Virus record (IMG/VR): IMGVR_UViG_3300028025_002671
Span: 1 to 36,233 of that record
Strand: one strand, 5' to 3'
Source of the DNA: a virus
Length of the DNA: 36,233 nucleotides
This document shows, in pieces, positions 1 through 36,233 of this stretch; positions within the stretch are counted from its first letter, which is position 1; each line of letters opens with the position of its first letter. The translations under genes were made by a program, and so were the position numbers. Below the pieces are notes generated by a model, which was not told the DNA's origin, made no database searches, and worked only from the letters and a program-made list of their open reading frames with translations.

Positions 1-52
1 GGTTTATAGGCGCGCCGGTTTTACTGCAGCGGCCAGAAAATTTAGCTTTCAT
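1..52 (-). CDS. 5' stub of a second copy of the MKAKFSGRC small protein (partial)
   Basis: Reading leftwards from an ATG at 52, 17 codons give MKAKFSGRCSKTGAPIN before the window ends. They are identical in DNA to the start of the gene at 2914-3093. An AAGGG ribosome-binding site lies upstream, as in the other copy. The stop codon of an upstream reading frame ending QNES overlaps the start in both copies, although the upstream gene is otherwise lost here. Function is unknown. The rest of the gene lies outside the window, so it cannot be told whether it is intact. Confidence 0.6.
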   Translation of the reverse strand, partial: MKAKFSGRCSKTGAPIN

Positions 53-58
53 TTTGTG
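1..58 (-). repeat. Left arm of a 58-bp perfect inverted repeat (partner 2908-2965)
   Basis: Position p pairs with 2966 minus p for every base from 1 to 58; the first mismatch is at 59. Beyond it, weaker similarity continues to about position 90, with both copies sharing ATTCGACG and CGACGAC blocks at slightly different spacing. The repeat covers the start of one small gene and the end of the gene before it. Because it sits at the very edge of the window, it may mark where an assembly stopped in a repeat, or a true inverted duplication. Confidence 0.95.
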
Positions 59-144
59 ACCCTTGTCGTCGGCCCTGCCCGCCCCGTCGAATGCAAAATG
101 GCACGCGGCCAGGCAGCAGCGCGGCGGCCAGCAGGCGGCCAGGC

Positions 145-190
145 AGCAGGCAGGCAGAGCGGCGGCCAGCAGGCAGGCAGAGCGGCGGCC
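145..190. repeat. Two tandem copies of a 23-bp GC-rich unit
   Basis: Positions 145-167 and 168-190 are identical 23-bp units made of AGCAGGC and GGCGGCC blocks. Shorter relatives of the same blocks fill 108-144. The array runs directly into the 8-bp tandem array that follows. Open reading frames through this stretch are by-products of the repeats. Confidence 0.9.
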
Positions 191-250
191 ATGTGGCCAT
201 GTGGCCATGTGGCCATGTGGCCATGTGGCCATGTGGCCATGTGGCCATGT
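187..250. repeat. Eight tandem copies of an 8-bp unit, GGCCATGT
   Basis: Exact copies start at 187, 195, 203, 211, 219, 227, 235 and 243. The period of 8 is not a multiple of 3 and no unit contains a stop, so all frames stay open and give spurious MATWPHGH-type peptides. The unit ATGTGGCC differs by one T from the ATGTTGGC iteron that begins right after it, so the two arrays may be related. Such a perfect short array is prone to gain or lose copies. Confidence 0.95.
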
Positions 251-639
251 TGGCCGGCGCGCAGGCCGGCGGCCAGGTGTTGGCAATGTTGGCAATGTTG
301 GCAGTCAATTTCAGGCCGTAAGTTTTTGTAAGGTTTGAATTTTGTTGGCTATTGTGTTGGCAACATGTTGGCAACCCCAAAACCCACGCGCAACCCGCAT
401 GGGGCCTACGTTTTGGGGGTTTGTTGGCAATGTTGGCTATTTATTTTGCGAGCTCTCCGGCGCTCCGTGCAGCTTATGCTATATATAGCACTATAGTATT
501 ACATATAAATGTTGTTAAGGTTCAATCAAAATAATAGCCAACATAGCCAACAAACAGCAAAAACCTAGATTCTATGCGGCCCGCAGCGTTGGCACTTTGG
601 GCCACGCCCATAGCCAACAACGCGCCAACAACGCCAACA
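248..639. other. Mirror-image iteron array around an AT-rich palindrome; candidate replication origin
   Basis: TGTTGGC occurs on the + strand at 248, 278, 287, 296, 343, 355, 366, 422 and 431. Its reverse complement GCCAACA occurs at 537, 546, 613, 624 and 633. Three left copies and several pairs on both sides are spaced 9 bp apart. Between the arms lies an AT-rich stretch with the perfect palindrome TGCTATATATAGCA at 477-490, centred within about 4 bp of the midpoint between the inner repeats (437 and 537). No coding sequence is convincing. Iterons beside an AT-rich segment are typical of replication origins bound by an initiator protein; a partition or operator site is also possible. No initiator gene was recognised. 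Confidence 0.6.
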
Positions 640-787
640 ATATTGTAAGTAATTTATTTACATAGGGTTTTGCTTACAACATGTAAGTTATTGTTTTACA
701 AGGGTTTTTTAAAAGCTGGCACGATTCTATTATGCTTATATAGTGAGAGGGTAAAAAATTCTCTTACGTTTTAACTATTTTTTAAAG
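640..787 (+). promoter_or_regulatory. Leader and putative operator of the left-arm operon
   Basis: This AT-rich stretch precedes the first gene of the rightward operon. It carries TGTAA...TTACA at 644-662, a perfect CTTACA-aca-TGTAAG palindrome at 673-687, and a half site TTTTACAAG at 694-702. These look like binding sites for one dimeric regulator. A TATTAT or TATATA -10-like sequence lies at 728-742, without a good -35. A short stem GTGAGAG/CTCTTAC (one G-T pair) lies around 743-766. AAAGG at 784-788 is the ribosome-binding site of the next gene. Confidence 0.4.
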
Positions 788-796
788 GTGCCCAAC

Positions 797-1045
797 ATGT
801 TGCAGTATGAATTCACAATGACTAACAAAAGAACCGGCCGCGTCGAACAAAAACGCGCGACGGCCAAAACGGCCGAAATAGCCCGCGCGCAAATTGTTTT
901 GATGTACGGCCGCCAATTTGCTATTTCGGCCGCGCCAGTGGCCGTATACGCGCCGCATTACATACTGGGCGAGATTGACTGCGCCGACTTTCCCGCCGCG
1001 GATACTGCCTGGCTGCTGCGCGAAGCGGCCGCGGTAGGTGTGTAA
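797..1045 (+). CDS. Small protein of unknown function, first gene of the left-arm operon
   Basis: This 82-residue protein was not recognised. A GTG at 788 would add three codons, but AAAGG at 784-788 sits 8 bases before ATG 797, so the ATG is preferred. The N-terminal half is basic, with KRTGRVEQKRATAKTAE, and the C-terminal half is acidic and aromatic. There are no cysteines that would suggest a metal site, apart from one Cys. Being first after the iteron and operator region, it could be a regulator or an early host-takeover protein, but nothing in the sequence shows this. Confidence 0.7.
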   Translation: MLQYEFTMTNKRTGRVEQKRATAKTAEIARAQIVLMYGRQFAISAAPVAVYAPHYILGEIDCADFPAADTAWLLREAAAVGV

Positions 1046-1094
1046 AATAATCCCGTACAATGTAACCTCCAATCAACTAATCGAAAGTAAAGCC

Positions 1095-1283
1095 ATGACA
1101 AAATCCGAAATCCGCGAAGTGCAGAAAATTAAAGCATACCTGGCCGCCGGCTTGGGCGTCGACTTTGCAGCCCGTGCGATCTCTGCGTTAATTCGCGCAG
1201 CCCGTACAAACCGCAGCAAGATCGAATTGTCCCGAGTCGCTGCCGACCTGGGTTGCCAACATCACGCAGAATTTATTTGCTAA
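1095..1283 (+). CDS. Small helical protein of unknown function
   Basis: The 62-residue product begins MTKSEIREVQKIKAYLAAGL and looks mainly helical. The reading frame extends back to a GTG at 1038 that overlaps the previous gene, but that start has no ribosome-binding site. ATG 1095 has GAAAG 7 bases upstream. A helix-rich basic section (ALIRAARTNRSKIELSRVA) would suit nucleic acid or protein binding, which is only a guess. Confidence 0.65.
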   Translation: MTKSEIREVQKIKAYLAAGLGVDFAARAISALIRAARTNRSKIELSRVAADLGCQHHAEFIC

Positions 1284-1296
1284 TAAGGGGTTCAAC

Positions 1297-1557
1297 ATGA
1301 AAATCATTAAATTTAACACCGGCCGCGACTACACCGAACACGGCCAGCGTATTGTGGCCACGCAGCTCGAAAGCGGCCATATTGTGCTGCTCGATCTAGA
1401 TCGCCATATCGATATCATGCTGCCGCCTGGCGTCGAATTCACCCAGGCAGATATTTTGTGGGCCTACGATCTCAACATGAATACCTTTCCTAGTGAGATC
1501 GGCATGTCATACGGCGATTATTACCAGCTGCTCGACCAGCTGCGCGCCGCCGCGTAA
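1297..1557 (+). CDS. Small protein of unknown function
   Basis: This 86-residue protein starts at ATG 1297 after a strong AAGGGG site at 1285-1290. It is acidic, with mixed strand and helix character, and ends in an Ala-rich tail. It has no recognisable domain, signal peptide or membrane segment. GC-rich codons (GCC, GGC, CGC) match the neighbouring genes. Confidence 0.75.
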   Translation: MKIIKFNTGRDYTEHGQRIVATQLESGHIVLLDLDRHIDIMLPPGVEFTQADILWAYDLNMNTFPSEIGMSYGDYYQLLDQLRAAA

Positions 1558-1608
1558 GGCTGCAGCCTGCAGGCCCGCGCGCGGGTTTGTGGGCTGCAAT
1601 TTTGCAGC
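1558..1608 (+). promoter_or_regulatory. Cluster of three perfect palindromes between genes
   Basis: The gap holds GGCTGCAGCC (1558-1567), CCCGCGCGCGGG (1574-1585) and a stem GCTGCAA/TTGCAGC with a two-base loop (1593-1608). No T-run directly follows the strong GC stem except TTTGT, so it is at best a weak terminator. These RNA hairpins could act in attenuation, RNA processing or translation control of the membrane peptide that follows. Confidence 0.45.
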
Positions 1609-1629
1609 TAACTTAAAAAGGTGTTTTCC

Positions 1630-1734
1630 ATGTTGAATTTTCTAGAAGTCGCCGCGCGTGTTGTCGCCGGCCTAGTCGTCGCCGCGGTCCTGGTCGCGTG
1701 CATGTTGTCCTACTTCGACGTTTTGGTGGCTTAA
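1630..1734 (+). CDS. 34-residue single-span membrane peptide
   Basis: ATG 1630 follows an AAAAAGGTG site at 1615-1622 and opens a 34-codon frame. The centre, about residues 11-27 (VVAGLVVAAVLVACMLS), is uniformly hydrophobic, so the peptide should span the inner membrane once. The next gene starts one base after its stop, which supports real, coupled translation. The role is unknown; tiny phage membrane peptides may act in superinfection exclusion, host inhibition or lysis. Confidence 0.65.
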   Translation: MLNFLEVAARVVAGLVVAAVLVACMLSYFDVLVA

Positions 1735-1735
1735 T

Positions 1736-1951
1736 ATGGATGAAATTAACTTTACCGGCCGCCGCCCTTCGTTGGCCCAGTGTATTAAGGCTGCAAAACA
1801 AAGTACCTGCGCAAATATTCGCCTATTGTGGGGCGAAAACTGGTGCGAGTTATCGCGCCAGGCTAATGGCCGCTGGGTTGGCTATGGGTGGCTGCGCACA
1901 ATTGACGCCGGCAAAATCGCGCAGGCATTGAACGAAGGGGCCGCAAAATGA
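1736..1951 (+). CDS. Small protein of unknown function
   Basis: The 71-residue product starts one base after the membrane peptide gene and overlaps the following gene by ATGA. It is rich in Trp and Cys in its middle (LLWGENWCELSRQ, WVGYGWLRTI), which suggests a compact fold. No family was recognised. Confidence 0.75.
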   Translation: MDEINFTGRRPSLAQCIKAAKQSTCANIRLLWGENWCELSRQANGRWVGYGWLRTIDAGKIAQALNEGAAK

Positions 1952-2697
1952 AAATTCTCGGATATATCGCATACGAAGGCCCGTCGGTTATCGACGGCCG
2001 CCCTATTGTCGTCATTGTGAATAAGCTCGCAGGCAGCGCGAACGAGAAAACCGGCGCCGACCTTGTGCAAACCTTCATTATTCGCAGCGATATCGGGCCG
2101 GTCGAAGCATTGAAAACCGGCGACGACGCGTCAATTTGCGGCCAGTGCGTGCACCGGCCATTGTTGGCCCGCGACAATGGCCAGGCGCCGTGCTATGTGA
2201 ATGTAGGCCGCAGCGTGCGCAGCGTTTTTGAAGCATACCGCCGCGGCCGATACACGAAGGCGACGCCCGCCCAGCTGCGCCAGGTCCTGGCCGGCCGTAA
2301 GGTCCGCCTGGGCATTTATGGGGACCCAGCTGCTGCGCCGGTGGCCATGTGGCAGGAAATTCTCGCCGACACGGCCGGCCATGTGGGCTATTCGCACCAG
2401 TGGCAGGCCGTCGGCTTTGATCACGCCGCCTGGGCGCCGCTCGTTATGGCATCGGCCGACACGGCCGACGAAGCGGCGCAGGCTAACCTTTTCGGCATGC
2501 GGGTATTCCGTGTTTCTGTCGGCGTCGACCGGCAGGCGGGCGAGACGACGTGCCCAGCATCGGCCGAAGGTGGCCGCCGCGCGACGTGCGACAAGTGCAT
2601 GCTCTGCGCGGGCACGTCGAAAACCGCGCGCGATATTGTGATCGCCGACCACGCCGTGGGCCATAAGCGACGCGCGATCATGATGCAGGCCGCATGA
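1948..2697 (+). CDS. Conserved phage protein with two cysteine clusters
   Basis: This is by far the largest gene of the left arm at 249 residues. Similar proteins, beginning with a variant of KILGYIAYEGPSVIDG and containing DASICGQC, recur as unnamed phage and plasmid proteins; this is recalled and not checked. Residues about 64-75 carry CGQCVHR. Near the C terminus, about residues 203-222, TTCP...ATCDKCMLCAG gives four more cysteines that could bind zinc. The N-terminal part (IDGRPIVVIVNKLA) looks like a beta-rich domain. The start overlaps the upstream stop and the end overlaps the next start, so it is cotranslated. A nucleic-acid role is plausible but unproven. Confidence 0.85.
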   Translation: MKILGYIAYEGPSVIDGRPIVVIVNKLAGSANEKTGADLVQTFIIRSDIGPVEALKTGDDASICGQCVHRPLLARDNGQAPCYVNVGRSVRSVFEAYRRGRYTKATPAQLRQVLAGRKVRLGIYGDPAAAPVAMWQEILADTAGHVGYSHQWQAVGFDHAAWAPLVMASADTADEAAQANLFGMRVFRVSVGVDRQAGETTCPASAEGGRRATCDKCMLCAGTSKTARDIVIADHAVGHKRRAIMMQAA

Positions 2698-2924
2698 TGC
2701 AAAAAGAATATCCAACTTATGACACGCACGCCGCCGCGGTTTGTTTCGACTGCGCCGGCCAGGTAGGCGCGCCGATAAATTATGGTTTTCCGCGCGGGCG
2801 CTACGGCGCTTGGCGCGAGCGCTGCAAGTGGCGCACGTATTACGACACGCCCGACACGTCGATCAAATTCGACGAAAAGGGCGACCCGATTAACGACGAC
2901 GAAGGGGCACAAAATGAAAGCTAA
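2694..2924 (+). CDS. Small CxxC protein of unknown function
   Basis: The 76-residue protein has CFDCAG at residues 17-22 and a further Cys near residue 44, a possible partial zinc site. Its ATGATG start overlaps the upstream stop, and its end overlaps the next start by 11 bp. The last few codons (QNES) reappear inverted at 42-58, so a remnant of this gene's 3' end exists at the left edge of the window. Confidence 0.75.
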   Translation: MMQKEYPTYDTHAAAVCFDCAGQVGAPINYGFPRGRYGAWRERCKWRTYYDTPDTSIKFDEKGDPINDDEGAQNES

Positions 2925-2965
2925 ATTTTCTGGCCGCTGCAGTAAAACCGGCGCGCCTATAAACC
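2908..2965 (+). repeat. Right arm of the 58-bp perfect inverted repeat (partner 1-58)
   Basis: Every base matches the reverse complement of 1-58. The arm covers the end of the CxxC gene, the ribosome-binding region and 17 codons of the following gene. See the left arm for interpretation. Confidence 0.95.
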
Positions 2966-3093
2966 CAGGCGACGAAATACGATTAGACGCGCAGCGTCGG
3001 CCGTACCTGGTCGACGAAGATACCCAGTGGCAACCCAAGCGGCCGACCGGCCCGCGGCCATTACATTATGTGAAGGGGAGAGGCTATGTTTAG
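2914..3093 (+). CDS. Small protein starting MKAKFSGRCSKTGAPI, probable zinc-ribbon-like fragment
   Basis: The 59-residue product opens with FSGRCSKTGAPINPGDEI, a pattern like the short treble-clef or zinc-ribbon starts (G-x-C-x-x-C/T-G-x-x-I-x-x-G-E-x-I) found in many small phage proteins; here one of the expected cysteines is Thr. A longer frame starting at 2782 is out of step with the neighbours, so ATG 2914, with GAAGGGG just upstream, is chosen. A second copy of its start lies inverted at 1-52. Confidence 0.75.
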   Translation: MKAKFSGRCSKTGAPINPGDEIRLDAQRRPYLVDEDTQWQPKRPTGPRPLHYVKGRGYV

Positions 3094-3277
3094 TACTTAT
3101 TTGCGCCTGCGCGTGCCCGTGTGGGCGTCGACGCGCGAAGTAATTCGCGCCACATACGGCCGCATGCGGCCCGACGCGCGATCGCACGCGCACCGGCCAG
3201 GCCGGCATTCAATCATTCGCGAGATGCTGCAGCATCACGCGGCCGCGCAGGCCGTGCACGCGAGGGCTACGCGATGA
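3086..3277 (+). CDS. Small basic protein of unknown function
   Basis: The 63-residue product is Arg- and His-rich and strongly basic, which suggests nucleic-acid contact. A good GGGGAG site precedes ATG 3086. It overlaps the gene before it by 8 bp and the gene after it by ATGA. No family was recognised. Confidence 0.65.
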   Translation: MFSTYLRLRVPVWASTREVIRATYGRMRPDARSHAHRPGRHSIIREMLQHHAAAQAVHARATR

Positions 3278-3441
3278 AATTTTTAGAACACGTGCCCGAT
3301 CGGGCGACTTACTTAGGCAGCGAGCACGCCGACGGGTCGATTGAAGAGGAAATTTTCGACGCCGTCGACGCGGCCATTGAACCGGCGTTTTATCGCGACG
3401 GGGAAGGGATAAGGCATTATTTTGACCTATTTCAAGACTAA
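3274..3441 (+). CDS. Small acidic protein of unknown function
   Basis: The 55-residue product starts MKFLEHVPDRATYLGSEHAD and is strongly acidic in the middle (SIEEEIFDAVDAAIEP). A frame open from 3121 includes the upstream gene in another frame, but ATG 3274 overlaps the previous stop as ATGA, matching the pattern of this operon. Acidic mini-proteins of phages often mimic DNA, which is only a possibility here. Confidence 0.65.
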   Translation: MKFLEHVPDRATYLGSEHADGSIEEEIFDAVDAAIEPAFYRDGEGIRHYFDLFQD

Positions 3442-3577
3442 GGCGCAGGCCCAGCAGCTGGCCGACCGGCTTAACTACGACGACACGCAGGGATGGACCT
3501 ACCGCGTGCACGCGTCACGCGGCGGTTTTTACGTCGCCGTATTTGACCAAGATTATCACCACCAGGGGAACCTATGA
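3422..3577 (+). CDS. 51-residue protein with a TTG start
   Basis: TTG 3422 opens the frame TYFKTKAQAQQLADRLNYDD..., ending at TGA 3577. An AAGG sits 7 bases upstream. The frame overlaps the previous gene by 20 bp and the next by ATGA, so without it the operon would have an odd 130-bp gap. The design (KTKAQAQ helix, GWTYRV strand, GGFYVAVFDQDYHHQG strand pair) resembles small phage proteins with a TKAQAQ start and a VxVxDEDG end, recalled from memory. Function is unknown. Confidence 0.7.
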   Translation: MTYFKTKAQAQQLADRLNYDDTQGWTYRVHASRGGFYVAVFDQDYHHQGNL

Positions 3578-3816
3578 GATACAAAATAACCTTTTCGCAG
3601 GTTTCAAACTTGCAACGCATAACGCGCGGGCCTGAGCGGTTTGAGGCCGTTTATCACGGCCCAGGCCGACCGATCGACGTGTGGGCCGACACGGCGCCGG
3701 CCCAGCTGCCCGAGCACGTCATGCGCGAGCTGGCTCGCCGTTTTGACGAAGTGCACGCCCAAGACCCCGAAACCCGAGAATTTTATTTAATGGAGGCAAA
3801 ATCATGCAGTATTTAA
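3574..3816 (+). CDS. Small protein of unknown function
   Basis: The 80-residue product starts at ATG 3574 after ACCAGGGG. The N-terminal half looks strand-rich and the C-terminal half helical (EHVMRELARRFDEVHAQ). It overlaps both neighbours. No domain was recognised. Confidence 0.75.
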   Translation: MRYKITFSQVSNLQRITRGPERFEAVYHGPGRPIDVWADTAPAQLPEHVMRELARRFDEVHAQDPETREFYLMEAKSCSI

Positions 3817-4127
3817 CACCACAGGAACAGGAACGACTCGCCTTCGCCGAAGGCTACACCGAAACCGCGGCCATGCTGCGCAGGCTTGACGACGCGCACG
3901 CGGCCCTGGGCGACGAAGTGGCCCTGCAGGCCCAGCTCGACGACTTGGCCACCGAGCGCGACGGCCTGCGCGATGAGCTGGAGCTGGAGCGCAGCGCATA
4001 TGTGGACCTGCGCATAGAGGCCGACCAATGGCACGAAGAATATAAAAAACTGCGCGCGGCCCTGATGGCCCTTGAGGCCGAAGTTAGCCCAGGCATGCGC
4101 GACTTCATTCGCGAGGTGCTCGAATGA
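3804..4127 (+). CDS. Coiled-coil protein of unknown function
   Basis: This 107-residue protein has a perfect GGAGG site 7 bases before ATG 3804. Residues about 25-92 form a long helix with heptad-like Leu spacing and mixed charge, expected to make a coiled coil. The C-terminal MRDFIREVLE is a separate helix. It probably oligomerises; its partner is unknown. Confidence 0.8.
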   Translation: MQYLTPQEQERLAFAEGYTETAAMLRRLDDAHAALGDEVALQAQLDDLATERDGLRDELELERSAYVDLRIEADQWHEEYKKLRAALMALEAEVSPGMRDFIREVLE

Positions 4128-4177
4128 TTGTGGCCATCATTATTGCGGCTTTGTTGGCCATACTGTTGGGGCTATGA
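4124..4177 (+). CDS. 17-residue hydrophobic membrane micropeptide
   Basis: ATG 4124 overlaps the preceding stop as ATGA and encodes MIVAIIIAALLAILLGL, wholly hydrophobic and just long enough to cross a membrane. Its stop overlaps the next start. The stop-start overlaps on both sides fit this operon's style and argue for real translation, but so short a frame can arise by chance. Confidence 0.45.
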   Translation: MIVAIIIAALLAILLGL

Positions 4178-4266
4178 TGACCTGGCCATTCCCGCCCGCC
4201 CCGATACCCTACGACCATAGGCCGCCGCCGTTCAACCCTGACAATTACGACGACGCACCAATGTAA
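4174..4266 (+). CDS. 30-residue Pro-rich peptide, last gene of the left-arm operon
   Basis: ATG 4174 overlaps the stop of the membrane micropeptide; the 30-codon frame is rich in Pro, Asp and Tyr (WPFPPAPIPYDHRPPPFNP). The pair of a membrane peptide followed by an overlapping Pro-rich peptide loosely recalls spanin-like pairs, but no signal peptide or lipobox is seen. A strong hairpin follows directly. Confidence 0.45.
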   Translation: MMTWPFPPAPIPYDHRPPPFNPDNYDDAPM

Positions 4267-4267
4267 T

Positions 4268-4290
4268 AAGGGCCCCTAATCGGGGCCCTT
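4268..4290. terminator. Bidirectional intrinsic terminator between convergent operons
   Basis: AAGGGCCCC (4268-4276), loop TAATC, GGGGCCCTT (4282-4290) forms a 9-bp perfect stem. It lies in the 25-bp gap between the rightward operon (ending 4266) and the leftward primase gene (ending 4292). Short T-rich tails occur on both sides, so it probably ends both transcripts. Confidence 0.85.
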
Positions 4291-4291
4291 C

Positions 4292-6571
4292 TTACGTCGA
4301 CACTTTTTCACCCAGGCGCCGCAGCTCTGACTTACTCAAGCCGGCCAGCTCAGGCGCGCAGAATACGTGTTTTTTAGTCGCGTGCTCGCGTGACGCTAGG
4401 CGGCCACAATCGACCCAACCGGCTTCCTTCAGGGCATGCATCAGCGCGGCGGGCACCAGCTTGACGCCAGGCGCGGCCTGCCCCTGCAGGCGGTCGCACA
4501 GCTGATAGAACGGCGCGGCCACCACCCCTTCGGCAAAATCACCCAGGCGGCGCGTGATCAGGTCCACCAGATACGACTCGCCCATGCTGCGGCCCTGCTC
4601 TACCATAATCATTTTCGCCTCGGTCATAGGCGGCGCGGCGCCAGGGTTAAACGCCGACACGTCGCGCGCATACAGGTAAGCGGCCACGGCAGCAAAGCCA
4701 CCGCGGTGCTGGTACCAGTTCCACAGGGCCACGGCGTCGGCCTCGGGCATGCGGGCGGCCTCGGCCCACAGGCAGAACCACCGGCGATCGTCTGAGGGAA
4801 TGCTGATCGCGGCGCGCTCGTTTGAGAATGCCACCACCAGCACGCGGTTCAGGGCCATGTAGGGGTGCAAGCCCTTACGCTGGACTGTCAGCAACTCAGG
4901 CGGGGCGGCGATGATGGGCTTTAACGTATTCTCAAGCGCGCGTCGATCTTTGGCGTCGGACTGGCGCAGTTCGGCGATCTCCATAACCTCGCACTCGAGC
5001 GCATAGCCCCACTGCTGGGTGAGCTCTTCGTTGCGCACCAGCGAGCAGTTCGCTTTAGCCGCACCCCCAATAGCCCAGAAAAATGGCGCCATCAGGGTGT
5101 CTTTGCCCGAGCCTGGGTGGCCACCGATCAACACGGCGTGGTTAATCTTATGGGCGGGAAATTGGACCTTATGGGCCATCACGTTAAGCAAGTGCTCGCG
5201 CTCGTACTCGATGGGCACCATGCGGTGCAGGTGCCGCAGCCACATGTCCACATCGCCGGCCACGGGCGCGGGGCGGGAGTCCTTCCACCGGTTGCCGTAC
5301 ACCAGCCCATCACGTGCCACCAGCACGTCCGAGCCCGCGGCGTAAGTGACGCCGACCAAGGACTTGGCGCCCTTGGCTTGGCGGTTCTCGTCAAAGCAAA
5401 TCGACGCCTCGATGCGGCGCGGTGTCTTGCTGCTACTGTGCACCGACACGCATTTGATGTGGCGGAATAAGGCGTTGAAGGTTGATCGGGAAATCTCGCG
5501 GCGGTCGGCCAGATCGAAAAATGCTTCGTCGTCTTGCAGATAGGCGAAGCGCTCATACCAGCCGTCGCGCTCAATGCGGCCTAGTTCTTTGCGCTCCACC
5601 TCGGCGACGATCTGGGCGGCCACGTCGGGGTACTCAGGCGTCGGGGCGAGCTTACTGAGCGCGGACTCCATCGCGGTGGCCAGCAGTTCCTCGCGCAGGC
5701 CAGGCGTGTGGCGGGGGCCGCCATTCTCGGCCACCCAGTCTAGGAACGTCGCGCTGTCGAAGTCAACACAATGGCCGTGCAGGCAGCAGAACGCGCGGTT
5801 GGCGGCCATGTAGCGGCCCTCGGGGTTGCCGTCGCTGTGCTGGGCGTTGTTGGGGCAGATGATGCCTGCCCAGCCCTGCGAATTGGGGCGGGTGAGCACC
5901 ATGCCTTGGTCCGACAGCCACGCCAGCACGTCGTCGGCGCCGTCGTCGGACAGGCGGATGGGCTTGAGTTCCTCGTGCGATTCAGCGGGCACGACGCCCA
6001 AGGCGTCGCAGATTTCATCCAAGGTGTAGTCGCGCTCGGGGTGGAACTCGACAAGGCGCGAGCGAAACAGCTCACGGCCAGGCTTCAAGTTGACCGAGCC
6101 AGGGATGCGGAAATTGCGCACGGCGTTGATTGCGCCAGGGTCGGTATAGCCCGCGTCAGCAATGGCTTTGATGGCCGCGGTGAAATCTTTTTTAGTTGGC
6201 TGCTCACTAAAGGCGTAGCCCCATTGGAACGACCCCTCGGACGTCTCCATCTTCCATGTGGGTTCAAGCGGCGGGATGGCGGCTTTGGTGCCCACGTCGT
6301 CCAGCACCATCACCAGCACATACTCGCAGTTGGCCGCGCTGGCCGACGGGTGGCCGTCCACAAAGCGATCGATGATAAAGCTGGCCGTATTCCCGTAGAT
6401 GGCCCAGTCGTCTTTGACGCGGGCGGTGGGCAGCATGGCGGGCCATGTGCACTTGAGGGCCCCGTCGGCGTGGTAGTCATACTGGCCGTCTTTTAATTTG
6501 GGTTTTTGACGCACGATTAACGGCGTCTCGCCCTCGGGGGCCAATTTTGCGATAAACTCTAAGAACTCCAC
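4292..6571 (-). CDS. Primase-helicase (RepB-like primase plus DUF5906-type superfamily 3 helicase)
   Basis: The 759-residue protein should lay RNA or DNA primers and unwind the phage DNA during replication. The N-terminal third resembles RepB-like archaeo-eukaryotic primases: YVLVMVLDDVGTK at about 84-96 and NFRIPGSVNLKPGR at 153-166. A zinc-binding section follows, with Cys239 and Cys262, Cys263, His265, His267 and Cys268 (FCCLHGHC). The helicase domain has the P-loop GGHPGSGKDT at 483-492, an acidic EIAEL at about 531-535, and a sensor-like VVAFSNE at 579-585, as in DUF5906 helicases. It lies downstream of the polymerase gene on the same strand. Priming plus unwinding is inferred from the domains. 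Confidence 0.9.
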   Translation of the reverse strand: MEFLEFIAKLAPEGETPLIVRQKPKLKDGQYDYHADGALKCTWPAMLPTARVKDDWAIYGNTASFIIDRFVDGHPSASAANCEYVLVMVLDDVGTKAAIPPLEPTWKMETSEGSFQWGYAFSEQPTKKDFTAAIKAIADAGYTDPGAINAVRNFRIPGSVNLKPGRELFRSRLVEFHPERDYTLDEICDALGVVPAESHEELKPIRLSDDGADDVLAWLSDQGMVLTRPNSQGWAGIICPNNAQHSDGNPEGRYMAANRAFCCLHGHCVDFDSATFLDWVAENGGPRHTPGLREELLATAMESALSKLAPTPEYPDVAAQIVAEVERKELGRIERDGWYERFAYLQDDEAFFDLADRREISRSTFNALFRHIKCVSVHSSSKTPRRIEASICFDENRQAKGAKSLVGVTYAAGSDVLVARDGLVYGNRWKDSRPAPVAGDVDMWLRHLHRMVPIEYEREHLLNVMAHKVQFPAHKINHAVLIGGHPGSGKDTLMAPFFWAIGGAAKANCSLVRNEELTQQWGYALECEVMEIAELRQSDAKDRRALENTLKPIIAAPPELLTVQRKGLHPYMALNRVLVVAFSNERAAISIPSDDRRWFCLWAEAARMPEADAVALWNWYQHRGGFAAVAAYLYARDVSAFNPGAAPPMTEAKMIMVEQGRSMGESYLVDLITRRLGDFAEGVVAAPFYQLCDRLQGQAAPGVKLVPAALMHALKEAGWVDCGRLASREHATKKHVFCAPELAGLSKSELRRLGEKVST

Positions 6572-6601
6572 AGTATCTCCTTATTGTGTGGTTGCCAACT
6601 T

Positions 6602-6634
6602 GGCCCCCGTCTAAACCACGGGGGCCTCTTTTTT
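6602..6634 (+). terminator. Intrinsic terminator facing against the surrounding genes
   Basis: GGCCCCCGT (6602-6610), loop CTAAACC, ACGGGGGCC (6618-6626), then TCTTTTTT (6627-6634). The T-run is on the + strand, yet both flanking genes are on the - strand. In the - strand RNA the same hairpin forms but is preceded by A residues and not followed by U residues. It therefore looks built to stop antisense or read-through transcription from the left, or to act as an RNA stability element between the polymerase and primase genes. Confidence 0.65.
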
Positions 6635-8543
6635 ATCCCTTGCCGTACCTTGTCATTATCGAGACCTCAACGTCCAACGGCAGGCCCTCGGCCCATGCTG
6701 GTGGGGTGCACATTATGCTCTCCATCTCTTTCATTACTTCCTCGGGGCGCGCGGTCTCGATGACGATCTCATCGTGCACATGCAGCACGACGTCGTCGAG
6801 GTTTCGGAGGGAGTGGCGGAGCAAATCATTGGCGGCGGCTTGGGTGATATTTTCGCATGCCAAGCCCTTCCACAGGCGTGCTCGGGGCCACTCTTTTGCA
6901 TCAGCCGAGGGTTTCCACGCAGCCTTGGCGTAGGTGACATTGCCCTCGGCGTCGAACCTGGCGAACGGGTAATTCAGCACACGGCCAGAGGGTAGGGAAT
7001 ACCATAGGTGCACGCCGTCGTACATGTACGTCACGCGTCCGGCTTTGAACTCGCGGTTTTTGTTTCGCATGGCCCGAAGATATGCCGACTCAAGCGATTG
7101 CCAGTAAGTAGGAGCCCAAGGGTTAGCACGCCGCCAGCCATCCACCATGCGTCGGGCATCGGACTCGGGTAAGAGAACGCCGTAAGCGCGGCCCATAGCA
7201 GCGAAAGCCCCCACACCGCCGGCAAAGCCACAAGCCAGCTCTTGTACTTTTCCGATTTGTCGCTGGTCCTTGGTGACACCATCAACGCTGCATCCGAACG
7301 TCGCTGCGGCGTTAACTTTGTAGACGTCGGCGCCGGTGCGGAAGAGATCGAGCTTGGCATCGCCGACGCCTGAAAGCCAGGGATTGGTCCGTGCCTCAAT
7401 AGCCGCCCAGTCAGCCACCACGAGGGAGTGTCCTGCCCTTGGAATAAGAGCTGGTCGGAGCATCCCTTTGAGGACGTCGGTGACGCGCTTGCCGTACTTG
7501 GGGACGACGCTGTGGCCTCGGACCATTGCATTACGGACTGCGTCGGGCTCATCAGCACACCGGCGGGTGAAGTTGTGGACCTGCGCTCCGTATGAGCTTG
7601 CGCGGCCCGTCGCTGATCCTCCAGCGAAGACAAACGCTCCGCGAACGCGAGAATCCTCGACGTCCGCAAGGTCTGCGAGGCGGCTGAACTTCGCAACCGA
7701 CGACGCCCATAGGTCATCGGCGCATTGAATAACCTCGGCAACAGCGGGCGGTATCTCATCTGGGTTCTCCATCAGTAAAAGGTTGGCACGGACGGTCTTG
7801 TCGATCGAATATTTGTCACCTACGCGCATCAGTTCTTTGGCCTGCGGCCCCACGCGGTCCAGCACCCACTGCTTCATCTTGGGTGAGCGCACGCTGGTGA
7901 TCGCGCCTTCGGTGACTTCGGTGACGATCTGTTGTATTTCCACAACCTCATCCGACGCATACTGGATGGCCGCGCGGCACAAGGGCACGTCCACCAGCAC
8001 GCCGCGATCGTTGATGCGCTCATTGACGTGGTAGTCGGCCAACTCGTCGGCGGAAAGCGGGCGCATGGCCTTGCTGATCGCACGCATGGCCCTGACGTCC
8101 TGCTCGCAGTACTGGATCATCTCAGCCATCAGTTCGGGGTCGTTCTTGAACGGCGGCACGCACATCAGGCGGATGAGCTGGGCACCGCGGTGATCCTTTT
8201 TCATGCTGGCGCCGCTGAAGCGACCGACGTCCTCAAGCGAACCAGGCGCGCAGTTGGCACGGGCTTGGGCTGCGGTGCAGATAAATTGCTCAAGATCAAA
8301 GTTGATGTGCAGCACGTACCAGAAGATTAAGCGCTCAAACGCAGCGTTGTGGGCGTAGATGGGGCCGTCGTAGTTGCGCACCTTGTCGGGAAACGGCATG
8401 TCGGGTGTCCACGTCGTGACCTCATCATCGTCAAACGCGTAGGACATGCACAGCACGTCGGTGCTGGCGTCCATGGCGTAGTTGTAGACGCCGTGTTTGG
8501 GGAGATCACATTCCGACCTAGTTTCAAAGTCAAGCCAGAGCAT
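6633..8543 (-). CDS. DNA polymerase, PolA family with 3'-5' exonuclease
   Basis: The 636-residue replicative polymerase has a DEDD exonuclease domain at the N terminus (DFE at 5-7, and YCEQDV with Asp149 near 145-150). The polymerase domain follows. Motif A is VVADWAAIEAR with Asp378, the O-helix motif B is QRQIGKVQELACGFAGG near 427-443, and motif C is VLHVHDEIVIE with His590-Asp591-Glu592. The Tyr usual in motif B is Phe here, as in other phage enzymes of this type. There is no 5'-3' exonuclease domain, which is normal for phage PolA. The start overlaps the end of the upstream Mom-like gene by 14 bp. Confidence 0.95.
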   Translation of the reverse strand: MLWLDFETRSECDLPKHGVYNYAMDASTDVLCMSYAFDDDEVTTWTPDMPFPDKVRNYDGPIYAHNAAFERLIFWYVLHINFDLEQFICTAAQARANCAPGSLEDVGRFSGASMKKDHRGAQLIRLMCVPPFKNDPELMAEMIQYCEQDVRAMRAISKAMRPLSADELADYHVNERINDRGVLVDVPLCRAAIQYASDEVVEIQQIVTEVTEGAITSVRSPKMKQWVLDRVGPQAKELMRVGDKYSIDKTVRANLLLMENPDEIPPAVAEVIQCADDLWASSVAKFSRLADLADVEDSRVRGAFVFAGGSATGRASSYGAQVHNFTRRCADEPDAVRNAMVRGHSVVPKYGKRVTDVLKGMLRPALIPRAGHSLVVADWAAIEARTNPWLSGVGDAKLDLFRTGADVYKVNAAATFGCSVDGVTKDQRQIGKVQELACGFAGGVGAFAAMGRAYGVLLPESDARRMVDGWRRANPWAPTYWQSLESAYLRAMRNKNREFKAGRVTYMYDGVHLWYSLPSGRVLNYPFARFDAEGNVTYAKAAWKPSADAKEWPRARLWKGLACENITQAAANDLLRHSLRNLDDVVLHVHDEIVIETARPEEVMKEMESIMCTPPAWAEGLPLDVEVSIMTRYGKG

Positions 8544-9159
8544 TTTGTTTCTTCGGGTAAGGTTCTTGGGCGTAGCGAAGCGCTTTCTGCGCCTGCTTTT
8601 TGAAGCGTCGATCGCCCACTAAGTAGATGTAGCGATGTTTGCGTGGCCGTGGGGCTAGATAAAAGTCATCGCCGTAGAAGTCACGCATGGCCTTGGCCCT
8701 GTTTTCAGCGCCGCGGAACTGGTCCGCAATCGTGATGCCGTGCAAATGTTCTTTGCCTTTGACCTTCCAATCTGTTCGCTTGGCGGACAGCCCGCAATAC
8801 AGAAAATTGGTGGCTTGGTAGACGTACCCAAAATGACCTTGCGCAGTGTCAGCAAACGACACCACGATCTTGCCCGCGGGCAGCTGCTGCAGACTTTTGC
8901 CGACCAGCTCACTGGCGTAGTTCTTTTTGTTGTCGCGCAGGCACAAGCGATTTAGCTCAAGCACAGCGTCTGCGTACTCAGCGCCTGCCACACCATTGCG
9001 TAGCGGCGAGCTGGGCGGCGTGCCGTAAGTGACAACGCCGCAGAGCTTGTCTCCATCAAACAAACCAAACGCGTAGCTGATGCTGGGCCAGCGCTTAGCG
9101 TAGTGAATGTTTAAGATGAAGTCAGCGCAGTCTTGGCGGCTGACGGGTTTTACTTCCAT
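8530..9159 (-). CDS. Mom-like DNA adenine modification protein
   Basis: The 209-residue protein resembles the Mom family, whose phage Mu member adds a methylcarbamoyl group to the N6 of DNA adenine and blocks restriction. Features recalled for this family are ISYAFGLFDGDKLCGVVTYG, ELNRLCL, VVSFADTAQGHFGYVYQATN and LSAKRTDWKVKG, in a GNAT-like acyltransferase layout. A longer frame starts at 9195, but AAGGAG lies 6 bases before ATG 9159, so that start is chosen. It overlaps the polymerase gene start by 14 bp, which couples modification to replication. The family call rests on memory of related proteins. Confidence 0.72.
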   Translation of the reverse strand: MEVKPVSRQDCADFILNIHYAKRWPSISYAFGLFDGDKLCGVVTYGTPPSSPLRNGVAGAEYADAVLELNRLCLRDNKKNYASELVGKSLQQLPAGKIVVSFADTAQGHFGYVYQATNFLYCGLSAKRTDWKVKGKEHLHGITIADQFRGAENRAKAMRDFYGDDFYLAPRPRKHRYIYLVGDRRFKKQAQKALRYAQEPYPKKQNALA

Positions 9160-9175
9160 GAGGGGCTCCTTTCCA

Positions 9176-9195
9176 ATGCCCTCTGCAGAGGGCAT
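9176..9195. other. Perfect 20-bp palindrome between two replication genes
   Basis: ATGCCCTCTGCAGAGGGCAT is fully self-complementary. It lies 15 bp after the end of the 207-residue gene and just before the ribosome-binding site of the Mom-like gene. A T-run lies upstream of the hairpin in the - strand RNA, not after it, so it is not a standard terminator. It could be a protein-binding site or an RNA hairpin affecting Mom-like gene expression. Confidence 0.7.
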
Positions 9196-9209
9196 CAGAA
9201 AAAAGCTAC

Positions 9210-9833
9210 TTAAGCAGCGACGCGACGACGTCGGCCTGCTGCGGGAGCTTCTTCAACTTCAGCTTCGGGGGCATCACCATCCATGCCAACCCACTCGACA
9301 ATCTCAAACACAGGCGTGTAGATTTTGCCGTAGGACTTGTGCGCGTAGTGGTCCTTCTTCAGACGCACGACAGGCACGGGCTTGGACTGGTCTGCCTCGA
9401 CTTGGTTTGCGATGGCCACAGCCAAGGTCTGGACTGCGCGTTTGCCGCCTACCGAAGTAGACGAGAAGCGTGCTTCCATGTCCTTGTCTTCACCAGACAA
9501 ACACTTGAGAGACATACCAACTTGGGTTTCCCAACCACGCTTGGCGCCAGCAGGAGCCGCGTCCATTTCTGGCAGGGGTTGTGACACCGACACCATCTTC
9601 TCACCCAACACTTCACCATCACCCCAAGCGATAAAGCCGTGGATGAAAGAGAAAGGGTTGACTGCCCAAGTGGCGTCAGCTTCAGCTTCAGTCTGGTCAG
9701 CGCCGAACACCCAGTGGCCGGTTTTGTCCATCTTCAGAATCACGACGCCAGCAGGGCCTGCTTCGGCTTCAAGAGCGCGCAGAGCAGTAGACAGGCTGGT
9801 AACGGGAGGGAGGTTTGCGAGAGCGAATGACAT
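9210..9833 (-). CDS. Conserved replication-block protein, possible single-strand DNA-binding protein
   Basis: The 207-residue protein lies between the DUF2800 nuclease and the Mom-like/polymerase genes. In related phages this slot often holds DUF2815, thought to bind single-stranded DNA, but the DUF2815 signature was not seen here, so the role is inferred only from position. The sequence is strand-rich (WVFGADQ, FIHGFIAWGDGEVLG) and ends with an acidic segment (EAEVEEAPA) followed by GRRRRVAA. An acidic-tail arrangement is common in single-strand binding proteins, though here the last residues are basic. Confidence 0.8.
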   Translation of the reverse strand: MSFALANLPPVTSLSTALRALEAEAGPAGVVILKMDKTGHWVFGADQTEAEADATWAVNPFSFIHGFIAWGDGEVLGEKMVSVSQPLPEMDAAPAGAKRGWETQVGMSLKCLSGEDKDMEARFSSTSVGGKRAVQTLAVAIANQVEADQSKPVPVVRLKKDHYAHKSYGKIYTPVFEIVEWVGMDGDAPEAEVEEAPAAGRRRRVAA

Positions 9834-9844
9834 ACTATTTTCCT

Positions 9845-10936
9845 TTATTGCAGTTTACTTAATGCCGACCGAAGGTCAGCACCTATGAGAACGACGGCAG
9901 GACGAGGATCATCCTCACTTGCCATCGTATTGCCCGAAGAGATGGAAACAACCAGCTCCCCAGGTAATTTGGTTTTGAGCAGTTTCTCAGCTTGTGCTGG
10001 CGAAACCAACTCTTGCTTAAATGCCTTGTCACCAAGGAATTTAACAGCGGCCTTCTCGTCGGCCCACTGACGTGTTGAGCGCTTAGCGACCAACTTGTAA
10101 CCTGGCACTTTACCACCCTTTTCGAGCACTTGATGCGCGAGGCCACGAATATCTTTCAACCACTGCTCAAGCAAGTCAGCGCTTTGTAGCATCTGACTCA
10201 TGGTGACGGTGTCAATCGCGTCGAGTTGTGTCTTCAATGCGCGGTCGACAGCGCCGTTCATCACGGGGCAGATCGACTTGGCGTTGCACCAGCGGCAATG
10301 GTCACCTGATGACAACTTAGCGTTTGGCATCTGGGCGGCCTTGACTGCCGACACCAACTCCAACTCAAACGCAGCGATGCGTTCCTTGGTCGTCACCCAG
10401 CGTTTGATCATGGGCGGCTGCACGATGATGCATTCGATCTCGTCGGCGCCATCAAACGCCCACTTGGCTTCGTCAGTGCGCATGGCCGCGGCGGCGTAGA
10501 ACATCAGTTGCGGGTTTTCCACCGCGTCCACAACAACACCATCACCGAATTTCCAATCAAGAACAACAGCGCGATTGCCCACACGACCAATAAGATCAGT
10601 TGAGCCAAAAACATTGGGCAATAAATCACCAAAGCCCACACGCGTTTCAACCTCATAGACCATATTTTGGGTGGGGTCGACGTCGTCGAGGGCCTTGAGT
10701 GCTGGGGTAAGTTTTTCATCTACTAACTCCTGAGTGAGAACTTGATCTTTGTACTTGACGCCGAGTGTGATGGGCTTACCCTCAAGGTGCTCAGCGATGA
10801 CGTTGTGCAGCAGTGTGCCGCGGTCAGCGTGCTCGCTTGATGGCTTGGGTGGCATCTTCTGCACAAGAGCTACAGAGCCTGGGCAGTTGATGACGCGTTT
10901 GGCGGTTGAGCCGCCGACGATATTTGAGTGAAGCAT
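9845..10936 (-). CDS. DUF2800 RecB-like nuclease with iron-sulfur cysteines
   Basis: The 363-residue protein fits the DUF2800 family, a PD-(D/E)XK nuclease of the RecB/Cas4 kind found in phage replication blocks. Likely catalytic residues are His44 (GTLLH), Asp114 (GSTDLI), Asp127 and Lys129 (VLDWKFG) and Gln143 (NPQLMFYA). Cys18 together with Cys214, Cys217 and Cys223 (CRWC...C) match the split 4Fe-4S site of such nucleases. It is the first gene of the leftward replication operon, reading from the divergent promoter at about 10970. It probably processes DNA ends in replication or recombination. Confidence 0.88.
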   Translation of the reverse strand: MLHSNIVGGSTAKRVINCPGSVALVQKMPPKPSSEHADRGTLLHNVIAEHLEGKPITLGVKYKDQVLTQELVDEKLTPALKALDDVDPTQNMVYEVETRVGFGDLLPNVFGSTDLIGRVGNRAVVLDWKFGDGVVVDAVENPQLMFYAAAAMRTDEAKWAFDGADEIECIIVQPPMIKRWVTTKERIAAFELELVSAVKAAQMPNAKLSSGDHCRWCNAKSICPVMNGAVDRALKTQLDAIDTVTMSQMLQSADLLEQWLKDIRGLAHQVLEKGGKVPGYKLVAKRSTRQWADEKAAVKFLGDKAFKQELVSPAQAEKLLKTKLPGELVVSISSGNTMASEDDPRPAVVLIGADLRSALSKLQ

Positions 10937-10959
10937 ACTTTTCTCCTTTTGAAGTTGTA

Positions 10960-10986
10960 GTGTACACCAAAATAAATGTTGTCAAG
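10960..10986 (-). promoter_or_regulatory. Leftward promoter of the replication operon
   Basis: On the - strand a perfect TTGACA (-35) lies at 10986-10981, and TACACT (-10, 4 of 6) at 10965-10960, with a 15-bp spacer that is shorter than ideal. It points at the DUF2800 gene. AAGGAG lies just before that gene's start. The -35 box overlaps that of the rightward promoter. Confidence 0.6.
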
Positions 10987-11007
10987 AACTTTTTTCATGA
11001 TATTATT
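10980..11007 (+). promoter_or_regulatory. Rightward promoter of the VRR-NUC operon
   Basis: TTGTCA (10980-10985) and TATTAT (11002-11007) are separated by 16 bp, each matching the sigma-70 consensus at 5 of 6 bases. Transcription would start near 11013-11014, which is also the start codon of the VRR-NUC gene, so the message may have no leader. The -35 box shares 5 bases with the leftward promoter. Confidence 0.7.
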
Positions 11008-11012
11008 CTGGC

Positions 11013-11285
11013 ATGAGAGAATCTGAAATTGAAAGACACTTCTGCTGGGCTGTTGAGCGCGCTGGGGGCAAAGCGTACAAGTTCACCAGCCCAGGGCGCA
11101 AAGGCGTCGCTGACAGGATCGCGTGTATGCCCGACGGCACGACGTGGTTTGTGGAGCTCAAGACCAAGGGCGGCAGGCTAAGCCCGTTGCAGAAAATGTT
11201 TATGTCAGAGATGGCGTTGTTGAACCAACGCTACGCATGTTTATGGACTAAGGAGCAAGTAGATGAATGGTCAAGAAATCATTGA
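11013..11285 (+). CDS. VRR-NUC domain nuclease
   Basis: This 90-residue single-domain protein has the VRR-NUC PD-(D/E)XK core: Glu5 in the first helix, GVADRI with Asp34, ELK with Glu48 and Lys50, and Gln60 (SPLQ). The full N-terminal helix (MRESEIERHFCWAVERAGG) is present, so ATG 11013 is the natural start even though no ribosome-binding site precedes it and the predicted transcription start is at the same place. Such phage nucleases sit with SNF2 helicases and PolA polymerases and probably resolve branched DNA. Confidence 0.9.
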   Translation: MRESEIERHFCWAVERAGGKAYKFTSPGRKGVADRIACMPDGTTWFVELKTKGGRLSPLQKMFMSEMALLNQRYACLWTKEQVDEWSRNH

Positions 11286-11505
11286 GATGGCTAGACAGGC
11301 TGGAATATCAAAAGACCACGCAGAAGGTATGACACTATTTCTTGAAGCCTTTGCCAAACTGGTAGCAGCTAAAGAGCGTGAGGCGTGTGCAGACATTGCT
11401 GAAAAGCAACGCTATGCAATGGACATTAGTTTGACTTCTCACCCTGCACAAAATGGCACAGCAGTTGGGATTCTTAATCAAATCCGAGCAAGAGGTAAAG
11501 AGTGA
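11263..11505 (+). CDS. Small conserved phage protein
   Basis: The 80-residue helical protein begins inside the end of the VRR-NUC gene at ATG 11263, with AAGGAG 7 bases upstream. The middle AFAKLVAAKEREACADIAEK and the ending AVGILNQIRARGKE are recurrent in short phage proteins; one Cys lies in the helix. Function is unknown. Its stop overlaps the GTG start of the helicase. Confidence 0.75.
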   Translation: MNGQEIIEMARQAGISKDHAEGMTLFLEAFAKLVAAKEREACADIAEKQRYAMDISLTSHPAQNGTAVGILNQIRARGKE

Positions 11506-12815
11506 AACTCCGACCCTATCAAGAGACAGCTGCTGACTTCTTGTACGAGCACGACCGCGCCATGATCTTGGCGCCAGTCGGTGCCGGCAAGACAGCCATC
11601 ACGCTGACAGCGATGAAGGACGCATTGCGTAATAAAGTGGTTCGTAGATTCCTAGTCCTCGCACCCAAACGCGTCTGCACCGACGTGTGGCCAGTCGAAG
11701 CACCTAAGTGGGCTCATGGCGTGAGCCTGGCTGTCGCCGTGGGGACACCCAAGCAACGCCAAGCGGCCTTTGATTCAGACGCGCAGATTGTGGTGATGAA
11801 CTACGACAACCTGCAGCGCATGCCCGAGTGCGATTTTGATGGCGTGGTGTTTGACGAGCTCACCAAACTCAAGAACCCATCAGGCGCGCGCTTTAAAGCC
11901 CTTTCAAAAATCCTGAAGGCACCCGTGCGTTGGGGCCTGACTGGCTCGTTCACCAGCAATGGCTTGGAAGACGTCTTTGGCCAGTGCAAGATTGTTGATG
12001 AGTCACTGTTGGGCCGCAGCAAAGGCGCGTTCATGCAGCAGTACTTTGTGCTGGTCAACAAAGATTTTGGCGAGTGGGCACCGCGCGCCTCGTCGCTGCC
12101 GCTGATCATGGACCGCATCAAGCCCGCGACGTTTGTGTTGGACGCTGGCGAGTACGCCGACAAGCTGCCACCCTGCCACCATGTCGAGATGCGCTGCAAG
12201 TTCAGCGACCGCGAGCCCTACGAAAAGATGAAGTCCGACTTTGTAGCGTTGGGCGTGACAGCCCTTAACGCGGCGGTCGTGACGGGCAAGCTGCAACAGA
12301 TGGCCAGCGGCTTCGTGTACGACACGCAGGTGACGGCCAGCGAGGAGTACGGCAAGTTCGACACGACTCAGACGCCGATCTGGTTCAGCGACCACAAGTT
12401 TGACCTTTTACATGATTTATTAGAGGAGAACCAACATGCCAATACGATCATTGCTTACAACTACAAAGAAGAGCTGGCTGAGCTCAAGCGGCGTTACAAG
12501 CACGCGGTCACCCTCGACGATGACCGCGCCATCGAGCGCTGGAACGCCGGCAAAGTCGAGCTTCTCTTGGTCCATCCAAAGTCCGCCGGCCACGGGCTCA
12601 ACCTCCAGCACGGCGGATGCCGCATCGTGTTCGTGTCCTTGCCTTGGTCGCTCGAATTGTTTGAACAGACAGTCGGGCGGCTGCATCGTAGCGGCCAGCG
12701 GCATGACGTGTGGGTCTACGTTTTAATATGTGATCGCACGATAGATGAAAAAATCTGGGCGGCGTTGCACGACAAGCGCGCCATATCTGAAATTGCAATG
12801 GAGGAGTTGAAATGA
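11502..12815 (+). CDS. SNF2-type superfamily 2 helicase/ATPase
   Basis: The 437-residue protein starts at GTG 11502, overlapping the previous stop. Walker A is VGAGKT at 26-31. Motif II is DEL at 118-120 within FDELTKLKN, a phage SNF2 variant of DEAH. Motif III is LTGSFTSN. Motif VI is QTVGRLHRSGQ near residue 395, with the HPKSAGHGLNLQ motif before it. It lacks extra domains and matches the short phage SNF2 helicases paired with VRR-NUC. It likely remodels or unwinds DNA at replication or recombination forks. Confidence 0.93.
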   Translation: MKLRPYQETAADFLYEHDRAMILAPVGAGKTAITLTAMKDALRNKVVRRFLVLAPKRVCTDVWPVEAPKWAHGVSLAVAVGTPKQRQAAFDSDAQIVVMNYDNLQRMPECDFDGVVFDELTKLKNPSGARFKALSKILKAPVRWGLTGSFTSNGLEDVFGQCKIVDESLLGRSKGAFMQQYFVLVNKDFGEWAPRASSLPLIMDRIKPATFVLDAGEYADKLPPCHHVEMRCKFSDREPYEKMKSDFVALGVTALNAAVVTGKLQQMASGFVYDTQVTASEEYGKFDTTQTPIWFSDHKFDLLHDLLEENQHANTIIAYNYKEELAELKRRYKHAVTLDDDRAIERWNAGKVELLLVHPKSAGHGLNLQHGGCRIVFVSLPWSLELFEQTVGRLHRSGQRHDVWVYVLICDRTIDEKIWAALHDKRAISEIAMEELK

Positions 12816-13114
12816 GTAAAGAAGCAATGAAGCTGGCGCTTGCTTATATGCAGCAATCAGGATTTCAAGTAGGTGTGAATGAGGTTGTTACTGCGCTCAA
12901 AGAAGCACTAAACCATTGCGAGGACAACCTCGATATGGTCAAGCAAGAGCAGGGTGAGCCTGTGGCTGCAACCGATACTCAAATATCGTATGAAGCACAC
13001 GCCGAAGACCCGCTAGATTGGAATGATTTAAATTTCAAAGAATGTTGGCACGAAGGTTTTTCTGCTGGATTTAGAGCCGCAGAAACATTCCACAAAATTG
13101 GGGTATCTAAATGA
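12812..13114 (+). CDS. Small phage protein with a KQEQGEPVA linker
   Basis: The 100-residue protein overlaps the helicase stop by ATGA. A helical N terminus (KLALAYMQQSGF, VVTALKEAL) leads to KQEQGEPVA near residues 44-52, then an acidic region and FSAGFRAAETFHK. The same nine residues, encoded by an identical 27-bp DNA stretch, occur in the next gene. This linker is widespread in variable phage proteins of the Ea22/Eae kind. Function is unknown. Confidence 0.75.
   Translation: MSKEAMKLALAYMQQSGFQVGVNEVVTALKEALNHCEDNLDMVKQEQGEPVAATDTQISYEAHAEDPLDWNDLNFKECWHEGFSAGFRAAETFHKIGVSK
12940..12966 (+). repeat. 27-bp direct repeat, copy 1 (copy 2 at 13230-13256)
   Basis: An identical 27-bp DNA stretch occurs at 13230-13256 in the next gene, in the same reading frame, encoding KQEQGEPVA in both. 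The flanking codons differ, so this is a short shared module and not a recent whole-gene duplication. Confidence 0.95.
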
Positions 13115-13491
13115 ATGATCGTCAAAGACTTGAAGCCATCATCAGAGTGATCGGTCAATACCTGCCTCCTGATGGCACACCCATCAACGATGCAATGTCA
13201 GAAATCATTTCGCTGGTAGACCCTTTACCCAAGCAAGAGCAGGGTGAGCCTGTGGCGTGGACACTTGATAGCCTTGAGCAAGAAATTTACGCAAACACAC
13301 GAACGTTTGTATCTCTTAATGTTATGGAATGGTTGCTTACTCGATTGAACACCACACCACAACAACGCACATGGGTTGGACTGACGGAACAAGAACAAGG
13401 CGCAATCATGGAAAGTTTAAACGCATACGGCACAAATCTCTATCATTTTGCCAACGCCCTTGAAGCCAAACTCAAGGAGAAGAACACATGA
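13111..13491 (+). CDS. Ea22-like modular small protein with a KQEQGEPVAW linker
   Basis: The 126-residue protein has an N-terminal helical part (RQRLEAIIRVIGQYLP), the KQEQGEPVAW linker near residues 41-50, and a C-terminal part with TWVGLTEQEQGAI. The linker followed by WxGLTxQE is a pattern seen in many mosaic phage accessory proteins. ATG 13111 overlaps the previous stop. Function is unknown. Confidence 0.75.
   Translation: MNDRQRLEAIIRVIGQYLPPDGTPINDAMSEIISLVDPLPKQEQGEPVAWTLDSLEQEIYANTRTFVSLNVMEWLLTRLNTTPQQRTWVGLTEQEQGAIMESLNAYGTNLYHFANALEAKLKEKNT
13230..13256 (+). repeat. 27-bp direct repeat, copy 2 (copy 1 at 12940-12966)
   Basis: Identical to 12940-12966. It could serve as a short patch for recombination between neighbouring small genes, giving in-frame fusions. 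Confidence 0.95.
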
Positions 13492-13673
13492 AAACAGTAT
13501 GGGCCAAAGTACAAAGCTGGGTGGCCCCGCCGCCAGAGCCTAAGCCAGTACGCAAACAGTATGTGAAAGGACCGCGGGGGCCAATGAAAGCCCACACAGA
13601 GTACACCATGGAGCAGGCCATGCGTGACATTGACACAGGCAAAGCAAGGAAGAAAAAACGTGAAACGAATTGA
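13488..13673 (+). CDS. Small basic protein of unknown function
   Basis: The 61-residue product follows AAGGAG at 8 bases and overlaps the previous gene. It has a Pro-rich stretch (APPPEPKPVRK) and a Lys/Arg-rich end (KARKKKRETN). Strong basicity suggests nucleic-acid binding. Confidence 0.7.
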   Translation: MKTVWAKVQSWVAPPPEPKPVRKQYVKGPRGPMKAHTEYTMEQAMRDIDTGKARKKKRETN

Positions 13674-13821
13674 CCTATACAAACAAAAGCTCAAGGCCGC
13701 AAAGGCTGAGCTACCGATGCGCAGACGCCAGCACAACGCGGCGTCACGTCACCTGATTAAAACGCTGAACACTATTACCGAACTGGAGCACAAAATACAT
13801 GACTACTTGGCGAAGCATTAA
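13660..13821 (+). CDS. Small basic helical protein, GTG start
   Basis: The 53-residue product is chosen from GTG 13660, which has AAGGA 9 bases upstream; an ATG at 13624 in the same frame lies deep inside the previous gene. It is a basic helix-rich peptide (KQKLKAAKAELPMRRRQHNA) with a second helix TLNTITELEHKIHDYLAK. Function is unknown. Confidence 0.6.
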   Translation: MKRIDLYKQKLKAAKAELPMRRRQHNAASRHLIKTLNTITELEHKIHDYLAKH

Positions 13822-13984
13822 CCACACCCTGAGCAGCAAGACTGAAGCCGAAGTGCTTGAGATGTTAGATGCTGAGCGCAACGGCGCAAAGCGCATCACC
13901 ATCCTTGAGCGCCTGCACCAGCGCTACACCACCCTACGCGCTGCGCGAGAGCGCATTGAGATCATGAAGGAGGCCACGAAATGA
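13799..13984 (+). CDS. Small helical protein of unknown function
   Basis: The 61-residue product overlaps the previous gene by 23 bp and the next by ATGA. It appears to be two charged helices (EAEVLEMLDAERNG and LRAARERIEIMKEA). No family was recognised. Confidence 0.65.
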   Translation: MTTWRSINHTLSSKTEAEVLEMLDAERNGAKRITILERLHQRYTTLRAARERIEIMKEATK

Positions 13985-14175
13985 ACAACAGACAACTACA
14001 AGATGCCATCGACAAAAACATAAAAATCATAGTTGAGAAAGGTACAACCTTACAGCACTACCACCCTCATTTCTACGAAAAATTTTCTGAAGCAACGCTA
14101 AAAATGATACGAGTTCAAGCAGAACGCGCTGCCATGATCACGACACCACGCATTACCCTACAGGACATCAAATGA
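13981..14175 (+). CDS. Small protein of unknown function
   Basis: The 64-residue product starts with ATGA overlap and carries a His-rich central part (LQHYHPHFYEKF). Helical segments surround it. Nothing indicates its job. Confidence 0.7.
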   Translation: MNNRQLQDAIDKNIKIIVEKGTTLQHYHPHFYEKFSEATLKMIRVQAERAAMITTPRITLQDIK

Positions 14176-14231
14176 AACCCCTCATCATCACGCTGCTGAT
14201 CTGTGCGGCCTACTATCTTGCGAAGAACTGA
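14172..14231 (+). CDS. 19-residue membrane micropeptide
   Basis: ATG 14172 overlaps the previous stop as ATGA and encodes MKPLIITLLICAAYYLAKN: one positive residue, a 13-residue hydrophobic core, then a positive end. It could insert in the inner membrane. The next membrane peptide starts one base after its stop, so the two appear to be a pair. Confidence 0.5.
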   Translation: MKPLIITLLICAAYYLAKN

Positions 14232-14232
14232 T

Positions 14233-14337
14233 ATGGACGACGTAATTAACATTGGCCTGCTGTGCCTGCTGATGGGCCTCGGCGTAATCGCTACCCTTTT
14301 CATCATCACTATCTACGTGGAGTTTTTCCTTGATTGA
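14233..14337 (+). CDS. 34-residue membrane peptide
   Basis: ATG 14233 follows the previous stop by one base. Residues 7-33 are almost entirely hydrophobic (IGLLCLLMGLGVIATLFIIT and on), long enough for one membrane span. The N terminus is acidic (MDDV). Together with the 19-residue peptide before it, it forms a two-gene membrane pair of unknown role. Confidence 0.55.
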   Translation: MDDVINIGLLCLLMGLGVIATLFIITIYVEFFLD

Positions 14338-14362
14338 TTGCCAAACAACCGAAAGAAATAGC

Positions 14363-14530
14363 ATGCCAGAATTTAAAGTGTGGAGCCGCGACAACCTTGA
14401 CAAGTTTGCCACCGACGCATACCTGAAACTGCTGGAGCAAGAAGACCTGATCCAGCAGTTGCAGTGCGATCTCAAGGACGCCATCGCGGCGTACCGTGAG
14501 CTTATTCGGCGTGGTAGTCAGCCTCAGTAA
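14363..14530 (+). CDS. Small coiled-coil-like protein, last gene of the rightward operon
   Basis: The 55-residue product starts at ATG 14363 with a weak GAAAG upstream; a TTG at 14330 in frame would overlap the previous gene. Its centre (YLKLLEQEDLIQQLQCDLKDAIAAYRELIRRG) is a charged amphipathic helix. Its 3' end overlaps the end of the convergent endolysin gene by 29 bp. Confidence 0.65.
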   Translation: MPEFKVWSRDNLDKFATDAYLKLLEQEDLIQQLQCDLKDAIAAYRELIRRGSQPQ

Positions 14531-14954
14531 GGATACCAGGCTTGTACTTGTTCTCGGGCCTGTAGATCGTCAGCTTTTGCTGGCGCATCTCAGGCGCAAA
14601 CGAGATGTGCATCCAACGCCCGTATTCGTGGATCATCTGGTCAAACTTGATGCCGAGCTCTTCGACCTTCTGGCAGAGCTGAATGGGTGTCAAAGTCGAG
14701 GACGACACGTCAATAGCAAATCCATCCATGTGGCTAGACACTTTGCTGCCACCCACCGCGACGTTCACTTCAGGCAGACGCAACCATGAGTTGATGCGCA
14801 GCGGGCCCGTGACGGCGCGTAGCGGCTCCAGACAAGCAGCGGCGTGCTTCATGTTCTCCAACTGCACCGTGCTGGGCTGGTTGTTGATGCCCATGCGCAC
14901 AGCTGTCTCGCTGTAGGTCGCCTCTTCAAGTGTGAAATGCTCACTCAGTTGCAT
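14502..14954 (-). CDS. Endolysin, M15-family peptidase
   Basis: The 150-residue enzyme (from the second ATG, 14954, which has GGAG at a better distance than 14957) fits the M15_3 D-Ala-D-Ala peptidase family that cuts peptidoglycan cross-links. Zinc ligands are visible, numbered from the first ATG: His76 and Asp83 in SSHMDGFAIDV, and His117 in GRWMHISF, with Glu111 as probable catalytic base. There is no signal peptide, so it should need the holin to reach the wall. It is the last gene of the late operon. Confidence 0.88.
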   Translation of the reverse strand: MQLSEHFTLEEATYSETAVRMGINNQPSTVQLENMKHAAACLEPLRAVTGPLRINSWLRLPEVNVAVGGSKVSSHMDGFAIDVSSSTLTPIQLCQKVEELGIKFDQMIHEYGRWMHISFAPEMRQQKLTIYRPENKYKPGILTEADYHAE

Positions 14955-15186
14955 CATCTGACTCCGTTGCGTTGTTTAATTTAATAGCTGCCAGCCAACC
15001 GATAAAGCCGCCGATGATGGTGCTAAACGCTGGGGCAATAATTGGAAAGATGTCTTTGTTGTCAATCACGCTGTTGGGCATGAACAGACCACCGAGCAAG
15101 CTCATGGTCATGCACAGAATGACAAAGCACAAAGTCGTTGCCATCATGCGGGCGATAAAAATAATTTCTTTTTGAAATTCATTCAT
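14941..15186 (-). CDS. Two-span membrane protein, holin-like
   Basis: The 81-residue product is chosen from ATG 15186, which overlaps the upstream holin stop as ATGA; an earlier ATG at 15249 lies inside the holin gene. Two hydrophobic spans are seen, about residues 12-36 (MMATTLCFVILCMTMSLLGG) and 48-70 (APAFSTIIGGFIGWLAAI). The last part is acidic. Its place between holin and endolysin makes a holin or antiholin role likely. Confidence 0.7.
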   Translation of the reverse strand: MNEFQKEIIFIARMMATTLCFVILCMTMSLLGGLFMPNSVIDNKDIFPIIAPAFSTIIGGFIGWLAAIKLNNATESDDATE

Positions 15187-15626
15187 TTTTTCATCACTTT
15201 CTCTAATGTTCGTCCACCGAAATAAAAGGACATTACAAGCATTCCCCACTGGCCGAGCAGCTCGACATACGCGCCCCTGGTTTCAAGGCCAAAGATCGAC
15301 GCAACAGCAAAACCGCTGTAGGCCAGCAAAAGGAATATCAGTGTCGCTGGACGGATGTTCTTGGACAGCCAAGAATCAGAAGACATGTCAGCCTTCAAGC
15401 GTTCCGTCAAATTGTTTTGTTCGGTCTTGTAAAACTCCAGCTCTAACTCTTGGAGTTTCTGGGCAGCAGTTGGGTCGCTGGCGATGGCCTTAGCCACCGC
15501 CTCCACGCTGTCTCCCACACCAAGGCGATTAGCAATGGCGCTAATAGCAGCACCACCAAGAGGACCAGCAACAGCAGTTGCGAGAGTGGGCGCAAAACCC
15601 TTAAGAAGTCCGAGTAGGTCATTCAC
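15183..15626 (-). CDS. Holin, three-transmembrane superfamily
   Basis: The 147-residue protein matches the three-span phage holin family: an N-terminal GPLGGAAISAIANRLGVG segment, a helical DPTAAQKLQELELEF region, then NIRPATLIFLLLAYSGFAVAS and a C-terminal SFYFGGRTLEKVMKK. The start is GTG 15626, with AAGGAG 7 bases upstream. It would open the inner membrane to time lysis. Confidence 0.85.
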   Translation of the reverse strand: MNDLLGLLKGFAPTLATAVAGPLGGAAISAIANRLGVGDSVEAVAKAIASDPTAAQKLQELELEFYKTEQNNLTERLKADMSSDSWLSKNIRPATLIFLLLAYSGFAVASIFGLETRGAYVELLGQWGMLVMSFYFGGRTLEKVMKK

Positions 15627-15777
15627 TGTCTTTCTCCTTTTTAAGCTGTTCGGCGCGTTGCAGAATTATCTCCGCCTTGCGCACCGTTTTGTCAGCGTAC
15701 AGCGCCAACGCTATGGAAAACCCTAGCAGCGCGATAAGGCACGTCACGATCAATATCCAAAACCAAAATTCTTTCAT
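15619..15777 (-). CDS. Small single-span membrane protein of the lysis group
   Basis: The 52-residue product is chosen from ATG 15777, which overlaps the upstream stop as ATGA. One N-terminal span (FWFWILIVTCLIALLGFSIALAL) is followed by a charged helix (VRKAEIILQRAEQLKKEKDSE). Topology resembles a very short i-spanin or an accessory holin, but no outer-membrane partner is visible. Confidence 0.65.
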   Translation of the reverse strand: MKEFWFWILIVTCLIALLGFSIALALYADKTVRKAEIILQRAEQLKKEKDSE

Positions 15778-16475
15778 ATCGCGGAAAACAACGCCGTCAT
15801 CCACAGACCTGCTACTGTCAGCACGATCACGTACCCCAGCTTGGCCAGCAGTATTTGTTCGCGGTGTTCGTGTTGCCATGCCGTGTCTCGCTCTCGTTTG
15901 CGCTTCAATTCACGAGCCACTTCTTGCTCTTCCAAAATTTCGTCGTACTTTAGCAAAAACTCTTGGTACATGGCGCCAAGCCCCAGCGACTCTGGCGTGC
16001 CGTAGATCATTGACTGCTTGAGTTGGGCGTTTAGTTGTTTCATTTGCCACTGCATTTCAATACGGTCAATTGCACTGTCGGCCACCTTTTCTGTTGTCAA
16101 CGCCAGCTCGTCTAGTTCTTGGCAATGGATTTTGAGGTGCCTGATGGCTTCAAAGTAGACTTTGAGGTTTTCGCAGATGTCGTGGACTGCGCGGGCTTGG
16201 AACTCTTCGTAGCTGAGTTCTTGTTTGACGGGGGGCTTGGTGACTTGCTTGGCGACAGGGCTTGCAACAGGCTTAGTAGGCGCTCCCAATAGACCTTTGA
16301 CCCAGTCCCAGAGTCCTGCAACGGTGTCATACGTGTCTTTAACTTGACCCACAATGCCTTCGACTTCAGATTTAGCGTCGTCGATGAATTGCTTGCCTTC
16401 TGCAAGCATTTGGCAGCCAGCCCTGATAGCCCCGACCGCACTTTGTGCCATGAGGAGGAGACTGATAGGGTCCAC
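15774..16475 (-). CDS. Helical protein with a C-terminal membrane anchor
   Basis: The 233-residue protein starts at GTG 16475, just after the upstream stop. It has N-terminal amphipathic helices, a Pro/Lys-rich linker near 66-85 (PTKPVASPVAKQVTKPPVKQ), a long charged helical stretch to about 205, and a membrane span at about 212-233. Similar proteins lie beside lysis genes in other podophages; it may be a virion or lysis accessory protein. No enzyme motif is seen. Confidence 0.7.
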   Translation of the reverse strand: MDPISLLLMAQSAVGAIRAGCQMLAEGKQFIDDAKSEVEGIVGQVKDTYDTVAGLWDWVKGLLGAPTKPVASPVAKQVTKPPVKQELSYEEFQARAVHDICENLKVYFEAIRHLKIHCQELDELALTTEKVADSAIDRIEMQWQMKQLNAQLKQSMIYGTPESLGLGAMYQEFLLKYDEILEEQEVARELKRKRERDTAWQHEHREQILLAKLGYVIVLTVAGLWMTALFSAI

Positions 16476-16477
16476 AT

Positions 16478-16675
16478 TTAGATGCCTAACAACTTCTTGA
16501 TGAATTCAGCCGCCACGCCTGGGCCAAGTAGCACAGCCAAGATAACCACATACAGCAGATATTCAATCTTGGTCATGCGCTTTTCGCCAGACGTAAGCTG
16601 ACCATCTATGCGGCTGTAACGCTCGGCACAGATGGCTTCATGCACTGCCAACTTTGTCTCAACAGAATCACTCAT
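16478..16675 (-). CDS. Small membrane protein of the lysis group
   Basis: The 65-residue protein has a soluble N terminus (ETKLAVHEAICAERYSRIDG), a KRMTK turn, and one span, YLLYVVILAVLLGPGVAAEF. This soluble-helix-plus-anchor layout is frequent in phage lysis or hemolysin-XhlA-like proteins. It overlaps the preceding gene by 8 bp. Confidence 0.7.
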   Translation of the reverse strand: MSDSVETKLAVHEAICAERYSRIDGQLTSGEKRMTKIEYLLYVVILAVLLGPGVAAEFIKKLLGI

Positions 16676-16826
16676 CTGCTGGCTCTGGCGTGTTGCCTTC
16701 TTCCAGCCATTTTAAATATTCTGGCGCGGTTACAAGACAAGACTCAACCATGCCGTTGTCTAAAGTGCAAAATACCGTTTGCACTTCTTGGCTAGGAAGT
16801 AAAGGCAAAAGTTTCCACGTTGTCAT
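16668..16826 (-). CDS. 52-residue protein coupled to the tail fibre gene
   Basis: ATG 16826 overlaps the fibre stop as ATGA and opens MTTWKLLPLLPSQEVQTVFC..., ending EYLKWLEEGNTPEPADE. The EYLxWLxEGNTPEPAD ending is recalled from short proteins and fibre tails that follow phage tail fibre genes, so it may be a fibre chaperone or cap. The frame fills an otherwise empty 150-bp gap. Confidence 0.7.
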   Translation of the reverse strand: MTTWKLLPLLPSQEVQTVFCTLDNGMVESCLVTAPEYLKWLEEGNTPEPADE

Positions 16827-18412
16827 AGCTCTTGTCCAGTTGTGTAAAAGGTTGATGTTCCGCTACTTGAATAGAGTCTTCCGCTAGTTGCAACAGTCAT
16901 ACCACCGCCGCCTGAACCAGAACTACTTACTAAAAGATTTGTTGGTGTTGCACTAGCAAAAGTAACAGCACCTGTGCCACCATTGCCAGAACCATAACTG
17001 TTAAAAACCCAAGAAGCAGAAGACACAATCCCAGTTGGAGCTACGCGCCCTGTCACTGGTAAAGAAATGCTAGTCTGACCAACCGAAGCAGTAGCCGCCG
17101 CACCAATACCTACATCACCCCCCGCGCTAGAAAATGCAACACAATACCGTTGACACAAAGCCAACTCAGTGGAATACGGGCGGTAGTCAAAGCTCGTTGC
17201 TGTTGAGCCTTTTTCTAGTTGAACGCCTGTGATGTAGAAGGTGGCTCCGTTTGTACCGACTACGCTGGTTGCGCCTGTTGCAGACACATAATTATTTGCT
17301 GACCAAGAGCCAGCAGTTCCGCTGTATGTCGTACCAGCACCAAGATTAAAAATAACTTGTATGCCAATACCGTTGTTAGTCACCCATGTTCCTGATGTAT
17401 CGCCAGCAATAGTTACTGTTTTTAACTCCCAAGTATTTGCTGCGCTAATTGTGTATGTAAACGGATAACTTCTATCGTTTGTTGCATTTCTTAAAGCGCC
17501 TCCAAAAGTTCCAGTAAGGCTGGAATAAGCCCAAAAAGAAATCGTAATTGTTTTTGCGCTTGCAGTACCCCAAGATAAATCTGCTGTGTTATATCCTTCA
17601 ATGTATTCAGCTATGTTAAAAAATTCTCCAGCGCCTACAGAATAAGCAGATAATGAAGTGCAAGCAAGATAATTACTAAAACCAGCACCAACCCTTGTTG
17701 CGTAACCAGTTTCGGTTGCAGATGGTGTTTGTTGGACGCTAAATTTAGATGTTACTGACAGGTTGGCTTTCCATCTATCAAGAACATAGTTGCTTGTTGT
17801 AGGAGTAACACTAGCCCCCGCATTACGCTGGTCAATCACCATCGCACCATTGATGATGCGGTTCTTGAAGCCATAGTAGCCAGTGGTTGTGCCTGTACCG
17901 CCGTTAGCCTGTGGCAACACGCCCGTGACACCTGTAGTTAAAGGAAGCCCTGTGGATGTGCTTAACACAGCAGAAAATGAACCATCAACCGTGACATCAG
18001 ACTCAAAAGTCACAGGTTCTGTAAAGTCTGCGGTGCTTTCAAAGATCGCATTGCCAGTGACGTTTAGGGTCGTAAAGGTTCCTGCGTTTGGCGTACCGCT
18101 TCCGATTGGAGGTGGAGACGCAAACGACTCTGATGTCAGCGGTACGGAGATGTAATCAACCGTGTACAGCGTAACTTCTGCTGGCGTTTTAAGAATGAAT
18201 TTGTATGTCTCGGTGTTAAGCAACCACACGTTAGCCTGCCCATTGGAATCCAAAATGACAGGGTTGGTGTTGGTGGTCGTGCCAGTGTTGTCCACGTACG
18301 TGGCCAGAGGCGTCGTAGTGCCCGCGGCGTACGTGTACAGCTTACCGCCGACGAGCGGCAGCCCGTCAGTGCCGAAGAACTGTAGCTTTGGTGGGGGTGA
18401 TAGTGATGCCAT
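16823..18412 (-). CDS. Tail fibre protein
   Basis: The 529-residue protein starts with a common phage fibre N terminus (PPPKLQFFGTDGLPLVGGKL and a TNPVILDSNGQANVWL strand) that likely binds the tail. A linker with tail-fibre-type TFTTLNVTGNAIFES turns follows. Then comes FKNRIINGAMVIDQRNAGAS...DRWKA, which in other phages opens a jelly-roll-like receptor domain. The N-terminal part is near 50% GC, while sampled stretches of the distal part (about 17400-17640) fall near 40%, suggesting exchange of the receptor-binding end. An AAGGAAA site precedes the start. Confidence 0.88.
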   Translation of the reverse strand: MASLSPPPKLQFFGTDGLPLVGGKLYTYAAGTTTPLATYVDNTGTTTNTNPVILDSNGQANVWLLNTETYKFILKTPAEVTLYTVDYISVPLTSESFASPPPIGSGTPNAGTFTTLNVTGNAIFESTADFTEPVTFESDVTVDGSFSAVLSTSTGLPLTTGVTGVLPQANGGTGTTTGYYGFKNRIINGAMVIDQRNAGASVTPTTSNYVLDRWKANLSVTSKFSVQQTPSATETGYATRVGAGFSNYLACTSLSAYSVGAGEFFNIAEYIEGYNTADLSWGTASAKTITISFWAYSSLTGTFGGALRNATNDRSYPFTYTISAANTWELKTVTIAGDTSGTWVTNNGIGIQVIFNLGAGTTYSGTAGSWSANNYVSATGATSVVGTNGATFYITGVQLEKGSTATSFDYRPYSTELALCQRYCVAFSSAGGDVGIGAAATASVGQTSISLPVTGRVAPTGIVSSASWVFNSYGSGNGGTGAVTFASATPTNLLVSSSGSGGGGMTVATSGRLYSSSGTSTFYTTGQEL

Positions 18413-18414
18413 GT

Positions 18415-20934
18415 TTATTTCCTTTGGCCAACGCCATTGATCTCAATCCGTAATGCGTTCTGATTGGCTGGTGCCTGCGCCGCAGCAGTAGCCGCTGGCT
18501 TGGCCAATGCATTCACTACTGCGTTTGTTGGGCCCCTACCCGCTTGGCGCGCCATGGCTTTTTCAATTGCGTCTGCCGCCAAGGCAGGACTAGACAGCTC
18601 ACGGGCCAATTCTAACGCTACTTTGTCGTCCATTTGTCCAGACAAACGCTTCACGACGTTGTTAAAAATAGTCAGCGGCGTGCTCAACAAAGACGGGAAA
18701 GGCAAACCGCCTTGCGCGGCGGCTTCTGTCGCCGAACTTTGGCCAGTGGGGCCTGCTGGGCGGCCAGCCTTGGCCAAACGCTCATACTCAGCTTGACGCG
18801 CCAAGTCGTCACGCACTGCATTGACCGTTTGCAACTGACGCGCGTCTAGGCCCTTAGTCAGGTCGGTGATACGCTTTTCAATTGCTAAGGCGTTAGAACC
18901 AGGCGGCAGGGCGGGCGCCAACTTGTTACCGCTGGCGTCGGCCATCTCACGAATTTTGGCCAGACGGGCGGCGTCTTTGCCAACCACGTCAAAACGCTGC
19001 GACAAGTTCATGCCGGCGTCGTCCAGAATTGCGATCGGGTTTTTGTAGTCCTTCAAGAACTGCGCTTGTTTGGTAAGGTCTACTTCGCCAGTCACCGCGT
19101 TAACGACTTTTTGGCGGTACAGGTCTTCAATGCCTGCGCGGGCCGTAACCATGGCATCAGGGTTTTTACCAAACATTTCGACAAACTGGCCTGCTTCGCG
19201 CTCACCTCTAGGCTGAAAGAACTTGGTGACGACGTCGTCAGCGTTGAGCTTGGGCTCGTTCAACGATGTCTGCTTGAACAGATTGGCGTTAATGCCGGTC
19301 TTAAAACGAGGCACATATTGAGTGCGGTACAAGTTGACCGCGTCCGCATAAGCTGTCTTGGCCGCGTCTGGCAACGCGGTGCTCTTACCGATCGCGTCGT
19401 CAATAGCGTCATGCAACTGGCCCAGATTGCGCAGGGTTGAGCTGGCCGTTGGGTTCATCGACGACTTAGCCGCAGCAATGTCGGCGTTGATAGCCTTACG
19501 AATATCATCAAGTTGCTGTAAGGTGGCCTCTGGTGGAAGCTCAACTTCATCCGACACTTTAGTTAGCTTAGACGACAGTTTGCCTTTGCCCACAGGCGCT
19601 TCTGGTGCTGGCTTGGGTTTGAACGACAAGAGCTTGCGCACTGTCTCAGGCGCCGTCTCAGACGCAAAGTCTGACAGCTTACGACCAAGAATAGTCTCGG
19701 CTTGGTTAACCACGTTGCTGACGTCAATTTTGGCGTCGCCGGCCTCAGTAAAGGCTTTCTGATACGCAGGCTCAATCACGCCCTTCTTGACAATCTCGCG
19801 CTCTTTATTGGCCGCGGCCAACAAAGCCTCGCCCGCTTCTCGTGGGGTAACGGTTGTTGAGCCCAATCCGCTTTCAATCTTGGCCTTGACGCGGTCAATG
19901 ACGCGTTGGAATCGCTCGCCCACACGGCCCTCTTGGGCCAGACGGGCTTGGTTAGTCTGCGCGGCTTGGTTGGCGTAATCCGTAGCAGCGCCTGGCACTT
20001 CTTTGAGCTTTTCTTGCAAAGCCGAGAAACGTGTGCTGCCCACGGGCGCGGCGACTTCACCAGCTGTTGGGGCCGAGCCTGGCACAATGATGGCGTCTTT
20101 AGCTCGCAAAGCGTTGATGATTTCTTGGCCCTTACCTTCGACCGCGTCCAGCAACGTGGTGCCCTTGATGTCGCGCAGTCGGTTCACCGCGGTGGCGGCT
20201 TTGCCAACCAAAGGGCCAACAATTGTAGGCAACACAGCGCCGATACCAGCACCCGCCTCTGTAGCGTTGGGGTCAATGATGGCAGCAGACGCGCCGCCAG
20301 AGACGGCGCCGCCGCCTGCTTTGGTGGCAAGGTTTGTGCCTTTAAAACCAGCGGATTCAATGGCTGTCGCAGCAGGCGTCAGGAAGCGCGCCAGCGAAGG
20401 CGCCATCTCAGCAACCTTTTTAAGCGGCGCAGCAATAGCACCGCCCACGGGCAGTGTGCCAATAACTTCGCCAGTCATCTCACCTGCACCAGTAGCAAAA
20501 GGCTGTTGCTTTTTGATGTCCGCAATAGCTTCTTGCTCAGCCAGTTTGCGTTCTGCTGCGTCTTCTTGTAAGGCGCGGCCTTGTTGAGCAGCGCGAGAAC
20601 CAGGCTCACCGAGCTTTTCCAAGCCCATGCCAACCAAGCGTTGGCCGCCAAACATGACGTCGCCAATACCTTTGGAGACGCCTTGCGACAAGCCAGCAAG
20701 CGGCGCGCCAATAGTCTCAAAGAAACCGGCAGCGCCTGTCAGCGGTGCGGGGCCTTTGGGTGCTGCTGGTGCGGGAGCAGCAGCAGGCGCGTCATCAGTC
20801 AACCATTTGTCACCAACCAAATAGGCTTTCATGCCTTCTTTGTTGGTGGCAGATTGCAGGATAGGTTGCCACTGGTCGCCGACCAGTACAACACGTTCGC
20901 CTGTTTGAGGATTTGTTGCGGTTTGCAAGCCCAT
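18415..20934 (-). CDS. Large internal virion / DNA ejection protein
   Basis: The 839-residue protein is chosen from ATG 20934, with AAAGG 6 bases before it; a TTG at 20940 in frame is less likely. Short N-terminal repeats (GERVVLVGDQWQPI, MKAYLVGDKWLTD) are followed by Ala/Pro-rich linkers, hydrophobic Gly/Ala-rich helices at about 70-260 and long charged helices to the end. This fits P22 gp16/gp20-type proteins that leave the capsid ahead of the DNA to form a channel through the envelope. No lysozyme motif is seen. Confidence 0.75.
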   Translation of the reverse strand: MGLQTATNPQTGERVVLVGDQWQPILQSATNKEGMKAYLVGDKWLTDDAPAAAPAPAAPKGPAPLTGAAGFFETIGAPLAGLSQGVSKGIGDVMFGGQRLVGMGLEKLGEPGSRAAQQGRALQEDAAERKLAEQEAIADIKKQQPFATGAGEMTGEVIGTLPVGGAIAAPLKKVAEMAPSLARFLTPAATAIESAGFKGTNLATKAGGGAVSGGASAAIIDPNATEAGAGIGAVLPTIVGPLVGKAATAVNRLRDIKGTTLLDAVEGKGQEIINALRAKDAIIVPGSAPTAGEVAAPVGSTRFSALQEKLKEVPGAATDYANQAAQTNQARLAQEGRVGERFQRVIDRVKAKIESGLGSTTVTPREAGEALLAAANKEREIVKKGVIEPAYQKAFTEAGDAKIDVSNVVNQAETILGRKLSDFASETAPETVRKLLSFKPKPAPEAPVGKGKLSSKLTKVSDEVELPPEATLQQLDDIRKAINADIAAAKSSMNPTASSTLRNLGQLHDAIDDAIGKSTALPDAAKTAYADAVNLYRTQYVPRFKTGINANLFKQTSLNEPKLNADDVVTKFFQPRGEREAGQFVEMFGKNPDAMVTARAGIEDLYRQKVVNAVTGEVDLTKQAQFLKDYKNPIAILDDAGMNLSQRFDVVGKDAARLAKIREMADASGNKLAPALPPGSNALAIEKRITDLTKGLDARQLQTVNAVRDDLARQAEYERLAKAGRPAGPTGQSSATEAAAQGGLPFPSLLSTPLTIFNNVVKRLSGQMDDKVALELARELSSPALAADAIEKAMARQAGRGPTNAVVNALAKPAATAAAQAPANQNALRIEINGVGQRK

Positions 20935-20943
20935 GGTCAACCT

Positions 20944-22233
20944 TTAATCTGGAACAAAGCCTTCAGGAGGCGCAATGCCCGATGGGACAGCGGTGTTACC
21001 CGACGCCATATCTTGCGTGACAAACTGGTTCTTACGCGCTTTCATTAAACGCAACACTTCTTTGCCGGCTTCTTTACGAACTTCAGTTGGCAATGCAGTA
21101 TCGGCCAATTGACCAGCGGCTTGTTTGTAAGACGCGGTGTCTGCGTTAGATTGCGGGCCTTCAAAACGCGGGACCATTTTGAGCGCAAGATCGGCAATTG
21201 GCGCCAACTTACCCGCGGCAATATCGCCAGGCGTAGCTTTGTTAAATGCGCGCACGCCAATATCCACTGCCTTACCAATATAGCCACCAGTAGACTGGTC
21301 AATAAGGCCGCCGTCTTTAGTGACGTTTGCAAGTTCGCTGATGGCAAGATCAAGGTCCCTAGCCATAGTCTCTTTTTGCGCTTTAGTCTTTTCGTACGTC
21401 GCGCTTGGTTTGCCCGCGCCTTTAACGGTGCTGACAACGTCACCAAATTTGTTAAAGTTAGTGACCGTACCGTCGCTTGCGATAGTTTGACGAGCCACTG
21501 CTTTTGGATTCTCTGCGTTAGCAATCCGCGTATTTTCTTGCGCAATACGTTGGCGTTCGCGCTCGTTAGTCGCAATTTCGGCAGGGCTCATGGTTTTTTT
21601 AATGTCTGAGCCTGTAACCATTTGAGCGCCGCCGCCGCCAGCGTACTTAGGCGTGGCAATTACGCGAGAGCCGCCGCCATAATCTTGCGATGTAAAGGTT
21701 TGTTCCAATTGATCCTTGGCGTCCAAAATGCCGCGCAAAGTTCTAAGCTGCCACGCTGGAAGCTCAGCAGGGTTTTGGGGGAGCGACGCAGCGATCTGCT
21801 GTGCTTTTGTAGCGTCAATGTTGCCTAGTTTTACGTTGCGGTCAAGATCAGCAAGGATTTCTTCGGATGTGTTAAAACTAGCAATATCTTTGACTGCTTT
21901 GTTTGCTTTTTGAATGCGCAATTCAAAATCGCTTTTGCCTACCTCGTTACGAAGTTTGCTAGTCTCTAACAAAGTCTTTTCGACCGCGGGCAGCTTAGAG
22001 CCAAGGTTTGCACCAATAACGTTTTGACGCAATTTGTTAGGGTCAATTTCACCTGTGGTACCAAGAGAAGAGGCATACGCGCGGTTTAGCGCGTCTTCTT
22101 GCTCAATGGCGCGGTTAGCCAATTCGTTTTGGCGTTGATAGGTTTGAATCTGTTGCGCTTGCGCAAACGCGTTTAACGGGTTTTGAATTTCAACTGGTCT
22201 AACACCAAGTGCAATGGATGGATCGAGAGCCAT
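20944..22233 (-). CDS. Internal virion / ejection protein
   Basis: The 429-residue protein begins with a helical Gln-rich segment (NAFAQAQQIQTYQRQNELANRAIEQEDALNRAY) typical of phage ejection proteins. The middle holds low-complexity GGG stretches, and the C-terminal half is helical (TYEKTKAQKETMARDLDLAIS). It lies between the gp7-like gene and the large ejection protein, as in the P22 gp7-gp20-gp16 order. Function is inferred from place and composition. Confidence 0.75.
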   Translation of the reverse strand: MALDPSIALGVRPVEIQNPLNAFAQAQQIQTYQRQNELANRAIEQEDALNRAYASSLGTTGEIDPNKLRQNVIGANLGSKLPAVEKTLLETSKLRNEVGKSDFELRIQKANKAVKDIASFNTSEEILADLDRNVKLGNIDATKAQQIAASLPQNPAELPAWQLRTLRGILDAKDQLEQTFTSQDYGGGSRVIATPKYAGGGGAQMVTGSDIKKTMSPAEIATNERERQRIAQENTRIANAENPKAVARQTIASDGTVTNFNKFGDVVSTVKGAGKPSATYEKTKAQKETMARDLDLAISELANVTKDGGLIDQSTGGYIGKAVDIGVRAFNKATPGDIAAGKLAPIADLALKMVPRFEGPQSNADTASYKQAAGQLADTALPTEVRKEAGKEVLRLMKARKNQFVTQDMASGNTAVPSGIAPPEGFVPD

Positions 22234-22242
22234 ATCTAATCC

Positions 22243-22953
22243 TTAATAATCTAAGTTTTCGTAACCACCAGAATTACCATAGTAGTTAAAACTTGTTGGG
22301 CTAGACGCAGGTCTGTTTCGGGTCAGCGCGTTTACCAAGTTATTACCTTGGTTGTAGTTAAGGTAAGTGCCAACAGCATTGCTATATGCATTAGCCGCAC
22401 CAACTTGACCTGCCGCGCCAGCAGCAGCGCCGCCAGTTAAATAATTGCCCATGGCCCCTGCATTAGCCGCGCCAGCAGCGCCAAGGTTGGCCGCTGTAGT
22501 TTGACCAACACCAGCCAACGATTGCAAAGGTTGAAGTCTGGCCGCACGCTCTTGTTGATAGCGGTTGAATGCGTTGGTGTACTCTTGCGAGCCCATCTCT
22601 TGGCCGTAGCTAGTCGCCGCGCGCAATGCGTTGCCAGAGATTAAACCGCCGCGGGAGGCTGCTTGAGCGTCAAGCGCTTTCTGACCTTCTTTTAGGCGGA
22701 AGGCGTACCCTGGGTCTCTTGTAAACTCATCATATGCAAACGGCGTGTAATCAGCAGCGCCTTCAAGTTTGCCTAGCGCGCGAACACCAGCCTGCAAAAA
22801 AGGCATCTGGTCTTGACGCGTCTGCTGGAACTGAGCATCTGAAAGAGCCGATGCTTCACGCGCGGCGCCTGCTTGCGTTTCACCAGCGCTTCTAGAAGCA
22901 CTAGACCCAAGTAACGCGCTGCCTACAATTGCGCCTGCTGTCCACCATGACAT
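22243..22953 (-). CDS. P22 gp7-like DNA transfer protein
   Basis: The 236-residue protein (P22 gp7 is about the same size) has an N-terminal hydrophobic segment, WWTAGAIVGSALLGSSASR. It also carries the family hallmark FTRDPGYAFRLKEGQKALDA followed by SRGGLISGNALRA and a YTNAFNRYQ helix. The rest is an Ala/Gly-rich stretch and an Asn/Tyr-rich tail. These proteins are packaged in the capsid and enter the host with the DNA. Confidence 0.88.
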   Translation of the reverse strand: MSWWTAGAIVGSALLGSSASRSAGETQAGAAREASALSDAQFQQTRQDQMPFLQAGVRALGKLEGAADYTPFAYDEFTRDPGYAFRLKEGQKALDAQAASRGGLISGNALRAATSYGQEMGSQEYTNAFNRYQQERAARLQPLQSLAGVGQTTAANLGAAGAANAGAMGNYLTGGAAAGAAGQVGAANAYSNAVGTYLNYNQGNNLVNALTRNRPASSPTSFNYYGNSGGYENLDY

Positions 22954-22954
22954 A

Positions 22955-23419
22955 TCATTCTCCTTTTAACGCCAACGCTGCTTGACGTTCAATTAAATCT
23001 GGTTTGATCTTGTTGTACGCATCAAAAAACGACATCTCACAAGGTTCAATCAGTTCTGCTTCAATCTCATCCAAATCAATTTTGTCTGTCTTGTGCACTG
23101 TAATGCCAATGGCATCTGTAAGCGCATAAGTGACACGTTTGGTACCTGGTTTGGACTCGATTACGTCGCCTTCCTTAAGGTGGCGCATTCCAGTTTCACT
23201 CCACGCTATTATTTCACCTTTTGCACAAATAAAGAAGTGATCTTTTTTGTGAATTTTACCTATGACTAGTGTATTAGCCGGACGCCAAACTTTACGGCAA
23301 TACATGCCATCAGCAGAAAAATAATGGTCTGTGACGGGTTCAATTTGGGGCATCAACATGACTTCATGTTGAAGGCGCTCAATTTGCTCAAGTGTTGGTG
23401 TAACAGTTAACGCGCTCAT
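22955..23419 (-). CDS. Cupin-like virion-module protein of unknown function
   Basis: The 154-residue protein has a beta-barrel pattern: HYFSADGMYCRKVWRPANTL, KIHKKDHFFICAKGEI, then GMRHLKEGDVIESKPGTKRV. The G...H..K.DH and later P-G-x-x-H-like positions suit a cupin fold, though the full metal site is not clear. The C-terminal part is acidic and helical. It overlaps the upstream gene by ATGA. Confidence 0.7.
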   Translation of the reverse strand: MSALTVTPTLEQIERLQHEVMLMPQIEPVTDHYFSADGMYCRKVWRPANTLVIGKIHKKDHFFICAKGEIIAWSETGMRHLKEGDVIESKPGTKRVTYALTDAIGITVHKTDKIDLDEIEAELIEPCEMSFFDAYNKIKPDLIERQAALALKGE

Positions 23420-24000
23420 ATGATCTGGCTCACAGTTAGCACCACGCCAGGCGAGGCGGGTTTAGCCGGCGACGTAGTGGCAGCAATTGTCGTGATCTGG
23501 GCTGAGCCGCCCACGGTCAGCCAGTACAGCTGCAAATAGTCGCCCGCCTCATATTCTTCATAAAAATTGACCGTCAAAAGGGCCGCGCCGTCAACAGCAC
23601 CAACCTTTTTCGGAACAGTCACCGTGCTAGCCGTGGCGGCAGTATCGACGCCGTTCTTGCGCAACCAGACATACACGGCGTCTTCAGTTGCCGAAGCGTT
23701 TGTAAATTGCACACTAAACGCCACCGTTGTCAGCCCGCTGGCGTTAAACACAATCCGCGACGTGGGCGTGCCCACCGCGGTGTTGCGGGTCACGCCAGTT
23801 GTGTTAAACGTAATCGCCGTGGGCGTGTTGGCCGCGGCGGTCTGGTTTGTGGTGTCTGAAAAAACCCCGTACGGCAGCGTCAAAAAGTAGTTGTACAGGT
23901 TTGTAAAAAACCTGTACCACGACCGCTCCATGAGCTGGCCAAGCGAATCCACCACGGGTACCCGCGAAGATGGTATGCGTGTGCTGGCCGCGTCAAGCAT
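23416..24000 (-). CDS. Beta-rich structural protein
   Basis: The 194-residue protein has a helical N terminus (LGQLMERSWYRFFTNLYNYF) typical of small phage proteins just after gp10. It is followed by a strand-rich region (RIVFNASGLTTVAFSVQF, AVYVWLRKNGVDT, NFYEEYEAGDYLQLYWLT) resembling C1q/TNF-like trimeric domains. It may be a capsid or tail accessory protein or a fibre head; the needle protein of P22 (gp26) is not evident elsewhere in this block. Confidence 0.7.
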   Translation of the reverse strand: MLDAASTRIPSSRVPVVDSLGQLMERSWYRFFTNLYNYFLTLPYGVFSDTTNQTAAANTPTAITFNTTGVTRNTAVGTPTSRIVFNASGLTTVAFSVQFTNASATEDAVYVWLRKNGVDTAATASTVTVPKKVGAVDGAALLTVNFYEEYEAGDYLQLYWLTVGGSAQITTIAATTSPAKPASPGVVLTVSQII

Positions 24001-25435
24001 TGGTAGGCGTCACGTTGAGTTGCGCGCCCATGATTGCAATCTTCACGGGGTCTGTGCCTGACAGCTCATACACGCGGTCGCGCAGCTTCAGCGTCATGCC
24101 CATGCGACGGGCAAACGCTCGGTTGTAATACTCACCAATCTTGCCCATCGACATCCAATGTTCGTTGGACCATGTGTGGCCGCCGTCATCTGACCAGCGC
24201 AACATCATTTGTGGGTTGCTGCCTTGGCCATCGTTAATACCTACGCCCGCCTCGCAATCAATCTGCAGCGTGTGCTGCGATGTGCGCTTGAGGTTGTTGG
24301 TGCCCGTGGGCAGCGCGCGCCATGTGCGCAACCACTTCTGAATGTCGCCGTTGTCTGAATAGTCAGTCAGGTCAAACGCGTACAAATTGCCGTTTTCGTA
24401 GTCGCCCACAATGATTTCATTGTTGTAGACCACTTGGCAGTTGGAACGGTGGCGGGTGAAATCGCCGTTGTCCCAGCCTGCGCGCTCATGCCACGCCTGC
24501 GTGGCCGCGTCGTACACCCAAGTGGTGTTGGCCGTAGGGAAGATCAGCACGTAAAAGGTGTGGCCGTCTTGCTGGTAGGTATACGCCAGCGCGTCGGAAA
24601 GGTCCGTGTACTGCTGGATTTGCCATTCAACGGCGTGCGTAGATATGCGCTGGCCTTTGTAGCCGTTGGTGCGGTAGACAATACCGCGCCCGCGGGCGTC
24701 CGCACCTAGCCAGAACACGCTGTTGTCCATCTTGGCAACAGAGTAGGGCGCAATGCAACCCAATTCGTTAAACGCGCCTTGGATGCGTTGAAGCGGGAAG
24801 TTGGCGGTGCCGGCGTCGTACCAGACTTCAACTGAGTTGGTGCCGAACAGCCAGACTTCTCGGTGGTCTACAACTAGCGACACCAAGTTGTCAGGATCGC
24901 CCTCAGCGCTCGCAAAAGCAAGCGGGTCTACCGACGTACCATCGAGCAGCTGAGTGACCCAGAAACGCGAACTGTTGGGCTCGTTGAACACAAAGTAGCC
25001 GTCGATGTAGCCGACCGTCACCGCGCCCTCAAAGTCGGGGTCGGTAATCTCGGCAAACACTTCGGTGTTTGTGTTGTAGATAAAGCCGTCAGGGTTGCAC
25101 GCGATAAAAATCTGAATGCCGTTGTCGGACATAGACACGGGGCCAGTGCCAGTGACCGTGCCAATAGCTGTGCCCTTCAGGCGGGTGCGGCCATACGTTT
25201 CAACCTTGTAAAACGTATCGCCCGACACGGCGTACATGATGTCGTTGACTTTCCACAGCCCGCGGATGGGGCCATCGCCAACGGCTGACTTGCGCTTCAG
25301 CCCAGGGCAGCGCGACAGAAACGCTGGCTCTTTGCCAGCTTCTGGCACGATCTCTGGAAACAAGTTGACCATGCGGTTGTCCGCGGCGTTGACGCTGCGG
25401 GCCACATAGGAAGAACCAAGGATCGGGGAATCCAT
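23993..25435 (-). CDS. P22 gp10-like tail accessory (packaged DNA stabilisation) protein
   Basis: At 480 residues it is close in size to P22 gp10. The start SPILGSSYVARSVNAADNRM and the NLFPEIVPEAGKEPAF segment are typical of this family, followed by beta-propeller-like repeats (GYFVFNEPNSSRFW, REVWLFGTNSVEVWYD, DGHTFYVLIFPT). It closes the portal after DNA packaging. The HNH gene on the other strand begins 50 bp upstream of it. Confidence 0.88.
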   Translation of the reverse strand: MDSPILGSSYVARSVNAADNRMVNLFPEIVPEAGKEPAFLSRCPGLKRKSAVGDGPIRGLWKVNDIMYAVSGDTFYKVETYGRTRLKGTAIGTVTGTGPVSMSDNGIQIFIACNPDGFIYNTNTEVFAEITDPDFEGAVTVGYIDGYFVFNEPNSSRFWVTQLLDGTSVDPLAFASAEGDPDNLVSLVVDHREVWLFGTNSVEVWYDAGTANFPLQRIQGAFNELGCIAPYSVAKMDNSVFWLGADARGRGIVYRTNGYKGQRISTHAVEWQIQQYTDLSDALAYTYQQDGHTFYVLIFPTANTTWVYDAATQAWHERAGWDNGDFTRHRSNCQVVYNNEIIVGDYENGNLYAFDLTDYSDNGDIQKWLRTWRALPTGTNNLKRTSQHTLQIDCEAGVGINDGQGSNPQMMLRWSDDGGHTWSNEHWMSMGKIGEYYNRAFARRMGMTLKLRDRVYELSGTDPVKIAIMGAQLNVTPTNA

Positions 25436-25437
25436 TA

Positions 25438-25446
25438 TGTTATAAT
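25438..25446 (+). promoter_or_regulatory. Extended -10 promoter for the HNH gene
   Basis: TGTTATAAT carries a consensus TATAAT (25441-25446) with the TGn extension, and no good -35 is present. It sits just outside the gp10-like start and faces the HNH gene, so the endonuclease may be transcribed alone. Confidence 0.55.
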
Positions 25447-25485
25447 TCCTGTGTTAATGTTAAAACACTGCAAAGGCTTAACGAT

Positions 25486-25977
25486 ATGTCTGCTAATCTT
25501 ACCCCGAATGAGTTGCGTGAATTGTTGCATTATGACGCTAACACAGGAATTTTTACTTGGCTTGCCCGCGCGGCAAAAGCTATCCATGTTGGAGATGTTG
25601 CGGGTAACACCAATAAGTTTGGCTACACCACAATAGGCTTTAAAAAGAAAATCTATAAAGCCCATCGTTTGGCGTGGTTGTACACACATGGAACTTGGCC
25701 TAATGGTCTGATTGATCACGTTAACGGAATTAAATCCGACAACAGACTGGTTAATCTTCGTGTTGTTAATGAAACTGGCAACTCCGAAAATGTACGCCGA
25801 CCAAATAAACGAAACAAATCTGGTTTCATGGGTGTTATTTTGTTTCAAAACAAATGGCGAGCCAGCATTACCGTTAACAAAAAAACGCGGCGAATTGGCG
25901 ATTTTGCTACGCCCGAAGAAGCACATCAGGCTTATTTGGATGCGAAGCGTAAACATCATCAGTCCTGTACAGTTTAG
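25486..25977 (+). CDS. Free-standing HNH homing endonuclease with AP2-like DNA-binding domain
   Basis: The 163-residue protein carries the HNH core AHRLAWLYTHGTWPNG (residues about 59-74), LIDHVNGIKSDNRLVNLR (75-92), with the His-Asn-His pattern, then the NKSGFMGVILFQNKWRASI and GDFATPEEAHQAYLDA segment of an AP2-like domain. It faces against all flanking late genes and is flanked by two intact virion genes, as expected of a mobile endonuclease. AAAGG lies 9 bases before ATG 25486. Confidence 0.92.
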   Translation: MSANLTPNELRELLHYDANTGIFTWLARAAKAIHVGDVAGNTNKFGYTTIGFKKKIYKAHRLAWLYTHGTWPNGLIDHVNGIKSDNRLVNLRVVNETGNSENVRRPNKRNKSGFMGVILFQNKWRASITVNKKTRRIGDFATPEEAHQAYLDAKRKHHQSCTV

Positions 25978-25988
25978 TAATTTCAACA

Positions 25989-26702
25989 TCAATAGTTGCC
26001 AGCATAGATGTTGAATCGTTGACGGTTGGCCACCAAAGCGTACGGCACTGCCATCACGTCATCTGGGTTGTTGATGCGCTTCAGGTTGCGCTTGGAAGTC
26101 ATCGCAATGCGCTGAACTTGAGGGCTGGGCTCAATGCCGTACTCAGGCGCAATTTCCATAGCCAAGTTGTACGTAAACGCGCGCATGTAGCCTGGCGGAA
26201 AGTGCAGCTCGGTCACCAATGTGGCGGGCTGGCTTAGTTTTTCCACCGACACAAAGTGAAACTCTAACTCTTGCGTAGGCTTAGGGTAGAGATATATTTC
26301 AATGTCAGGGAACGTCATGTTGACCCACATAACTTGCGGGTAGGTGGACGTCACATTCTTAACAGCAATACCGTTGTACTGCTGTTGGTTGATCATTTTT
26401 ATGCCGTACGACACGCCGTTAGGCGCTTTGAAATACGTGGCATCATCAAGCAAAACGGGGCGCAGGCCGACAAAGTCACCCGATGGGCCAAGCGTGCGGC
26501 TAATGGTGCTGGCCGGCCACGTAAAAATTTGATCTTGGGTGGAAAAGATAGACAGACGCTCTGTGTTCCAGCTGTCCACCATTTGGTCGAACGCAGTCAA
26601 GGCATCTTGAGACATGGCGGCGGAAGGCGTTTCACCTTCGGCGAGAACACCCAGCAGACGCAGGGCTCGATTGATCTGATCGCCAGCTGTGTATGTGGCC
26701 AT
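25989..26702 (-). CDS. P22 gp4-like tail accessory / head-tail adaptor protein
   Basis: The 237-residue protein starts TAGDQINRALRLLGVLAEGE and has WNTERLSIF, FHFVSVEKLSQP and YNLAMEIAPEYG, all typical of the P22 gp4 family that binds below the portal. It is longer than P22 gp4 (166 residues), as is usual outside the enteric phages. It precedes the gp10-like gene, with the HNH gene between them. Confidence 0.85.
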   Translation of the reverse strand: MATYTAGDQINRALRLLGVLAEGETPSAAMSQDALTAFDQMVDSWNTERLSIFSTQDQIFTWPASTISRTLGPSGDFVGLRPVLLDDATYFKAPNGVSYGIKMINQQQYNGIAVKNVTSTYPQVMWVNMTFPDIEIYLYPKPTQELEFHFVSVEKLSQPATLVTELHFPPGYMRAFTYNLAMEIAPEYGIEPSPQVQRIAMTSKRNLKRINNPDDVMAVPYALVANRQRFNIYAGNY

Positions 26703-26704
26703 AT

Positions 26705-26887
26705 TTAAGCCTCTTCTGTATCTACTTTTCTACGGCGTTTGACTTCCAGCACGTTTACAGGAACCACCTCAACAGGCGTGTCTAGAGTATAGCGCACCCA
26801 GCCGTTTGCTTCATCTGCAATTGCTTCAGCTTCCATGTTCGCCACCTTGGCGCCATGAACATCATGTTTCATGTAGATGATTGGCAT
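26705..26887 (-). CDS. Small conserved head-tail module protein
   Basis: The 60-residue protein (MPIIYMKHDVHGAKVANMEA) has a strand-helix start, GWVRYTL strands and a basic end (VKRRRKVDTEEA). It overlaps no gene and has a clear ribosome-binding site AAGGAA. Small proteins like this are common between coat and gp4 genes. Function is unknown. Confidence 0.75.
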   Translation of the reverse strand: MPIIYMKHDVHGAKVANMEAEAIADEANGWVRYTLDTPVEVVPVNVLEVKRRRKVDTEEA

Positions 26888-26900
26888 TTATTTCCTTAGA

Positions 26901-26918
26901 ACGGGCCCAAAGGCCCGT
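26901..26918 (-). other. GC-rich hairpin upstream of the small head-tail gene
   Basis: ACGGGCC (26901-26907), loop CAAA, GGCCCGT (26912-26918). In the - strand transcript it is followed by TCTAAGGAAA, which lacks a U-run. It may be a weak terminator or a transcript-stabilising hairpin, like the two UUCG hairpins upstream. Confidence 0.55.
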
Positions 26919-26923
26919 TTGGT

Positions 26924-27385
26924 TTAGCTTGCGCCGTGGATGATGCAGAAGTTGATAATGACAGCTTCAGAGTATGAAGTGGCAGCAGTCAAATTTCGCA
27001 ACGTAATCAAAGCAGAACCAGCAGCCAAATACGAAACGTAAGTGGTGTAAGCTCCCGCCGCGCTACCAGTAGTGTTGCTAGAAACGCAAACAATGATTGT
27101 GTCATTGATAGAAATTGTGCTGTTAGTCAAGATAAATGACACAGCAGCGCTTCCTGCCAATGCCGCATCATGCATCGTAATACGACCAGCAGACTTGTTT
27201 AAAGTCACGCCTGTCGATTTACTTGTCAATTGCGTCACAGCACCTTGTCCCGCTGCGGTATAGCCAATTTCGGTTGTAGCGTAAACGGTAGTTCCAACCA
27301 CGGTTGAAGGAGTAACAGCACCAATAGTGCCGCCATCAATATCTTGGTCGCTGTACGCAACGCCAATTGATCTAGTATTACCCAT
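26924..27385 (-). CDS. Beta-rich head accessory protein
   Basis: The 153-residue protein is almost wholly strand-rich with Thr/Ser/Ala bias (VTQLTSKSTGVTLNKSAGRI, DTIIVCVSSNTTGSAAGAYT, INFCIIHGAS). Proteins ending ..EAVxINFAIIxG with a TQxTSKxTGVTLN start occur beside coat genes and are probably capsid decoration or fibre-head proteins. The call is by analogy. Confidence 0.7.
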   Translation of the reverse strand: MGNTRSIGVAYSDQDIDGGTIGAVTPSTVVGTTVYATTEIGYTAAGQGAVTQLTSKSTGVTLNKSAGRITMHDAALAGSAAVSFILTNSTISINDTIIVCVSSNTTGSAAGAYTTYVSYLAAGSALITLRNLTAATSYSEAVIINFCIIHGAS

Positions 27386-27395
27386 TTTCTAATCC

Positions 27396-27421
27396 TTTTA
27401 AAAATGGGGGCCGAAGCCCCC
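27396..27421 (-). terminator. UUCG-loop intrinsic terminator after the 135-residue head protein gene
   Basis: In the - strand transcript GGGGGC-TTCG-GCCCCC (27421-27406) forms a 6-bp GC stem closed by a stable UUCG loop. It is followed by ATTTTTAAAA, so termination should be efficient but perhaps partial. Confidence 0.8.
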
Positions 27422-27428
27422 TTTAGAT

Positions 27429-27836
27429 TTAGCCGAGGCGATACACAACGTAAGTACCGTCACCAGTCTTACGGAAACGGAACAACTGGCTAGTTGTCAC
27501 AGCGACAGCAACCAAAGCGTTGCCGCCATCGGTCACGCCAGTGTTAACAGCCAAAGTCACAGCGCCAGAGCTGGTGCCGATGTTCACGATTGACAAGTCA
27601 AAAGTGCTACCAACAATAGCGTTAGGAACTGCGGTATCGATTGCAGTGCCCAAAGGCAGCGTGTAAGTTGCAGCAGAAGTGGAGGGGTTAGCCACCAACA
27701 TTTGATTGCAAATTTGTGCTGCTGTCAGGGTTGCTGTAGCTGTAGCTGTCTGAGGAGCGGCCATCGCGCCCATGATAGTTTCTGCGCGGTTGCCTGCACC
27801 GACTTGGTAACCGCCTGCGCCGTTAGGTAATGCCAT
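27429..27836 (-). CDS. Capsid decoration or head accessory protein
   Basis: The 135-residue protein has a flexible start (MALPNGAGGYQVGAGN), a Thr/Ala-rich strand region (TATATATLTAAQICNQMLVA) and NALVAVAVTTSQLFRFRKTG at the end. It lies directly after the coat gene between two terminators, the usual place of a decoration protein. No specific family is certain. Confidence 0.72.
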   Translation of the reverse strand: MALPNGAGGYQVGAGNRAETIMGAMAAPQTATATATLTAAQICNQMLVANPSTSAATYTLPLGTAIDTAVPNAIVGSTFDLSIVNIGTSSGAVTLAVNTGVTDGGNALVAVAVTTSQLFRFRKTGDGTYVVYRLG

Positions 27837-27859
27837 GATAAAAGTCCTTTAAAAAAGTT

Positions 27860-27882
27860 ACAAAGAAAGGGGCCGAAGCCCC
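27860..27882 (-). terminator. UUCG-loop intrinsic terminator after the coat gene
   Basis: In the - strand transcript GGGGC-TTCG-GCCCC (27882-27869) is followed by TTTCTTTG. It lies 8 bp after the end of the coat gene and should lower transcription past it. Confidence 0.8.
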
Positions 27883-27890
27883 GTTTCAGA

Positions 27891-29099
27891 TTAGCCCCAG
27901 AGGCGGCAAGCCATTTGTGGGCGGATCGTGCTGAAGCCATACAACACGTCGATACGGCAAGGCATACGGTCGTTGTTGATGTCATACTGACGGACCACAC
28001 GCAAGCTGATACCGTTGTGCACTGCGCGAGCAGCCATGTCCACACCTTGTGGCAACAGCAAGTCGGCGGTAGCGAACGAGATCGCATCTTTGTGGTACAC
28101 CAAGTTCTGAGCGTACTGAGTAGAAGCAGCACCCACGAACACAACAGCTTTGCTGGTTGCAGGCAATGAGTCAACAGTAGCCAAGGCGTTAGTTGCAGAG
28201 TAGATAGGAGCCACAGTGATAGTGCCGGCGCCAGAGCCGTTCAGAGTCACGTCGGCAGTAGCCACGAACTGGAACAACGAACCAGTGGATTCACGGGTTT
28301 GTGGGTTCACAGAGTAGCAATCAGCGATAGTGAACACGTCACCGATTTTGACGGTAGTGTTGGCACCAGCTCCAGTGATGGAGATAGAAGTTGCGCCTTC
28401 AGCAGTCACAGCAGCAGAAGTTGTACCGCCGGTAGCTGTACGCGAACCAGTGGTGAACTGCTTGATAGACTGAGACATGTTGATCTCGTCAAAGCCCAAC
28501 ACGCCAGTACCCATCATGCCGTTCTTGAACTGCTTGCTGATAGTGTCGGTGGGGTTGAACAAACCTTTCATGCCTTCAACCAAACCTGCGTTAGCAGCTG
28601 GGTTGACGGTAGCGTAACGTGGAGACATCACGGCTGCGTTTTCGTTCAGTTTTTGTTGAGCTTGCAACAGAACCAAAGAAGTGGCAGGAGTGGTGCCAGG
28701 TGTACCAACGGTGTTACCAACGCTCTTGTAAGAGTTGGCTACGTCAGCGTCCACGCTAGAAGCCAATTGGCTAATACGAGGCTTCAACACACGCTCAGCG
28801 AAGTCGTCCAATTGCATGGTCAATTCAGCAGATGTGAAGTTGATACCAATGTGCTTTTGGCTAGACACGGTCAAGGTGGTGAACTGTTCGTTGTCGTCTT
28901 GCACTTGCAAGGCGGCGCCGTCAGTTACCAGAGCGCGGTCGGGCAAACGGATACGCAAAGTAGAACCGATCTTGGCACCTTCAACAGCAAAGCTGTCGTC
29001 GTACTGACGGTTGACGTTACGGGTGATAACAAGGTTGTTCTCGAGGATTTCGAGCGCCTTGCGGGTGATCATGTCGATCGTTAAGATGCTGTTTGACAT
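27891..29099 (-). CDS. Major capsid (coat) protein, P22 gp5-like
   Basis: The 402-residue protein (P22 gp5 has 430) opens SNSILTIDMITRKALEILEN, as in P22-type coat proteins. It continues with IGSTLRIRLPDRALVTDGAA, SQKHIGINFTSAELTMQLDD and the C-terminal part ISLRVVRQYDINNDRMPCRI. The insertion domain appears to lie near 225-290 (TSISITGAGANTTVKIGDVF). It is made with the scaffolding protein and probably needs chaperonin help, as P22 coat does. Confidence 0.93.
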   Translation of the reverse strand: MSNSILTIDMITRKALEILENNLVITRNVNRQYDDSFAVEGAKIGSTLRIRLPDRALVTDGAALQVQDDNEQFTTLTVSSQKHIGINFTSAELTMQLDDFAERVLKPRISQLASSVDADVANSYKSVGNTVGTPGTTPATSLVLLQAQQKLNENAAVMSPRYATVNPAANAGLVEGMKGLFNPTDTISKQFKNGMMGTGVLGFDEINMSQSIKQFTTGSRTATGGTTSAAVTAEGATSISITGAGANTTVKIGDVFTIADCYSVNPQTRESTGSLFQFVATADVTLNGSGAGTITVAPIYSATNALATVDSLPATSKAVVFVGAASTQYAQNLVYHKDAISFATADLLLPQGVDMAARAVHNGISLRVVRQYDINNDRMPCRIDVLYGFSTIRPQMACRLWG

Positions 29100-29117
29100 T
29101 TAAAGTCCTTTGAAAAG

Positions 29118-29903
29118 TTAGCGGGTTTGTGCCTGATGCTTCTTAATCTGTCGTGCACGTTCGGCTTCAATCCACTGTGAGGTCGTCATGCTCTTAATAG
29201 AGCGCGGGTCCGTAGTGTCATGAGTCGGTGCTCCAGTGGAGCGTGCAGTTACTGGACTAATCGGCGCAGGCGCAGATGTCGTTCTTTTGACTGGAGGATT
29301 ATCAGCCAATTTGGCTTCGATCTTTCCAATCTCTTTTGCCTGCATGAAAGGCGTCAAGCGAGAAATGCGGTCTGCATCCTTGGGGTTGGAGCCGAGGTAG
29401 TAAGCTAACTCAGGACCAATGTCCGAATGCTGGATCGTCTCTGCCATCACGTTTGTGATCGGTAGGTTAGGGTTGTACGCGACTTGCTCGAAGTCATCAT
29501 ACTTATCCCGAGCCTGCTCTTCACGCTCTTGATAGCTCTCTAAAACTTGCGACTGTTGCTTTGCGGCTTCGCGTTGCTGGACTAGCTTGTCGGCTTCTGC
29601 ACGGATGAATTCCGCGTAATCAGTCGGCGACTGGAACTGGTCTGGCGACGGTAGGTCGGTCGGCACGATTTGCTTTTCAGCACCTCGTTGCGCTTGTTCA
29701 CGTTCCCACTTACGTTGCTCTCTTGCGAGGCGTTTGCCGATCATTGCATCGATTTCAGCTTGCGAGTACTTCTTTTCCTCTACTGGCTGTTCGTTGCTTT
29801 CATCAGCGACTACCGGCGTGTTTTCAACAGTCTCTGTGGTGGCCGTCACTTCAGGAGCTGGCGCGGAGTCAACTTCCGCTAGGTTTTGGACTTCTTCAGT
29901 CAT
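29118..29903 (-). CDS. Scaffolding protein, P22 gp8-like
   Basis: The 261-residue protein has an acidic disordered start (EVQNLAEVDSAPAPEVTATT), then EEKKYSQAEIDAMIGKRLAR, charged helices through about 185, and a basic end (EAERARQIKKHQAQTR) that could be the coat-binding helix-turn-helix. It is a little shorter than P22 gp8 (303). It lies just upstream of the coat gene, as usual, and should exit the procapsid during packaging. Confidence 0.85.
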   Translation of the reverse strand: MTEEVQNLAEVDSAPAPEVTATTETVENTPVVADESNEQPVEEKKYSQAEIDAMIGKRLAREQRKWEREQAQRGAEKQIVPTDLPSPDQFQSPTDYAEFIRAEADKLVQQREAAKQQSQVLESYQEREEQARDKYDDFEQVAYNPNLPITNVMAETIQHSDIGPELAYYLGSNPKDADRISRLTPFMQAKEIGKIEAKLADNPPVKRTTSAPAPISPVTARSTGAPTHDTTDPRSIKSMTTSQWIEAERARQIKKHQAQTR

Positions 29904-29907
29904 TTTT

Positions 29908-29962
29908 GAATCCTAAGATTCCCTGGTGTGCTGCACCAGTACAGTTTGTGTGCATTATGCAC
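29908..29962 (-). promoter_or_regulatory. Hairpins around the scaffolding gene start
   Basis: In the - strand transcript three small hairpins stack before the scaffold start: GTGCAT-ATGCAC (29962-29950), CTGGTG/CACCAG (29939-29923) and GAATC-TTAG-GATTC (29921-29908). The last contains the ribosome-binding AGGA (29914-29911), 7 bases before the scaffold ATG, so folding would partly hide it. This would suit translation control of scaffold, known in P22 to be self-regulated after transcription. Confidence 0.45.
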
Positions 29963-30443
29963 TTAATGCGGCAACTTTGTCTTGGAAAGCCTTAACGCGT
30001 GCATCAAGTGCAGATTGATCTGCGGCCAGCTTGGCAGCCAATGCGGCCAAATTAGCTTGAGTTTGTTCTTGCTGAATGTCGCGCGCGTCAGCAGATTTTT
30101 CGCGACTGGCCAAAATAGCCTCACGTTCAGTGCTAGACGCACTAAACGCCGCGGTCTGTTCGTCAAGTGCTTTTTCACGGGCCTTGAGTTCTGCGGCCTT
30201 AGTTTTGGCAGCAGCAGCGTCTGCCTTGGCGTCAGCCAAAATAGCAGCGGCTTCGTCTTGCGCAGCCTTGAGTTGAGCAGCAGCCGCCTCGCGGTCTGCC
30301 AGCGCGTCTTGCGCAGCAGACAGCGCGCCTTGGCGCACGGCCAGCTCGTCACGCAAAGCCGCCATGTTGGCTAGGTCAACAGGCAATTGCTTGGTGAAGT
30401 ATTCAACGTAATTCATTGCTGCTGAATCGTTAGAGATGTTCAT
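29955..30443 (-). CDS. Long coiled-coil protein of the head module
   Basis: The 162-residue protein is Ala-, Glu- and Lys-rich with nearly unbroken helix from residue 25 to the end (LAVRQGALSAAQDALADREA ... DQSALDARVKAFQDKVAALS). The N terminus (NYVEYFTKQLPVDLANMAAL) differs. Length and place suggest a head assembly helper, such as a second scaffold-like protein or a structural rod. Confidence 0.7.
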   Translation of the reverse strand: MNISNDSAAMNYVEYFTKQLPVDLANMAALRDELAVRQGALSAAQDALADREAAAAQLKAAQDEAAAILADAKADAAAAKTKAAELKAREKALDEQTAAFSASSTEREAILASREKSADARDIQQEQTQANLAALAAKLAADQSALDARVKAFQDKVAALSA

Positions 30444-30452
30444 GCTGGCCTC

Positions 30453-30758
30453 TTATGAATAGTAAGTGACGTTGAGCTTTGCGCCTGCGGTCTGTTCAAT
30501 AAATCGAATTTGTGAAAGGTCACCGTCATACTGCAAAGTCACGCCAGCAGCCAAGGGCATACCAACCGATGCGGTAGGGGCCACACCGTCATCACGCCAA
30601 CGGACGTTTTGTGTCTCAGGCGTGATGATCGCAATGCGAGGAGTACCGGCCAAACCGCTCAAATCTTTTTGCGGGACAGTCAGTGCAGTAGACGCGCTCA
30701 AGCTGGTTATCTGCTGATAACCCATTGTTGACGTAACTGCTTTTAAGTTAATAGCCAT
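30453..30758 (-). CDS. Small beta-rich structural protein
   Basis: The 101-residue protein is chosen from ATG 30758, preceded by AGGAG; a TTG at 30761 in frame is possible. The pattern STALTVPQ...RIAIITPETQNVRWRDDG...GVTLQYDGDLSQIRFIEQ...LNVTYY is common in short phage head proteins with a sandwich fold. It may be a capsid accessory protein. Confidence 0.75.
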   Translation of the reverse strand: MAINLKAVTSTMGYQQITSLSASTALTVPQKDLSGLAGTPRIAIITPETQNVRWRDDGVAPTASVGMPLAAGVTLQYDGDLSQIRFIEQTAGAKLNVTYYS

Positions 30759-30880
30759 CAAAATCTCCTTCGTTCGGTGAATGACCGAATTTTAACTACC
30801 AATTCATCCAAGTATGCCTCAACGGCTTCAAAAAATCCACCACTGAAGAAAGAACCTTCAAAAAACGGACCGCCGCTCAT
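30758..30880 (-). CDS. 40-residue Gly-Phe repeat peptide
   Basis: ATG 30880 has a perfect GGAGG 5 bases upstream and overlaps the previous stop. The frame reads MSGGPFFEGSFFSGGFFEAV then a helix AYLDELVVKIRSFTERRRF, and ends sharing a base with the next start. Small head-region phage peptides with repeated GGxFF motifs are familiar. The repeats might mediate weak self-association. Function is unknown. Confidence 0.65.
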   Translation of the reverse strand: MSGGPFFEGSFFSGGFFEAVEAYLDELVVKIRSFTERRRF

Positions 30881-31146
30881 GCGTCCTCCGCACCTTCAAA
30901 CTCAGGCTTTTGCTTAATGATGGCGTATAAGGCAGCACGATCAGCACCAGCAACGTACTCAGCGCCTGACAGTTGAACCTTGCCAGCACACAAGGGCTGC
31001 TTACCTGCGTCACGGGCTTCCTTGGATGCGTAGCCGTAGAAGGTCACTTCAGTGCCTTGGCCTTTGAAGTCTTCTTGTACTGCACCTATGTTGAAGTACA
31101 CGGCTGGAATTCCGTAGTCTGTGTCTACTGATTTAATGAGTGCCAT
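30877..31146 (-). CDS. Small head-module protein
   Basis: The 89-residue protein (MALIKSVDTDYGIPAVYFNI) reads as beta strands with a YGYASKEARDAGKQPLCAG helix and an acidic end. Small proteins of this kind with TEVTFYGYASKEA occur beside coat genes. Function is unknown; a structural part of the head is likely. Confidence 0.75.
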   Translation of the reverse strand: MALIKSVDTDYGIPAVYFNIGAVQEDFKGQGTEVTFYGYASKEARDAGKQPLCAGKVQLSGAEYVAGADRAALYAIIKQKPEFEGAEDA

Positions 31147-31166
31147 ATGATTTTCCTTTTAAAAAG

Positions 31167-32009
31167 TTAAGCGATAACCGCTAGTTTACGAACAGTGCCA
31201 CCACTGTCCTTGATTGTGATATAGCCTTGCACAACTAATGTCATATCAGCCGTGTAAGTACCGAACCTGACGTTACCTGTTCCCTTTGGTGTCAATGCAA
31301 CATCAACGTTTGCGCTAGCGCCTAATGCCGTAACAGCCACAGAAGACGCGCCACCTGACAATTGAACATAGTTCGTTGCTGATACGTGCGCCAAAAACGA
31401 GGAAGTAGTAATAACTTGACCTGTTCCTTTTGCTGTCAATCTCAAATTTCGATCAGCATCGCTACCTTGCGTAGAAATAACAGGGTCTGAACCAGTAGCC
31501 GCACCAGTAACCTGTACGTAGTTCACAGCAGAGGCTGTGCGAGTAACACGCATCTGTTCAACACCAACAGGAGAGAACTTAATTGCGTTATTTGTTTCGT
31601 CAACAGTCAGTAAATCAAGAACAGATGTTGTATTGTTTTGGCTTTGCAGTATGAAATTACCACCTGAAGCGCGAAGACGGTAGTCAGTAAAAGCATCCCC
31701 GCCCCATGTAGATGTAGTGCCTCGTTGAAGTTCCAAGTCTGCTATTGGAGATGTGCCAGTGTTAGACCAAACTTTTGCAGTAGTTGTTCCAGCCGTAGTA
31801 GCAGTCAATGTAGTAAACGTACCAGCAGCAGGGGTTGTAGCACCTACTGTCGTGTTATCAATAGCACCGCCTGTAACGGCTACGCTGTTGGCGTTTTGTT
31901 CAGCCATAGTCCCCACGCCTGACAGCGCATGGTCAGCATTCCACGCCGCAGCGCCAGTAGAACTGAACGAACTATCAGCGGGGATGGTGTGGGTTACAAC
32001 TACGGTCAT
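31167..32009 (-). CDS. Fibre-like protein in the head module
   Basis: The 280-residue protein starts with a common phage fibre opening (VVTHTIPADSSFSSTGAAAWNADHALSGVG), then IDNTTVGATTPAAGTFTTLT, which is a tail-fibre repeat, and several ASxNYVQxxGxA repeats near 165-235. It likely forms a trimeric fibre or whisker. Its place next to the DUF5856 and portal genes, far from the main tail fibre, is unusual. Confidence 0.75.
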   Translation of the reverse strand: MTVVVTHTIPADSSFSSTGAAAWNADHALSGVGTMAEQNANSVAVTGGAIDNTTVGATTPAAGTFTTLTATTAGTTTAKVWSNTGTSPIADLELQRGTTSTWGGDAFTDYRLRASGGNFILQSQNNTTSVLDLLTVDETNNAIKFSPVGVEQMRVTRTASAVNYVQVTGAATGSDPVISTQGSDADRNLRLTAKGTGQVITTSSFLAHVSATNYVQLSGGASSVAVTALGASANVDVALTPKGTGNVRFGTYTADMTLVVQGYITIKDSGGTVRKLAVIA

Positions 32010-32368
32010 GCTAAGAACCTTAATTTGTACAGAGTTGTCAGGTAGAGCTCAACAATGTTGTCAATCAACTGTTGCAACGATGAGTCTTCTTTGTCGCACA
32101 CTTCGTAGCGACCTTTTTCAATCTCAGCCAGTTGGTCTTGCAAGAACTCAATGATGTTGGTCGTTTTCTTGGCCGCGGGGATGGCAATAGGCCCAATCAG
32201 ACCATGACGGCCTTGGTAGGCTTCAGCAAATGCGTCCGCGTGGTCAATAACCGAATCATAAAACGTGTTCAAAGCCACATGCTTGGAGTAGCTACGAGTG
32301 TTCAGGTGCACTGAGTGGGCCACATTGCGGCCCAAGAACAGCAAACCCATCAATTGTGCGGCGTTCAT
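32006..32368 (-). CDS. DUF5856-like protein, possibly ferritin/Dps-like
   Basis: The 120-residue protein is mainly helical and has the family-like core LGRNVAHSVHLNTRSYSKHVALNTFYDSVIDHADAFAEAYQGRHG. The spacing of His, Asp and Glu (H17, H20, H29, D38, E49 region) recalls the first two helices of Dps/ferritin proteins. It lies between the portal and the fibre-like gene, with ATGA overlaps. The DUF5856 name is recalled from similar phage proteins; metal binding is inference. Confidence 0.7.
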   Translation of the reverse strand: MNAAQLMGLLFLGRNVAHSVHLNTRSYSKHVALNTFYDSVIDHADAFAEAYQGRHGLIGPIAIPAAKKTTNIIEFLQDQLAEIEKGRYEVCDKEDSSLQQLIDNIVELYLTTLYKLRFLA

Positions 32369-34506
32369 TGTGGCATCCCCATATCTTGCATAGGCATCTC
32401 AGGAATGCCACCAATCTGGCTATTAGACTCCATGGCCGCGGCCACCACACCCATAGCAATGTCTTGAATCTGCTGCTCGTTCATGCCTGCCTGCGTAGCT
32501 GTGATCCGCTGTGTCTCGGCTTGGTACGCCTTGATCTCAGCTTCGTAATCCTTGCGGCGCTGCTCTTGCACTTCAATCGACTTGCTGACGTTTTGAATCA
32601 TCTGGTGCATGTTCTCCATCTCCGCGCCCATGGCTTGGATTTGTTGCTCAGCAGCCTGCAATTCAGGTGATTTGTCGTCGTCAGCCAAGATGCTTGGGTC
32701 AATGGTCTTGCGGAAGCGCTTAGACATTTCCTGCGCGCCTGGCCAGTCCATGTTCTTAACGAACAAGTCGCCGGCCACAGTCCACAGCTGGGGGTTGCCC
32801 TGCAACAGCTGAGCCATAGCCTCCAACGCCTCTTGGCGCTTGGTTGCGTAGCCTGGGCCAGTGGTAGCCACCACGTCGTACTTGCCGACGCCAGGGTTGT
32901 AGATTTTTTCTATAACTACCCCACTCTCGTCAACAATTTCCTTCACGGGCTCTTGCTGCTCGGGGTTAATCTTGGCCATCTTAGTCTCGCCGTCCTCACC
33001 GATCACACGCGCGATGCGCTGTGTGTCGTAGATTTTGGGAATCAGATCGACCAACTGGCGCGCGATGTGACGCACGCCGCGAGCCAAGTTGTCGCCGTAG
33101 TGGTAAGTGCCCACGTCGCCCTCTTTTTGGCGCGCAAGAATAGCTTTACCAGATCGTTCGTTCGAGCCCATGCCCAGCGATGCGTTGTACTGGCCGGTTG
33201 TGGACTTAATGTCTTCCGCCGCGCCAGACTTGGCTTGCAACAGGCCGCTAGACGCCATGGGCGGCTGCGCGCGCTGTGGCAGTGGCAACATGTTGCCTTG
33301 GCCGTCGGTCACATCAGGGTTGACCTCTAGATACGGCCAGTTGTTGGTGTTGGCTGTCTTCCACTTGTCTTCGTAGCCCTCGAACTGGCCGCCGTAGCCA
33401 ATGAACGGTGCCTTGGGCGCCAATGCCAGCATCTCTGCTTCTTGGCTGACCCAGTAGTTGTACATGCGCTGGGCGTCCTTGGCGTTACGCACAAGGCCAG
33501 AGACATATAACCTGCCATCAACCTCAAATTCATTGCCCACAATGCGGATCACAGGAATCCACTTGCCAGCCCACTCGGCTTCTTCAAGAATTTCGTAGCC
33601 GTTAATCTTGCAGTACTTAACCTTGGGGTTTTGCACTACGCGCTTGTTCTTAGGCTTGCCGTAGATAGCCTTGAGCTGCTTGTCTTCGATCGTGCCTTCA
33701 AAAGCCGTGATGTTGCCTGGGTACAGATGCAGCGTGGCTTTTTCGTAGTCGATGTAGTAGTAGTCAGCGATGCGGACCGTGTCCTCGTTGAGCCAGTTGC
33801 TGATGGACTGGTCGCCCACACCCAGCGACTGCAGCGTCGAGATGGGTGCAGCGTTGGGGTACATGCGCTCGTACTCAGCTTTGGTCACGTCCTCAGTGAT
33901 AAAACACCACTTAGCATCTGCGCCAGTCGGGTCTTGAATCAGCGGGTCCATGTAGACCGAGAACGAATTGCGCACACGACCAATTTTGATGTCTTGGTCG
34001 AACGTGTTGGGGTCGCAGTACTCAGTCAGGATGCGGATGTAACCTTCGCCGTAGGCGACTTGGTTTTCACACGCTGTGTCGTACGCCACGTCGGCATCCG
34101 AGATGTACTCAATGTGCCTGATCATGCCGTTGAACACCTCAGCCACCTGCACGTCGGCGTTGTCATCCACGGGGATGACCTTGGCGCCTGGGCGGTTCTG
34201 ACGCATGTCGTTGGTGACCTGATGGACGTGTTGCGGCAGTTTGTTGATGGTCAGCGTTGGGCGTGCGTTGATGGTTTGGCCTTGAACCGCACCGCGAGTG
34301 GCTAAAACGTCCGCTGGCCACTGCCAATGGTTGTCGGGCGAGCCGGCGTAGAAGCGCAGGTCGTCCATTTCATCTTCGCGGCTCTCGGCCAGCGAGGCCA
34401 CAGCCATGTCGAGGCGGCTGCGCGCGACAGACAGAATGTCGGAGTTATCAGTTTTACCGCCCGCAGCTACGTTAGCCACGGCGACCATGCCGGTTGGATC
34501 AGCCAT
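32365..34506 (-). CDS. Portal protein, P22 gp1-like
   Basis: At 713 residues it is close to P22 gp1 (725). The start is acidic and disordered, then DDLRFYAGSPDNHWQWPADV, MRQNRPGAKVIPVDDNADVQ, GEGYIRILTEYCDPNTFDQD, IADYYYIDYEKATLHLYPGN and the clip/crown regions follow. The C-terminal 90 residues are a Gln- and Met-rich helix and tail. The portal ring forms the DNA gate at one vertex. Confidence 0.93.
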   Translation of the reverse strand: MADPTGMVAVANVAAGGKTDNSDILSVARSRLDMAVASLAESREDEMDDLRFYAGSPDNHWQWPADVLATRGAVQGQTINARPTLTINKLPQHVHQVTNDMRQNRPGAKVIPVDDNADVQVAEVFNGMIRHIEYISDADVAYDTACENQVAYGEGYIRILTEYCDPNTFDQDIKIGRVRNSFSVYMDPLIQDPTGADAKWCFITEDVTKAEYERMYPNAAPISTLQSLGVGDQSISNWLNEDTVRIADYYYIDYEKATLHLYPGNITAFEGTIEDKQLKAIYGKPKNKRVVQNPKVKYCKINGYEILEEAEWAGKWIPVIRIVGNEFEVDGRLYVSGLVRNAKDAQRMYNYWVSQEAEMLALAPKAPFIGYGGQFEGYEDKWKTANTNNWPYLEVNPDVTDGQGNMLPLPQRAQPPMASSGLLQAKSGAAEDIKSTTGQYNASLGMGSNERSGKAILARQKEGDVGTYHYGDNLARGVRHIARQLVDLIPKIYDTQRIARVIGEDGETKMAKINPEQQEPVKEIVDESGVVIEKIYNPGVGKYDVVATTGPGYATKRQEALEAMAQLLQGNPQLWTVAGDLFVKNMDWPGAQEMSKRFRKTIDPSILADDDKSPELQAAEQQIQAMGAEMENMHQMIQNVSKSIEVQEQRRKDYEAEIKAYQAETQRITATQAGMNEQQIQDIAMGVVAAAMESNSQIGGIPEMPMQDMGMPQ

Positions 34507-34735
34507 AGAAGACTCCAGTTATGTGTGGTTCACGCATGACGACGTAATTCTTTTTCTCATACGTGAACTCTTGGCCAACGCCAAAATATAGACAATCGCC
34601 GACTTTAATCTCTTTGCAGTCAGGGCCCACAGCGATGGCTTTGCCTGTTTCCATGGGATCGCCTGGCGGTAACACAAAGAAAGAATCTTCCTCAACATCA
34701 CGCTCAATAATGACGCAGTCTTTTAGTGCTCTCAT
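34499..34735 (-). CDS. GroES-like co-chaperonin protein
   Basis: The 78-residue protein follows the Cpn10 pattern: MRALKDCVIIERDVEEDSFF (first strand), GKAIAVGPDCKEIKVGDCLYFG (core with AVGP and VGD), then TYEKKNYVVMREPHITGV at the end. A mobile loop like that of GroES seems to be the PPGDPMETG segment, shorter than usual. P22-type coat proteins fold with GroEL, so a phage lid for the host GroEL is plausible. It overlaps the portal start by 8 bp. Confidence 0.75.
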   Translation of the reverse strand: MRALKDCVIIERDVEEDSFFVLPPGDPMETGKAIAVGPDCKEIKVGDCLYFGVGQEFTYEKKNYVVMREPHITGVFYG

Positions 34736-34857
34736 TTTGCTTTTTTCTTAACAGCGTACGCAATGGCTACAGCTTGCTTGACTGGCTTGCCTGCTTTGAC
34801 TTCAGCTTTGACGTTTTGCTTAAACGCCTCTTTGCTTGGAGATTTTTTCAACGGCAT
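34732..34857 (-). CDS. 41-residue basic protein, DUF6496-like
   Basis: ATG 34857 opens MPLKKSPSKEAFKQNVKAEVKAGKPVKQAVAIAYAVKKKAK, ending with ATGA overlap into the GroES-like gene. The KxxKQAVAIAYAVKKK ending matches short basic phage proteins known as DUF6496, recalled. It should bind nucleic acid or acidic surfaces. Confidence 0.7.
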   Translation of the reverse strand: MPLKKSPSKEAFKQNVKAEVKAGKPVKQAVAIAYAVKKKAK

Positions 34858-34858
34858 G

Positions 34859-35008
34859 TTATTTCTTCTTTGCAGTTTTGGCTGAGTCTTTGAAGTCTTT
34901 AGCCGTTGGTGCGGCTTTAGAGCCGACCTTGTTCATCTTTTCGCCAGAGCCAGCTTTGATGCGCTCTTGTTTGGCGTGAATGTTTGCGTAGAGTCCAGGC
35001 TTTTTCAT
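34859..35008 (-). CDS. 49-residue basic protein
   Basis: ATG 35008, with GGGAG 6 bases upstream, opens MKKPGLYANIHAKQERIKAG, a start shared by many short phage proteins after the large terminase. The rest is Lys-rich. A longer frame from 35104 lies inside the terminase gene and lacks a good start site. Function is unknown. Confidence 0.72.
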   Translation of the reverse strand: MKKPGLYANIHAKQERIKAGSGEKMNKVGSKAAPTAKDFKDSAKTAKKK

Positions 35009-35009
35009 T

Positions 35010-36233
35010 TCAAGCTCCCATCCATCCAGTTGCAACCATGCCGCGGTCCGTAATGACGCGACGTTTGGGTTCAGTATACTCCCTGTGAGCCACAGGAAAC
35101 GCAAAAGTCACGCAGATAGCGTCTGCCGCGTCGGGCGAGGCAAGTCCGCGTGCTTTCATGTCCTTTTTTGACTCTAGGAATATGGTTCCACGTGAATCAG
35201 GCTTCATCATAGGCGAAATCAGGTCGGTTTTCAAGAACCGATCCTTTGGAATCGACGCAGACTTGAGCCATTCCTTCATTTTCCCCCACATTTCAGCCCG
35301 TTTGTTGCCGTACATGATGGGTTGCGCCGATTTATTGCCAAAATTCACGCCTTTGATCTTGTAGCGCTGCTCTTTCAAGCGGTCCACAATGCCCGCGCCC
35401 AGCCCACCTTCGTCGATCACCACCAGCGCGGGCTTAAATTCCTCGATTGCTTCGATGATGTGCCCCACCACGGTCATGGTGTCGTCGCCTCTGTGCCTGT
35501 CGATGCGCACAATATCGCGTCCTTGCCTGATAGCGATCACCGTAGCGTCCGCGCCGAAGCGCGCAGGGTCCACGCCGATGATGATTGGGGCTGTTAGGTC
35601 CTGATACTTGGGCCGATTCATTGCATCGTCCACCACGCCGGATGAGATGAACTGATCATCGCCTGCGTTGGGAAACTCGCCGTAGACTTCGACGTGTGCT
35701 TGAGATGAGTCAGGACCATATTCGTCAATAATCTGTTGGTAGACAGCTTTGTCGGTCCCTTCGACCGTGCGCGCATCGACCACTTTGGTCGTCCAGAACT
35801 CCCGTTTGGAGTGATGTGTCTCATAAAAATACCCTGTGTTGCGACGCGGGTTAGAAAACGCAAACCAGAAGCGGTTGGGTGTGTTCTCTGTAAAGAATCC
35901 ACTGGTCACCGCCCAGATGCCGTCGGCGATACCTGACGCTTCGTCAAAGATCACCATCACACCATCAAAGTTGTGCACACCCGCGTAGGCGTCGGGATTC
36001 TCTTCCGACCACAGCCGGCCCTCAACGCCCCAGTAGCGGGTGCCCTTCTTCAGGTCGCGCTCGACCAGCTCTGTGATCCACTTGGCCGGCATGAGTCTGG
36101 TCGCCGAGACTTCAAACCAGTGGCTGTTCAAGCTCATCGCCAGCCACTTAGTAATCTCCGCCCAAGTGACGGAACGCAGCTGGGCTTCCGAGTTGGCCGA
36201 GATGATGGTCGTCGAGCCAATCCGCGTGGACCG
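35010..36233 (-). CDS. Large terminase subunit, partial (N terminus beyond the right edge)
   Basis: The frame stays open to position 36233, giving 407 residues of the C-terminal part, so the start and Walker A are missing. Visible are SANSEAQLRSVTWAEITKWL and a Walker-B-like VIFDEASGI near residue 97-102. The nuclease domain has IIGVDPARFGADATV (Asp222), VVIDEGGLGAG (Asp274) and a third acidic pair in PDAADAI near 368-371, forming the RNase H-like metal site. It cuts and pumps concatemeric DNA into the procapsid. An ATG at 36137 is internal. Confidence 0.93.
   Translation of the reverse strand, partial: RSTRIGSTTIISANSEAQLRSVTWAEITKWLAMSLNSHWFEVSATRLMPAKWITELVERDLKKGTRYWGVEGRLWSEENPDAYAGVHNFDGVMVIFDEASGIADGIWAVTSGFFTENTPNRFWFAFSNPRRNTGYFYETHHSKREFWTTKVVDARTVEGTDKAVYQQIIDEYGPDSSQAHVEVYGEFPNAGDDQFISSGVVDDAMNRPKYQDLTAPIIIGVDPARFGADATVIAIRQGRDIVRIDRHRGDDTMTVVGHIIEAIEEFKPALVVIDEGGLGAGIVDRLKEQRYKIKGVNFGNKSAQPIMYGNKRAEMWGKMKEWLKSASIPKDRFLKTDLISPMMKPDSRGTIFLESKKDMKARGLASPDAADAICVTFAFPVAHREYTEPKRRVITDRGMVATGWMGA

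Follow-up and report, generated by a model that had tools for sequence, protein, structure and literature searches.

An intergenic repeat locus at positions 248 to 639 of a P22-like podovirus is, with good confidence, an iteron-type replication origin that is bound by the wing of the phage's own DUF5906 primase-helicase. The window, meaning the whole stretch of DNA that was analyzed, is a virus record of 36,233 bp and represents a fragment (an incomplete contig). It encodes a P22-like portal, a major head protein and a terminase large subunit, as well as a family-A DNA polymerase, a Mom-like protein and a DUF2800 protein. The Mom-like DNA modification protein is encoded at 8530-9195, within the replication gene block (Pfam Mom, E 1.6e-42). 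The origin reading is built on the repeats, their position and symmetry, a winged-helix model of the primase-helicase C-terminus, and an association between residues and bases that was carried through to prediction in held-out loci.

The repeat unit in the window is TGTTGGC. On the plus strand, copies start at 248, 278, 287, 296, 343, 355, 366, 422 and 431, and form an outer left group (248-302, with 9-bp spacing from 278 onward), a middle left group (343-372) and an inner left pair with 9-bp spacing that reads TGTTGGCaaTGTTGGC (422-437). On the minus strand, where the plus strand reads GCCAACA, copies start at 537, 546, 613, 624 and 633; these form an inner right pair (537-552, GCCAACAtaGCCAACA on the plus strand) and an outer right group (613-639). 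The nine right-pointing and five left-pointing copies that were described in the earlier note are thus confirmed, and they are perfectly convergent, an order with a chance of 1/2002. The density is 9 + 5 copies per 392 bp. The entire 36-kb window holds 27 copies, compared to a shuffle mean of 9.5, and Markov simulations of bases 1-1200 (2000 runs) produced a mean of 0.4 copies and a maximum of 4. Between the convergent iterons is a centre of 99 bp that is 67% AT (438-536) and is a candidate unwinding element. The perfect 14-bp AT-type palindrome noted earlier, TGCTATATATAGCA (477-490), is also present; its centre (483.5) and the midpoint between the inner repeats (487) are 3.5 bp apart. Tandem copies of the 8-mer GGCCATGT occupy 187-250 and run into the first TGTTGGC, and similar GC-rich tandem arrays adjoin the iterons in some relatives, such as CTGGCTGC in L136.

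On one side of the repeats is the left-arm operon, a set of small genes directed away from the locus on the plus strand (788-4127); the terminase side lies on the other. The earlier note had described genes running away from the repeats on both sides, including a leftward stub at 1-52. That stub is a chimeric duplicate and no real neighboring gene: bases 1-71 (minus strand) are an inverted copy of 2894-2965, identical at 70 of 72 positions. The contig end looks like a foldback chimera, a product of amplification or assembly. A short shared sequence is found at the junction. The divergence itself does hold in relatives, where the small-gene operon runs one way from the repeats and the terminase genes run the other way. 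The stub side of the repeats leads into small and large terminase genes in L124 and L125, both close relatives. A G-rich element resembling GGGTAGGGCCGACG is found at 62-90 of the window and before the small terminase gene of L124 and L125, and 116 of 222 loci have it in the form GGGTAGGGCC, directly ahead of the gene for the small terminase. This element is a candidate packaging or regulatory site. On the minus strand, the element AGAATCGTGCCAG (716-728) adjoins the iterons and is conserved in 21 of 222 loci; the opposite strand carries a promoter-like match.

Related loci were retrieved from viral contigs through the primase-helicase. The training set contains 221 loci and the held-out set contains 190 further loci, one of them from a metagenome-assembled genome (MAG) contig, for approximately 400 related contigs in all. 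Most loci that reach the intergenic region before the terminase have clustered repeats, which are often not TGTTGGC. At the equivalent intergenic site there are at least 15 classes of repeat sequence with 9-bp spacing, among them TTGCCAACA, TTGTCCACA, TTGACTACA, ATGACCCAA, TGGCACACA, TGACCCACA, TTGCCCACA, TTGCCGACA, TTGCCTACA, TTGCCCTCA, TTGCCCGCA and TTGACCACA. The dominant spacing of neighboring copies in relatives is a 9-bp tandem (441 and 206 pairs by orientation). Short, directly repeated sites clustered in a non-coding region, as in iteron-type origins, are found in the window and in its relatives. In some loci, including L126, L351 and L257, TGACCCACA sites recur in low numbers next to iterons of other classes and may reflect a second factor or a degenerate site. 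A distant example is a named circular phage, MW202483 (L535), which has a P22 coat and portal and a primase that is 50% identical. At the equivalent site (~28785-28990), it carries 9-bp-spaced CTACCAA repeats that converge on an AT-rich stretch. A second cluster in this phage, at 28225-28580 and close to the CTACCAA iterons, contains TGTAAAC repeated eleven times. Other searches returned little: the first 8 kb yielded one weak match only in a nucleotide search of named phages, a collection scan for TGTTGGC pairs gave mostly unrelated sequences among the matches listed, and a scan of genome contigs for prophages and hosts gave one beta-proteobacterium MAG contig, from which no host was assigned.

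The two-sided symmetry extends to relatives in part. Convergence is a tendency, with a convergent fraction of 0.84 compared to 0.71 when orientations were shuffled. The gap between the convergent arrays has a median of 94 bp and 63.5% AT, so that an AT-rich element adjoins the repeats in relatives as in the window. A perfect AT palindrome of at least 10 bp is found in 17% of loci compared to 8% in shuffles, and the palindrome was rejected as a generally essential element. The earlier note counted it against its reading if close relatives that replicate the same way had lost the repeats. TGTTGGC does vanish in relatives, where another 9-bp repeat replaces it and the initiator is changed to match; because of this swapping, repeat loss would be a misleading criterion. 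The note also proposed cumulative GC skew as a check. The extremes fall at 13.0 and 24.5 kb with none at the locus, and the skew of this incomplete contig is uninformative.

The proposed initiator is a 759-amino acid primase-helicase encoded on the minus strand at 4292-6571, annotated as a phrog DNA primase and with DUF5906 as the sole Pfam domain reported. Primases from loci with different repeats diverge mainly over their final 60 residues. In this segment L154 and L134, which share a repeat, are 94% identical; L154 and L142, whose repeats differ, are 54% identical in it and ~88% identical elsewhere. Modeled with AlphaFold2, the C-terminal 113 residues give a mean pLDDT of 87 and the element order helix, strand, helix, helix, strand, loop, strand. 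As modeled, the C-terminal domain (residues 663-738; 4358-4585, minus strand) is a winged helix whose predicted wing loop spans residues 726-733. Its matches to solved structures are weak and mostly to winged helices (best Z 6.1), and a Foldseek search of the PDB with the domain returned nothing below E 0.001. The best viral structural matches are the C-terminal parts of NrS-1-like primases. A PDB sequence search with the primase gave no meaningful match. The wing segment itself, LASREHATKKHV (residues 725-736; 4364-4399, minus strand), carries A726, R728 and A731 in the window and was singled out by the information ranking and held-out prediction described below.

Repeat class follows the wing. 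For 67 representatives and 496 variable primase columns, columns 726 and 731 rank first and second in information on repeat class, with bias-corrected values of 1.16 and 0.84 bits and a median of 0.20. The best pairings of bases with residues are N4 with 731, N6 with 726, and N1, N7 and N8 with 728. K726 and D731 accompany TTGTCCACA; A726, R728 and Q731 accompany TTGCCAACA; T726 and P731 accompany TTGACTACA; and A726 with S, G or A at 728 accompanies ATGACCCAA. Between loci whose primase bodies are 0.85-0.90 identical, wing identity is 0.90 when the repeat is the same and 0.58 when it is different. On a tree of the primase body (residues 1-646, which excludes the wing), repeat class changes at least 35 times. 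For TTGTCCACA and K726, seven independent pairs on well-supported branches gave 6.7 concordant changes on average and 0 opposed (p ~0.016). The sisters L149/L158, L160/L169, L197/L206 and L270/L274 have similar bodies, and both the wing and the repeats are switched between them. Part of this association is linkage, because the genes between the wing and the repeats are often swapped along with both.

Prediction in the held-out loci followed rules fixed before those loci were fetched, with the scored predictor being the commonest class among training loci with the identical three residues. Where at least 7 copies were present, residues 726, 728 and 731 predicted the repeat class in 29 of 29 loci, and the nearest wing did so in 46 of 46 compared to 24 of 46 for the nearest primase body; these loci are related to one another, so that the trials are not independent, and the repeat classes themselves had been listed from the training loci. 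With all calls of at least 4 copies, the scores were 45/58 for the key residues, 66/91 for the nearest wing and 38/91 for the nearest body. Arrays that are weak, or that mix two classes, account for many of the misses. Moreover, four key triplets (SRQ, HRN, GRQ and HRP) each map to more than one repeat class, and the class is not wholly determined by the three wing residues. Exceptions include a group in the L178 clade, where loci such as L180, L188, L277 and L292 have a TTGCCAACA-type wing (LASREYQTKK or similar) and TGCCTACA/TGACCCACA mixtures or weak arrays. On the sequences compared, each strong repeat switch is matched by a change in the three wing residues, and one is predictable from the other. 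The phage's own primase-helicase contains DUF5906, a modeled winged helix and residues associated with the repeats, the combination expected of an initiator at an iteron origin.

From these results we infer physical binding, replication from the locus, melting, two rings and bidirectionality. In the proposed mechanism, the primase-helicase would bind the 9-bp iterons through its C-terminal winged-helix domain, and wing residues 726, 728 and 731 would read the variable bases of the repeats. The convergent arrays would load two helicase rings, one on each side of the AT-rich centre, and the loaded helicase would melt that centre. Priming would then be followed by bidirectional synthesis by the family-A polymerase of the phage. 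Autoregulation by the initiator at this locus is possible. A broader and tentative reading is that the three wing residues of a viral initiator form a near-digital code that sets base identity in the repeats of its origin, and that module exchange keeps moving phages among 15 or more code words, perhaps under pressure from origin-directed competition or parasitism. If so, phages with different codes would be compatible in one cell and phages with the same code would interfere.

Bidirectional replication, a partition-like complex and a shared operator had all been offered as functions for the locus. Replication initiation is well supported, and a shared operator is unlikely. Under that alternative, the repeats would be regulator sites for the divergent left-arm and terminase operons, with the primase itself or another phage protein as the regulator. 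The position is indeed divergent and intergenic, and promoter-like sites adjoin the repeats (716-744) and lie inside the AT centre (518-490), but such sites are no commoner than in shuffles. Ten to twenty tandem 9-bp sites are also many for a simple operator, and the protein segment that tracks the repeats is part of a replicative primase-helicase. Further, no separate operator-binding protein tracks the repeats. The one other near-universal left-arm family (63 of 67 loci with single-linkage clustering) shows no association, with an AUC of 0.54 for its similarity against repeat class compared to 0.87 for the wing, and it was rejected as an alternative binder.

The same family bears on a second and still less probable explanation, that the repeats are bound by a different protein encoded in the left-arm module, with the wing hitchhiking in the same recombination block. 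The sister pairs L197/L206 and L270/L274 would fit such hitchhiking, as they differ across the whole wing-to-repeats module; this segment has been replaced beside a terminase flank that is ~90% or more identical. In L160/L169 and L162/L184, however, both ends differ and much of the middle is similar. The same pairing of residues and repeats also recurs across clades whose left-arm genes differ. A phrog_2554 protein, present in 21 of 67 representatives, has a weaker association than the wing and was likewise rejected, and none of the left-arm protein families tested matches the wing in tracking repeat class. A partition (ParB/parS-like) or packaging (pac) site is highly improbable: centromeres also show repeat clusters and symmetry and the small terminase gene adjoins the locus in relatives, but the terminase genes are nearly unchanged across repeat switches and no ParA/ParB-type gene is found among the scanned proteins, most small ORFs being unmatched and the contig incomplete.

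The primase-helicase origin reading very probably provides, at the level of sequence, an origin and a candidate initiator for a large group of P22-like freshwater phages, most of them uncultured. Primase-helicases akin to NrS-1 and D5 would thereby gain an origin of the iteron type; for similar proteins, earlier proposals had been stem-loops. The loci also form a natural data set of protein-DNA pairs, hundreds of them matched, whose binding specificity has changed dozens of times. Specificity switching and the fast diversification of origins become directly testable questions, and origins become predictable from protein sequence in metagenomes.

Several known systems resemble the one proposed here. 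The P4 alpha protein and its origin would work alike, though alpha is a Toprim primase (PMC4234260) and the present helicase belongs to DUF5906 (NrS-1/D5-like). Alpha has a C-terminal origin-binding domain; the domain described here gives only weak winged-helix matches, and neither the P4 origin-binding domain nor RFX1 is among the matches listed. RFX1 reads the major groove with its wing and not its helix (PMC4333399), and RFX1-type winged helices offer a precedent for recognition by the wing. The weak structural matches include an RFX5 chain. RFX proteins are eukaryotic transcription factors, and the likeness is without demonstrated homology. With NrS-1-like and pRN1-like proteins, the DUF5906 helicase and the viral structural matches to NrS-1-like proteins are the points of similarity. 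NrS-1 uses an 8-nt template site (PMC7102993), unlike the 9-bp iterons here. The pRN1 protein ORF904 has a C-terminal winged helix, and stem-loop rather than iteron origins have been proposed for pRN1 and Bordetella phage BIP-1, which share a primase-SF3-winged-helix arrangement (PMC4234260); the present DUF5906 family, with its iterons, appears different. SaPI Rep and SCCmec Cch2 are self-loading helicases that use a C-terminal domain to bind short repeats or iterons (PMC7581432), and the likeness lies in an iteron origin paired with a C-terminal DNA-binding domain of the initiator helicase. The SaPI and SCC elements and their hosts differ from the present phages, and their origin is directly downstream of the helicase gene, whereas here it is 2-4 kb away, beside the terminase. 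Cognate pairing, and swapping of an initiator DNA-binding domain together with its origin, has been shown experimentally for PLE RepA (PMC8263062). That system has an N-terminal RepA_N domain and ~30-bp iterons in two groups; the present one pairs three wing residues with 9-bp repeats of at least 15 classes.
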